Of a stretch of DNA of 64,000 bases, positions 1 to 64,000 are shown piece after piece; position 1 is the stretch's first letter, and each line of letters begins with the position of its first letter. Source of the DNA: Haplosporangium gracile (taxonomy: Eukaryota > Mortierellomycota > Mortierellomycetes > Mortierellales > Mortierellaceae); the NCBI GenBank assembly GCA_015499985.1, contig JAAAUF010000049.1, forward strand, positions 20,725-84,724, read 5' to 3'. The translations under genes were made by a program, and so were the position numbers. Under the pieces are notes generated by a model. That model made no database searches. It was not told the origin of the DNA and worked only from the letters and a program-made list of their open reading frames with translations.

Positions 1-4
1 AAAT

Positions 5-1673
5 ATGTTATCTTTTCCTCAACCAACAAAACTGGATACAGTGGCGATCCACCCATTGGCACCCTCTCAGACTCAACTCTACTCGAGTACAGCAACAATA
101 ACAACAGCAGCTATCTCGGAGGAAGAATTGACGAGTAGGCCCTCGACCACAGATACGCTGGGAAACAATCGCCCGTCCCTTGAGAGCCATGGAGCATCAA
201 CTGTCGTCGTACATTCAATCCGCGGCGATGATGCCATAACACGCCATCAAATATACCCCATCGGACCTGAACAAAATCAACCATCACCATTACAACAGCA
301 ACAACAACGTCGACCTCTACTACTTCAACAACAACAGCTACAGCAAGGAGACCAGCTTCCTCATGGTCAGCCATCCAGTCCTCCCCCTCACATGACCCAG
401 ACCACTCGTTCCAGGACACGCACATTGTCCAGGGTCTCGGTCGACTACTCGGTTCCCTCGTTTCGACTCAGCAAGACCGACGTCAGTATGTGCGTCGACC
501 AGTCCGAGGCCGTCTGCGAGATCCATGATCATCATGGAACGACAGCCATCGCCGAGGAAGAGGCGGCGCTGGAATATTCGGCTGCTCTTACTGCCGCGAA
601 GCACGCAACCCTGTTATCTCAGCGGAGGGCGAGCGATACCGAGGCCACAGCGGGAACCGGAACAGCATCAGGAGGAGAAAGCGGCGCAGGGGTCGGAACT
701 GGATCTGGAACTTGTTGTCTTCGCAGGCCATCGTCATGCCTCTGTCTCTCTCCCATACGCCCCCACCACATACATAACGTCATGATGGCTAGTAGTAATA
801 ATATAACTGACGCAAGCCGACAAAGTGGTAGCCACAGTGATGGAGAGAGAGATGACGCTGGTGAGGATGACTACCACGAGGATGAGGAAGAGAGTGATAA
901 TTTCTGTTCCGGGGTCTGTTTGCCTCGCTCGCAGTTCTTCCAAACGAGTGTCATTTGCAGCAACACCATGGCCAGAGATGCTCTTGGTAAGTAACCACGG
1001 GTAGAGTGGAAGCACTTTCTTTTCCTCTCAATGTTGTTGTTTATTTCTTTTCTTCCCTCTCAAACCTTTTTTTTTTGTTTCCATATCCCCCCTTCTTTCC
1101 TTCCTCCCTTCTTTCCCCACACACACTAAAACATGGCTCACTCCTGTTCTTCCACCCCTAAATGAGCAGCGAATGAGCGGACATTTCTGGCATGGCTGAA
1201 CTTGAGTGTGGCACTCTGCCTGGTCTCATTCACCTTCATCTCAAGATCACTATCGCTCGACAGTGTGAGAGAGGAGGTTGGTCAAGGAAAGGATATGGTC
1301 CACAAGGACCAACTCTCCAAGGCTGTCGGATACGTCTGTTTCGTTGTTGCCTTCTTCTCTGCCATCAATAGTCCGCTCAAGTACCTCAGGTAAGCAAAAA
1401 TTTGATTATTTGCACTTAGGGCTGCTTGGGCTGAATGTGAGAAAACGAGGACGCTTTGGCTCGTGAGCTGTTTTTTTGAGTTGTCCGTTATTGTGTCCAC
1501 TCATCCAACGTCTTTTCTCCTTCTTCCTCTTTTTCTTGAATAGAAACATTCGACGGATATCGACGCGGTACCCCTTCGCCCAGGCAGGAGCATGGACGTT
1601 TACTGTTGGAATGATCCTTGGAACACTCATCATGGTAGTTCTAGTCCTTGCTTACACCACCATGCCCGTATGA
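5..1673 (+). CDS. DUF202-domain membrane protein, 5' end possibly incomplete
   Basis: Three exons fit in phase: 5-986, 1170-1389 and 1544-1673 (443 codons). The last third holds the DUF202 signature ARDALANERTFLAWLNLS, which is rebuilt across the first splice junction, followed by three predicted membrane segments (around FLAWLNLSVALCLVSFTF, AVGYVCFVVAFFSAIN and the C-terminal GMILGTLIMVVLVLAYT). DUF202 is found alone in small bacterial and fungal membrane proteins and inside vacuolar transporter chaperone (VTC) subunits; no SPX or polyphosphate polymerase domain is visible here. The first 320 residues are low complexity: Gln and Ser runs, a Gly/Thr stretch and an acidic patch just before the domain. 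The first ATG lies 5 bases into the window, so the true start may be further upstream. The cellular membrane and the function are unknown. Confidence 0.82.
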
Positions 1674-1767
1674 AATCGGAAAGTAAAAAGGCAAAAACGC
1701 AAGTTGCATTGTTCATTTTTTTTAGAATTTATTTGAGTTGCTGGAATTGAAATTGGAAGGACCATTC

Positions 1768-2941
1768 TTAAGCCATGATCAATCCAAAGGCAGCAGCAAC
1801 AACAGCGGTGGCAGCCATGGCGATGTTGTTGGAAGAAGCACCGCTGGTGGTGGTACCCTTGTTGCCAGCAGCAAGCTTGGCATCGGGAGTAGTAGCACCA
1901 GTGGAAGCAGGAGCAGGGGCAATAATCGAGGAAGAACCAGCAGCAGGGGCTCCAGAGGTGGTGGCAGCGGGAGCGGCAGGGCCGGTGGTGACACCGGCGG
2001 GGAGAGTGCCATTGACACACTTGAGGGACAGGGGCAAGGGTCCATCAGCGCGAGGGCCAGAGTAGTCCCACTGAGCACCGTAGATGCGCTTGACTCCGTA
2101 AGTCGAGTGGCTGACGTCGCAGTCGGCCTTCTCTTTGCAGCAGCGCATGCCGTAGACACCGATCTCGGGCTCAATCACGTTCACAAAGTGGTTGAAGCCA
2201 GCGCAGGTGGCACCAACAGGGGCCTTGATATCGTACTGTCCACCGCTGTTATGTAAAAAAAAGGAGAGAGAGAGTGGGTGAGTTTGTTAGAATGGCTGTG
2301 TTATTTTTCACTGCGAACCTTTCTGAAAGGCTCAACTTACGTATCGCAGGGGTTCAGGCTGTAAGCAGCAGGGTCGATTTGTCCCTATAGATGAGAATGG
2401 CAAGGAACAGGCATTTGTTAAAAAAGGGTGATTGATTGAGGTTGATCGAGATTCATTTGAGGATTGTATGACCAAAGGGGCGGGATGGGAAGAAGAGAGC
2501 TCTCTTGTTTTGTGTTTCCAAGATAACGAAAATTTTATCTATTCAAACAACAAACAAAGCAACCGTAACCAACAGCAACACCCCCAACGCTCTCCTTCTC
2601 TCATTGTCACCCTCTGTAGCAGCAACAACAGTCGTCTGCATTTTTGTATCCTCTCTCATTCCACTTACGGTGATCTGAACCCAACCGGGACCAGTAGCCC
2701 AGTGCGAGGAGAGGACAAAGCCAGGAGGGAAGAGCTTGGCACCGGGGGCACGAGAGTTGGGCTTGTTGCAGAAAGCAATGGCCCTGTCCTCGTTCTCGGC
2801 AATGTCTCCTCCAACCATGGGAGGGAGGAAGAAGCAGTAGTTGTCGCCAGCATCAACAGAGGCGATCTGACCGTTGATCTGGGCCTGGGCACCCAAGGCG
2901 AGGACGGCGGCCGAGGCAGCAAAAATGGTAGTGGCACGCAT
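1768..2941 (-). CDS. Secreted, probably GPI-anchored protein of unknown function
   Basis: Exons 2941-2669, 2384-2341 and 2245-1768 join in phase to give 264 residues. The N-terminus MRATTIFAASAAVLALGAQA is a clear signal peptide, so I take this ATG instead of in-frame ones upstream. The mature part has paired and spaced cysteines (a Cys-Cys near the middle, others at NPCDT, GATCAG and KADCD). It is followed by an Ala/Thr/Ser/Pro-rich linker and a hydrophobic C-terminal tail (AMAATAVVAAAFGLIMA) with no charged end. This is the layout of a GPI-anchored cell-wall or plasma-membrane protein. I do not recognise the cysteine domain. A TATA-like element (attatataac) lies at 3161-3170 on the upstream side. 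Confidence 0.78.
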
Positions 2942-5588
2942 TACTGTAATTATGTGAATGTGTGTGTTATGAGATTGAGGTCGTGTCGAAAGGAGTCTCG
3001 TAAAAGAGTGGAGTATGTAGTGGAGAGTAGGGGAGAGGAAGGAAGCGGAGGTGTTAAGGTGAGGGCTAGAGGGTGTAGTGTGTTGGGCCACAAAGTGGGT
3101 GGGCTTGGAGTGAGGTGCAAAAGAGGAACAAGGAAACAAAAAAAATGGGAAGTGCCGAGGATTATATAACAAAACCCAAAGTCGTTACCAGGGGGTTTTT
3201 TTCCCCGGTCGAATGATATGATTCTCTGAACTGGTTGGCCCTTGAACATGAACTGGGTCTGAGGCGATAGAGGATATGGCTTTCGAGGTTTGTGAATAGA
3301 AAACTCTATCAGGCGTTTTTGCTCTCAACTCAGGCATTAAAAAAAGAACTCAGACAAGAGATTTAGAAAGGGACCAACTGGGCATGCAGAATAGGTATGT
3401 GCCTTTTCCCGAAGTAGGTGTAGAGGTGGACACCAAAAAGAGATGAATAACAATGTGAGCATCCAGTTGGTGCCTGAAAGAGGAAGGAGAGGGGAGATGA
3501 TTTTGGCGGCTATTTTTCTTTCACCAGGGAAAAAATAATAATGAACGACCTGATTAGTGGCTACAAAGTATTACCCGGAAAGCCAACTCTCTTCAATGCA
3601 ACCTTCGCTAGCCTGTATATCTCTCATTGCTTGCTCTTATTTTTAGCCCCTCTCTTATGCTTATAACCTCAAAGTGGTAGCTCGCTTTTTACTTTGTTCA
3701 CAATTGTTTCCCTCTTTGGCCTTTCTATGCCGATCAAGCTGTGAATGTGACCAGAAAGTGGCAATTGTATTTACGTAGCTGAACGTCCACATGTAGTGTC
3801 AGTCTAGGAAAGATACAGTACTTTATCAGGTAGCAGTACTATTTTTGCTCCGCAAATGCATGAATACTCCTTTACATGGTACCTGTGCCCGATCAAGTGT
3901 TGTTCTTATTCATATATGTATGGAAAAAGCGACAAGGTGAACCGGTCGGTGTTTGTATGAAGTGTAAGCTTGCTCTTCGTTATGTATTTTTTTAAAACAA
4001 GTGGACGACATTCCTACCTGCGCATCCAGGGCCATTCAGACAAAGATAGCCCAGCAGCCATTTCAATCGAACAAAAAAAGAGAAAAAAAGAGAGCGAAAC
4101 GGAAGCGCTCTTTGGTTAATTACATACGAAACTTTTTTTTTTTCTTTTTTTTCTTGAGAGCCAGAGGTTTGAAAACCCCTTTTTGCACGAATAACAGAGC
4201 AGGAATGGGATACATGTCGCTTGGACTGGATAGGGGGAGAGCACATCATTCGGCTTTATTATTCAGACACCCTAAGAGCTCATAAAGGTATCTCTGGTAC
4301 TGTGGATGATGGTCGTCTACATATGAGTAGATGGCATGGGCAATAGGATGTTATATGATACTCCATGCAGACACTAAACCCAAAAACCCAAATGTAATGT
4401 CTGTCCGATCCGAACACTTATTTGGTACAACAAAAGGAGGGTCTAAGTTTCTGTAGCGTCTAAGTTTCTATAGCGTCTATTTTTCGCTTTTTTGCCCCTC
4501 CTCCCACAACACACAACGCTGCTCTCAGATATGTTTACACATCCCCACCCCTGGATTGTCCTTGTCAGCTAGGCCGACCCTGATTTAAAGCGTGAATGGG
4601 CGCACAGATGACGACGATGCTACTGAAGATTCTGACCCCAATGCCTAGGGCATTTTGGCGTCCTCTGATGCCATGTAAAGTAAATGGATGAGCTACAATT
4701 TCAATGAAACGCATTCAAGAAGACGTAACAGCGCAAATTCAAGTGTGTAGGATTGGCGGGAACGTTCGTCCATGATGATTTGTTTCTCTCCACATATACC
4801 CATACACATCATATGTCCGCAGAACGTACAGTAGCACAACAGTCAACAAACAACGGAGAACGACAACCTAACGAGTCAAATACATAAATAAGAGTGAATT
4901 GTGTGCCTTTTAGAAGCGAAAGAATGTGAGAACACAACAAGTGCTTCCTCGAACACACCGTCCGTCTGTAGGTCAATGTGTTCAATGCTTTCTCTTCTCC
5001 CTTCTCTTAGTCCTTCTTCCTCTCCTTTATTTTTTGTTCTCTCTCTGTCTCTACTCTTTTGGAGATGTCGTTCGTGGTGAAACTATTCAAGGGATCGATA
5101 GCAAACGAAAAAAAAGGGAAGGGGAGAGAGAAAGACGAGGAAAGGAGGTCGGACAACACAATTGGCATCCACTTCACTCACCCATTCAATCATTCACTCA
5201 ATCAAACAGCTCAAGGGTTTTCTCACAAAAACATACCATTACAAACGAAAGCAATCATATACGCACCCTCGATGGTGTGTTGGTGCATCCTATTCCATCC
5301 TTACTCTTCCTCCTCTTCTCGCTTTCTATCCCTTGTTTTCATTCTTCCTTTTTATCTCCTCTTTGCAATCCACATCCTTCCCGCCTTTCCTGCACTACCT
5401 CCACCCGCAACACCTCATCACCACCACCACCACTACTAGCACACATCAACAGCAGCTTTTGCGCTCATATTTCCCTGTCTTGATTACCCTTTGTGCTGTA
5501 AAATTATATCAAAACAAAAAGGTCTAGAAGCTTTGTCTTCTCCATTAGAAACTTTAATCACTGTCATATTTCATTTCTACATCACCCC
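2942..5588. other. Intergenic region between divergent genes
   Basis: This 2.6 kb stretch has no convincing gene on either strand. It contains the upstream region of the secreted-protein gene, several A and T homopolymer runs (for example around 4070-4155), a short tandem duplication at 4441-4474, and a long C/T-rich tract at roughly 4980-5480 that is likely the 5' UTR or promoter of the coiled-coil gene starting at 5589. The open frames here are low complexity (Ser/Leu/Phe/His runs) and follow the pyrimidine bias. Confidence 0.6.
4441..4474. repeat. 17-bp direct tandem repeat
   Basis: Two adjacent copies of gtctaagtttctRtagc (one G/A difference), followed by the first six bases of a third copy (gtctat). 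It lies in an otherwise empty intergenic region. No function is evident. Confidence 0.8.
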
Positions 5589-8500
5589 ATGGCACCCAAA
5601 TCTATCACATCCAATAGCAATAATCCTCCTCCTTCCTCCTCAGATAACAGCAGCAACAACAACAACACCATCACCACTACTACCATCATCACCTCCGCCG
5701 ACGCCAGCAATAGTAGCAGTGGCGCAAGCAGCTTCCATAGCCGACATGGCTCGACAATCTCGATTCTCTCCGTCCCACTGCTGGACCCCTTCTATCGAGA
5801 CTTGGTCGCGCTTAAGACGGACCATACGGCGCTGTATGCAGAACTGAAGCGCACCCAGCAGACGCTCCAGCTGTCATACCAGGACCTGATGATGGCCCAG
5901 GAGCGGTCTAAGCGGGCCGAGACTGACTCGAGGCGACTCAAGGCTCAAATAGAGACCATTTTGTAAGGCAAAAGAGTCTTTTTTTTTTTTCCAATTTGTT
6001 TGTTAGACGTATTTGTTTGCTTTGTGGACGCTTTGGTTAACAACCATATTTTCTGTCTGATTTTCTGTGCTCGCATGCGTGTCAACGCATACGCACACTC
6101 ATATCTCTGTAACACATACATACACAGCAAGAAGCATGTCGATCATCACCCAGAACGAGAAGCACTTGTTCAACAACTGGCAGAAATGCAAACAAGACTC
6201 AACATCGAACTAGGTGCCCGTCGAGTCCTCGAGCAAGAACACAGTCTTCTCCAACACGAACTGATCCGCCATCGCCTCAACAACACCAACGTCAAACCTC
6301 TTTCTTTATCTTCAACAGCGAACGCTACTGCTGCTGTTGCTACTGCTCAATCCAATCCTTCATCACCTTCACCGGTGGGTTCAATTCGATCGGCGACTTT
6401 TGCGTTATTTTCGGGAGGCGGCAGTCGGAAGAGCGCCAAGAGTAACATCATCAATGCCGGCACCGAAACTGGGACTGGGGCCGGCAGCAGCAACAGCAGC
6501 AGCAGCGGAAACTATTATAACAATGATAGGACGTCTTCTATCAGGAGCGTGCGCACGACGGATGAGATTCAGTTCATGCAGGAGTCTTCTCCCGCACCTT
6601 CTCTCCGTTCAAATCACTACAACCTCTTGTCTGCTCCTTCTACCCCACGAACTACCTCCACGCCTCCCCAACCCCCAACAACACCAGCACAGCAGCAATA
6701 CGGAGGCGGAGTTACCGTCATTCAAGACCTGGACCATGAGAATCTGGCAGCCATCCAGTCTCACCTACCTTCCTTAGAACAACTCGAGGGTCAAAGGCTG
6801 TTCTATGACAAGCTGGCCGAGGAGAATGTTGCCATGAGGATGGAAATTCAGGACCTGCGGTACCGCAACAAAGCCGAGAAAGACTCTGTACGTTTTCTAC
6901 CTGAAAGAAACGAGATTTACTCTATGCAAGTTCTTATCCTTTTGTTTACTAAACACATGTCAATGCATTCCGTTCCTATTAGATCAAAGGTTATATGTCA
7001 TTGTTCGAAAGCCTGCAAAAGAAACAATCAAACGCTCTGGCGGTCGCACAAGCCGAAATCAACCTCCTCCGCTCAACAATCCAAGAACACACCCTTCGTC
7101 TCGAATCCCGCGAAGCCCTCATCCAAACCTTTGCCGCCACCGTCAATTCTCAAGCTATCGAACTCGAGATCTTGACAAAAGATGCCTCGCGTGAACGAAC
7201 CGCGCGTGCGAAAATTGAACAGGAAATGGCTTCTTTGTTAGAAGCAAGTCTGTTGATGCTGGAACGACTTTTCGCAAACGTGGATCAGACGGTTCGGTCG
7301 GGACTTGTGAGGGTTTTGGATCCGATTCGACAGACGATTCATCATTTGGAGATCCCGAGTATTCTTCAGGAATGGGATTTGTGTGAGCAAGGGGTGCAGA
7401 GGGTTGTTAATGACTTGGCTAGGAGTTTGGTTTATCAACAGGAAGTACAGGAGAGAGGGCTTGAAGGAGGAGATGGAGGCGGAGGTGGTGCGGGGCCGTC
7501 GTCAAGTGGAAGCGCGGGGTCGTCCCTCGTGCAAGTCAGTAATAACACGAGCAGCAGCAGCAGTACTTTTAACGGCAACAACAACAACGGCAGCAATGGT
7601 ACTCGAAACCCTCGCAACAGTATCAGTTCAGCCCACTCAGCCATGACAACTTATAGCACCAACAGTATTGGCAACAACATCAACGGCAGGAATCACTACC
7701 AGGAGTACCCCGAAGAATCGATGTTGATCCTGAACAATAATTTCAGTCAACAGGTCTTTGTCTGGCGCAAGTTCATTGCAGACACGTTCTTGGAGGAGTG
7801 TGTCAAGGGTGTTGAGGACCTGGCCCAGGAGAGACGGGAGCTGCAGACTAGGATTGTTGAGCTGACTCGCGTTATTGTTGAGCAGGATGAGGCTCTTCGA
7901 CTGAAGGAGATGTCTGCTTCTCGTGAAGAGGGTGAGGTGGAGCAGGAGAAGAAAGAGGAAGCTGCGGAGGACACTGTCGGGGACAAGGAGAAGAAATCCA
8001 TCGCAGAGAAGGAGAAGGAGGAAGTAGTGGACGACAAGCAGAAGGAGAACATCACTGTAGACGGCAAGGAGGACGACGACGCAAGCGGTGTGGCTAACGA
8101 CCTCCCCGCCCCAGAAACCAATCTCTTACTAGATACACCACCCAAGGACAGTTTGGAAGATACAGAGGAGCCGTCGTCCGCAGGAGGAGGCAGAGTGGGT
8201 CAGGAGAACCACTCCAAGGACCAGCAGGAATCACCACTCCCACTCAATGCTATTGACCACCAAAACAGGGCGAGCAGCAGTACTGCAGCAGCAGCAGAGG
8301 GGGAGGATAGTCGAGAGAGGACAAGACGGTTGGAGTCGGTCCTACAAAAGGTCCTGGAGTGGAGTGGCGATTGCCTTGAGCCTTCTAAAGAGAAAAGCGC
8401 AGGTGCATCATTGTCAATCACAACAGTGAATGAGTTCGACAAATCAGGAGCTTCAGAGACGGCAGCAGGAAAGGGAGTGGAAGACGTTGATATCTTGTCT

Positions 8501-9397
8501 CTGGGCATATCTGAGGTGCCAATGACAGTCATGGGAGCAGAAGTGGGCCTAATCGAGGATGCTTCGTCGTTGTCGACCACAATGAGCAACTCGGTTTTGA
8601 GTGTCACCCTGACCAACAGCGACGTTTCTGGACCCAAGAAGAACGACCTTGAGACCCTTCTTCAATTAATCCGTCAAGAGTTAACAGGAACCAAAATCGT
8701 ACCTGCAGAAGCTGGTGCACTGGATGACAACGCAGTCTACGCGTCGCCAACCCCGACTACGGCGCCTCTTCTGGCCATAGAAGCCGAGGAAGTTGTGATT
8801 GACGCTGGGAATCAGAAAAAGTCAACAGATATGGAATTGCCACATGCTGAGCTACCGACCACAGTATCTACACCCGCGACGGCAACAACAACATTGACCA
8901 TCATCACTACCGACACGTCTGCCACCGACACTCCTTGCACTGCCAACAGCAAAACCGGCCATACAAGGACACAATCGCGTCCTGAGGGCATCTCGACGTC
9001 ATCTCTAGCACTGGCGCGCCGCACTTCCTCCTCCTCTACAGCGTCAACGCCCACAACATCTCTAGCCTCCGCATCCTCAATATCATCAGCCTCCAGCAGC
9101 AGCAGTTACCTCTTCTCCTCAACCAAGCTTGGCAGCCTATCCACACCATCATCCCCAGGTTTGGGTGGTATCGGCGGCCCAGACGGTCAGACTCACCTCG
9201 ATGTCGAAGCTCTTTGTCGCGACTTGGCCTTCCGCTCCTTCCCCACTCAGCACCAATGGTCCAAGAAATTCAAGAAGCAGTCGCCCACCTGGTATTCTTC
9301 TTCTACTTCTTCCTTCTTTACAGGAGCATCAGATCTTCCGCCACGACCACTTTTGCTCTCTTCCTCCTCTACTTCTCAGCATTGGCACAATAAATAA
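5589..9397 (+). CDS. Large coiled-coil protein of unknown function
   Basis: Three exons, 5589-5962, 6128-6887 and 6983-9397, join in phase to give 1182 residues. An Asn/Ser/Thr-rich N-terminus precedes a coiled coil at about residues 70-180 (heptads around ALKTDHTALYAELKRTQQ and REALVQQLAEMQTRL). A Ser/Gly/Asn linker follows. A second helical block at about 340-540 (LEQLEGQRLFYDKLAEEN through KIEQEMASLLEASLLMLER) includes a compact, apparently folded segment around DPIRQTIHHLEIPSILQEW. After another Asn-rich gap comes a third helix, WRKFIADTFLEECVKGVEDL, then a long disordered Glu/Lys, Ser and Thr-rich tail. I considered a Sec2-type Rab exchange factor because of the paired coils, but the Sec2 core motif is not visible. 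The role is unknown; a scaffold or trafficking protein would be a guess. Confidence 0.75.
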
Positions 9398-9526
9398 GAT
9401 GAGAAGACGATGATGAATATATTTTTTTTTCTGTGCCAAGCAAGCAGGCGCGAATTTCATGATTTATTAAAAATCAGGAGCAAATTTTGTGGACAAAAAG
9501 TGGGGGGAAAGATTGCACACACACGC

Positions 9527-11056
9527 TTAGTTCTTGATGTTCTCGATCATGAGAGCTACATATAGTAAATGAAAAAAAGAGAAAACACGGTCGTTAATCA
9601 TCATGATGCTTCTTCCCATGTAAGAGTATTGGCATTTGAACACGAAGAAGGAAATAAAACAGGAAACTTACTAGGGGGGAGAGACTGCTTGAGCTTCTCG
9701 GCCTTGGCGGCATCGTTGATAACGAGAGTGTACAAGTAGCGGGAGCAACGGACCTTGAACTTGATCTGGCTGCCGTTCTTCTTGATGCGGCCGGCTATTA
9801 GGTTGATAAGACAAGAAATGGAACATGATTGGTAAGTACTTCAATGCTCCTTCTTTTCGATGTCTTCCTGAATGTCGTTGTATAAACGGCGCTGAGATAT
9901 TCCTGAGCGAGTCGCCTGTGTTTGGCAGTTGCATAGAGTTCAAGGCTCGTATTGGCTCCCACTGTAAAAATATCCTTGTTGCGTGTCGTTAATGAGTACC
10001 GGTCGTTCGTATCAAAGGCTCGCGTTGTTCTTGTTGAGTTGCTGCTTTTTCCGTCGATTCGAACACGCTCTGCTGCCTCAGGTCCTTTGCCAAAGCTAGC
10101 GATCCCGATTGAATTGGTGAAGACAAAAGAGAGGCACGAGTCGCGTTTGACGACATTCGGTGTACGCTCCACTGCGGTAAGGTATGACCTGCACGCGCCT
10201 CAGGACGTCCACCACGACCCATACGTCTTTGATGTTTTGTGCTGACAACTCTATTAACAACTCTTGCGTCCTTTCCCAAGAATGATAGTCCTGTTGGTTG
10301 AGAGGTGGGACTGACTGTCGAGTGTTGTAGAAGTATCCTGCTTGTGGACGATCGGCAGAGTTGTCTGATGACCAGTGAAGAAATACATACACTTGGCGTC
10401 CTTTCTGCGGGCAATCTCGAGGAACTGCTTGATGTCTTGAACTTGCTTAGGCTGTTATTGAGAGAAAAACAAAAAACGAACAAAGAGATATCGATTAATG
10501 GCTGGCTATTGATCAAGATCTCTGTTTTGTCCAAGAAAAAGAGGAGGGGGAAAGGGCTCTTGATCAAAGTTCCGCCATGAGATGGTGTTGCTGCGTCCGA
10601 TCGTTCTTTCCCCCTTCCACCTTGCACACTCCTTGTTGGGTTGGTTTCGCCATAGTAGTTTGTCGTTCGATGTGATGTAGTGTCTCTTTAAAAGACGAAG
10701 ACGAAGATGGGAAAGCTCCTGAACACCCTTATTGCATTCGTCCTGTACTGTCGAGGCCATCGGCAAGAAGAAAAAAAAGATCAAAGTGCCGTCATGGTGC
10801 TGGGTTCTCTTCCTTTTGGATTGTGTGATCGCCTTGATCGCCTTGTGGCCAGGTATGCGTTGAAAAGTGCGGAAAAGTCAAGTGCCGATGATGATGGCGA
10901 AAGTGGGTTTATTTCGTTCCTGATAAGTTGTCGATGATGTTGGCGTGCAGTGTGCGGTTCCGATGTTGTGTTTGTGGGTCGTATGGTGACCGATGGATCG
11001 ATCGATGGATGGCGTTCCCCATCCAAAAACGCAGATTCTGAGCCGCGCTGTACCAT
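9527..11056 (-). CDS. RPL38: 60S ribosomal protein eL38
   Basis: A component of the large cytosolic ribosomal subunit. Coding exons are 10451-10391, 9794-9672 and 9555-9527, giving [20 protein letters not shown], then [20 protein letters not shown], then [10 protein letters not shown] and a short divergent end (TLMIENIKN). About 71 residues, against 70 in human. The start codon must sit in a separate exon, because the base triplets before the Pro codon include a stop and the exon opens directly after an acceptor (aacag). The only ATG followed by GT within 600 nt upstream is at 11056-11054 (ATG then gtacag), which I use; the donor is weak, so this exon is tentative. Two introns of about 600 nt are far longer than the usual 50-150 nt here. 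Confidence 0.88.
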
Positions 11057-11297
11057 GGCTGATAAAGGTTAATCAAAAGAGGGAGCTTCCCGCCTCACAC
11101 AAATCCTCACCTCAAAAAGGACTCAAAATTTAATTATCTGTCACATGATCAAAAGCGCCGCTAATTTTTGCTTGATTTTTATTTTTTTGTTATTTAAAAA
11201 AGCCAAAACTGTGGACGATAAAGGCGTGAGAGTAGAAGGAAAAAAAAAATGACGATAGAAAGCAAGAAGAAAAAGAAGAGCCTTTAACTGTCGCTGA

Positions 11298-12104
11298 TTA
11301 CACGCTATTGCGTTGGATAAACAGGAAGAACTGTTGTGTTTCCATCTTGCCACCTGGTCCTCCTCCCTGGAAGAGGCCTCCGACCTGAGCACTGATCCAA
11401 ATGTCAACTGTTGTCAAGCCAGGAGCCAAAGGAATAGTATAGACATGATGTCCAATTGAAGGGTGGGACGGAAGTGCTACCAATCCAGTTGGCATCAATT
11501 TCCGTCCGTTCTGGAACACCGACATCCCGATCTGCTGCTGAATGGGTGCAAGCTGTGCGGCCAACAATGGGATAAGCGTCACCGATACAGCATCCTTGTG
11601 AATAGAGATGCTATGCGCGTATGTTTCGCATCCAAGGTTCATTCCAAATGATTTGTTCTCTGTATCCACCTTGATCGATTGAATCATGGCATGTCCTGTA
11701 GTTTGAAAGCAAAGAAAAAGTCGTTAGCAATTACTTCGAAATAAAAAAATCACAAGCAATCATCTAACACTGTGATTGCATTACCTTTTCTGGGACCGAC
11801 ATTGGCATCGTAAACTGTGGAAATGTCGGCGGGAGTAAAATTTTGAGGCGTGCCCGCTGGGAGCACCATACCGGTCCTCGAGTCGATAGTGGATCCAGGA
11901 ATACCTACCTGCAGGCTTCCTGGAGATCCAGGAGAGCTCATCGACTGTGATCCTGTTGGGCTTTGAGGGAGAATAGGCGGCTGTGGGTGTGGAAGTTGAG
12001 GTGGCATCTGAGGAGGTTGCATCTGGGGCGGCTGCATTTGTGGAGGCTGCATTGGCTGAGATTGCATCTGCTGGTATTGCAATGCTTGTTGTTGTTGGAA
12101 CAAG

Positions 12105-12137
<33 letters not shown>

Positions 12138-15100
12138 ATCAAGAGCTGCTGTTGCTGCTGAGGGTGCATCATATTAGGGTTGTTGTTTGCGTTCATCTGA
12201 GAGGAGACGCGACGCGAGCGTTGCTGAGCCTGTTGTGCCTGGTGTTGCTGCTGCTGGTGCATATGCTGTTGCTGTTGCATGTTGAATTGCGGGCTGAACT
12301 GCTGTGGAGGTTGATGCGGGTTTTGAAAGTTCATGGGCTGTTGATGCTGTTGCTGTTGATGATGCGGGAACTGCTGCTGCTGCTGCATCTGCTGTTGTTG
12401 CATCTGTTGCTGCTGTTGGTATTGTTGCTGTTGCAAGTGCTGTTGCTGCTGGTGTGGGTGCGAATGTTGCTGCTGAGGATGTTGCGGTTGCTGTTGGTGA
12501 AGATGTTGGTGTGGATGTGGTTGCTGTTGTTGGTGCATTAGTTGGTGTGGCTGCTGCTGCTGGAGCTGTACCTGTGCTTGATGTGGCTGAGGCTGCTGCT
12601 GTCGTGGCATCTGACTGGAGCGACGTCTCTGTGACGAATGCTGGACAGGCGAGGTCATACCGTCAACATCCACATCCTCGTCTTCCTCCTCGTCATCGTC
12701 GTCGTCATCATCGTCATCGTTGCTCCTGCTCTGTCGGCGCTTTGACGGCTTCGTCTTTTTGGTCGATAATGTCCGCTTGCTCTTCTTGTCACCTTGGCTA
12801 GTTGACGCAGCACGGCGTCCGTTAAATTGGCCAACCGAATTCTTACTATCCTCTGCGGTAACGTCGCTCTTGACTGCAAACTTAGGGAGCTTAAGAGGTG
12901 AAGGGTAAGGCCGGACTGGAGTTGGTAAAGGATCGGTGGTATAGACGCGCTTCCAGTCTTTGATCAGGAAGGCCGACTTTCCTGTCTCGGAGTATCGATT
13001 TTCGCAAACATAGACATCCTTGGGGTCGAAATCGAGAACTAGGCCGCGAACATAATCCTTGTGGGCCTGCACATAGACCTTATGAGAGACCAGTGCAAAG
13101 TCAAACTCCCACTCTCCTGACGCCTTCAGCACCTCCTTCTCGTAGAAGGTCTGTCCTGGAACCTGAAGAGTTTGCTCAGGTCGAAGGAACTTCGAGCCAG
13201 CAATAAATCGATTGCCCCTGTAATCATTAAGCACATATGTAACATGTTAACACCTTGCGTATTGATATGATCACCGACCACATGTCGTCCTAAAAAAATC
13301 TCGTAGTGAGCACGGAGGGAACTTGCCTAGAATCGACTTCCAATCGCTCGACAAGTAAGATGGTCCTGAAAGGGTCGGTCAACTCGACGAATTCTCCCTT
13401 CTGAACGGTAAAGTTGTCCTTTACATGATTCGGCACCTTTTGTCTGTCACTCTATTGCGGAAAGGGGGCATCGACATGCGTTAGCCAAGGAGATCGATAT
13501 TATAGCTGCATGCAAGTCCACGAAAAACACAATTTCTTCAATGCTCACCTTGTCAACAGCTGATGCCTTGGGGTTGTCGACCAACTTGTAGGAGGCGTAA
13601 ATGTCTTTCTTCCTGGTGTTGAACAACTTCAGAAGCACTCTGGCATCCTTGTTGATCCGTGACCCGTCCTCGTTGAAGATGAGCGCATTCTCGAAAATAA
13701 GCTGGAATTCTCGATCAAAGTCGTCCACATTCTTGTAGTGTCCGTTCTTTATCCTAGCCTATAAGGTGGATATGTAGAGCGAAATACGATTAGAGTTAAT
13801 AACAGCATTCTTCCTTGACTGTCCTTCACAGATTACTAGTTACAAACTCAACCGGTGACGAACATACCTGGACAAGTTGCAGGGACATGGGCGATTTGAT
13901 GACTTCGTAGTATTCTGGGTATTCGTCTTTCGATGGAAGGGCCAGGAAGATCTCCGCTAATTCGCGACCGCTAGAACATGAGTGATAGATGAAGTAGAAG
14001 ACAGTGTCAACAAAACGTTCCTGGCTGCGACATCGTCCAATGCAACGCAAACATTCCCAAGCTTCACAGGTTAACTTACGTCTTGTCCTTGTGGTTCAGA
14101 ATAAGTTTATAGAGGTCGTTAAAGGCACCGACGAGAGGGCTGGCAGGGATCGTGAGGATGTTCTTTCCTTCCTTGCCAGGCTTGGACTCCTTTGGCTGAG
14201 ATTTTGGTGAGTCCTTTTCGTCTCCATTCCTTTTGGGCTTTCCTGCCTTGGTCGACTTTGTCTATTAGTAAACAAGAAACAAGGCAGATCAGTTACAGGG
14301 GGTGTGTTGCACATGGAGAGAATTTTCAAGGGTGTGTCCTAAGATAGAATGCTAGTCAAACGTACCTCCGCAAACATTTTATCCCACTCTGGGGAGGACT
14401 CATACACAAGTTCCAATGCAACCTGTCCGTGCTCATTCTTGGCCTTCTTGTCTGCACCGTACTTCTCGATAAGCTGCTTTGCGACATCCAAATGGCCTAT
14501 GAAAAAATTACAATGTAATTAATAAAGAAAATGTTTACGTTAGCAAACAAACAAACAAAAAATAATAATAAAAGGCGTTGGGGATTGCATCCTGCATGAA
14601 GCTAAGTAAAGGCATGGCATACCTCCGAATGCGGCCCAAGCAAGAGGCCGACCCCTGTACCATGTATCCTCGAGTTCGACGTTGGCGTTGAATTCCATGA
14701 GCAGATCGACAATCTCCTTGGCTCCATAGTAGGCAGCAGCGTGGAGGGCTGACCAAGTGAAGGTGTTCTCCTCGAATATGTTGGTTTCGAAAAGAGTGTC
14801 AGGGTGAACATTTCTCTGAGTCAGATAAATGCGTAAAGCCTTGGTGTCGTTCTCTTCCACTGCCAGGAACATCTTTCTCACATCTACAAAAAAAAATAAT
14901 AAATAGCGATAATGGAATTCGCACGAAGATGTTGCAAAAACAAAGAAAAGGAGAGCGAGAGAGTGATAGATAGAAGGACAAGTTAGCATCTGTTTAATTC
15001 CTGCAGGGGAAAGAGCCTACCAACCTGGACGATCTCTCTTTTTGCCTCGTTTGTTGATATGCATATTAAAAGATGGAGAAAGAGTAAGTGACAACATACC

Positions 15101-15802
15101 ATTCTCGGGGAGTACGGCTTGTTCAGGCTGCTTTAACTTGAGCTTGATCTTGGTTGCTTCGGGACTCTTGACCGCCTATACCATGATTGTGTTTTAAAAT
15201 GATAAGTATATTAATACACGTTGTGGACCTTGATACAAGGAAAAAGGACGACAGGGTCCCGTTTGCAAGCAAAGGATTGCGTTGTGATCCCTATAACTAT
15301 GGTGTATCCTCTATGTATGTCACCCAAGACGCGTCTTTTTTTGGTAGATTAGCCATCCACAAACACTGCTCTCCCTCCCTCTCTCCATGGTAATCATTCC
15401 TGTCGTCGAACATCAGTGCTTCCGTTTTTTATATCCTCTCTCGTATCAAATCAACATCATCCTTCTCAGCAATTAAGTCCCTCACCAAGTCGTGTTGCCT
15501 CACTAACATCGCTGCTTTACTCTACATCCAGTTACTTTCAAAGTTGATTGTTGGGCGTTTTGAGAAGAAGGGAGGGGAAGAGAGAGAAATAAACACGGTC
15601 CTTGCTTGCAATACGTTTGGCGGGAAAGAGGCTCTCTTCTCTCAATGGGGATCTGCCCTCCTAGGAAGAACACACAAGTAGGTGGACTCTGCCCGTGTTC
15701 CCTCTTCTTGAGATTCGAGTTGGAGAGTGTTGCTGTTGTTACCTGCATGGACACGTCTTCGTCTAGCGAGATCTGCTTCGAGTTTCTTCGACTGGAACTC
15801 AT
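11298..15802 (-). CDS. Ankyrin-bromodomain-BAH chromatin protein, RSC subunit-like
   Basis: Ten exons join in phase (15802-15743, 15175-15100, 14883-14623, 14496-14366, 14261-14080, 13970-13868, 13758-13549, 13451-13327, 13217-11785, 11695-11298), giving 992 residues. Order: ankyrin repeats at about 45-176 (TWSALHAAAYYGAKEIVDLL, RPLAWAAFGGHLDVAKQLIE), one bromodomain at about 215-330 (SKDEYPEYYEVIKSPMSL, FQLIFENALIFNEDGS), a BAH domain at about 345-475 (KGEFVELTDPFRTILLVERL, GNRFIAGSKFLRPEQT), an acidic/basic patch, a Gln-rich region at about 580-790, and a conserved-looking C-terminus. Bromodomain plus BAH is the signature of yeast Rsc1/Rsc2 and animal polybromo in SWI/SNF-type remodelers, which read acetylated histones. 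Here ankyrin repeats precede a single bromodomain. The intron after exon 8 has a GC donor (AG then gcaagt). Confidence 0.87.
12050..12620 (-). repeat. CAG/CAA repeat region encoding a polyglutamine domain
   Basis: Imperfect ctg/ttg triplets on the + strand, including an uninterrupted run near 12108-12138, encode Gln-rich protein with interspersed His, Met and Pro in the BAH-bromodomain protein. The same repeats create long spurious Leu/Val/Ala open frames on the other strand. Confidence 0.9.
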
Positions 15803-16219
15803 TCCGTAAGAAGGGATAATGGGTAGTAACTCAAAAAAAAAAAAAAAAAAAGTACGAAGGACAAAGAACGAAGGCGATAGTGTCTTTCCACTCGGACTGA
15901 GGGGGGGAAGGGTAAGTAAGTGGAGAGAGGTAGGTATGAAAAGAAGAAAGGGGGAATAAGGTGTGAGGAAGCAGACGCGATCGGGTACTGGTGACGATCC
16001 GAGTGTTGAAGAAATGGCGGAGAAGAGGGGAGAAGCGAATGTCAAAGTGAGAGGGAGAGAGAAAGAACAGAATCAACCCCACGAAAGAACATGGACAAAA
16101 AGAAAGGACACTGAAGGAGGGGACCCCACGCCTTGAAGTGAATGAACTGATATGGTCACGTGAAATAAAAACAGATCACTACTTTTTATTATTACTCTGG
16201 TAAAACGCATTGTTTCTCT
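15803..16219. other. Intergenic region upstream of the bromodomain-BAH gene
   Basis: The 417 bp between the start of the BAH-bromodomain gene and the stop of the ferroxidase gene are purine-rich on the + strand, with an A run at 15833-15850. This is likely the promoter and 5' UTR of the former and the 3' UTR of the latter. No further gene is seen. Confidence 0.55.
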
Positions 16220-18186
16220 CTACTCCTTGCCATCTTTGCCTTCCTTGCTCGGGACAAGCTCTTCGTCCTGAGCATACCAGATCACAGTCGCCAATCCAAC
16301 AACAGCTGAGAGCACAGTAAAGAACAGCGCAATGATGCCCTTGGTCGTAAACGTGCCAGGCAACAAGTTGGGTCCCACATTTTGACCAGTCAAATCGAAA
16401 CCCTGATTTCCTGCCGCGTTGCCGCTAAAGGGGAGACCAAGGTCCGTGCAGTGCTGAAGATGAGTCTGATCAACAGTCAAAACACCAGACATCGCCTCAG
16501 GAGCCTCAATGATGGTAGTCGCAAGACCGGCCTGGAGATGCCACTCGATGTGACAATGAAAGAACCAAACACCAGGGTTGTTGGCCTGGAAGCGGATGGC
16601 AACGTTTGTCAGAGAGGGGACAAGGACAGTGTCGCGACGGAGCGGATTGGTCGTGTTGAAGTATGTATACGGAGTCGAGCCATCGTAGACTCCGTTACCT
16701 CGACCGACAACCTGGAAGACATGTCCGTGGAGATGAAAAGGGTGGTTGCCTGCGTCGTTGTTGTTGATAATGATCTCGACCCAGCTGTTGTGCTTGAGGA
16801 CCAATGGGTGGGTATAGGTGCCATAGATTTGAGGGTCGCTTGAAAGATTTCCCATACTCAACGCACTGTAGAGGGTGGGAACCTTGGGAGCCACATAGGT
16901 AATGTCATTGAATGAGGCCTTGTTGATGTGGTCGTCCATGACCTGAAAGGATGCTGTTAGTGAGATTTGGTTGTCTGCAGGAGTGGTCGCCATGGGCACG
17001 ACAGGGGTAAGCAGAGCAGCATCGTCAAAATCACCCCAGTCGATCAATTCAGTTGGTGCCAAGGGCGAACCAGCATCGTAGATTATCGTTCCAGTGATGT
17101 TCATCTGCAGGGTGTCAGGGACAGTGTCAAACATTTCCGGATCCATGTCGCCGTGGATGAGAAAGTTGTTGGCAGTGGTGTTCTTGGCCGTGACAAGGAC
17201 AGAGTAGCGCTGGGCAGCCGAGATGGGGAATGTCTTGACGGTTGTCCTCTGAACATCGACTCCATCGACCTCGATGATGTCCATGTCGTGTCCGTCGATG
17301 TGGATGTGGAACATGGCGAGGGCAGACATGTTGATGATACGAAGTCGATAGACCTTGTTGGGCACAAACAAGAACTGGGTATTCAGCATCTGGTTGATCA
17401 AGGCCGACTTGGGGACAGGTTCAGCACCGGTAGGGTTGAAGATCGACAGGTAGTCATCCAATAGGACCGCATGTTCTTCATGGTACCAATCTATGCATGT
17501 AAATGAGGCAAGGAAGTTAGAAGGAGAATGAGTGCATGATGCATGCATGGACTCTAATGTATGCACAAAAAAGAAATGAATCGACTCACCAACAAATGCA
17601 AGGGTGTACTCCTCGTCATAATGGTAGGTCTCTGCTGGGTTGTGGATAATAAGTGGAGCACGGAGCCCATCGACATAGTGGCCCTTGTTGTGGCCATGGA
17701 TCCAGTACGTGCCGTATTGCTCGATGGGGATGGTGTAGGTGAAGTTTGCGCCTGGAGGGATGGGGCACTGGGTAACCATGGAAGGGCCATCCATCTGACT
17801 GTTTCCCGTCTGGAAGAGACCGTGAGCGTGCAGCGTTGTTGGCTCGCTGATCTGGTTTACGACGTTAATGACCAGCGTGTCATTCAGCGTGACATTCATC
17901 GCCGGTGGTCTATTAAGAAGGGTATAGGAGAAGGATATGTCAGTCATCCAAAAAAACAAGCTCCTGGAGGCACTAATGCTGAGCTACATAAGGGTAGCAA
18001 AGAGACGTGAAGAGGAGATACGTACGGGAATTGGCCATTGATGCCGATGACGCGGCGGTCCATGAGGCCATCGGGGTTGCTGTTGACATAGGTGATGTTC
18101 CAGTTGTAGGTAACGACGGCAGCATGGGCAGCAGCAGAGACTAGTGTTAGTAGAACAAGAGTCGTGGCCGGGGTAGCAACAAGCAT
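16220..18186 (-). CDS. Fet3-type multicopper ferroxidase
   Basis: Exons 18186-18026, 17909-17590 and 17490-16220 join in phase to 583 residues, the usual size for fungal Fet3. It oxidises Fe(II) at the plasma membrane so that a partner permease (Ftr1) can import Fe(III); no Ftr1 gene is in this window. A signal peptide ([20 protein letters not shown]) opens the protein. Three cupredoxin domains follow: [16 protein letters not shown], the copper motifs HAHG and [10 protein letters not shown] in domain 1, [10 protein letters not shown] in domain 2, and [12 protein letters not shown] plus [15 protein letters not shown] in domain 3. A C-terminal membrane helix ([20 protein letters not shown]) and a short charged tail match membrane-bound Fet3 better than secreted laccase. 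Upstream lies a dense set of GATA-type sites (see 18411-18580). Confidence 0.9.
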
Positions 18187-18979
18187 TGTTCGTTGGAAAT
18201 TTGGGATGAACACAAGAGAAAAAGAAAAAAAGAAGGGGAAAGAAGAAGAGAGAGGGAGAACGAGGAAAAGAAGAGCTGGCCGGGTGAAGAAAAAGAAAAA
18301 GAAGAGAGAGGAAGAAGGGAGGAAGATGAGCGTGTTTTATCTGATGGAATGCAAGTGCAAGAAAGGGAAGGAAGAGGGAAGAAGAGTGAGTCTGTTGAGT
18401 CTGTTTGACACATCTTATCAGCGGAAAATAACAACAGCAACAACTGATGAAACTATCAGATGAGGTTTATCCGCTGGTGACTTGAGCCCTTCATCAGATA
18501 ACCACTCCTCATCCATTCAAAACTGTCTTCCTTTATGCATAACCTCACCAATAATCAGATAACTGACCATCTGATAGTGACTATCGTATTCGAATGCAAC
18601 CCTCACTTTCAATCCACCTTCGCAGTAAGTTGACCCTTGAGTCTCACTAGTCTCGTCAACCAGCACCTTGCCTCTTGCACTCCGTCCGACACTTCCATAC
18701 AAGTAATGTGCCTCTTCAAACAGCCGTTCAACCGTAGACACTTATCCACCCGGTCTAGCCATCGAACACGCACCTGCATACACTCTCTCTTTCCCCTCTC
18801 AGGTCTGGGCCAACTGACCCCGAAAAGTTCAAATCGGGACAACCATCCTCCACCTTCCACCTTCCTCCTTTGTTCATGTCCAAAAGGGGAAAAAAGCCCG
18901 CACAGGCACACACCTTTCCTCTTTTCACCCTTCATCATCAGCGGCATTTTTTTCTCTCTCCGTTCATCTTTTTTGAATC
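18187..18979. other. Intergenic region upstream of the ferroxidase gene
   Basis: About 790 bp separate the ferroxidase start from the stop of the next minus-strand gene. The first 220 bp are purine-rich on the + strand (the presumed ferroxidase 5' UTR). The middle holds the GATA-element cluster annotated separately, and the rest is C/T-rich. No gene is evident. Confidence 0.6.
18411..18580 (-). promoter_or_regulatory. Cluster of GATA-factor sites in the ferroxidase promoter
   Basis: Two exact copies of ATCAGATAA (18493-18501, 18554-18562) fit the extended site ATCWGATAA bound by fungal iron-regulatory GATA repressors of the SreA/Fep1/Sfu1 family. Near copies are ATCTGATAG (18569-18577) and its inverse at about 18453-18462. 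Plain GATA cores occur in TTATCA at 18415-18420 and in TTATCC near 18470. They lie 225-400 bp upstream of a gene for reductive iron uptake, so control by iron through such a factor is a reasonable inference. The factor gene is not in this window. Confidence 0.62.
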
Positions 18980-19845
18980 TTAATCACCTTTCACTGGACT
19001 GTCGCCCCTAGCATCTCGTTTTCGCGTAAACAACAGACATGCTTTATATTTACTGGTGTACACGTACTTCATCCGATTCGCTCCATACTCCATACATACA
19101 ACCAGCAGCAGCGCAAGAAAGAGTAGCATCATCCAGACTTCCCTCGCCTCCTCCTCCTCCTCCTCGTTCTCCATCTTGATCTCCTCCTCCTTAACCGCTT
19201 CGACAATCTCTCGCGCATCAGTATCACCAGGTATCACCCTCGCGAGATTCAAAACTATAGTCTCTAGAACTCTCCTCCATTCTCGACCAAGGCCTATAGA
19301 AACACAAGCCTCCCACCCCTCTCACTGTTGTCGCTCACACCATCGTCCATACCCGACGACACCGCACAGAACAACAGTTCCGACGACGACGACGATGACT
19401 TGGCCGAAAAAATCGAACGGAGCTGGTCGAAGAGGCGGGGCGCTACCGAGGATGACGAGATGGGCGACAACAGCCACTGGGCAGGACTCGGATATAAGAG
19501 AGGGGACAATGACGGTTCGACCTTGCAGGTATCACAAGCATTCGACTGTGAAAGAGAATTGGATTGATGTTGAGCAAAAGACTGGACCGGAAACTGTAAG
19601 GCATTTCCAGGAGTCGAGGAGGACGACGACCACGCAGGGGCAGGACACTGACTCATCTCTCCTTGCAATGGGCTTGAATGGAGCGAACTCGTCGGCAAAA
19701 GCAACCATGGCGTCGTAACTGTCGGAGTTTCTTTAATTATCTCCACCCTAGATGTTGTCCTTATTCCTGCCTTGGTTCCTGAAGTTGACTGGGTGAAGAC
19801 AAGGAGGATAAAGAGTAGAGTCGAAGGGACCTTGACGGACATCAT
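18980..19845 (-). CDS. Putative secreted or type I membrane protein, unknown family
   Basis: Exons 19845-19353 and 19293-18980 join in phase through a 59-nt intron (gtatgg donor, ctatag acceptor) to give 268 residues. Evidence is internal only. There is a good signal peptide (MSVKVPSTLLFILLVFTQS), a Ser/Pro-rich middle with a Cys-x-x-Cys (NACDTCKVE), and an amphipathic block that reads as folded protein across the splice (RLFDQLRSIFSAK, then EWRRVLETIVLNLARVI). After that come an acidic run, one membrane helix (MMLLFLALLLVVCMEYGA) and a basic tail. An open frame on the opposite strand (19328-19567) with an Asp run is the main rival. I prefer this strand because of the signal peptide, the phase match and the helix. 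No family recognised. Confidence 0.5.
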
Positions 19846-20232
19846 ATCTCTGAAAAAGAAAGGGGGTGCGTTCATGGCTTGGCTGGAAGATGTTTGCTGG
19901 GTAATTGTCAAGGGCGAGATGAAATGGATGAAGAAATGCAGCCTTTTATTTGAAGCGAGCGAGTGATTATGTTGGTTTGCTTGTTCGTCATTGATAGAGT
20001 GGTGCAATTAGTGAATTGTTGTGATAGTTCGATTATGAGGAAGAAAAAATGCGCAAATGTGATATATGTTGTTGAGAGCAGTCTTATGTCCTGATGTCCA
20101 TGCGTACCATGCTACTTGATGGTCTTCATGTTGCGAATAGGCCAGTAGGTCCCTAACCCAGTTTTAAAAAAAGGTCAATCGCCCCCTTTGTCAGATAAAC
20201 TCATCATATTTATCACATCGTTGATAAGCAAC

Positions 20233-20694
20233 ATGTCAGCGCACCAGGATGGACTGGAGGTTGGTCCGGAGAGAGTCTCCATGTGCACTTGTGGATACCA
20301 GGGGTCGGAGGCAAGTTGGAGGGTGAGTACAGCTCAGACTTCGCATCCTTGAGCACCTCAGTCAACTAGTTCTTCTCTTCGCCACTAGTATTGACCTTGA
20401 CCAAGGACATCTCCCTAGATCCAGTGCTATTTGAATTTATGCAACAACTGTGCAGTCAGCATGAAGGAAATTTTATCCCAAACCCCTTCGATACTTTCTT
20501 CGATGCATGCCTGTGACACTCACAAAGTCGACTTACGACAGTCCCTCGTTGAATTTGGCGGTGATCAGGCCCACAACCTCTTCTTGAGAATACAGGGCAA
20601 GATGAGGATAGTTTCTTCGAAGGTCGCGACTATAGCATGGGTTCTGGGCAATTCGTCCACCCACGAGTCATTCGACACCTTCACCTTAGGCTGA
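20233..20694 (+). CDS. Possible small two-exon gene
   Basis: An ATG at 20233 opens a 30-codon exon (20233-20322) ending at a good donor (gtgagt). An acceptor (ccctag) at 20413-20418 leads in phase into 20419-20694, giving 121 residues with seven cysteines (CTCG, QCYLNLCNNC, MHACD). No family is recognised and no signal peptide is seen. Three GATA-type elements lie within 45 bp of the ATG (20191-20228). The reading is supported only by splice signals and phase, so it may equally be a relic or no gene. Confidence 0.28.
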
Positions 20695-21726
20695 CCTCTT
20701 CATAGCAAAGTAAAAATTACACGAGTTTAAGATGGCCCAAGTGATGGATCGCCAAGATCACGCAATAAAAACATTGCCAAGAAGGAGAGAGGGAAGGAAT
20801 TTTGACTTGCAACCCGGTACAGGTTGACGATAGACCTTGGGATCGGGTATTCCGGTCGAAGTCTTGGAGTTCTGTCAAAAAAAGGAGGAGACAACAACGA
20901 CGACAAAGGTGTTATTACTCTGAACACATTGTGCTCGAGACATCTCAATCTTTGCATCAGCGTGAAAACAATATCGAGAAGGATGTTGAATGGGCACCAC
21001 AGTGAGGGCCTTGCGAACCACGTTTCAAAAGGCAGATTTGTGAGCGACGAATGTGTGCATTGGGTGAAGCTGTGGTGAAAAGGAAAGGAGGAATGTCAAA
21101 ACATAATGATTGAGTCTCGTAAAGGTCAGTTCATTCTTTGAACAAATATGCTAACTTGCTTTTGTGTGTACAAAATTGTGCTCGCTTTTTTTTATTTTTT
21201 TATTTTTTTATTTAGGGGTTGCTTGAAAAAAAATTACATGTGGACCAAGCAGTGGCTAGAGCTAGACCTGCAAAATGAAGAATGATACAGCGTTGTACAG
21301 GCACAGGGGCGATGATAGGGAACTATGAATGTGCGTTGTGAAAGAAGAGGTCGCGTGGTAGTATGCAGTGTGTCCAGGAAATAATGTCATCACAAAATTC
21401 GTTGAAGTCGAAACACGCAAAAGGAAAGTAAAAGTAAGGAAAGGAAAGTAAGAAAAAAAAGCCAGCGGGCAGAGACCGAAGAGAGGAAATCAAGGGCCGC
21501 CTTGTCCTGTTGACGGAAACATGACTTCTGGTTGTTAGGTTGTGTTAGATTGTGTTGCATTGAGCTGTGTCTTACTCCGCTCTGTTGCGTCGTGCTGTTG
21601 TTGTTTGTTGTTGCTGTTGCTTTTGTTAATATTGCTGGTGTTGATGCTGGTGTTGATGCTGGTGCTGATGCTAGTATTGATGGTAGTGTTGTTATGTCGT
21701 CCCTCAGTGCACGTGTATGTTCAGGG
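20695..21726. other. Intergenic region
   Basis: About 1 kb with no supported gene. Short open frames exist on both strands (for example 20727-20957 minus and 20824-21078 plus) without recognisable motifs or clean splice partners. A T-rich run at 21185-21215 is the only compositional feature. Confidence 0.5.
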
Positions 21727-24700
21727 TTATCCAAGAATAGATATATCCAGTCTGTTTCGAGGCTCTGCTCGGACAATGGCTTCGTGTGGCTCGACATCAC
21801 CCTCGTCATCTCTCGGGCGCTTTGTCTTGATCTCCCTGGCCACGCCCGACTGCTCGGCATCGAAAGCTGCGCCGTCTGATGGCGCGGAGGCGTCTTGGTC
21901 CTCCTGATCCTGCTTGCCCCGCAACAGCTCCTTGTTAACTGAGCCTTTGGGACCTTCGGCCTCATCAAAGTCTGTTTCTTCAAGCTTACGGCGTAGCACG
22001 TTCGGCTGGGGGGCATCGTTTCCTGCAGAAATGACGTCGTCGCCGTCGTAGCCAAAAAGCTCCAACATAAGCCCTTCGACTGATTTAGCTCCGTTCTCAC
22101 ATCCATTGAGAGGTCCGGAGAAAGGTCCACCGGTCTCGCTGCCTTCGGCTTTGTTGAAATTCTTGAAAAAAGGACGAGCGTAGTGCCAAGGGATTTCTGG
22201 ACGTGCCGAATCAATCGTAGCCTGAGGAGGTGGTCTAATGTTCTGCTATCATCTTTGCTAGTGTGCAAGGTCAGAAGCTGCTTAAAGATAGGAGTATAGC
22301 TGAAGTCTTCCATTGCTTCCTTGTGAATAGTGGCGCAGTGCGAGACAAGCAACTTGATGTTGTCCTATTTCAGATCACAAAATAGGAAGTGCGCAAAGAG
22401 CATGCTAGTACTCAATGCCAACGGTTATAAACAGTAAGCTGCGAGGCATGTCATGTCATGAATGTGAAAACAAAATATAAAAGCTACCTTTTGAATATGA
22501 TCGAAAAATTCCAGGCGGGCAGAGTTCATGGCGTTCCTGTCCCCCTTGGTGCCTTTGAGAAGGCCAATGATGCTGTGGATCACTTTGTTCCTGATCAGCA
22601 TGCGGCTGAAGTAATCATCGTCAAGATCCATGCAGGCTCTGAAGAATTTCAGTGCCACTAAAAAATTGAAAAGTTCGTGAGCAAAAAGACGAAACTAGAC
22701 ACCATTTTTCTCATCAAAGCGACGCCTATAAACAATCCAAGACTTCAAAGGGCGAAAAACTCATCGAAACGCAAATGTTTTGCGTTGTTCTTAAAGAGCA
22801 AGGCGATCCTCTCTGCAAGGCGCCTGGAGGTAAGGAGAATCTTGAGCTGTGAGGGATGTTGCTGAACGAGGAATGTCATTAGCTTGCAGATTTCCTCGCA
22901 CCGAGCGAATGCAAGTTGACCCAGAGAAGTGGAAGCTAGTAGAACAATAATCAACAAAAGTAAAAACCACAAGTCAGTATTCCACAAATAAAGCGACATC
23001 AACTCTCTAAATTACATCGTCAACATTGCGACTATCCAGTTCAAATACTTACTTCTCATGAGCTCCAGCACTGGTGTGACCAGAGTGCTGAGGTACTGCG
23101 AGTAAAACAGGTCCAAGGATGCCTCCGCGCTGGGGTCAAGGCGGTCCGAGTTGTTTTCTTTTGCTACCTCGGGGTTGACATCCAGCAAGGCTTGAACGAC
23201 ATCTGCAAACTGGAAAATGGAGTCGACATTGGGCTCCAGGATGACTTGGTTCAAAACGGCGTCAAAGAATACTTTGGGGTCTTTGCGGGTGGTCTGCTCG
23301 ATGATGAGGATGCGAATTAGCCGCGGACTGGTCTCCAAGGCCATTTGCATAGTCTCAATTCCTGCTTGCTTGACCGGGCGCCATCGGACACAAAGGCAGA
23401 CTCAAGCAAGTCGAAAAAACCAAGCCGGGAAAGTTTCCTATGAAAGGCATCGTGTCGATCGGAAGGAGACAAAAAGTGAATGGTTAGATGTAATACTGAG
23501 CGTATTAGCTTGTCTCTACAATCACATATATTCTAGAAACATGTTCTTACCTGTACACGTCGATGGTTGTCTTCTTGGCCATAGTGCAAAGTTGGTGCAC
23601 AAACAAGACGACATCATTTCGGCGACGCGTTGGCTCTGATGGGTTCTTCAAGATATCGAAGAGATCTTTTATCAACTGGTGGTCATAGGTAATGTCTTGG
23701 ACGAGCTCGAGGGTCTTGGCCTTGATCATGAATATCACCACCGAGATCGCGTCCGCTTTCAGGGTATCAGACAGGACCTTCTCCTTCAGAAACTGGAGGC
23801 GGATCACCTGGTTGATAAGTTTCATGGTATCTGGGCCGTCAATCGGAACGACCTCCTTGGACTTGCCTAGTCGAGAGAACATCCGCCGGTACTGAGCCTT
23901 TCCTTCTTTCAAACCCGCATCATCTAAAGAATCAAGAAACCGTGAGGAGTTAAGATGGGTTTGTAGCCTCGTAATAATAGTATTTTTCATGAGCGAGAGC
24001 AGCCGACGAAGTTGCTGGTTTTCAGTATTGCTTGAATGATGTTCAAGTCATAGCGGTTCACTAGAAGCGGAAGAAAATAATAAAAAATACAAAAGATCTG
24101 TTAGTTATCCGCTTCAAGTTATTGAGGGTTCTTCAGCACGATATGAAAGCGGCGAGATGTGCCTTTTTTTCCACATGACTTACTCAAATGCAGGAGGATG
24201 AGACGTAGGGTGCGCAAGCGCGGCGTCTGCTCCGAGTTCTCGTAGGTAGTCAACAAGGCAACAAACTTCTTGATGTACTTCTATAAACGAGAACAAAAAG
24301 TTGATACAAGCAGCTCTTAGTACGCCCATCACCTATGTAAGGCCAAAAAGCATGTACTGTAAGTCTGTAATGAGCTTGTACAGGTGAGAACATGCCTCGT
24401 CGACGATGTACTGGTGCAGTTCCTGCTGAATCTCTCTGTCGGCCGTTGTCATTGCCTCGAGAAATTCCTTGATATCCATGAGGTCATCCATAGTTGGATC
24501 GGGTAGGATCGAGTCATCTGCAACTGTGTTGTCGTCGTCACTTGTGGAGTCATCGTCGATGTCCATTGGAATCGCAGACTGCTTCTGAGGGTTCTCGGTC
24601 TTGGTAGGCTTGTCTGGCAACAGCTGGGGGTTCTTCTCGGCCTCAGTGGCTGAACAGGGGCGTACTCTACCATAGTTTGTTAGTTGGTGAGCCTAAATCT

Positions 24701-24829
24701 GCTTTTTGCTGTCTGTCGTATACTGCGCCCATAATGTGACTGCTGTTAAATACCTTCAGACTCGTGCTTGGTCGTGGTCAAGGCGTGGTCGTTGTTCTTG
24801 GGAGCACTGTAGGCGGTCATGGTGTCCAT
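21727..24829 (-). CDS. Protein phosphatase 4 regulatory subunit 3 (SMEK/Psy2)-like gene with broken frame
   Basis: About 734 codons resembling PP4R3, which targets the PP4 phosphatase in DNA-damage and checkpoint responses. Exons: 24829-24754, 24649-24396, 24280-24184, 24060-24016, 23923-23551, 23437-23053, 22935-22771, 22657-22488, 22364-21727. Family-like blocks in order: DDLMDIKEFLEAM, YIKKFVALLTTYENSEQTPR, YRRMFSRLGKSKEVVPI, RRRNDVVLFVHQLCTMAKKT, IETMQMALETSPRLIRILII, FFRACMDLDDDYFSRMLIRN, PWHYARPFFKNFNKAEGSE and an acidic tail. Two junctions (after 24396 and 24016) need GC donors. Two places lose the frame by one base with no canonical intron: near 23385 and near 22250. At the second, a 62-nt GC-AG intron (22258-22197) could rescue it. 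The N-terminal EVH1-like domain is not seen. It is either a decaying copy or carries assembly errors. Confidence 0.72.
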
Positions 24830-25547
24830 AGTGCTCGGTGCTATTATTGCGAGTAAAGTAAGAGAAAGTTATAGCCAGTAAACAGGTACTCAGTATGGCT
24901 TGCGTTTTTTTGCTTAAAAGGTCTAGCATTCATCCTCTGAAAGATCGTTTTGTGGTCGCGTGTGTATCGTACCATGGTGGAGTTTCGCTGGTGCCTGATT
25001 CGCAAACTGATGCACGTTCAGGCCCATGCTGCAAACGCTGTCCATGGCAGCAACCCACTGTCCCACTGGGTTGCTGTATTTTCTGTTTGTTCTGCAAGGT
25101 GAATCATGTGTGTCGCCTGTGAAGCCGCGATTAGTTGTCCAAGAGTTACTTTTCTGTTGGTCTGTTGTTCATTGCATAAGGGGAGAAGAGGTGGATTGTT
25201 TAGGTATAGTACCTTGTTGTGGTTGCGTTGAGCTATTGTGTTTGTGGTTGTTGCTGTGAGAGTGTCATTACTGTTCTTCTTGTGTGAGGGCGTCGTTGTA
25301 GTGAGTCGAGCGATGGTTGGGAGGGAGGAGGGGAATGAGAGTCTGTTAGCAACCACTAAGTCACTTTGGTGGAAAAGAAAGAAAGATGCAGATCAAAATT
25401 CGTTTCGGCGTTGGCTGTTTATTAAAATTCCAGGTGATTAAGGGCGTTTCAACAAGTTTCACCATCAAGGCAACCACCTTTACAGCACCCATACGGCACC
25501 AAAATCATAATACAAACACAATTATTTATTTATTATTTGATATATTT
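24830..25547. other. Intergenic region upstream of the PP4R3-like gene
   Basis: An acceptor-like ataatag ends at about 24841, just upstream of the PP4R3-like ATG, so a 5' UTR intron is likely. The minus-strand frames upstream (for example 25356-25018) are Thr/Asn-rich and do not resemble the EVH1 domain expected at the start of PP4R3. No other gene is seen. Confidence 0.5.
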
Positions 25548-28500
25548 TCACGGCTTGGTCTCTTGGAAGGGCAGCTCAGCATAGTAAAGCGCCTGCTTGA
25601 GCGAATCCACCTGATAGCGGTAACGGTTCGCCAGCTTGCCATCCTTACCCCAGCACACCCTAAACTGCTGTAGCAGCGCCGGATCTTCAATCTTGGGAAT
25701 AAGCGACTTGAGGTATACCAACAACTGTCGAGATGACTCTGTCTGTATTCGCTTGCTTGGAGTGGTCTTTGTCGCCGTCTTGCTCTTCGCCTCATCCTCA
25801 GTTTTTGCTGATCCCGCTTGTTTCCGCTTCAAAAGTTGCTCCTGCATTGACCCGGTGCCATGTCCCTTCGATCTTCTGCTGCTGCCGCCACCCATAGCGT
25901 TCCGCAAAGCCTTCAAATCTCGCTCATCGTCACTATTATCCGCCATCTCCTCATCCTCGTCACTATCCTGCTCATGATCGCTCTCCTCGATCTCGATCGT
26001 TGATTCTTCCAGCAGCAGGTTGGCCAGCAGATTCACAATCTTGCACGTGTAATATCCTTGAACCGCCTTTAGTGGGTGGTAGCCAATGTAGGTGTTGTTC
26101 AGTATCCGCTCCAACTCGAGTGACCGATGAAGAGCGAAGACCCAGTTCTTGTGACTCACAGCTTCGTCAAATCCTGCCTGCTCTAGCTGACGGACGAGAC
26201 GATGAAGCGCACTGCGGTGGACTGGGTCCTCGTTGATATCCATGGGTGATCTTGTTGATTGACGAGACTTTGTTCTTGCTTGGGGAGGTGCGACGCCTGT
26301 TAGTGACCGGTAGGCCTCGTCAAAACACTGCAATGCTGCTGTTGAGGGTTCGTGCACAGAATTCATGCCACCCTTAGCAGCTGCGACCTTTCTTGCCTCC
26401 TCAGCTGCATTTTCGTCCGTCGTTTCCGGCAACTTGATCTTGGCAAGCTCAAAGTTTCTGGAACTTGATTTTGGTTGTTGATCCGATGCACCGTTCATCT
26501 CCCGAACAAACCGAGCAATGATCCTCTCTGCCTCCTCCTGGTTCTCCTGAACAATTTCCTGCGTGAGCTCGGGAACCTGTCCGCAAGACTCGCACTTTAA
26601 CTCAACCTTGTTGTAAATGGCGAGCTGTGATTCGATCGCGAGGATGGGGCCGATATCTGATCGAGTCGCACAAGCACTGTTGGGACAGATAAAACCTTGC
26701 TTTGGATCGAGCAGCGGGACAAATGTTGATTCGGGGATGATGGCCAGTAACGCGTCCTGATTAGGTTGAATAAGTGGATTGGCGGGAAAGTACTGGCACA
26801 TCGGGCACATGCATGTGAAATGGTATTGTTCCTTGAGTTGCTTTTGACGTTCTTGAGTTGTGCCAATCTGGTCAATGTAGCTGATCGTCAACTATGACAG
26901 CACGAAGGAACAACAACAATGTCAGATTAGGACGTGTTAAATAATTAATTCCCTCATGCAATTTGCTACGTCACGACGAAGCAAGAATGTTACCTCCTCT
27001 CCTGGTTGGATGTCCCGGATTACTCGGCACTCAACCCTCGATCCCTTGAAAGTATAGACACAGTTGGGAAGGCATGAATGGTTCATGAACGGCATGCTCT
27101 GAACATAGAGCGCCAGTCCAACCGCCGTGGTAGTCTCCAGATTGGTCACCGAAAAGCCATAGGATAACAGTTTCCGGAGAAGTTCAAAGCCCTTTGTTGC
27201 ACTCGTGCCTTCGGACTCCCCCTCGGACTCTCCAGATCCTCGCATGAAAGTCGCACGATCCTCCTTCGCCGTAACAACGCAGGATATGACTACAGCCATG
27301 ATCTTGGTGAACTGGGTCGACTCGTCCAGGACGCCTTTGGAAGAAACATCCCGGTTATTTGCTGGTGCCCTCAGGTACCGATCGATCCATGTTGCTCCAT
27401 GCTCGTCAAGCCACTCTTCCTGCTTCTGATCCAGTCCTGAATAATACACCTCGTTGACTAGTTTCTGAGCTGCATCCATCTTTTTGTGTTCAGCCTTGTA
27501 GGCTGCTGATGTCCTCACACGTTCCCGACGACGAACCAATCGGCAGAGGGCTCGGACAGTGGTGGTGTCTATCGAATGCTTGGTCCAAACATCTTTCATG
27601 ACCGCGTTCTTCATCGACTGCTGGATCCCCTGACACTCCAGTTGATGGTGAAGCTTCCAGTCCTTGATTTGGCACGTCTATTGCCATCGGAAAAGATATG
27701 CGTGCGTTAGATATCAAATCTTATATTTGGGTTACAAAGCAACTTGACAACGGAAGCGACCGTTTATTTACCTTGTTGCAGTACCAGACGACTTTACAAC
27801 CAGCACATCGGACAAGTTTCCGTTGGTTGTTGGCCGAAACACCTCCAGCCGACGCATTCTTCTCGTCCTCGCCCTGCTCCTCCCGTGTGTCTTTGAAACA
27901 AGCTGAGCAGACCGAAGACAGTGAGGTATCATTGACGACCTGACAGTACCCCATCTCCTTGAAGACAAGCGTGCCAGCCTTCAGCACATCCTTGGCTGCC
28001 GAAAAGAGTCCTCTACCCTTGTTTTCCAGGGCTGTATCCTTGATCTCAATGAGATTTGACTCTGAGCTGATTCCTGATGACGTGGCCGAGGGAGACATTG
28101 AGGGAGGTGTGGCGAGTGTTTCCACTGCTGGTTGCGAGGATGTTGTCTGTCCTCCTCCATCCTCTAGGCTGGTCAATGATGATTGTCGTTGCTGTTGTAG
28201 TGGTAGCGATTTCTGTTGAAGGGGTCGACGGGGTCTCGTGTCTCCAAGGCCTCCTTCCTGCTCCGTTTTGCCTCCTTCTACCCCTGAATCCTGATCGAGG
28301 AAACTGAGTCTGGCAAGGCCTGGATAGACCTCACCGATATTTTGTGCGTTCTGTGACTGAACATATGGAAGGTTGCTGCTGCTGGCTGCTGGTTGCTGTG
28401 GATGTTGAGTTGATTCCTTGAGGCTGTCGTCCTTCATGTCCTCGCCGCCGTCCTTCATGTCCTCGCCGCCGTCGTGCTCATCGTCGCTGGTGTCACGTTT

Positions 28501-28620
28501 CTTGGTTCTGTAGTTCCGTTTAGCTTTGTTGGTGCGAGTCGATGTCGCTGAGGGGCTAGTTGGTGTTGCTGTTTCGACAGCGTGTCCGTCAGTGGGAGTG
28601 TTCTCCACAGTGGGGTCCAT
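25548..28620 (-). CDS. SET and MYND domain (SMYD-type) protein
   Basis: Three exons join in phase: 28620-27772, 27677-26994 and 26891-25548, giving 958 residues, about twice a typical SMYD lysine methyltransferase. After a disordered N-terminus of about 195 residues the split SET domain begins (IKDTALENKGRGLFSAAKDV). It is interrupted by a MYND zinc finger (CSACFK ... LVRCAGCKVVWYCNK / TCQIKDWKLHHQLEC) and resumes with the catalytic-core motif SMPFMNHSCLPNCVY, then GEELTISYID and the post-SET cysteines (FTCMCPMCQYFP). An Asp/Glu-rich stretch with basic motifs lies in the C-terminal half. Family members methylate histones or other proteins. The NHSC and GEELTISY motifs are intact, so activity is plausible. 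The acidic C-terminal insert is unusual. Confidence 0.88.
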
Positions 28621-29149
28621 GGCTTCCAATTGGACGAGTGTGATGTGAAAGAGAGAGAGAGAAAGAAAAGGGCTTGAGGAGCAGGAGCGCGTTGCGTGGA
28701 ATCAAAAAGAAGCTCAAAGAACACAAAGTCAAATGAGCGAGTGACTGTTAATGGCAGCACAGCTGGATTTGACAGTTGGCATGTCAAATTAATGAAATTC
28801 AGTCAGGATTTACTTTGGTCCTTGATGACTTCTTCGCATCAAACCCAGACAGCGGCAACAAATAAAGGCAGATTGGACCAGTCAAAGAGGGGCGCGAAGC
28901 AAGGAAGAATGCTCGTAACGGATGTTTGTTATTTTAGAAAGTGAGAATCTTCATGCCTTGCTGCTATTATTGTTACATGCCTTTCTAATCAATAATATAT
29001 AGGGTGTGCAGTACGATGCTGTGGAGCTGTGGAGGGAGGGAGTGGGTCGTGAAATAAGAAAATTAAAGAAGGATAAAAAAAGAATACGAAAAAATGTACC
29101 CTTTCTAGAATATCCTTTCTAATGCATGCCGGTGTGTGTTGCCTAGAAC
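28621..29149. other. Intergenic region
   Basis: About 530 bp between the SMYD gene start and the chitin deacetylase stop. Presumed promoter of the former and 3' UTR of the latter. No gene or clear motif seen. Confidence 0.5.
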
Positions 29150-30300
29150 TTAGAAGAGAGCAAGTCCGAGGGCAGCAGCAGCAGCAATCAGACCCAGGGA
29201 CCAACCAGCAGCAGCCTTGATTCCAGCGCCGTTGTCTCCCTTGGCAGCAGAAGTCGTGGGCACAGTGACTCCACCAGTTTCAGTACCAGCACCAGTACCA
29301 TTTCCAGTACCAGCACCAGTACCAGCTCCAGCTCCAGAACCAGCACCAGCACCAACACCAGTGATCGAGGCAGGCGAGCCAGTCGAGGCAGTAACAGAAG
29401 GGGTGACAGGGTTGGTCGAAGGGGTAGGGACAACAGAGCCCTCCAAGTATGCAGGCTCGCCAATGCACTCCTCCATCGAGACAAAACGGTAACCCTTCTT
29501 CAAGATGGCATCAATAACAACATCGGCCAAGTGCTCAACCGAGAACTGGTGGATCTCGTGCTGGAGCAAGATGAACGAATCGGTGGCAGGATTCGAGTCC
29601 TGGACGATAACCTTGTTAAGCTCCTCCATCGACTTTTGGACAGCAAGGACGGTAGTCTTCTCGCCAACGTGGCGCCAGTCGTTAGTGTCGACGTTCCAGT
29701 ACGAGATGACAAGACCCAACTCCTTCATCACCTTGGTACAGGCGTCAGCGCAGCGACCCTCAGGGGCACGCATGTAGCGAGGACGGACACCGCTGTTGGC
29801 AAACATCACATCAGAGGTTCTGGAGATCTCGCTTTTCATCTCGGCCTCGGTCATCAAGTCGAGGTTGCTGTGGGTATAGGTGTGCGAAGCCAACTGGTGG
29901 CCGCGCTCGAGCATCTTCTTGAGGGAGCCCTTCTGTTGAAGGGTCTTGTTGACCATCTGGCCGCTGTATGCGAGAGAAGGAGAGAGGTAAAGGAATGAAG
30001 ATAATGCAGGGTTAGATCAATTGATGGTGGTACTAATTGCGGTTGTTTAAACAAAAAAATAATAATGCAAAAGCCGTAATAGTTGACTTACACGAGGTAG
30101 AAGGTGGCGACGACATTTTTCTTTTTGAGGATCTCAAGAAGCTGGTCGTTATAGATGTATGGGCCGTCGTCGAAGGTATAGGCGACAACACCGGGCATCT
30201 TGCACTTAGAGACTCTGGCGGCCTCATAGGCAGGCACCTGAGCGGTGGTCATGGTGGCCAGGAACAGAGCAGAGGAAACGAGGAGAGCGGTGAACTTCAT
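29150..30300 (-). CDS. Chitin deacetylase, polysaccharide deacetylase family (CE4), GPI-type
   Basis: Exons 30300-30092 and 29963-29150 join in phase to 340 residues. It removes acetyl groups from chitin to make chitosan at the cell surface. A signal peptide (MKFTALLVSSALFLATMTTA) leads into the NodB-type domain with all five CE4 motifs. These are TFDDGP (metal-binding Asp), HTYTH (two metal-binding His), RAPEG, the Asp-x-x-x-Trp region VDTNDW, and LLQHEIH (catalytic His). A Ser/Thr/Pro linker, a Gly-Ala/Gly-Thr repeat and a hydrophobic tail (GWSLGLIAAAAALGLALF) suggest GPI anchoring. A TATA-like ctatttaag lies about 175 bp upstream. Confidence 0.92.
29263..29356 (-). repeat. Short minisatellite encoding Gly-Ala/Gly-Thr repeats
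   Basis: Repeats of the type ccagtaccagcaccagtacc encode alternating Gly-Thr, Gly-Ala and Gly-Asn dipeptides between the catalytic domain and the hydrophobic tail of the chitin deacetylase. Such linkers commonly vary in length between strains. Confidence 0.8.
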
Positions 30301-31782
30301 GATGCTGGTGATGAAGTTGTTGATAAGGATGAAATGAGTGGTATAGGAGTGGGTGCGGAGCGAAGGGAGGGAGGGAAGGAAAGAAGTGAAAAGGTAAGGT
30401 GGATGAGTAGAAACAAAATGGAAGAGGTACAAAGAACTGATGAAGGAAAAGAGAATAAAAGAAACAAACTGGGCTATTTAAGACTTTACAAGGACACAAT
30501 CTCTTCCCCTGAACCGAGCACTTGGTGGGTGGGTTGTGATTGTGGTGAAATATGAAATCAATTCCTTACATTACTTTTGCGCCCTCACACCCTTCCTTGC
30601 TTTCTCCTCTCCGCATAACAAGCAGGAGGCGTCTGTTTGAATCTGAAGTTAGATTTTTTTTTTTTTTTTGTGATTCCTCGGTAACTTTCCTTTTGCTCAT
30701 TTCTTTTGGAGGGGAGTTGATATTAAAGTTGCGTGTTGGTTGCACGAAGCCATGTTCAGATATAAACAACAAAAAAAGAGGCAGAAACACAACTTGGCGA
30801 ATTTTCCCTTTCACCTTCAACCTTCAGGGACAAGTTGAGGGCATGGTACTTCAATGGTGGTCTTAATATTCATCCTTTTTCCCTCCGACTGTTTCTTGAT
30901 TGTTCTTGTTATTATTGTCATCATCATTATAACCACAGTCATGTCGTCGTTGACAAACGGCTATTCTCAATCACGGCGTGCGATAAAAGGTGAAAGGCGA
31001 GATCTTGATGGAGCAACCAAAAAGAGCGAAAAATTCTATGTTCTATTTTCTGCTCAGACCAAAAAAAAAAAAAAAGGGAATTCCCTGGCGCTATGGCTCA
31101 AAGTCGAAAATAGACTCACACGCCTGAGTTTAACCCCACCCACTTTTTCTTTGTCTCCGTTCTTCAAGCAATGAGTTCCTTTAAACAGTCCCACCTGACT
31201 ACACAGCAATGCGTGTCCTCAACGCCCATTTGTTCCATCGTCATCCTCTGTCCGTCTTATCTACTTCCTGACTTCTGTCCATGCGAACAAACACCTCATG
31301 GTAATGCCTCGTATGAGCGCAGGTCTAACCCTGGCCTTCACAAAACTTATTTTTTTGTTCCTTTACAATTTTTAAGCGGTATGTACGGTATTCTTCTTGC
31401 GGCTTCCGCACCTTCCAAAATGCAAACTTTGAAAGAACAATAGACTCAGAGGCCATCCTCAGGCTCTCCGCTTGATTGTGTTTCAGCTCACACGCATGCC
31501 ACAAGTACAATACAGTACATTTAGAAATTTGGCTATGGGCATGAAAAGAGCCCCACGCGATCGAAAGTGAAAAAAAAGAAAGAACGAGCTTGTTCATTGT
31601 GAAATACTATAGCTACATGGTTGATTTAGGGGCTGGGTTGGGTTTGGTAGGGCTGGGGTGACGATACGGACCAAAGCGGATGCAAGAGGGATCAAAAGGC
31701 TGCGCATTTCAGAGATGCAACAAACAAAAAAAAATGTTATTTAGGACACAAAAAGTGCGAGTGAGAGTACATACGGGTTCGA
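30301..31782. other. Intergenic region
   Basis: About 1.5 kb without a supported gene. It holds the chitin deacetylase promoter, T and A homopolymers (30655-30670, 31060-31075), and open frames such as 30854-31174 and 31171-31443 (+) that lack recognisable motifs. The part next to 31783 is the 3' UTR of the Pds5 gene. Confidence 0.5.
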
Positions 31783-34700
31783 TTAAGAGCTGGAATGGTC
31801 ACTCTCCATCTCCTCCGAATCTTCATCGCTACGTTCAACATCCTTGTAGACAGTAGCCTTGGACTTGGCTGCACGAGACGCCATCCTATGAGTAGCGACA
31901 CAGCACAAGTATGAGATAAACAAAAGATTAGAACAAAATACATGAGTCTCATAAAACCAAGTGCACCTTCTCTGATAGGTTCGGTCTCCCTGATACCACG
32001 CTAGGCTTGCTTACTTTCTGGTGGGTTCTTCTGCAACCCGCTCATCTGCTTTGGCCTTTTTTGGTCGTTTGACTCGAGAAGGTGACGAAATTCTCCTCTC
32101 ACCAACAACATCTTCCATGTCTTCTGCGCTATGTGGGGAGGGAGACCGGGATCGGCGCTTTGTGGCCTGTCCCATCTTGCGCTCAATAGATGTTTTGGGT
32201 TTGCGTTCGGTCTTGTGCTCTCGTGCCTGGACCCATGCAGAGGGGAGATAGATTTTCTTGGAAATCTATATTTTAATTTAATTGATATGCCAACAAAACC
32301 AAATACAAGTTAGTTCATAGTTCTTCTTGCGGACGCGCTAAACGGCAACAAGGAGAAAGGTCAATGCGCCACTCGTACCTCCACAGACACGTCGTTCTGG
32401 GCGAGAGGAGTAAATAACTCTCTGGGGAGTTTGACTTGTCCAGGGTAGCTGGTCAAAGTCCAGCCATGGGACCGACTCCTTTCTTGAATCAAGTACTGAG
32501 TAAGGTCACTTAAGACATAGAGGTTCTAATATATGACGAGCAGAGAGAGGCATTACAGGTCAGCAAGGATACAACTTATACCAATAGATTGTCAGCAGAC
32601 CTTCATTACATATTCCTGCGTCTTACATATGTGTTATCATTAGGAGTGGCAAACCGAACTGTCTTCATGAGCGAGGCAATATAAAAGATCAGCGAGATGT
32701 TCTCCGCGTTGGCCATGGTGTCCAGATAGAACTCGATATACCTAACAGAAGGTGTGCGATGTATAGTTGTTAGATTGTTTCAACCCAATACCGTCTTCAA
32801 CAAAACCAACAAGCCATTAAGAAATAACTTACTTTGCAGCCAAGTTCAGGTCTTGGACAGAGTGTGTTGGAAGAGTAGCTTCAAACACATCCTTCTCATC
32901 ATCATCGGCGACCTTAATGACAAAGTCAGGGTGGTTCGACAGCAAGTGTAATGCTCTTGCAAGAGTCAACTCGTTGAGCATAAGGTTGCTATCTACAGAT
33001 CCGAACAGTATGTAAAGTACATTCAGATATCAGTTCATAATTGCACAACCGAGTGCAATCCGCATCGCTTCGTGGACTCGAGACACAGAAAAAAACATAC
33101 CGATGGCCTGGTTTTTGGACTGGATGGTCAAAAACTTTTGAACCTGTGACTTCCAGTCGACCTCGGGCTCGTGAGCGACCAACATCAGGACAGCCAAGTA
33201 TCGAATGTGTAGTTCCTTTACGCGGAGATACTTCATGATCCTTCTGGCGAAACCATGGCGGACACGGTAGACTGGATCTTGAATCACAAGCGCCAGGCGG
33301 CCAAAGTCAGGCACAGCGACCATCTTTTCATAGGCGGGGCGTCCACGCGTGAGCTTAATCACAAAGCGGGCAGCATTAAGCCGCAAATGGCTCTTCATCA
33401 CAGCACTACAAGGCACACAGATAGTCGGAAAAGAGAATATTAGTGTCAAATCGTCTCTTTGGCAACGATGGTCGTCGGACTTCAGAGGAACGATTGGGTT
33501 GGTATCTTACTTTGTGTTCTTTTCGGCGACCAATTCACCCTCCTGATTAATAAGTGCCCACAGAAGCTGGAAGACGGGTCGAACAGCACTGTGTGCCGCC
33601 TCGGGGTCACTTTCAAGAAGCACAATTGCCCTGTTGACCAGAACCTTCAGACCCATAAGCTACATTGGAAAAGCAAATGAGATATCTTTGTAAATCAATA
33701 GTCGGGGAGAGAGTCGAGTGTTTGTTCGAGAGTACAGGTAGATTGATCTGGATACCTTTGACAAGGAGTACTGATCCAACTCGTTCTTTTCTACCCAGTC
33801 CTCAGTAGCATCGTAACGTGTCTATAGTATAAAGGTCAAAACGTCAACTATCAGTACCTTATCTTGAGCATAAGCTTGTCAGGTAATGAAACAATTACGA
33901 GCCATCGCATCTCACCTCCTGATCCTTCGTGTTTGTGAGGAGCAGTTTTTTCATGATAAATGCAACAACAGCTCCACTGATGCTCTCGAAGACTTGAGGA
34001 GAGTATAATGTGATTTGCGACAGGATGGCGAGGTTCTTGAGCAGGTCAGGAGAAGATATTTCCAGTTCCCCAGAGATGTCTTCTGCAATATCCCTACACA
34101 TCGCGTCGTTGTTAGCAATGCTGGCAAGGACAATGGTCGCATCGGTCGCCTGCGCAACAGTACCCGCTGTCAGGAACTGCCGAAGAGTTTCCTTAGCCAT
34201 GCCATCAGCGGGCACAGATTTAGGGAACTGCTTGGCAAACTCTGCCAAGGTCTGCAATGCATCGGAAGCTCCAACAAATGTCGAGTCACGAAGGAGAGCC
34301 GTGATCTCTGCCAAATGGTCGATGAAGATGGCTGGGAAAATGGGTGAGATCGACCTTAAGAGCTCACCCGAGATTTGGCGGCTTTCGTCGCTTCCAGCAA
34401 TGTTCTGGATTAGCTCCGAGATGACCTCAGAATTAATCAATGTAAGGCTAATCCGTTGAATAAGAATAGAGAAAATCTCCAAGGTCGATGGCGAGACGTT
34501 CTCCATCCTTGCAATAGCATCCTTCTATAAAGGGTGTAGTAGTAATAGTAGCACGCAATGGCGCACTGAGTGAGATACTGAGCGCATTGATAATGGGCCA
34601 GCATCTTCAACTTCATCGTCAGCAGTGACTTACAGCAGCCTTCCGGATCTCTTTGAGCGATCGTCTCGAGTCCATGCAATCCGAGATCAATTGCAAGAAC

Positions 34701-37652
34701 GCAGAGTCATGGATCTTGGCGTACTTGTATAACAACAGTGAGCTCTTGACTGGATCGGGCAAACGATCTACGATAACATTAACAGTCTAATTAGCACATG
34801 TTTGAAGTACTTTGACTCGGTCTAATATAATAACTAGAACAGACTTACCACTGATAACCTTGACAATGGATTCCAGCTTCTTTTCGAATTCCTCTGCTCC
34901 TCCATTCTCCTTGCTCCTCTATTCAAACAAGCCGAGAATATGAAATTTCGGTCAATGACCATCTCAAAACAGCTGCCCTTTGTCCGTGTGTCCAAGTTTG
35001 ATTGTTTAAACCTACCTCCTGAGTCTCTAGTAGTTTCAATAGTGCCGTCATGTGGGATCTGGCACTATAATTAAAAGGAAAAATACGTGACTTTGGTTAA
35101 AATAGCGGGACAAAATATAAACCTGAGAGCAGAACCAGAACGTAGACATGAACATACTCAACACTTCTCCTAAGGACTGAGAGGAATCCAGTTCTGCCTT
35201 TGTCATCGAGCGCACCAAAAGTTGTGACGAGGCGCTGTGTCCGCGAAGCCGCACTGCCATGAGGCGGGAATACTGTAGTGTAGATTGCGCTATCAACAAA
35301 TGAGCTAAGAATACAAAAGAACACGTCAGTTAGCCTCTGTATTTACCTCAATGATACAGAACAAGTATCAAACCTTCCGCATATATGTCGCGACTTACAA
35401 GGTCTCATTGTCGTTCACGTAGACGGCATGTAGGATTGCGGATGCCATCCATCCAAAGTGAGAAATACTAGCCTTTGTCCCATTCTCACTATTTGAACGA
35501 AATAAGATAGGTTATCGTCTGAACTCTCGCAGCGTGCACTCAACCGTGACAATTGCAAGCAGAATGAATGAAGAACTTACATTTCAGGGTAGGCTTGATT
35601 ATAGAGAACTGCGAGAGTTGTGATGGCTTCCTTTGAGACGGACTTCTTCTTATCTCTGCAGCGATGTCCAACTTGGATCAATGTGTTCTTCTGGATATGG
35701 TGAAGGCTCGTCTCGTAATCAAACTCTCCGATGATCTTGCATGCGACAGCTCGCACCTTCTCGTCTGGATCAACAAGCTTCTCGGATAGACCTTCTATTA
35801 AATGTAGGAAGAGCTATAGTTAGGCAATTTGATCCTGAACCGGCGTTGTCTAAAGGATACTTGGATTCAAAGGTACAATACTTACCACTCAGCTCTTTGG
35901 AAAGACTTGCGTGAGCTTTGATAAGGTCGACGAGTGACTCAATCCAGACAATCCTGACTTGAGGAATTTTGTCGTTACGCCTATGTTCAATTAGTGAGAT
36001 AATAGTAGTTAGAAACGGTCTTAAATGCGAATTGGCGTGCTTGAATAAAAAGTAGGAATCTGAATCTTACCTTTGAAGCCATGCTTTCCACGTCGATTCA
36101 TATTGTGTTGCCAGCTGTGAAGTTTTCTCTGAAAACATTTCTCCGAGCGACCTGGTTGCTAGTGTTCTAATCGTAACATCCGAGAGCTAGAAAGAAATGA
36201 CAAAAAGCTTGTTAGTATCAGTCACCGCCAATTGGGAAAGGTGCAGATAAACATGAAGGGAATATACCTTCAATTCCTCCTCTAGTTGAGGAATGACGTT
36301 CAACAGCAGTGCTGGTGTCGATTTGTTGAGCTCAATAACGAGTTTATGGACTGTCTTGAAGTCTTCCAATTCTTTGTGCGACAGCTCTCCATTTCCTGCA
36401 GTCGAAATGATATCGGAAAAATACTAATTATTTATGGAGAGCAAGGGAGTGTGAGTACAGTGCACACAGGAGGGCAAGGTGCATGATTAACAGCATCATT
36501 CACACTGTCACCTTGATGATTACCTGAAAAACATATCTCTGGAGTTTCTCGGCGCAGTTGTTCCCCAGATCACAGGCCAGGCGGTACGCTGCTGGGTTGT
36601 CAAACTATTTTTGGTAACAAAATATGTGGGAGCGCTTAGTTAGTGGCAATGCGGACAAAAATTGTCAATGGACATCCTTAATATGAAGTCCTGTCCAGTA
36701 TATTAGTACCTTGTGCTTGTGCAAAAATTGGGCCAGGATAATATCAACAATCTCCTGTGGCAGTTGGCTGGACTCGTCAATGATGTGTTGGAGGAGCTCG
36801 GACATGCAGATCTGAACGTTCTTTGCTTGCTGAGGACTATTTCAACATGAAAGCGTTTCATGGTTTACTTCGATTAATACTCAATGCAACACCTCGAGCC
36901 GTTAAAGTAGGTGGTAGTGGAGACGGCGGGAGGCGTTAAGAAGACTCACCGAATGTCATCAAAGACGTTCCTGAATAAGGTGGTCATAAGTTCATCCGCA
37001 TTCTTGAGATCAGTGATCAGAACAATGCTCTTGACAACTGAGAGCGATTCCAGAAGGTAGTAGTACATGTTGGCGTATGTACTTGAGGCATCGGCGATAT
37101 GTCGAAGTTCATTGACAAACAGTCCAAAGATGACCTAGTGCATTAAACGAGATCGAAAAAGGGGCAAGTCAGCAACCTGACCATGGTCAGTTCTTTGTAT
37201 CTCTGTCATAACTGAAGCACGAAAGAACTGGGGTCCCACATACCTTGAGCTGTGTGTTACTGTAAGGTGCGTCTGGAGCATAGAGCCTCAGCATATCTGC
37301 GATACAGCAGGCTGCATAAATCCTGACGCCCTTGTCCTTGTGATTCACAATGGAGGAGTCAATCAGCTGCTTGGTGACAGACGAGAGCGACTTTGTGTCA
37401 ACATTCTCCTGTTCCAAATCTTTGAGCTCTGCTTGTAATTCCTATGAGACAAGGTAACTCCTCGTTTCGTTAAACACTCGTTGCCATTCAAGTCGCTCAA
37501 AGTCATTCCAAAACGTGTGAAGAAAACGGAATGAATGAAAAAAAAAATGGTGGCGTAAAAAGTGTTGGTACCTTGAGTTTTTTGTGCAAGTCGGAGGCGT
37601 TTCCTGTCAGTTTTTGGCGGAATTGTAGTTCCTTGAGACTTGCTTTCACCAT
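31783..37652 (-). CDS. PDS5: Sister chromatid cohesion protein Pds5
   Basis: A HEAT-repeat regulator of cohesin that controls loading, release and acetylation of the ring on chromatin. About 23 short exons, roughly 1,230 residues in total. Recognisable stretches run from MVKASLKELQFRQKLTG through LIDSSIVNHKDKGVRIYAAC, CIADMLRLYAPDAPY, LPQEIVDIILAQFLHKHK, VRACKIIGEFDYETSLHHIQ, YAACKIKAHDSAFLQLISD-like repeats and RYLRAPAYEKMVAVPDF-like segments near 33300. The C-terminus is basic and Ser/Asp-rich (TVYKDVERSDEDSEEMES). The DKGVR and CCIADMLRLYAPDAPY block is diagnostic of Pds5. I place the start at 37652; an in-frame ATG-less extension upstream is less likely. Individual inner exons were followed by eye and not all phases were checked. 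Shares a 253-bp promoter region with the TFIIIC-like gene. Confidence 0.9.
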
Positions 37653-37905
37653 AGTTGAAAGTGAAGAGGGCTGAGGAGATGGGTTGATGAGAGTGTGGGT
37701 TAGGTGGCAAAACGACAAAGTGGAATGAAAAGAAGAACGACGGGGATGAGGGACAATTCAGCAGACAACGCGAAATTGGTGGCCAATTCAGGTAAATGTT
37801 TACCTGCGCGTGACCATTTTTTTTTGCGAAACGCGCCTTTTGTCACTGAGTGATTGACATTCACTCACTCACTCGCCCTTCTTCACATCACTCACAGAAG
37901 CAACC
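37653..37905. promoter_or_regulatory. Shared promoter region of PDS5 and the TFIIIC-like gene
   Basis: 253 bp between two divergent start codons. It contains a repeated actcactcactc element (37863-37874) and an A/T run near 37818-37827 but no obvious TATA box. Bidirectional use is inferred from geometry. Confidence 0.45.
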
Positions 37906-38955
37906 ATGGAGCAGACGCCACAGCTGGCCGCCATACACAAAGTTCCCGACGTGAAACTCCTATCAGTAGAGTTTCCAGGACACGTCAAGAACATCAACAA
38001 AGTCAAAGAAGCTCTAGGAGGTGAACAAGTCATTCGCAATGTAAGACTTTCCTCTTTCTCCTCGCTTTCATAAAGGACCTTCTCCGCTGTACAACTCCTC
38101 CTTGCGCTTCAGGCACAAGAAAAAGAAAGGTTAACAGCAATGCTTTACACACACCCTAAATAGGTGTACGTAGGCGGCGCGCCAATGGATCTCCGGTACA
38201 GGGTTGGGGACCCCTTCTCAATACCCATCCAGGGAGAAACTGTCAGCACGCCCAACTTTCTATTGAAGGCCACCAGGAGATACAAAGTCAAACGGCCGCC
38301 AGGATCACAGCGAACCCTCCCACCTTACCGCGCCCCGACCGAAGACGATATCCCATACGACGAGAATGAGGATCCAGAATACAAATTCGAGATGGTGGGC
38401 CGTATCCCGCGGACAGTTCGCTTCCCCGGTCTTGCAGACTATCAACACATTGTCGACCCCAAGGACGAATTTGTGCGCATCAAAAACGATCTCAGAAACA
38501 TTAACTGTAAGCTCCATGCAAAAATGATCATGATGACCTTTCAGGAACAGTGCAATCGCTTTGGTTCACTGGTCAATATCTCTTACGGATCTTTCTATTA
38601 TCGCAATAGACGAGCATCTCATCTCCCTTAAGGTGGATAACAAGAGTCCTGTCGAAGACTTTTCAGCGATACAACTTCTCCCTCCCGCCATCATCGCCAA
38701 GGCCACGACGCCTATTGCATACAGGTAATCAAGCTCACACATTCATTCCACTTTTTGTCATGTCTACACAACTCGAACAGTAATATTAACGCTAATTATT
38801 TCTCATTCTGGAATGTCGCTTATAGATACAAGGCACGAGACGAGGCTGCTGTCAAAGGCACTCCAGGAAAGAAGAGGAGAAGACCAACAACAAAAAAGCG
38901 TGATGAATCCGAAAACGGTGCAGGGTCGCCCGAAAGTGATGATGGAGATCTATAA
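37906..38955 (+). CDS. TFIIIC subunit tau95 (Tfc1/Sfc1/GTF3C5)-like N-terminal domain protein
   Basis: Exons 37906-38040, 38164-38506, 38610-38724 and 38826-38955 join in phase to only 240 residues. Residues 14-200 match the N-terminal barrel of the TFIIIC subunit known as tau95/Tfc1 in yeast and GTF3C5 in animals: LLSVEFPGHVKNINKVKEAL, VYVGGAPMDLRYRVGDPFSI, TPNFLLKATRRYK, GRIPRTVRFPGLADYQ, and LLPPAIIAKATTPIAYRY. That domain pairs with tau55 in the tA module that binds tRNA-gene A boxes. The family protein is usually 450-650 residues, with a C-terminal DNA-binding part. Here the sequence ends after RYKARDEAA with a basic tail (PGKKRRRPTTKKR) and an acidic end, then a stop. No continuation is found before the converging Naf1 gene. 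Confidence 0.85.
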
Positions 38956-39015
38956 ATTTAGCTTTTAGCAAAAAGTTTTATTTCATTGCAAAAAACCGCT
39001 GAAAAAATGATCTTG

Positions 39016-41020
39016 CTATTGTGGGGGGTTTTGATCATTCTGCTGCGGTTGCTGAGGGAACAATGGCGACAGCATACTCTTAAGGCTGACCCCTTGGTTA
39101 TTCTGAATAGGGTCCTGGGGCTGGAAGGATGGGGCCGCCTGTGGCTGATAAACTTGAGGGTTGAACGACGGATTTGACGGGGCGTAGGATGTGTCGAGCT
39201 GCTGTGGGGCTCTGAACTGGAACGCCTGCGAGGGGGCTGCCGAACTCTGTTGTGATTGCTGCTGCAACTGTTGCTGTTGCTGCTGAAGTCTTGATATCGT
39301 AGCCTGAGCCTCCTGGATCTGTTGTTGGTAAACAGCCTGCTGTTGTTGTTGCTGCTCAAAGAGCTGCCGCTGTTGTTGCTGTTGTAACAAGAGTTGTTGC
39401 TGCAATTGTTGTTGCTGCTGGAATTGCTGCTGCTGACGGCTGTGCTGCTGTTGTTGCTGGTGTGCGTTGGGGTTGGTTCCCATCATGTTCTGAAGCTCCC
39501 GTTGCTGTTGCTGATACCAAGGAACAGTTCCTGTACTTGCTGAGGCAGATTGTGCGGGATTAGGACGAGCCATCACTCCAGGCCGCTGCAAGATCCTGTA
39601 ACCGTCTTCTGGTTCATCAAACGCGGGTCGTGGTGGCAGAGCGATGATCTGACGTGGTGTAGAGTTGGAAAAAGACCCTTGTGACTGATGAGCTGCCGCG
39701 GCGTCGCCAGACATTTGAGAAGGTTTCCGGTCCTTTGCGCCTCCTCGCTTCTTGTTCTTGGCAGACTTGAGCATCCGCTTGTGTTCCATCTCCTTCTCGT
39801 CGTCAGAGAACTCCAGTTCGATATCATCCACCTCCTCATCAAACTTGTTACTGGCGTCGCTTCCCTTCATCGCCTTAAGTGGAGCTGTCATGACGATAGA
39901 GCTGTATGCTGGGATCGAATAGACTGTGCTGCCAATCTTGCACTGAGCTGGGATTTCTGCTGCTGTGTTAAATCGAATCGAATAGAGTGGGCGCGCCACG
40001 GGTCCAAAAGTCTCGAAAATCTATGGTCAACGAAAAGAAGGTTCATAGTGCGCATTAGTGTCCCGAACTAAAGCAAGCATCGTCAAGTTCGCAAGACACA
40101 GAGCGTTAGTGGTCGTCATACCTCGCCCAGAATCTCTCTGACAGCTTCCTGATCGCCCTCTGCAGGAGTCATGACAGCGGTGACAGTTCCAGAGTCTAGA
40201 ACGCTGACTTCTCCACTGGAGTGTGCTTGAACCACCACCACATTGTCGACGATGGACATGACAGAACCAAAAGGCGTCAGGACGACATCCGGGCCCAGCT
40301 CGATGTTAGGCTTCTCGACCTTAGGCAGCTCCAGAATCTCGTTGGTGGTATGCAGAATGGTGTTTGGTGAGGCGTCCTCGTCATCGTCCATTCCCTCGAT
40401 TTCAATCAAGGCTTTCTCGCGTTGTTCCAATGTAAGAGCAGACTTGGAGCGTGCATGTCGCTCCGAGTCTGAATCCGAGTCTGAATCAGACGAGTCACTA
40501 GAGGAGCGATAGAGTGGGGATAAAATGGTTAGTTATTTGCATCAAAATGATGGATATCTCCCGTGTGTTTCATATGCCCAAAACGACAAAGGAAAAGCGC
40601 CACTCACGGTTCGTCATCATCATCTCCACTAGACTCCAAATCGCTTGACTCGTATCCATCAGACTTGTCGTCTCCTCCGGCAAGCACGGCATCCAGTCGA
40701 TCCTCCAGGTTGCTTGTGTCCATCATTGATGTGGTCTCGACGGTAACAGGTGCTTCGACAGTAGGCTCCACGGTTGGTTGCTGGGGTATCGACGGTGGCG
40801 CCTGCTGGGTCTCGTTGTGCATCAGAGTAGGCTCTATTGAGGATTCTGCGATTACATCGCCCATATGACTATCGACGTCCATGCCAGTACTGGCGGTTGC
40901 TGTGTCGTGGAGGGTGGAGAGGGCGATTGCCTGTGATTCGACGTGGTGAGCAGGGGCGTGTGTTGCATCCATGACTGTATCTTCCTGCACTGGGACCGGG
41001 TTTTCGTGCGTGGTATCCAT
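39016..41020 (-). CDS. NAF1: H/ACA snoRNP assembly factor Naf1
   Basis: Exons 41020-40608, 40497-40122 and 40020-39016 join in phase to 597 residues. Naf1 binds Cbf5/dyskerin in the nucleoplasm during early H/ACA RNP assembly and is later replaced by Gar1. Residues 1-140 are acidic and disordered, ending in Asp/Ser runs. The Gar1/Naf1 barrel spans roughly 190-300: GPDVVLTPFGSVMSIVDNVV, EVSVLDSGTVTAVMTPAEGD, GEVIFETFGPVARPLYSIRF, CKIGSTVYSIPAYSS. After an acidic-basic stretch (DDIELEFSDDEKEMEHKRML, KNKKRGGAKDRKPS) comes a long Gln-rich tail ending PQQNDQNPPQ. The order of acidic lead, barrel, basic motif and Gln/Pro tail matches fungal and animal Naf1. Confidence 0.9.
39240..39480 (-). repeat. 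CAG/CAA repeat region encoding the Gln-rich tail of Naf1
   Basis: Imperfect ctg/ttg triplets on the + strand encode runs of 4-6 Gln interrupted by Leu, Phe and Ala in the last third of Naf1. Confidence 0.85.
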
Positions 41021-41314
41021 GATAGAAAGTTGTGCCTGTTGTATTGTGAAAAGGAAGGAGAACGAGGGCAAGTGTAGGTTTATGCGACAAAGGAAAGAAA
41101 GAAAGAAGAGAAAGTTGGGCGTGTTTCTTTTTTTTTTCTTTTTTCTTTTTTCTTTTTTTTGGGCGCTCCAAGCTGATAAATTTGTGGCTTCGAGCCATAT
41201 CCAACAACAACAGTCACAGCCCTTGTTCTATGCTCCTTGACTCTAATACACCTACCTGCCTTTATCTCCGAAGCTGATCTCCTCCACCCTCTCCTACTCA
41301 AGCAACCCTCTGCC
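41021..41314. promoter_or_regulatory. Shared promoter region of NAF1 and bS16m
   Basis: 294 bp between divergent start codons. It includes a T-rich block with short C interruptions at 41127-41160. Bidirectional promoter function is inferred from position. Confidence 0.45.
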
Positions 41315-41907
41315 ATGATCTCCATCAAACTCGCTCGCCACGGTCTCAAGAACACCCCCTTCTACCACATCGTCGTCTTGCAGAGCAGATCGCGGCCCAC
41401 AAGAAAGCCCATTGAGCAGCTCGGAACATTTAACCCTATCCCCAACAAGGATGGCTCCAAGGACATCACCCTGAACTTTGAGCGCGCAAAGTACTGGATC
41501 GGAGTTGGTGCCAAGCCCAGTGAATCCGTTGCCCGTATTTTGGCCAAGGTAACCAAGGAACCCACTCAACAGCACAGAGACTCTTTACAGGAATGGCAGG
41601 AATGCAGTACGCCCTCCCCCCGGGTCGTACTACAGTGCAACAAAAGAAAGAACGGAACCCAAATTTTTCTTACTGTTATGAAGTCGTCCCTGAAGTTGTG
41701 GATATGCCCATGTATTGCAGGATGGGTATTGAGGATGCAGTTGGGCAACTTGGTTATTAACTATTTATCGCTTCTTTTTCTTTGCCCCTCATTTCCGTGC
41801 TTCGATTCATTTTCTAGGCTGACATTATCCCACCACGACCCAGACCCGGCATGCCTAACCCCAGCCCTTCAACCCCTATCAAAGCCCCTACTACCCCTTC
41901 TGCATAA
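41315..41907 (+). CDS. MRPS16: Mitochondrial small ribosomal subunit protein bS16m
   Basis: Exons 41315-41548 and 41818-41907 join in phase to 107 residues. bS16 stabilises the 5' domain of the mitochondrial small-subunit rRNA. The family core is complete: IKLARHGLKNTPFYHIVVLQ, SRPTRKPIEQLGTFNPIP, LNFERAKYWIGVGAKPSESV. The second exon adds a Pro-rich tail (ADIIPPRPRPGMPNPSPSTP). As in many S16m proteins the N-terminus starts almost directly at the domain, so the import signal must lie within it. Divergent from NAF1. Confidence 0.93.
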
Positions 41908-43167
41908 CTGCTCCTAGCCTGTCGTCTTTTTTTCTTCTTATCCCTATCAGCATACTTGTATTAAAATCCACCTGTTATCAACAACATCAACTCGCGCGCC
42001 TGGAACTGAAATACAACGGGAAGTTTGGATATCAAAAAGGCAGGACCGAAGGACATGCAATTGGTGAGCACCAGTTGGGACATGTCGTCAATTTACTCCA
42101 ATGTTAAGCAACAGAGACCGCAACAACCACGTAGGAAGCGCGAATCGCAGCAACGGGAACAAAGAATGGTATGGTGAATGCGAAAGATAGAATTCAGGAA
42201 TGGAGGGAGAAAGAAAAGCAGAAAGAAGAAAAAACAGAGCAGAACAAAAGAAAGGAGTGCCTGTTGTTGATTTTTTTTATTGAACGGAAAGATGGAGATA
42301 GAGTCGTGAGCCGCCAGATAGGAGAAAGTTCAATGGGATCAAGGGCTGGATTTTTTGGATGTGCCATGCTCAATTTGAGTCTGACCATGTGCAAGAGTGA
42401 AAGGTATCAGCATCGCAGTGCTATTTCTGGTTGCTGTTGTTGTCTAGGAGCACAGCTGAGAACGGTGTTTAGCGGTTTGCAAATCCTATTTCAGATTGAT
42501 AAACGTCAGATAGCCACTTTGTGGATTGTGTCGAGATGTAACGTCGATCTCTCGTCGCTGTTGTTGTGGCACAGCTCGATCCCGAGGGAGACAGGGATTA
42601 TTGGTAGGTGCGATCGGGAATAAGCATATATATTTTTTTGCATAGTGTACGATGGAGGTGTGTCTCTGAATAGCAGTTTCTTTGATTGCACGACATTCCA
42701 AAGTCGCCCTTTCTCACTTTACTTGTCTGAGACAGAGCCCGCTCCTGTTTCTTTCTCTTTCTCTCCCCTCTCGCTCTTGCTCTCTTTCTCTCTCTCATGT
42801 CCTCGCTCCCTCTCCCGCCTCGCGTAATCAAAAAAAAGAAAAAGAAGGGAAAAACGGGTCTCCTTTGGGCTAATACATTAAGCGCCCTTTCCGTTTCTTA
42901 TTGTCCTCTCTTGCCCTTTTTCTTTTCTTCCTTCTTCTCGCTTTCACTTTTCTTATTGTCTTTTTGTCGTTGTTGTTTTTTGTCGACGTTCACTTTCTTC
43001 CTCTTTAATCCTTTCTTCATTCTTTTTTACCCTCCCTCTCTCCCTCTTTCATTGTCGCCAGCTCCACTTCCCAGTCTTGACACATATTCTTCCTTTCACG
43101 CCTCCTTTTTTGTACTCCTTTTTTTTTTCAACCACTTCAATTTCCCTCCTTGGCTTAAATCACAGTT
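41908..43167. other. Intergenic region and pyrimidine-rich leader
   Basis: About 1.26 kb. The first part is 3' UTR of bS16m. The frames at 42171-42623 (+) have no recognisable motif. From about 42715 to 43165 the + strand is strongly C/T-rich, the same kind of leader seen before other + strand genes here, and leads into the Chs4-like start codon. Confidence 0.5.
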
Positions 43168-44734
43168 ATGGCGGCAAGTGTCTCCTCCACAGTCCAGCCA
43201 AACATGGACTGCATCCCAGTCGTCTCGCTGGAAAAGCAGCAGGAGTTCAGCCACGCTCAAGACCAGCAACCATTCTCTTTCTCTCGTGATGATATGGCCT
43301 CGCAAGGTCCTTCATTTCACCAGGCTATGAACCCTCATCAGATACAAATGCAACAGGAGTACGACCAAGAAGTATTCCAGCAACAACAGCAACAGTTTGA
43401 ACAGGCGCATTTATGGCAACAACAACAACAGCAGCACCAACAGGATTCTTACAATGAATTCGACGATCCTGCCAACCAACAACAAGATCAGTCTCTCCTC
43501 TCCCATGCCCACCTGAAGCCAGGCCACAAGGCCACCCTTCTGTCCTACACCCAGACACTAGAACTCTATCGCCAAAACGCCAAAAAAACCAACGATCCCG
43601 AGCTCCAATTCGAATTTGCGGCCTTTATGATCGACGCTGGCAAACCCTTGGATGATCCACAGACCAGAGCAGAGCTGTTTGATGAGGCTATGAAACTGCT
43701 GAGAAAGCTTGCCACGAATGGCCATGCTGAATCGCAGCATTACCTTGCTGAGTGCTTTGCCTCTGGTTTCGCACGGGGTAAACCCGACTTTGACAAGGCT
43801 TTTCCGCTCTGGGTGCAGGCATCCAAGCATGGTCATCCCGATGCTGCCTACCGGACGGCGCGGTGTTACGATGAGGGACTGGGGACCCGCAAGGACAATG
43901 CCAGGGCTGTCCAGTTCTATAGGTAACCTCAGCTACATCGGAGTCTTGATGCTTTGTACTATTTGACAAATATCTTTGGGCGGAAGGAGTCAGTGCTTAA
44001 AAAAACTTCCTACAGGCATTTTTTATCGCATACTGACTCGGCTCAATTAACTGATACATAGGAAAGCAGCGTCTGCAAACCACCCGGGAGCGATGTGGAG
44101 ACTTGGAGTTGTCACCCTCTATGGAGAGCTCGGACTATCGGCTTCACCTCGCGATGGTGTTAAATGGTTGAAGCGATCCGCTCAGGCTGCCAATCCCGAG
44201 TTCCCATTTGCGCTCTACGAACTGGCCCAGCTGCACGAGCGAGGTATCGAGAACATTGTCTTCATCGACCCAGAGTACTCTGTTTCACTGTACTCTCAGG
44301 CTGCCGAGCTCGGACATGCTGCATCTGCTTTCCGTCTCGGAGAGTGCTGGGAATATGGAAAGCTAGGATGCAAACAGGATCCTCGTCTCTCGATCCATTA
44401 TTATACCTTGGCGGCCCAGCAGGAACACCCTGAGGCATGCTTTGCCTTGGCCGCCTGGTACCTTGTTGGCTCGGTAGGCATCCTGCCGCAGTCTGATGCC
44501 GAGGCGTATATTTGGGCCAAGCGCGCTGCGGATAAGGACTTGCCCAAGGCTCTGTATGCGATGGGATACTTCTCCGAGGTTGGAATTGGCCCACGTAAGG
44601 ACATGGATCTTGCTATTGAGTGGTACAAGAAGGCGTCCGATGCGGGAGACAAGCGCGCTACCCAGCGTCTTGAGGGTGTTCCTGTAGACGCGTCAAAGGA
44701 CAAGAACCGGGATGAGAAGTGCACTATTATGTAG
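43168..44734 (+). CDS. SEL1-repeat protein of the Chs4/Skt5 family (chitin synthase activator)
   Basis: Exons 43168-43922 and 44062-44734 join in phase to 475 residues. A Gln-rich N-terminus of about 125 residues is followed by a tandem array of SEL1/TPR-like repeats from about 150 to 460 (ESQHYLAECFASGFARGKPD, DAAYRTARCYDEGLGTRKDN, AMWRLGVVTLYGELGLSASP, ACFALAAWYLVGSVGI, KALYAMGYFSEVGIGPRKDM). The protein ends in CTIM, a CaaX prenylation box, as in yeast Chs4/Skt5, where farnesylation helps membrane placement and activation of chitin synthase III. Chs4-type proteins are the best match by domain order and CaaX; other SEL1 proteins remain possible. Confidence 0.85.
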
Positions 44735-45070
44735 TCGTCGGATCTATTTTACTTGTTTATCTTTCAAAGCTCTATCATGCCATCCACCAACGAACCCTTA
44801 CTTGCTTTATCAAGCACTCCTCCTCTCCCCTCTCACTCTTTGTATTCGACTTTCTTTGTGAATGATTAAACAGCTCTTTCTCGCCACTGATTTTTGATTT
44901 TCTGATGGGTTTAACGAGCTACACACAACATATTTAATAGCAAAGAACGCTATCACAAAGGAGAATATGACAATGTAAAGCTCTGTTGAAATATGGATCC
45001 TTGATAAAAAGGCACCAGCTGTCCTCTATCTGCCCCTCATCACTCCTTTCTCGCATCCTTCTCTACAGCC
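44735..45070. other. Intergenic region
   Basis: 336 bp: 3' UTR of the Chs4-like gene and promoter of the following + strand gene. Nothing further seen. Confidence 0.5.
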
Positions 45071-45781
45071 ATGAAGTATATCACCACAATCGTTCACTCT
45101 CCTTTCTTGTCTGCAATATTCTTTCTCAAGGTACCTCAGTCTACTTTATTGTTGCCCAATCTCATCCAAGCGACAGCAACAACAAACAAAACCCTCTTCT
45201 TTCCCATCCGCCACATCGCGGACCGTGCAAAGATTTCCTCAAGTCCATTAAAATCACCAGCGGCATCATCTTCGGGCTCTGGGTCCTCGGACAACGACAG
45301 CCAAGCGCAGAAGCCAAAACGAGCTGACGCGAATTCTCCACTGCCATCTCCTTCGACAAAAGAGCGCGGCGCGCGAGAAGTTAAATCTGTCCTCTCCTTG
45401 GACGACATCACGCGACTAGGCCTGTGGAAGATGCTTCACCTGACGGAGGCTTGCAAGTACATCGAGCGTGAGGCAGAGCGAAACAGTAAACCATTATTGA
45501 GTCGCATGAAGGACGAGGAGCAGCAGAAGACTAAAGCTGCGCTTGAACAAAAGGGATTGACAAAGGCGAAGCAGATGGAGATCCGATTGAGTGGTAGGGA
45601 GCGAGAGAAGGAGAGGAAGGAACAGATCGTTAGGAGGAGTCTTGCGAATGTCTTGAAGGATTGGGGACTGTCAGAGGAGGGGTTTGCCCGTATGAAGCAG
45701 GTTCAACAGATAAGGAATGGGATAGTGCACCCTGTTTTGCGACGGGAGGATGTTGTTGATATTCTGAGGGACTGGAAATGA
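45071..45781 (+). CDS. Unknown protein, single exon, 236 residues
   Basis: An intronless frame. The first 45 residues are hydrophobic and basic without acidic residues (MKYITTIVHSPFLSAIFFLK, IRHIADRAK), so mitochondrial import is possible. A Ser/Pro-rich linker follows. From about 110 the sequence is helical and conserved-looking (VLSLDDITRLGLWKMLHLTE, ACKYIEREAE), with a charged coiled stretch (GREREKERKEQIVRRSL) and a compact end (VLKDWGLSEEGFARMKQVQQ, RNGIVHPVLRREDVVDILRD). No family recognised. The helical composition and clean start and stop argue for a real gene. Confidence 0.68.
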   Translation: MKYITTIVHSPFLSAIFFLKVPQSTLLLPNLIQATATTNKTLFFPIRHIADRAKISSSPLKSPAASSSGSGSSDNDSQAQKPKRADANSPLPSPSTKERGAREVKSVLSLDDITRLGLWKMLHLTEACKYIEREAERNSKPLLSRMKDEEQQKTKAALEQKGLTKAKQMEIRLSGREREKERKEQIVRRSLANVLKDWGLSEEGFARMKQVQQIRNGIVHPVLRREDVVDILRDWK

Positions 45782-46240
45782 AAAAGAAGGCAGGATGGCG
45801 GCGGAGAGAGTGCAATGTCTACAGTACGCTAGGTCGCCTTGTGATAATAAAAAAAGCATTCAGTGGGACGCGACACGCACTAAGCTTGTCAGTGACAGTC
45901 ACTTGGATCCAGTTGGACCAATGAGGCGCGGAGGTCAAAGAGAGAACAAAGAAAGGGGCAGGGACAAAGAGTCAAAGACACTCCAAAAGAAAGAACGACG
46001 ACCTGATTTCTTTGTCCTTCTTCCCTCTTCCATTCACTCGACTTACTCTCTCTCTTCCTCGCCTACACACCCTCGCTTCTCCTTTCCTTTTCTTTTTTTT
46101 CTTTTTTCTCTCTCTCTTTCCTTCTTTCTTCAAACACCCTTCCACTCGCTCTCTAGCTACTTTCGCTCTCTTGAACCCAAGAGTCTTGGCATACTCCCTC
46201 TTCTCACCCCCTCACTCACTTCACTCAATTAAAAAAGCGA
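45782..46240. other. Intergenic region with pyrimidine-rich leader
   Basis: 459 bp. The section from about 46000 to 46230 is C/T-rich on the + strand and leads into the Ddi1 start codon; it is probably promoter and 5' UTR. No gene seen. Confidence 0.5.
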
Positions 46241-48211
46241 ATGCGCGTCTCGATTCTCACCGACCAGGGTGATCTCCACACCATCGAAGTCGACTCCCAA
46301 ATGGAACTCGAAAACATCAAGGCTCTCCTTGAAGCAGATGTGAGCTACTTTGTCAGCACGCACTCCCATTACACAAACAAAAGTTCTTGTTACGCCACTC
46401 ATTTCAAAACAATAAAAGACTGACCATGCTCCTGCCACTCATTCTTTTCACAAAAACAGTGCAGCATCCCAGCTGAGGAACAAGCTCTCTTTCACAACGA
46501 GGTCGAACTCCAGGACCCCAAATCGACACTGGAGGGCAATAACGTGGCTCCCGATGATATTTTGACCCTGCGCCGCCGCATCAAGAAGCCAAGGATGACC
46601 AACATTGCCTCTGTCGGCGCCGGAGCCGGTTCTCGGCCAGCGATCCGTCCAGGCCAGATCGCGCAAGGTGGTGGAGACCCTCACGACGCAGAACAAATCC
46701 GCCAGCACATTCTCAGCAACCCAAGCGTGCTTCGTCAGCTTCAGGGGGTAAGAACAAAAAACAATCAAAACATGTCGCAGCGCCTGCAAGCAGCCAGGAA
46801 TAATAACAGACGGCAAGTATGGCAAAGGTTTGATATGTTTGACTGATGTGAAAGTATTCCACTTATACTTTATTCGACGACAATAGAACCAGCCAGAGTT
46901 GGCGGAGGCAGCCCAGAATGACCCCAACCGGTTCCATGAAATGATCCGGGAGTTGGAAGTGCAGCGACGCAGCGCAGAGATGGCCCGCATGCAGGAAATT
47001 GTAAGTTGCCTGCCTTTTCTTTTTCTCACACGCCTTTTACTCCGCCCTATTTCCCTGTGCTTTCCCTGCCGAATGAACCTAATATAAAGCTCTTACTTTC
47101 TCTGATAATAGAACCAACTGAACGCAGACCCGTTCGACATGGAGGCGCAGAGAAGAATTGAGGAGGCCATTCGTTTGGAAAACGTGGCTGCCAACATGGA
47201 AGCCGCAATGGAGCATAACCCCGAGTCGTTCGGACGTGTGACAATGCTTTATATCGACGCCGAGGTCAATGGACACCCCGTCAAGGCTTTTGTCGATTCT
47301 GGAGCCCAAGCAACCATTAGTAAGTCAGGACTGCAAGCTATCTTACGCTGCGTTTTTCAGGAGGACCCTTTCTTCCGTCCTAAAGGACGCTGTAAAGGAC
47401 GAGTACACTTACGTAATCGCCATTTTTCCCAATGCAATAGTGAGCCCCGAGTGCGCAGAGGCTTGTGGTATCATGCGCCTAGTCGATACTCGGTTTGCCG
47501 GTATTGCTCGTGGAGTGGGTGTTGCCAAGATCCTGGGAAGAGTTCACAGTGCTCAGATTCGGGTCGGCAAGACTCTTTTTTTGGCGTGCTCTTTCACCAT
47601 TATGGAGGGCAAGGGTGTCGATTTGCTCTTTGGACTGGACATGTTGAAGCGACACCAGGCCTCGATTGATCTCAAGAAGGACTGCCTCATCATTAACAAC
47701 CACGAGATTCGCTTCTTGTCCGAGCACGAGTTACCCAGCAGCGCCAAGGACAGCTCTGATCTGACCCCCGAGGAATTGGCGTCTATCGGTGGTGCCAAGG
47801 CCGACGCCGCAGCCGCAGCTACTTCTTCTAGCTCGAGCTCCTCAGCACTCGCTGCAACGAATACTTTTGGATCTGGTTCTACAACGCCAGCACCAGCAAC
47901 TGCCCCCGTGGCTGCTCCTGTCGCTGCTCCTGTCGCTACCCCAGTTCGTGCATCGACACCAGCCACCCCTGCTCAACCAGCTGGTGAGTAACCTTCCTTT
48001 CTTGTTACTCTTTTGTTTAACTGCGTCTGAAGGACTTTGAGGACTCAAAGCTAACGCATTCTACACTGTAAACTAATTAGGTGGGCGCCCAACTTTCCCT
48101 GAAAAGGATATTGAGACATTGATGGGACTGGGAGCCTCTCGAGAACAGGTTGTCTCTGCTCTTGAAGCAGCAGGGGGCAACGTAGACTTTGCAGCAAGCT
48201 TTTTATTCTAG
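46241..48211 (+). CDS. DDI1: Ubiquitin shuttle and aspartic protease Ddi1
   Basis: Six exons (46241-46339, 46460-46747, 46887-47000, 47112-47319, 47441-47983, 48081-48211) join in phase to 460 residues. Ddi1 links ubiquitylated proteins to the proteasome and carries a retroviral-type aspartic protease. All three domains are present. The ubiquitin-like domain spans 1-75 ([20 protein letters not shown]). A helical region follows ([20 protein letters not shown]). The protease is at about 205-345, with the active-site motif [12 protein letters not shown] rebuilt across the fourth junction, then [20 protein letters not shown] and [19 protein letters not shown]. The C-terminal UBA is at 420-460 ([20 protein letters not shown]). 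The catalytic Asp is intact. The Ala/Pro/Thr linker before the UBA contains short [12 protein letters not shown] repeats. Converges on the WD40 gene 158 bp downstream. Confidence 0.94.
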
Positions 48212-48369
48212 ACTGTATGCGAGTTACTACGACTGACTGAATACATTACAAAAAGCATACGTAACTCAAATTACAACTGTCTTCTGCGAGCGATAGCAAT
48301 AGAGGCAGATTTATTGCAAAGCACCTTGGGATATGTACAACTTTTGAGTAAGATCTTGCGAAACCCTGC

Positions 48370-51120
48370 TCAGAAGTAAAGTGGATCGAACTGGTTGTTT
48401 TTGTTTCCACCCCACGCTGGGTGAGCTTTCTCAAACTCCAGTAGTGACCTACGCGAAACGCGAACACACATATTAGTCGACATACTTTTTCTAACGCATG
48501 GAAAAAAGAAACATGCGACACTCCAAAAAAAAATTAGCTACTCACGAGAAGTCAATCGACGAGACGCCAATGTATAGGCCTTCGCCGTCGGGTGTGAAGC
48601 TGATTCCAGAGATGTCACCGACAAAGTCAATCTTTTGCGCCTGAGAGTAGTCTGTCGTCGTGTCGACAATATGGACATAGTGGCGGTCCTCTATTTTCAA
48701 ATGACAATAACCACGTATTGTTCTCCAGTCAGGACAATATCAGTTGACTCTCACAATCATTCAAAAAAACACAAAAGAATAGCGATGCCAGATAGAGCAC
48801 TAAACAGCATACCGGCCATAGCAAGGTACCGTCCGCAACTAGAGTAACGCAGGGACCGGACAGACTCCTGGACGTCCCGACTCAGGGTATGAACAGGGTT
48901 TGTCAACATCCTGGTGTCAAAGATACACGTCGATCGGTCGTCATTTCCGGTAGCCAGCATCCTGGAATCGGGCGACCACGCAACAGAGAAGGAATAACGT
49001 TGATGTCCCTTGAGAGTAGCAATTTTTTCTCGCGAGTTCACGCTCATGACATGTCCTTCCATTTCGTCTCCTACGACCGCAAGCATATGGCCATCGGGGC
49101 TTTGTGAAGCAAACTAAAAGTCACAGGCATAAGAGAAATGGTGGCCAATAAGTATACGTTTCAGTTATGATGAATGTGGTAAAGAAAGCAAAACTAAAGA
49201 CGTGGGAGAATAAGGAAAAGGGATTTTGTATTTACGTTGATGTACGCCGAAGTCGGGAATGTTACTGACACTTGCAGGGTTGCCAGATCCAAGCATCGCA
49301 GTTGATGATCAACATGGTCGTTCGATGACATGTACGCTATCGGATCTATGTGAGACATAGGCATAGGCAAAGGTAATGTTAGCCAGACTGGTAAATGATA
49401 TCGCCTTGCCTTCTGACAATTGTTACAACTGGTCGCATTGAACAAATGACATACTGCCTGTCCTGGAACGCGTAATTTCGATGCCATTGACCTCAAGATA
49501 ATGCACAGTCGTGAACGAATCAAAGACGGGGTTATCACAGGTCTGTAGGTTCATGAACGTAAATGATCCATCTTCTCCACCGACCATCAGGTACTCGTCC
49601 ATTGCTGCAATGGTCGTGATATTGTGGGGTACCCGCGAATGAAGATTTTTTAAAGGTCGACCGAGGACTGCTTTGGATGACCGACGCTGTGGTGACCAAT
49701 GCTTAATAGTGTTGTCATCTAGGAATGTAAGAAAGGTGGGCCGCGTGGTTAAAACTCCGCGTGGAATAAGTTGCCAGTATTCAGATTCTATGCCTCGGAT
49801 GGGGGTCCATGCAATTGTGGTAGAATCGTCCAAGTCGCTTACGAAGATAGTAGACGTCGTTCTTGCTGGTAGCGTAGACCAAGTTCCGTAGCTGAGGGTG
49901 GTGATGACTGCAGTGAACGTTTGTGTCCGTATATCTGAATCTGTAAAACTCGTTTCCATCGTAGTTGATCACGTCGCGATTCTATTAGAATTGGGCGCAA
50001 AGATGTCTATGTTAAATATTGAAGGTGCAAAAAAGATTAAGGAGTAATCGTCAACGATCCATTCAAACGATTCATTCCGCTGTTTCTTTGTGCATTACCT
50101 CAACAAGAGGAGGGAGTTTATCATAGAACGGATACAAGTACGCGGGCGCTCTGAGACTACCTCGAACAAGGGGCAAGAAGCAAAAACAGGTCAGCTTAAG
50201 AAACTAGATATTAACAGTATCTTAGCGCCAAACACTTGAAAGGAGTCGCTGTGCACTTACTGGTCTCTGTTATCGCGAAACGCTTGTTTGCCACGTTCAC
50301 CTTCTCGCCAACTGATTCCTTGCTAGTTGTTTAGGCATCCATGAAGCAACAGCAAGAGAAATAACAAAGACACTTAGCACTTCTTGCCCTTGATCCTTGT
50401 ATACGACGTACGGAGGTACACTTACACTAAACCGTACACCACAATGGCAAATTCAATAAAAGACTAAAAGGAACAATAGGGCTTACCATATCTGTTCGAC
50501 CCTTCTGCACGTCATGCTGTTCGACAATGGTTTGCCGTGCTGTGATCAGGCTCCTCACGGGGCAGATGTGATGTTTGTGATAGGGCTATCATTTCATACC
50601 ATACACCAGACACGCAAACAAGCAAACAAAGCAATCGAAGACAGTAGCAAGAGAGAGAGACAAAGAAGGGAAGTGAGCATCATTGTCCCAGCTGGATAAA
50701 GGAAAATTCACATGATTCAGACCTCTTTGTTGTGAGAACAAACTAGAGGAGAGACACACACGCGCGCATCCTTACGTTGAAAAACATAGAATCTACTCCT
50801 CCTTCGCTGACAAGGAGACTCTGATCGTTGAAGACTGCGTCGATGAGTTCATCTATTAACGGTTGGGTCGATAGGAAAAGAAAGCGAGTTAGGACTCCAG
50901 GAAGCGCAGTGGCTGTTGGATTACGGGTACAACAGTGAGAGTAGAAGGTTAGGCTGATGGCAAGGTTGAGTGTAGAGGCAGAAGGGGTGAAGGAGAAAGG
51001 TTGACGGTTTTTGTTGAAAGGAACAAGGGGGAGAGAAGGGTATGGTGGCGTACCGAGGTCGGGCAGAACGGTGCCTTCCATGGTGAAGGCGCTGTTGAAG
51101 GACAAGGCGTCGTTATCCAT
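48370..51120 (-). CDS. WD40-repeat protein of unknown role
   Basis: Eleven exons join in phase (51120-51054, 50852-50776, 50516-50487, 50322-50261, 50150-50099, 49981-49843, 49787-49455, 49345-49236, 49113-48813, 48690-48546, 48448-48370), giving 464 residues. An acidic N-terminal segment (MDNDALSFNSAFTMEGTVLP) leads into a conserved-looking pre-propeller motif (ISWREGERGKQAFRDNR, LRNLVYATSKNDVYYL). About seven beta-propeller blades follow, including DEYLMVGGEDGSFTFMNLQ, SPDGHMLAVVGDE, FSVAWSPDSRMLATGNDDRS and VRSLRYSSCGRYLAMAE. It ends in LEFEKAHPAWGGNKNNQFDP. This organisation resembles a group of uncharacterised fungal and plant WD40 proteins. It shares a promoter region with the Swd1 gene. 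Confidence 0.85.
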
Positions 51121-51501
51121 GCTTTTTTCGTATGTGTGTATGCGGTGATTAGACAGAAGAAGGGGTGCGAGGGAAAGAGCAATGAAGAGAGAGAACGGGT
51201 GTTGGGAAGTAGGGTGCGAGTATAATATGAGTAGAAGAGGAAGAGGAGTGGGTTGCCTTGGATGGCCAAAGGGAAATAAAGAAAGGGTCAAACACAGGGA
51301 ACAAAGGAGAGTCAAGGGCGTGACTTGTCTCGGTCGTAATTGGGCGCATTAATGGTCTGCTGTAGATGCAACATTAAGACATACCTAGCGTGACACACCT
51401 GGCTTTGACAGGGACTAAAAGGGACTCTTCTTTTTTTTTGCTTTCCTTTTTGTCTTCTTTCATTAACCCTCACTCTCACCCTTTTAATTGGACCGGCCGC
51501 A
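51121..51501. promoter_or_regulatory. Shared promoter region of the WD40 gene and SWD1
   Basis: 381 bp between divergent start codons. No clear TATA element. A T-run at 51430-51438 is flanked by mixed sequence. Bidirectional function is inferred from arrangement. Confidence 0.45.
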
Positions 51502-54089
51502 ATGAACTTGGAATTGCTTGGTACGAACAACATCCTTCAACTAAACTCCCATTCAGTGGACTAATCTCACCTGCACACACATACGTTCACACACATCGAC
51601 TGACAGAAGAAAAGGGAAACAAACGCGTCTCAACAGTAGAATTGACCCTGCTCACCCTTGTTCTTTCTATTCGACTCGACTCCGCGTTTGATATACAAAG
51701 ACCCTTTTGAGCAGGACTTTCCAGAGGTCATCGAAGATACGCTGGAGGATGGTCCAGCCGTAAGAGTCAAGTTCAACCGTCGAGGCACCCTTCTGGCAGC
51801 AGGCTGCACAGACGGAACCATTGTCGTCTGGGACTTTGACACCCGAGGCGTCTCCCGGTCGTTGTTCGGCCATGTCAAAACAATCACCAGCCTCAGGTAA
51901 AGGAATTTTCCGTCTTATTGGCCCTACTTGAAGCTGTGATCCAGTATCTGCGAATACCTGTGTTTTTATCTGCATCGTGGTTTGCGCTAATTATTTTGCA
52001 TTTTTCGACAATCAACAATTAGCTGGTCGCGCAATGGCCGATATCTTTTGTCATCATCAATGGACTGGAGCTGTATTGTATGGGATTTGCTAACGGGCTC
52101 GAAGAAACACACCATCCGGTTCGACACTCCAGTACTCAATGCACAGTTCCATCCAAAGAATAAGTGAGTTTTCGCCGCAAAGATCTAGAGCTATGACTGA
52201 AGAGCCTCCATCCTTGATCGATCTTATATTTATATTTTCTCTGCTCATCTTCAAACAACATGCTGTAGTTTTGTATTCATTGCGGCATTATTCCAGGGGG
52301 AACCAGTGTTAGTCGACTTTTCAAATGGAATCCAGCAATCACCTATACTCAAGGATGCAAGCGCAGTGGCGAATGGGAAGGGAGCTGGTTCAGCCGACAC
52401 GGTGACAACTGCTAGCACTGCACAATCCCGATGGACAATGGTAGTCACCTTTGACAAGTACGGGAAGAAAATCTACACAGGATCAAATCGTGGATATATC
52501 AACATCATCGATACCGAGACCCGGACCGTAAGTTTACTTGCACCACCTCAGCTACTCGATGAGCTTGGAAGGCACATTGTTGTTCATGAACTGATCTTCA
52601 AGCACTTGCATCCTTACTTTTTAGATGTTATATGAAATTCGCCCAACAGTGAGCGCCATCAAAAATATCCAGTTTAGCAGGAGGGGGAAGTAAGTTATGT
52701 GCCTCTCTTCTACCCTCAAACCGCCGTTCGTTCGTTTCCCATTTACCTATTCTCCAACTCTCGTTATCCTGTAGAGAAATGGTGGTGAATGCCAATGATA
52801 GGATCATCCGCTTATTTGCAACACGGGACGATGGACCACCAGATCAACTACACAAATTCCAAGACTTGGTCAACAAGATTCACTGGAATCAGTGCTGTCT
52901 CTCCAGCGACTCGGACTATGTCATTGGAGGATCTGCTCATCAGGCGGAGCACAACATTTTCATCTGGGACAGGATCGGCGGCAACCTTGTCAAGATTTTG
53001 GAAGGCCCCAAAGAGCCACTGGAAGATTTGACAGTAAGTGCGATCCACACTTTTCTTGATCGACAATTGGAACGGACACAAGGGTTGGTGTATGAAAAGT
53101 TGACACAGTTGGCATTTATGCTAACATCTTTTCTTCTTCGCAATGATTGCAGTGGCATCCTATACGACCCATCGTCGCCTCGGTGTCAAGCTACGGAACG
53201 ATTCACATTTGGGCAACCAACTATCAGGAGAACTGGAGTGCATTTGCTCCTGACTTTAAGGAGCTTGAGGAGAATATCGACTATGAAGAGCGCGAAGACG
53301 AGTTCGACATCGTAAGGATCCAATTTAAGACTTTTCAATGCAGCTAAAATTGCATTCTTTTCTATAAGTCCTTTCATTAATTCGACGGAAATGTACTTAA
53401 CACGAATTAATTAGGTGCCGGAAGAAGAGGCCTCGAAACGAAGACACGACGACGAGGATGTCATCATTGACGTGACGACTATCGAGAAGGCAAATCCGTA
53501 CAACGATTCCGACAGCGAAGACGGCGAGGAAGAAACGTTCTACCTCCCACTTCTACCTAGCAATCAGCAGGACGAGGAACTTTTGCACACCAAACACCAC
53601 CACCGGCACAGTCGCCCCCGCACCACCGCCATTCACCGACATAGCAGCCAACACGGTGGTCGGGATCGTCACGATAGTCATCACACGCACTCAAAACAGG
53701 ATTCTGGCAGTAATAACATTAATAACTCATCTACGAGCCATCATCATACCAGAGATGGTGGTGCCGACTCGGCTGTAGATTCTTACAAGGACGGCAACCA
53801 CCACCAGCGGAGACGGGATCACAAAGACCGCGACCATAGTAGTCATGCCAATGACAAGATTTCCTCGTCGTCTTCATCCTCTAAACCAAAAAAGCGGTCG
53901 GACGAGTACTATGACCACCAAGACAGTGGACGTGACTATGAAAACGGTCATCTTGACCATAGCGGTGGTCATGACCGCAGCTCTGGAAACGGATACGACC
54001 GAGATCAGCAGAGTCAGCAACAACAGCACTCACGGCGCAAACTAGAGGACCCTCAGTCGCACTCTCGTAGCATCAAAAGGCAGCGGTGA
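51502..54089 (+). CDS. SWD1: COMPASS complex subunit Swd1 (RbBP5 orthologue)
   Basis: Eight exons join in phase (51502-51520, 51701-51896, 52023-52163, 52269-52527, 52625-52689, 52775-53033, 53153-53311, 53415-54089), giving 590 residues. Swd1 is a core WD40 subunit of the Set1/COMPASS histone H3K4 methyltransferase. The tiny first exon rebuilds the family start MNLELLDPFEQDFPEVIE. Blades follow: VKFNRRGTLLAAGCTDGTIV, WSRNGRYLLSSSMDWSCIVW, VVTFDKYGKKIYTGSNRGYI, SSDSDYVIGGSAHQAEHNIF, WHPIRPIVASVSSYGTIHIW. The family hinge LEENIDYEEREDEFDIVPEE comes next, the region that in RbBP5 contacts Ash2 and the nucleosome. The last 200 residues are a His/Ser/Arg/Asp-rich disordered tail, longer than in yeast. 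Confidence 0.93.
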
Positions 54090-54271
54090 AAAGAACACTG
54101 TCTTTTGATCCATGAATGCAAATTGCAAGTTTCTCACAAGTAATAAAAAGAAAAAAGCGAAAACAGCGAACATGCCTTTTGCTCATTGCCACCAATTTAA
54201 GCTCTTTTTCCATAATTTTATTTAAATGGGAGATGCGATGTTGAAAAATGACAAAAAAAAAAATAGCACAA

Positions 54272-57066
54272 TTAACCAACAGGCCCCTCCTCGGTATCAA
54301 ATGGATGTTGTGAGGATGAAGAGGAAAGCGAGGTCAATCCTGTTGCTTGTTTCTGTGCCGCCGCTGCCGTCTGATCTTCCTCATCCACCTCCTCTTCCAT
54401 CTCATCAATCTTCTCAACCAATCGGTGAAGACCACCAGCCACAACAGCCCCCAATAACAGCGACTCTTCAGCTGCGGCGACAGCTGCTTCCTGACGCTCC
54501 TTCTCCAATTCCTTGGCCATTTCGAGCGCAATTTGCTTGTCTAAGTGAGATCCTTCGCGCTGCATTCCCCCAGACTTGACTGTGATACGCGTCGGCATCT
54601 CCCAGGGCGTCGATCCGACATATCTTCTGGCAGAATACAAATGAGGCGGCTCAAAATCTTCCTCCTCCGAGACATGCGACGGTGCGGCAGCTCTTTGGGA
54701 CCATGACGCAGCGGTGTCCTGAATCTTTTGTTCCTGCTGGTTCTTTTCTTGGTCCCGACGGTGGTTGATCGCCGAGAAGGGCTGGCGATGTTTCCGGAGT
54801 CGGTCCTGACGGTCATCGTTATCGTGTTCCTCCTCCAAAAGCATAAGCGGGTCAACAATCAATGTTACCGGAGTGGCACCGAGCAAAGGCTGTGCGGACG
54901 ACGACGACACATCCCTAAAAGACCCTACAAGTCCAGAGGTAGGTGCGCGTTGGGCGTGGGCACTGCTGCCTCCATTGGTTTCAAAAATGACCTCAGCGCC
55001 GTAGGCCCTTGAAAGCCTCCGCTGGAGCATCGCAGCCGCTGGGGAAGATCCTGGTGGCATGGCCAGGGAATTGGCGATGGCAGATGTCCGTGCTGGTGGG
55101 GGTGGGAGCTGACTGGCGACTCGTGGTTGGATTTGAATAGGAAGGGACGTGCCAAAGAAGGCTGCGGGTGCTGCTGATGAAGCATCATCATCGTCCTCGT
55201 CGTCCTCCGAATCAAAATCGGCCGAAGAGTCATTCAAATTCCGCCTGTGAGCCTCAAGTCCCTTTTGACGCTTCAGGTAGTTGGCACGGAGAGAGCCAAC
55301 GACCATTCCTGACTTTGCCGGAATGGAAGACGAGACTTTGATAGAAATACCATGTCCATTCGTTGATGGTCCAGCTTCGTCATCTTCATTAGAACTCTCG
55401 TCCTGGTCATCGTCAATTTCGTCGCTCAGTCCTCCGATCGCCTCGTCGTCAAAGCCCAGCTCTTCGTCAAGGTCAAAGACGACACCTTCGTCATCATCTT
55501 CGTCAGCGTCGCCTATGTATGAACGATGCCAATGAAATTTTAAACAAAGTTAATAAATTAATTCAAGGTAATCAAATACTTCTGAAAGCATCGGCAATAA
55601 CGTGCGTGGAAAAGGCCTTCTTACCATCCAAGTCAGAATACTCGTCTTTTACTGGTTCCACGATCGATACACTCCTGATATCGTCGGCAATGGTGACTTT
55701 CTTCTTGGACTTTGTTGTCGGAGATCCAGGAACATCGGCAGAGTCGCCCGATTCTGGTAATGCTTGAGAAGTGCTCAAAGGCGTCCGCTCAGTAACCGCA
55801 TTTGCCGTCGTGTTGTTCAATGTCAGCTCAGCCATTGCGTCCGTCGTCGAGGGTGCAGGTGCCAAGCTCTGTCGTCGCAAACTGTTGGAGGCTAGCCGAT
55901 GGTCAAATTCCCTGAACTGAAGCGACATTGCGGCGTCCGAGATTGAAGCCTTTCTTTTATCCAAGAACGAGCTATGGGCTCCATCGACCCGAGAAGCGCT
56001 TGTCAGTCGAATGGGGAGTGTGTTGGGCATATCGAATGGGTGGGTACCATTGGCATTCAGTGAACCATCTGCACCACCACTGCCAGGATCACTCGTAGCG
56101 AGCGAAGAAGCTGACGGGGGAGAGGCCACACAATCTTGGATCCTAGCCCAAAGACGTTCCTTGTCACGCCGGGTGTTTTCTATTGACTGCTTCAGGGCCA
56201 TCAACTGTTGAGATTTATATGCCTCGATCCTGGCTTCGGTGCGCTGTTGCTGAGCATTCAGGTTAACCTCCAGCTCCTGATCCAGTATGGACTTTACTTT
56301 CTCCAAATGTGGTTTATAGGATGCTTCCGATTGTTGGTTCCGAGGGGCGATTGATGTTGCTGACAAAGGCTGGTCCAGAGTAAAAGTTACAGTTTGGGTT
56401 TCGGTGGGTGAGAGTGTAGAGGGAGCAAGGACCAGTCGGAAGGCCATTGAGTAATGTGGGTTGGTAAGGAGCGCAGCGATATCTTGGCCAGTGACAATCC
56501 CCTTTGATGGCACAACGATGCCATTGGAGGGTGAAAAGGGCACAGAACTGGCTACAAAGATAAGAGAGGTTGACTCGAGTTGGACAGAGTCGATATCGGA
56601 CTGGAAGGTATAGACATCGTGGTCGCAATTAGCGCAGCGAACGATGACCTGATTCTTGGATATTGAGAGACTGCATAGTATTTTTTGCTCCTAAGACCGA
56701 GAGGAATAGACAGAGAAAGAGAAGGAAGCCATGGTCAAGTCAGGCATTGTTCGTATCGGTGTGCAAGACTCTTCTTTTCTCGGATCAAGGACAATATATA
56801 TCCGCGCGTAGAAACAGGATGAAAAAAAGGAGTGGGTGGGAAACCCCAGTTTGTTGAGGAAGTTGTGTCTAGCGTCTTACCACCGACACTCCAGCAAGAC
56901 CGAGCTGGAGCTCTTTCCCTGCGAGGGACGAGTGTTCCTCGGGGACGGTAGCGAGATGTAGCTTGACGTTGAGGCATGGACAGGCAGCGAGCAGTCTGTC
57001 TTGAGCCGTGACGGTGGGTGGCGGTGGTGGTTGTGGATTTGCAGCCGAAGTGGTGGCAGTGGCCAT
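54272..57066 (-). CDS. Unknown conserved-looking protein, 830 residues
   Basis: Exons 57066-56881, 56690-55625 and 55512-54272 join in phase. The N-terminus (residues 25-110) looks folded and includes CPCLNVKLHLATVPEE, then VIVRCANCDHDVYTF, a possible Cys-x-x-Cys element, followed by ALLTNPHYSMAFRLVL. The middle has a coiled stretch (KPHLEKVKSILDQELEVNLN) and a motif LPIRLTSASRVD. The C-terminal half is acidic (DADEDDDEGVVFDLDEELGF), then MVVGSLRANYLKRQKG, LQRRLSRAYGAEVIFETNGG, and a strongly conserved-looking block STPWEMPTRITVKSGGMQRE / ALEMAKELEKERQE. Several short motifs in disordered sequence suggest a scaffold or regulatory protein. I cannot name the family. It converges on SWD1, with 182 bp between the stops. 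Confidence 0.8.
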
Positions 57067-57573
57067 CGAATGTGTCCTGTGCTGTCTCTGTGTGAAAGGG
57101 TGAGTGGGGTACTATGTGCGATGTGAAGTAAAGTGGGGGAGTGCGTATGTGTGTGCAAGAAGGAAGGAGTCAAAGGCGAGTGTGGGGAGTAAATATTGAA
57201 TTCAACGAAAACAAGGATCAACGCCAAAACAACCAAAAGGACGGACAAGGGCATACAAACGCGAGGCAAGTGTTTCATGCAACTCCCATGGGAGAGTTAT
57301 CAAAAAAAAGGAAGAAAAAAGACAGAACCTACGTCACGGCAAATGTGTGTGTGCAGGACAATGGACGCCATAATTCTTATTGGCTGAAGCTATGCAAGAG
57401 ATCTTTCCTAACATAAATCGACATTCACTGTCAATTGACACCATGAAATACTGGAAATCGGTACAAGGCACTCATTTGACACAATACGTTTATTCACTAG
57501 CATTTCGTCCTTCACCGCTCTCATTAAGGCCTTTGACTTGAAGAGAGGCGCTGTGTAACAAGGCTATTGTTTC
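57067..57573. other. Intergenic region
   Basis: 507 bp between two minus-strand genes: promoter of the 830-residue protein gene and 3' region of the next. No gene or distinct motif seen. Confidence 0.5.
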
Positions 57574-58652
57574 CTAAAGGTACTGGAACGAGCACTTTCT
57601 TTTCTTTTTAGTCTTAAGTGCGTTGTAAATCCTCTCAAGGAGGGCTGTTAACTGTGCCTCGCCGTCCTCGAATGCTTGGGTATTCTCGGCCGCTTTGGCC
57701 AATAAATCAGCCTCCCTCTTTTCAGTCCTCTGTCTCTGCAGTAAAAGAAGGAGCTGAGGCGAAAGAATCCTCTCCAAGGAAAAGTTAAGTTTGTTTTCGT
57801 CTGTGGTCGATTCCTCCGAGAGAGATGGGTCGCCCCTATAGCTGATCTCTATGTCGTTGTAGATCCTTGCCACAGGATACATGTGCTTACAAGACTCCTT
57901 TACCGCGTGTAATCACCGCAAGTGCAAGAGTAGAGACATGATAAATCCTCATTTGTGCTAACAGAATACGACTCACTGGGCCCTGAGAAAGATCTGACTA
58001 AAAAACATAATAGAACAGAGTGCGATGCAATAATTTAGAATATGATCACGAAGCCTATTTACCAGCATTGAACGCTTAAGGAGATTGTTTGAAAATGTAA
58101 GTACTTTTTTATGATGAAGCACCTCATCAATCATGTCCTTGGCATCAACAAAGGGTAGTGCCATTGCCTTGGTTTTTCTTGTCGCGGCAGATTCTGAGAG
58201 CGTTATGGGTTGTAGTTCACGACTGATCTTGTAGTATGTGATCCTGAAATCAATGTCCACAGATCCTTGTAATAAAAAAACCAGGCCATCTGGGCATAAA
58301 TCCCTCGTATATCCCAAGTATTGGCTCTTGAAGGGTTTGTGTCAACTTTCTACCAAGTTGTTGGTATTGATATGCTGGTTATTCTAATGTGTGAAATAAG
58401 GTGTAATTATTAGCTGAGTTGTGCTCAACATATACAGAGGTAAAAGCAAACAAGAGCACGTCTCACCTCTCTAAGGTAGAGGATCCATTCGATCAGTTTG
58501 GTTGGCTCCATCCAAGTTCTAATGTACGCGATAAGCTTTTTAGCGTGTCGAAATGACACTTGAAACTTCCTCCTCGCTTCCTGAAGCGTGGCCTCCAAGT
58601 CCGCTTTTCGAACGGCTTTTAAAGAAGGGTGCATCCTGTTACTATCCTCCAT
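57574..58652 (-). CDS. Unknown helical protein, 260 residues
   Basis: Exons 58652-58467, 58326-58063, 57997-57977 and 57885-57574 join in phase (a 21-nt microexon encodes SDLSQGP). The product is mostly alpha-helical: VRKADLEATLQEARRKFQVS, EWILYLRESQYLGYTRDLCP, DAKDMIDEVLHHKKVLTFSN and a C-terminal coil (LLLLLQRQRTEKREADLLAK, LLERIYNALKTKKKRK) ending in a basic tail. No signal peptide or membrane segment. I do not recognise the family; the size and helix content recall small subunits of multiprotein complexes, but that is only an impression. The second intron acceptor (cttcaag) is inferred from phase. The gene lies next to a Fanzor relic. Confidence 0.62.
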
Positions 58653-59658
58653 CTTTTTTTTGTTTTTTGAAGAAAATGGTCCCAATGTAAAATATAAATT
58701 CCAGTCAAAAGCAAGTACAAATTCCAAATGCTGATTAAAAGTATCAACTTTAGCAAGTGATTATATGTTTGACTTTTGTTGCAACGCTTCATTGTTTACT
58801 TACATTGTGCAGTTCTCGTAATTTTCGCTCCCACGCTTGTCTCACATGAAAGGCGCAAAAGTAAATCTCCACTGGAGGAAGCAAGAATGCTTTCTTTACT
58901 GCTTCGGATTTTGCAACAGAGCAGTCCACCATGAACTTGGAAGCTATGCAGTCCGCAATCAGTTTTCAGCCAGGTTAGCCATTCTGTTATTATGTAACTA
59001 TTATTGGACAGAGTTTTGAATGAGAAAAAAAAAGAGAAAAAAAATAAAAATAAGAATAGTCAGTCTCGATAACTCGAGCTATATCACAATGCTACTGCCG
59101 GGAGCATGCACAGTGTGGTGCAGGTGCATGGTACAGGCGTGGGCTGAGTTGTTTGTGCTCTCCTTTTCGGCATCTACGTCTGTTTTTCCTGCTGTCTCTA
59201 GGACATCTGTTTACCCCCTTCAATCTTGACATGTTTTTCCCTTTACATCTGCTTGTACCTTTTGTACATTGACATGTTATTATCCCTTTCCTCTCGTCCT
59301 GTACTCTTCTTGCTCTGTTCCTTGGCCTTGTCTTTGTTTTGTCAAACTATACAAATCCCCCGCTTTTCGTCATCGTTCCCTTTTTCTTCATCTTGCAATA
59401 AAAACATCTCAGCCTAATAACTTCACACATCCCTCTTGTTCACACTCTTCTTCACTTTCTCTCACCCTCACCTACCTCCGGCCCAGGACCTGGCAGGAAC
59501 AATAAAACATATTTGAGCGCAATCTCACCTTGATTCCGAGCTGCATACCATAAATGCAATCGGTATGCCGGTTTTTACGACTTTCAATCCTTGACGAGAA
59601 TATCAAATAGGTATGCGGAAGTGAATACTTTGTCGTTTTCCCGGCTTGGCTTTTATGA
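58653..59658. other. Intergenic region before the Fanzor relic
   Basis: About 1 kb with several short open frames on the + strand (for example 58837-59019, 59226-59417) but no motif. The expected N-terminal and RuvC-I parts of a Fanzor protein are not visible here. A stretch just upstream of the relic (about 59618-59679) in a different frame reads SFSRLGFYDLIVLFFK and may be a frame-shifted piece of the same gene. Confidence 0.4.
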
Positions 59659-60033
59659 TTTGATTGTTTTATTTTTCAAGCCCTATCTCTTGGCTACAAC
59701 ATCGTTGGCGTTAATGAGTTTTACACATCCAAGAAATGCCCGACTTGTAAAGAGTTCGTTGGCCAAGTTAACCTCCGCCGACTTTATTGTACAAAGTGTC
59801 AAAAGTACATGCACCGCGACATCATGGCTGGCCACAACATCTGTAATGCCATACGAGGAGACTTGCTTGAGCAACATCGGTCACTCTACCTCCAACCCCA
59901 GGACAATGACAGAAACTATCCTTGGATGCAGGACAAGCGCAGTCCCAGGCCACGCCCTGGAGGGTCTGGTGCGAAGAGGGAGTCAAACGAAACGCGGATG
60001 AGTGGACAAAGTCAAATCAACCAAAAAAAGTAG
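59659..60033 (+). pseudogene. Truncated Fanzor (eukaryotic TnpB-like) nuclease, C-terminal end
   Basis: The open frame encodes ALSLGYNIVGVNEFYTSKKC followed by a TnpB/Fanzor-type zinc ribbon: Cys-Pro-Thr-Cys at 59737-59748, 13 residues, Cys-Thr-Lys-Cys at 59788-59799. Next comes YMHRDIMAGHNICNAIRGDL, which fits the RuvC-III block (Arg-Asp then Ala-x-x-Asn) of IS605 OrfB/TnpB proteins, and then EQHRSLYLQP. In TnpB and Fanzor this block carries the last catalytic Asp of an RNA-guided DNA nuclease. Upstream the frame meets a stop (59656-59658). The rest of the roughly 500-700 residue protein (wedge/REC, RuvC-I and II) is missing, so this is a relic and not an active enzyme. Possibly inserted long ago with a transposon; no terminal repeats were identified. 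Confidence 0.72.
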
Positions 60034-61388
60034 CAACGTAGATGTTTCTTATTTTAGTATGTAGGCCCAATTTGTGTATTAGCGAATACATGGGGCTGTG
60101 GGAGGGTGTGCGATTTACTCACTTCGGTAACCTGATTGTGCACCCATTGTCCTGCAGCCGCAGTGGGTGGAAAGTCATGTAATTAATCACTCGTTATAAT
60201 TTTGACTCAAGTTTAGGGATTTTTATCTAGGAGCGCAGTGTTGTACCGCATCTTGATGGCGCAATTTATCCCTTTCTCCCAACCATCCAGTCCTACTTTT
60301 TCCTCAGAGACTGCAGTTTTAAGGTATCCTTGTTATTTTTCTTAATTTTGGTTGAAGCAACAAAAAAGAGAGAGGGCGCCTTAGAAACCGAGTAAGAATA
60401 AAGTGTACAGTACCATTTACTCAATGTTTGCCAGACCGACGGCGGATGGCGTGCCGCTTGTTTCTATAGGTTCCCTCATACATGCATGGACTTTGAAGCG
60501 GCTCCTTAAACACATATCGCATGAGCTTTCTTTGAGAATCCAATGGCGACCCCTCTGTGAACGAGAAAATATATCCATTGTCGACATAAAAACTAGCACC
60601 CATGCAATCTTTTTGAAGGCAGACAAACGGTTGAAAAGCGAGGCTGGGAGACAAAGAGAAATGGGATGAGATGAACGTGCTATGAGGATCGCATAATCTT
60701 GGCCTGCCATCATACTAGAGGAAAGAGAAAAAGAAAACATGAAAGAAAAATGACGAGAATAGAGAGAATTTGAGAGAGAAAAGGCATTGTGAATTTGTCC
60801 TCCGATCTCGTTCTTTTTTTTTTCTCGTACTATTTCAGTTGCCGGCATCGAAGTTGAGTTACCAGGCCAGACCTATTAAAAGTCCGAGTGTGAACAGAGC
60901 GTGGGACATTAAGAGGTAGACCTTCCTTTTTGAGCAAGCATCCTTGGAAAAGCGACAGGTATCGAAGAACTTAGGGGAAATGTTTACAGTTTGGCCGTTG
61001 AACAACAAACAAAAAGTAAAAAATATTCAATACCAGCTTTCCTCGTTTACTTAATGCCTATCGGTCCTTCAGCTAGTCCGACCTCGACAACAACCTCCCG
61101 CCCCCCAGCAGATGACATACAGATGAATAATAATGAATAATAATGGCTCGTCACAAACGGTGCCTCAAGCTGTATTTTGTATATAATGGACATGTTACTC
61201 CCTCGCATTTCGAGGGGGTTTTTTTTCTTGCTTTCCTCAATCCCTCCGACAATTTCCTCCGATTCCCTCTCTAACACCTTGGTACCACATAAACAAATTA
61301 CCAATCTGTAACCCAAACCATCCACTTGCATCCATCTGCATTATCTGTCCCCCCTTCACATAGCATACACACATTAATCACACAGCAA
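60034..61388. other. Intergenic region with a possible small exon
   Basis: About 1.35 kb. On the minus strand 60968-60856 follows an acceptor-like cccctaag and reads FFDTCRFSKDACSKRKVYLL then MSHALFTLGLLIGLAW and a stop, which looks like the end of a small membrane protein; I could not place its first exon with confidence. Frames at 60403-60669 (+) and 60848-60417 (-) overlap each other and lack motifs. The last 200 bp are promoter of the MFS gene. Confidence 0.4.
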
Positions 61389-63176
61389 ATGGTCGCAGCA
61401 CTAGCAAACAAGGCAACCAATGATGTCGACCAGACCCCTCGCACATCCTGCGAGATCATTCCTGCCTACGCCGTCTACACCCCCCGCGCCCCCTCATCCC
61501 CAACCTCGAGCCCCGAAAAGTACACAAAGTCAACCGCCCCTTCCATCATCGGTATCAGTCAGTCGCCAACCCTCGTCGACATCGCCGACAGAGCCCCTGA
61601 TGGCGGTCTCCGTGCCTGGTTGGTTGTCCTTGGCAGTTTCTTGATCCACTCATTCTGCTTTGCTCCCACGGAGTATATTTTTGGTGTCTTTGAGCAAAAC
61701 TACCTCGAGATCTTCCCTACCTCAACCCATGGATCTATTGCGTTGATTGGCACTCTTGGTTCATCCTCGACCTACTTTGCTGGCTTCATCAGCGGTGCCT
61801 CTGCCGACAGGTTCGGCTACCGTACCACCGCCCTTCTTGGAACTGGTATCATGACTCTAGCATTGTTGCTTGCTTCCTTTGCCAATCAAGTCTGGCAGCT
61901 CTACCTGACCCAGGGTGTCCTCTTTGGTATCGGTGCTTCTTTGGTTTACTATCCAGCGATCGGCGCTCCCTCGCACTGGTTTGATGCCAAACGTGGTCTT
62001 GCTTTGGGTTTATCTGTCAGTGGAACTGGTCTCGGTGGACTGGCACTCGCCCCTGCCACTCAAGCCTTGGTTGATACCGTTGGCGTGAAGTGGGCCCTCC
62101 GCGTCCTTGCCATTGTCAGCATTGTTATCTGGTAAATTTGCCTCTTTCTTGTCTCCTGTTCTTGGTGCTCATGCGCGCGAGTGCGCTAATTTTTTTTCGA
62201 TCCTAATACCATGGCCCTCATTACCTCGTCGAACAATAGCGGTACCGCCAGTTTCTTGATTGTCGAACGCGAGAGTGGAAAGAAGGTACCTGAGCCCAGT
62301 CGCGAGATTACCGACCTCGAGCTCAACGAGATGAGCGAGAAGCTCTCGCAAAGGACCAAGCCTACTGGTATTTTTGGTTTCTTTGCCGAGCTCAAGGTCT
62401 TCAAGGACCCCCAGTTCCTCTCGCTCACTTTTGCCGAACTTGCTGCCTCAATTGGTTTCCTCATCCCCATGTACTACTTCCAGAGTAAGTCTCTCTCTTC
62501 TTCTAGGAAGTCCATGATGCATGTACGCGCAATTAATCCCTCCAACTATCCTCACTTTCACTATTGCTAACCATTCCAATTAACCGTTTATCCCATTATT
62601 TTTTTCTCCAAAATAGCGTACAGTTTGTTCATCGGTCTTACCGCACAAGATGGTGCCTTGATCGCCGGACTGTCAAGCGGCGCTTCCTGCCTTGGAAGAA
62701 TCACCCTCGGTTTCGCCGCTGACCGTCTACCCAAGACCGCCGTCGTCAGTTTCTGTGCCTGGATGACCGCTGGCTCGATCCTGATCATCTGGACGCTCTC
62801 GAAATCGTTCGGCGTCTACCTCGCCTTTGCTCTCGTCTACGGCTTTTTCGCCGGTGGTTACGTCTCATTGGTGCCCTTGGTCATCTCGGAGACTTTTGGC
62901 GCACATCAACTGTCGACCGTAATCGGTTTCATGTACGCCGCCAGCGGTGTCGGTATGTTGGCTGGCGCCCCCGTTGCCGGTATGATTCTTGGCGCAACTG
63001 AACCCAACCTCTCCTATCTGCCCGTCATCATGACCGCCGGAGGAACCTTGCTCCTGGGAGCGATCTGCATCTCCGCTTGGGTCTACTTTAGACGATTGGA
63101 CAAGCAGACCAAGAGGGATGAGATTGCGGCTGCATCCGCTACTGCTTCTGCTGCTTCCAACGTTGCTAAACGCTAA
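61389..63176 (+). CDS. MFS transporter, monocarboxylate porter-like
   Basis: Exons 61389-62131, 62240-62484 and 62617-63176 join in phase to 515 residues. After a cytosolic N-terminus of about 75 residues (with the family motif APDGGLRAWLVVLGSFLIHS), six membrane helices are followed by a charged central loop (SREITDLELNEMSEKLSQ) and six more. Motifs: SGASADRFGYRTT and SCLGRITLGFAADRLPKTAV (the MFS loop 2-3 signature in each half), and AGGYVSLVPLVISETFGAHQ. The DGG(Y/L)RAW start and ADR motifs are typical of fungal monocarboxylate-type porters (Mch/MCT group). The substrate is unknown; some relatives carry carboxylates and others riboflavin. The acceptor of intron 1 is gaacaatag at 62231-62239. 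Confidence 0.9.
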
Positions 63177-63891
63177 ATGCAACGGAACGCAACAAACAAC
63201 AAAAACAACACAAACAACAATAACAACACAAACAACAAAAACAACAAACCGAAGGTCAGAAGAAGAGCGCGGGCATCACCATCCCACGTTTTGTATATAA
63301 AACAACAACTAATATACCCAACCTCTTAGAGTATTCCCCTCGCATAACATATGTAGATAGACATATACGGTCAACATCATTTAAATAACAAATTGTATTT
63401 TTCAACAGCAACAGCAAGCCATATCGCTCGGAATAATGATCCTTAGACAGTTAAGCACTTGCATCGCAATTCCTTTTCTCCCACAACAAAACAGCAACAA
63501 AGATAGCCCTTTTGTCGCAAATTTGTGTATATGTTATTATCCGTTGGGTTGGGTTGCGAATCACACTAATTTCAAAAATGCGAGAGGGAGAATGCAGTAA
63601 CAAGGTTATTGCGACAGGATTTATCCATCCATGGGCGAACAAGTTTTGGGAAGAGAGCGAGGCTGATACTTCTAGGACTGCAATAAAACAGAACAAAAAG
63701 TGCCGTCGATCCCATCCCACCTCGTCCATGGTGGTAGTCAACCTATTTCAGACCCTCGTCCACATGATTATTCCCCCACCTGCTCTCAATTTTGACTTTT
63801 TTTTGTCATTCTTTTGATCACCGAAATATCATATTAACGTTTTTTCTTTTTCGTCTTTCAACATTCCTCCTCATACAAACTTGCACACAAC
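63177..63891. other. Intergenic region with an A/C-rich 3' UTR repeat
   Basis: Directly after the transporter stop, about 63183-63250 is almost pure A and C (units such as acaacaaacaac) and probably lies in the 3' UTR. The rest, to 63891, has no supported gene; frames at 63512-63817 lack motifs. The last 100 bp are likely the promoter and leader of the gene at the window edge. Confidence 0.55.
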
Positions 63892-64000
63892 ATGACAGAA
63901 GAGCACCAGGAGTCCAGGGAGGAAAGCCAACAAGGAGATACATGTTCAAGGGCAGGAGACTCAACGAATGACAACAACAACAACAACAACAACAACAACA
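63892..64000 (+). CDS. Start of an unknown gene cut by the window edge
   Basis: An ATG after a C/T- and A-rich leader opens a frame that stays open to the edge (MTEEHQESREESQQGDTCSR, then an Asn run encoded by aac repeats). The N-terminus is acidic and polar without a signal peptide. Too short to identify. Confidence 0.5.
   Translation, partial: MTEEHQESREESQQGDTCSRAGDSTNDNNNNNNNNN

Follow-up and report, generated by a model that had tools for sequence, protein, structure and literature searches.

A probable dead transposon in Haplosporangium gracile carries the last exon of an XPG-Fanzor gene

Fanzors are eukaryotic RNA-guided nucleases. The window, a 64,000-nucleotide stretch of Haplosporangium gracile DNA analyzed as a whole, contains a short plus-strand frame at 59659-60033, open over 124 codons, which a sequence-only reading had taken for the remnant of a Fanzor brought in by a past insertion. 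What is this frame, of what was it once a part, and why does it stop where it does? It reads SLGYNIVGVNEFYTSKKCPTC-x13-CTKCQKYMHRDIMAGHNICNAI and carries CPTC-x13-CTKC with MHRDIMAGHNI after it. Its features are these:

59670-59679, plus strand: what is left of intron 4 at its 3' end, with the deletion junction (copy similarity; acceptor mutated to CAA/G)
59680-60030, plus strand: coding sequence from exon five, the last of the XPG-Fanzor gene (genome matches, Pfam, other copies)
59716-59718, plus strand: codon of the relocated RuvC glutamate, E-alt (sequence; six residues ahead of the first zinc cysteine)
59737-59799, plus strand: CxxC-x13-CxxC zinc ribbon (sequence; PF07282)
59818-59820, plus strand: RuvC-III aspartate codon in the HRD motif (sequence; D in 23 of 23 alignment rows with a letter)
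60031-60033, plus strand: stop codon (open frame)

The arrangement of zinc ribbon and HRDIMAGHNI block is indeed that of TnpB and Fanzor proteins. The translation matches the Pfam family Cas12f1-like_TNB (PF07282) with E=6.5e-12 and 45.9 bits against a cut-off of 26.3, and the NCBIfam model guided_TnpB with E=6e-8 and 32.4 bits, below the cut-off of 100 set for the full-length model. The H. gracile genome (37.5 Mb, 1157 contigs) holds 52 matches to the exon at E<=1e-3. Differences per codon are 0.264, 0.179 and 0.606 at positions 1, 2 and 3 in 14 sequences, namely the window and 13 copies (L012, L013, L015 and L018 were excluded, L021 and L025 lack the motif, L016 was dropped for a differing motif and L020 starts out of frame). 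The number of genomic matches and the concentration of differences at third positions indicate that the frame is not a chance one. The alternative that it belongs to an unrelated zinc-ribbon host gene could draw on weak side matches such as C1_1 (E=3.3e-4, below cut-off), but it is refuted, with practically no probability left to it, as the best family is TNB/TnpB rather than an unrelated zinc ribbon, the frame belongs to a repeat family bounded by inverted ends, and its relatives have a Fanzor1 fold.

The frame was also thought to be broken by a frameshift near 59680, but the break proves to be where intron 4 has its 3' splice site, at a deletion junction, rather than a lesion inside the exon. 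An AG directly precedes the A/V-R-S-L-G-Y codons in 19 of 20 other copies (16 TAG, 2 CAG and 1 AAG, in a count that allows a register shift of one to three bases in some alignment rows), with L016 as the exception (TTG), and the public gene models P0028 and P0007 splice at that AG. The window has CAA/G in place of the AG. DNA similarity to the copies with long matches begins at 59670-59672 in four of six and at 59685-59686 in two of six, while on the opposite strand just upstream lies a MULE-like transposase that extends to 59673. The acceptor in the copies, the start of similarity and the transposase reaching 59673 together identify the apparent frameshift as an intron end at a deletion junction. 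No other piece of the full XPG-Fanzor protein matches the window by tblastn with an E-value better than 2.9. The window piece is thus the last exon of a gene whose remaining exons are gone from this locus.

That fuller relatives might exist elsewhere in the genome was borne out by an uninterrupted copy on contig C129, in which five exons follow one another in a single stop-free frame and the GT-AG introns between them agree in phase. Uninterrupted relatives are predicted to encode one protein of ~1300 aa, with an XPG/FEN1-type nuclease at about residues 1-290, a linker, and a Fanzor1-type RuvC domain with zinc ribbon. The Fanzor signature of C129 comprises D993, TSKKC at 1219 and the HRD aspartate D1250, with a D-to-[TS][TS] spacing of 226. 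Genomic matches number 64 for the RuvC part of a better copy and 30 for the N-terminal XPG part, some contigs having more than one match; by eye, a RuvC or zinc-ribbon match follows downstream, in the same orientation, on 12 of the 22 H. gracile contigs with an XPG match. Protein searches returned 148 and 34 matches, many of them metagenome sequences without an organism name. Among the matches listed (120 of the 148 and all 34), those with an organism name belong to Mortierellaceae genera, namely Linnemannia, Mortierella, Dissophora, Podila, Entomortierella, Haplosporangium, Gamsiella, Actinomortierella, Gryganskiella and Benniella.

Both parts occur in a single predicted protein in 22 of the 151 sequences compared, although 120 of these stem from a search with a length range that excluded full-length fusions. 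Alternatively, the XPG part and the Fanzor part might be neighboring genes of one element that gene prediction alone has joined; 129 of the 151 public models miss the joint criterion. We consider this very unlikely, given the unbroken five-exon frame chain of C129 and the recurrence of the joint model in seven genera (Podila, Linnemannia, Gryganskiella, Entomortierella, Mortierella, Benniella and Actinomortierella), the aligned pieces being about 29-60% identical. P0121, the public model of C129 and one of the 22 joint proteins, starts in a SWIM-finger transposase remnant and misses the XPG start. L018 on C749 and L021 on C217 form a divergent lineage whose right terminus differs (..CCATTGCGCGGA / ..CCAATGCGCGGAT). 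In C749, which may represent a second subfamily, the XPG stretch stays open over a long distance.

Both nuclease folds are present in structure models. The XPG fold with its I-region is matched across residues 1-293 (pTM of the XPG model as a whole, 0.49), and nearly the whole C-terminal part matches solved Fanzor1. Identities in the structure alignments are 11-16% to solved Fanzor1 and, among those listed, 12-17% to FEN1/XPG/EXO1 nucleases. Together with the Pfam, NCBIfam and genomic matches and the uninterrupted copy, the structure matches to solved Fanzor1 bear out the first reading of the window frame as a Fanzor relic.

In an alignment of 24 proteins, counted over rows with a letter, the acidic active-site residues of both nucleases appear mostly conserved. 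The RuvC-I aspartate and the glycine at +2 are found in 23 of 23 rows; the residue between them is G, A or L (DGG, DAG, DLG) in nine sequences read, none of which has DPG. E-alt is E in 17 of 21 rows, K in three and G in one, with gaps in the remaining three of the 24, and the window retains the E. On the XPG side, MG starts 12 of 15 rows, and six of the seven FEN1-like acidic positions are largely kept (D 16/17, D 21/22, E 21/22, D 17/22, D 21/22 and D 19/21); the seventh FEN1-like position is E in just 9 of 22.

The fusion thus resembles two known groups of enzyme and differs from each. Similar to FEN1, XPG and EXO1, it has the fold over residues 1-293, the MG start, the XPG-I region and most acidic residues, but it is fused to a Fanzor, is borne by a transposon and lacks conservation at one acidic position. 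With the Fanzor1 proteins SpuFz1, PpFz1 and GtFz1 it shares the fold of nearly the whole C-terminal part, E-alt, the C4 zinc ribbon and the RD motif. Fanzor1 was defined by Bao and Jurka, in passages of PMC3627910, as D-X(125,275)-[TS][TS]-X-X-C4 zinc finger-X(5,50)-RD; C129 fits this definition throughout, whereas the window piece holds just the TS-C4-RD part. The glutamate six residues before the zinc motif agrees with the Fanzor rule given in part of PMC10711439. Unlike most Fz1 proteins, put at 600-700 aa in passages of PMC11423790, the fusion reaches ~1300 aa, and it carries the N-terminal XPG/FEN1 nuclease. It also has DGG, DAG or DLG at RuvC-I in place of DPG, which has been described as near-exclusive in Fanzors. 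Even SpuFz1, however, is given D383 and N385 in passages of PMC10432273, and we therefore take DPG to be common rather than required. Judged by titles and passages, the PMC subset searched contains no description of an XPG/FEN1-Fanzor pairing, and XPG, Rad2 and FEN occur 0 times in the main text of PMC3627910. The relic in the window is ordinary; it is the XPG-Fanzor family that is out of the ordinary.

The surroundings of the exon include inverted ends on both sides:

57329-57336, plus strand: left-flank CTACGTCA (a decayed TGACGTCA with 2 mismatches, one nucleotide off the register of the others)
57349-60159, no strand: whole internally deleted relic element (left- and right-end models and patterns; outer base uncertain by a few nucleotides)
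57354-57376, plus strand: left inverted end, CAGGACAATGGACGCCATAATTC (nhmmer E=3e-4, on the strand opposite to the right-end profile)
57499-59673, minus strand: broken MULE-like transposase with stops and gaps (tblastn P0152 E=1.8e-32, P0159 E=4e-33)
60135-60159, plus strand: right inverted end, ATTGTGCACCCATTGTCCTGCAGCC (right-end models and patterns)

The element therefore reads, from left to right, as a left inverted end, transposase remains on the minus strand, the last Fanzor exon on the plus strand and a right inverted end. The past insertion that had been proposed is borne out as well, and the window probably contains a dead, internally deleted transposon. A genome pattern scan also recovered its left end (C618:78077-78100, 1 mismatch; control 0). 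Across the genome the right-end pattern has 53 matches (reversed control 0) and the left-end pattern 12 (control 0), the ends reading GGGAACAGGACAATGGRCGCCATAATT on the left and AATTATGGCGYCCAWTNTCC..CC on the right; the right-end profile omits 3 of 19 right ends. CCTG was rejected as the outermost right-end sequence, as 20 further copies mostly end in ...CCAGCC or ...TGTAACC (exceptions include C827 and C487), and left-end look-alikes in L017, L023 and L028 were set aside as possibly due to chance.

At least 15 of the 53 right-end matches sit within 30 nt of a contig end, which suggests that the assembler collapsed young copies. Eight contigs (C714, C786, C981, C26, C95, C555, C709 and C942; L034-L041) start inside a right end, 15-26 nt ahead of the right-end motif, and young near-identical copies are thus probably missing from the assembly. 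Copies with flanks were taken from 20 of the 52 exon matches, later with C808, and from 40 short right-end pieces, and the genome holds more.

Among 14 left and 41 right ends, two exact 8-mer flank pairs stand in the expected register, TCCTTCGT (C93/C709) and TATCTTTG (C165/C92), and on these two pairs the 8-bp target duplication rests. Of 17 pairs with one mismatch, C248/C26 is the only one noted in the expected register and was given little weight; an exact pair out of register (L055/L045) was read as chance. The window copy itself has no recognizable target duplication. An empty-site comparison of C578 with C416 failed, similarity being confined to 359 nt of left flank at 87%; in these copies (L024 and L054) it halts abruptly near the element, as in a segmental duplication or a broken empty site. 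With inverted ends and target duplications around the gene, and a conserved region at its 3' end, the family resides, as Fanzor1 does, in inverted-repeat DNA transposons of eukaryotes.

The transposase relic includes a part at 59531-59673 (tblastn E=2.3e-8), and foreign sequence breaks into it at about 59005-59530. Within this foreign stretch, 59141-59285 is 95% identical to C812:23308-23452, near another XPG-Fanzor copy. Fifteen Mortierellaceae homologues of the relic were found, some named SWIM-type or MULE transposase. In four that were scanned, a SWIM finger passes the cut-off in one (E=4.7e-5) and falls short of it in another, and a MULE domain is matched in three (E=3.2e-5 to 0.024, all under cut-off). 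In C129 a transposase piece precedes the gene and shares its strand; in L013, L016, L017 and L023 the piece is on the opposite strand. The pieces of C718, C578 and C749 have no transposase match and show, by eye, host-like frames next to the gene, and in C467 the left end runs straight to the XPG start codon; the idea of a transposase in every element was accordingly rejected. The MULE-like transposase may be what moves the family. It resembles MULE transposases in the SWIM finger and weak MULE-domain matches of its homologues, but the window preserves relics alone. MULE elements typically duplicate 9 bp of target, whereas the two exact pairs here measure 8 bp. According to passages of PMC3627910, the Mucorales elements ROr-4, PBl-3 and MCi-4 (Bao and Jurka 2013) are MuDr-type elements that carry Fanzor1 and lack a transposase; the H. 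gracile family is likewise a set of fungal elements with a Fanzor and MuDr-like inverted ends, and some of its copies seem to lack a transposase as well, but the Mucorales duplications are 9 bp rather than 8 bp.

Downstream of the stop codon lies a region that could have served as a guide-RNA scaffold:

60065-60096, plus strand: upstream hairpin, GCCCAATTTGTGTATTAGCGAATACATGGGGC (folds at -9.5 kcal/mol; subfamily consensus fold)
60070-60154, plus strand: candidate guide-RNA scaffold, a conserved 3' region whose terminal hairpin surrounds CTTCGG (cmsearch 59.5 bits, E=1.3e-12, the window being among the 17 sequences that built the model)

The distance from stop codon to element end is 117-126 nt in L019, L043 and the window, and in L043, a young right end, the XPG-Fanzor C-terminus stands just before (P0123, E=9.6e-8). 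Run on 26 pieces, the covariance model gives 26 matches at E<=1e-3, of which 17 had gone into building it. A conserved 3' region with hairpins is thus seen. The terminal hairpin covaries weakly, with 72.2% of cells paired against 71.0% in shuffled alignments, and 51 of 500 shuffles score as high. In the window subfamily (six sequences), double changes occur in 5 of 28 predicted pairs, with a slightly unfavorable covariation term (0.45). RNAalifold found no structure in alignment A2.

The upstream stem was counted over 21 copies, of which 12, from other subfamilies, lack the anchor (L044 and L048, cut by contig ends, were dropped). In a second group it spans 6 bp in seven of nine anchored copies, some of them near-identical, and 7 to 21 of 500 shuffles are as long. 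One of its pairs is T-A in five copies and C-G in two, and the next is G-C and A-T. L027 has G-C at the first varying pair and a stem of just 4 bp, a length reached by 175 of 500 shuffles; the stem of L024 has 3 bp (357 of 500).

The region could instead be terminal DNA bound by the transposase, as its last part is the inverted end, the hairpin there covaries weakly, and Rfam has no match in the window, L019, L022 or L027. We regard this as rather unlikely. Conservation continues past the inverted end to the upstream hairpin with its double changes, and the position and layout match those of Fanzor1 guide RNAs, which fold an inverted repeat into the scaffold according to passages of PMC10711439.

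The left flank bears a further mark. Of the 14 left flanks, 11 have TGACGTCA at a fixed place, 3 nt before the duplicated 8-mer: six of these are exact, three have one mismatch and two have two, with a background of 0.0043 per site in the window. L064 and L069 have 3 mismatches. At the level of sequence, the family combines a fusion frame, inverted ends, 8-bp duplications, a fixed left-flank TGACGTCA and a conserved 3' region with hairpins.

A recognizable candidate target-adjacent motif (TAM) and a 3' region make the system testable, and the following scheme can be drawn. Excision and insertion would fall to the MULE-like transposase, which some copies encode, that of the window among them. 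The 3' region would be transcribed as a guide scaffold, with the right-flank sequence becoming the guide. Using TGACGTCA and this guide, the Fanzor part would find the site emptied by excision, or an empty allele. The empty site would read TGACGTCA-N3-[8 bp]-flank, whereas in the occupied site the element end precedes the right flank; an enzyme requiring both motif and right-flank guide would cut the former and spare the latter, as expected under the copy-back model that passages of PMC10432273 discuss for TnpB and Fanzor. RuvC would cut the empty site, and the XPG part would trim the displaced strand or 5' flap, favoring repair that copies the element back.

Mortierellaceae transposons may accordingly encode, as we tentatively propose, a two-nuclease RNA-guided enzyme that unites targeting, cutting and end-processing for copy-back in one polypeptide. 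With the same reserve for the two parts jointly, Fanzor1 would find the TGACGTCA-marked empty site by its right-flank guide, and the fused flap endonuclease would process the displaced or nicked strand. The fusion to a structure-specific flap nuclease suggests what DNA structure follows the cut and offers a handle on the copy-back model; being natural, it may also interest those who design genome-editing architectures.

There is a serious possibility, not far from even, that TGACGTCA reflects an insertion preference of the transposase, perhaps through tethering to a host bZIP protein, rather than a TAM of the Fanzor. The motif is the known CRE/ATF palindrome, a type of site bound by bZIP factors, and PMC3459987 deals, by its title, with a transposase-derived protein tethered to AP-1. 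TnpB TAMs directly adjoin the element, unlike TGACGTCA, which stands 3 nt plus the 8-bp duplication away, and a TGACGTAA-like site conserved inside the right end (e.g. L019:5144-5160) could be a protein-binding site. Confinement of the motif to the left flank (no offset reaches 3 of 41 right flanks) is, however, what a TAM predicts. The insertion-preference and TAM readings are compatible with each other.

Beside the element, a plus-strand frame at 61293-62135 encodes an MFS transporter (PF07690, E=3.9e-15), and the frame at 62571-63176 looks like its continuation.
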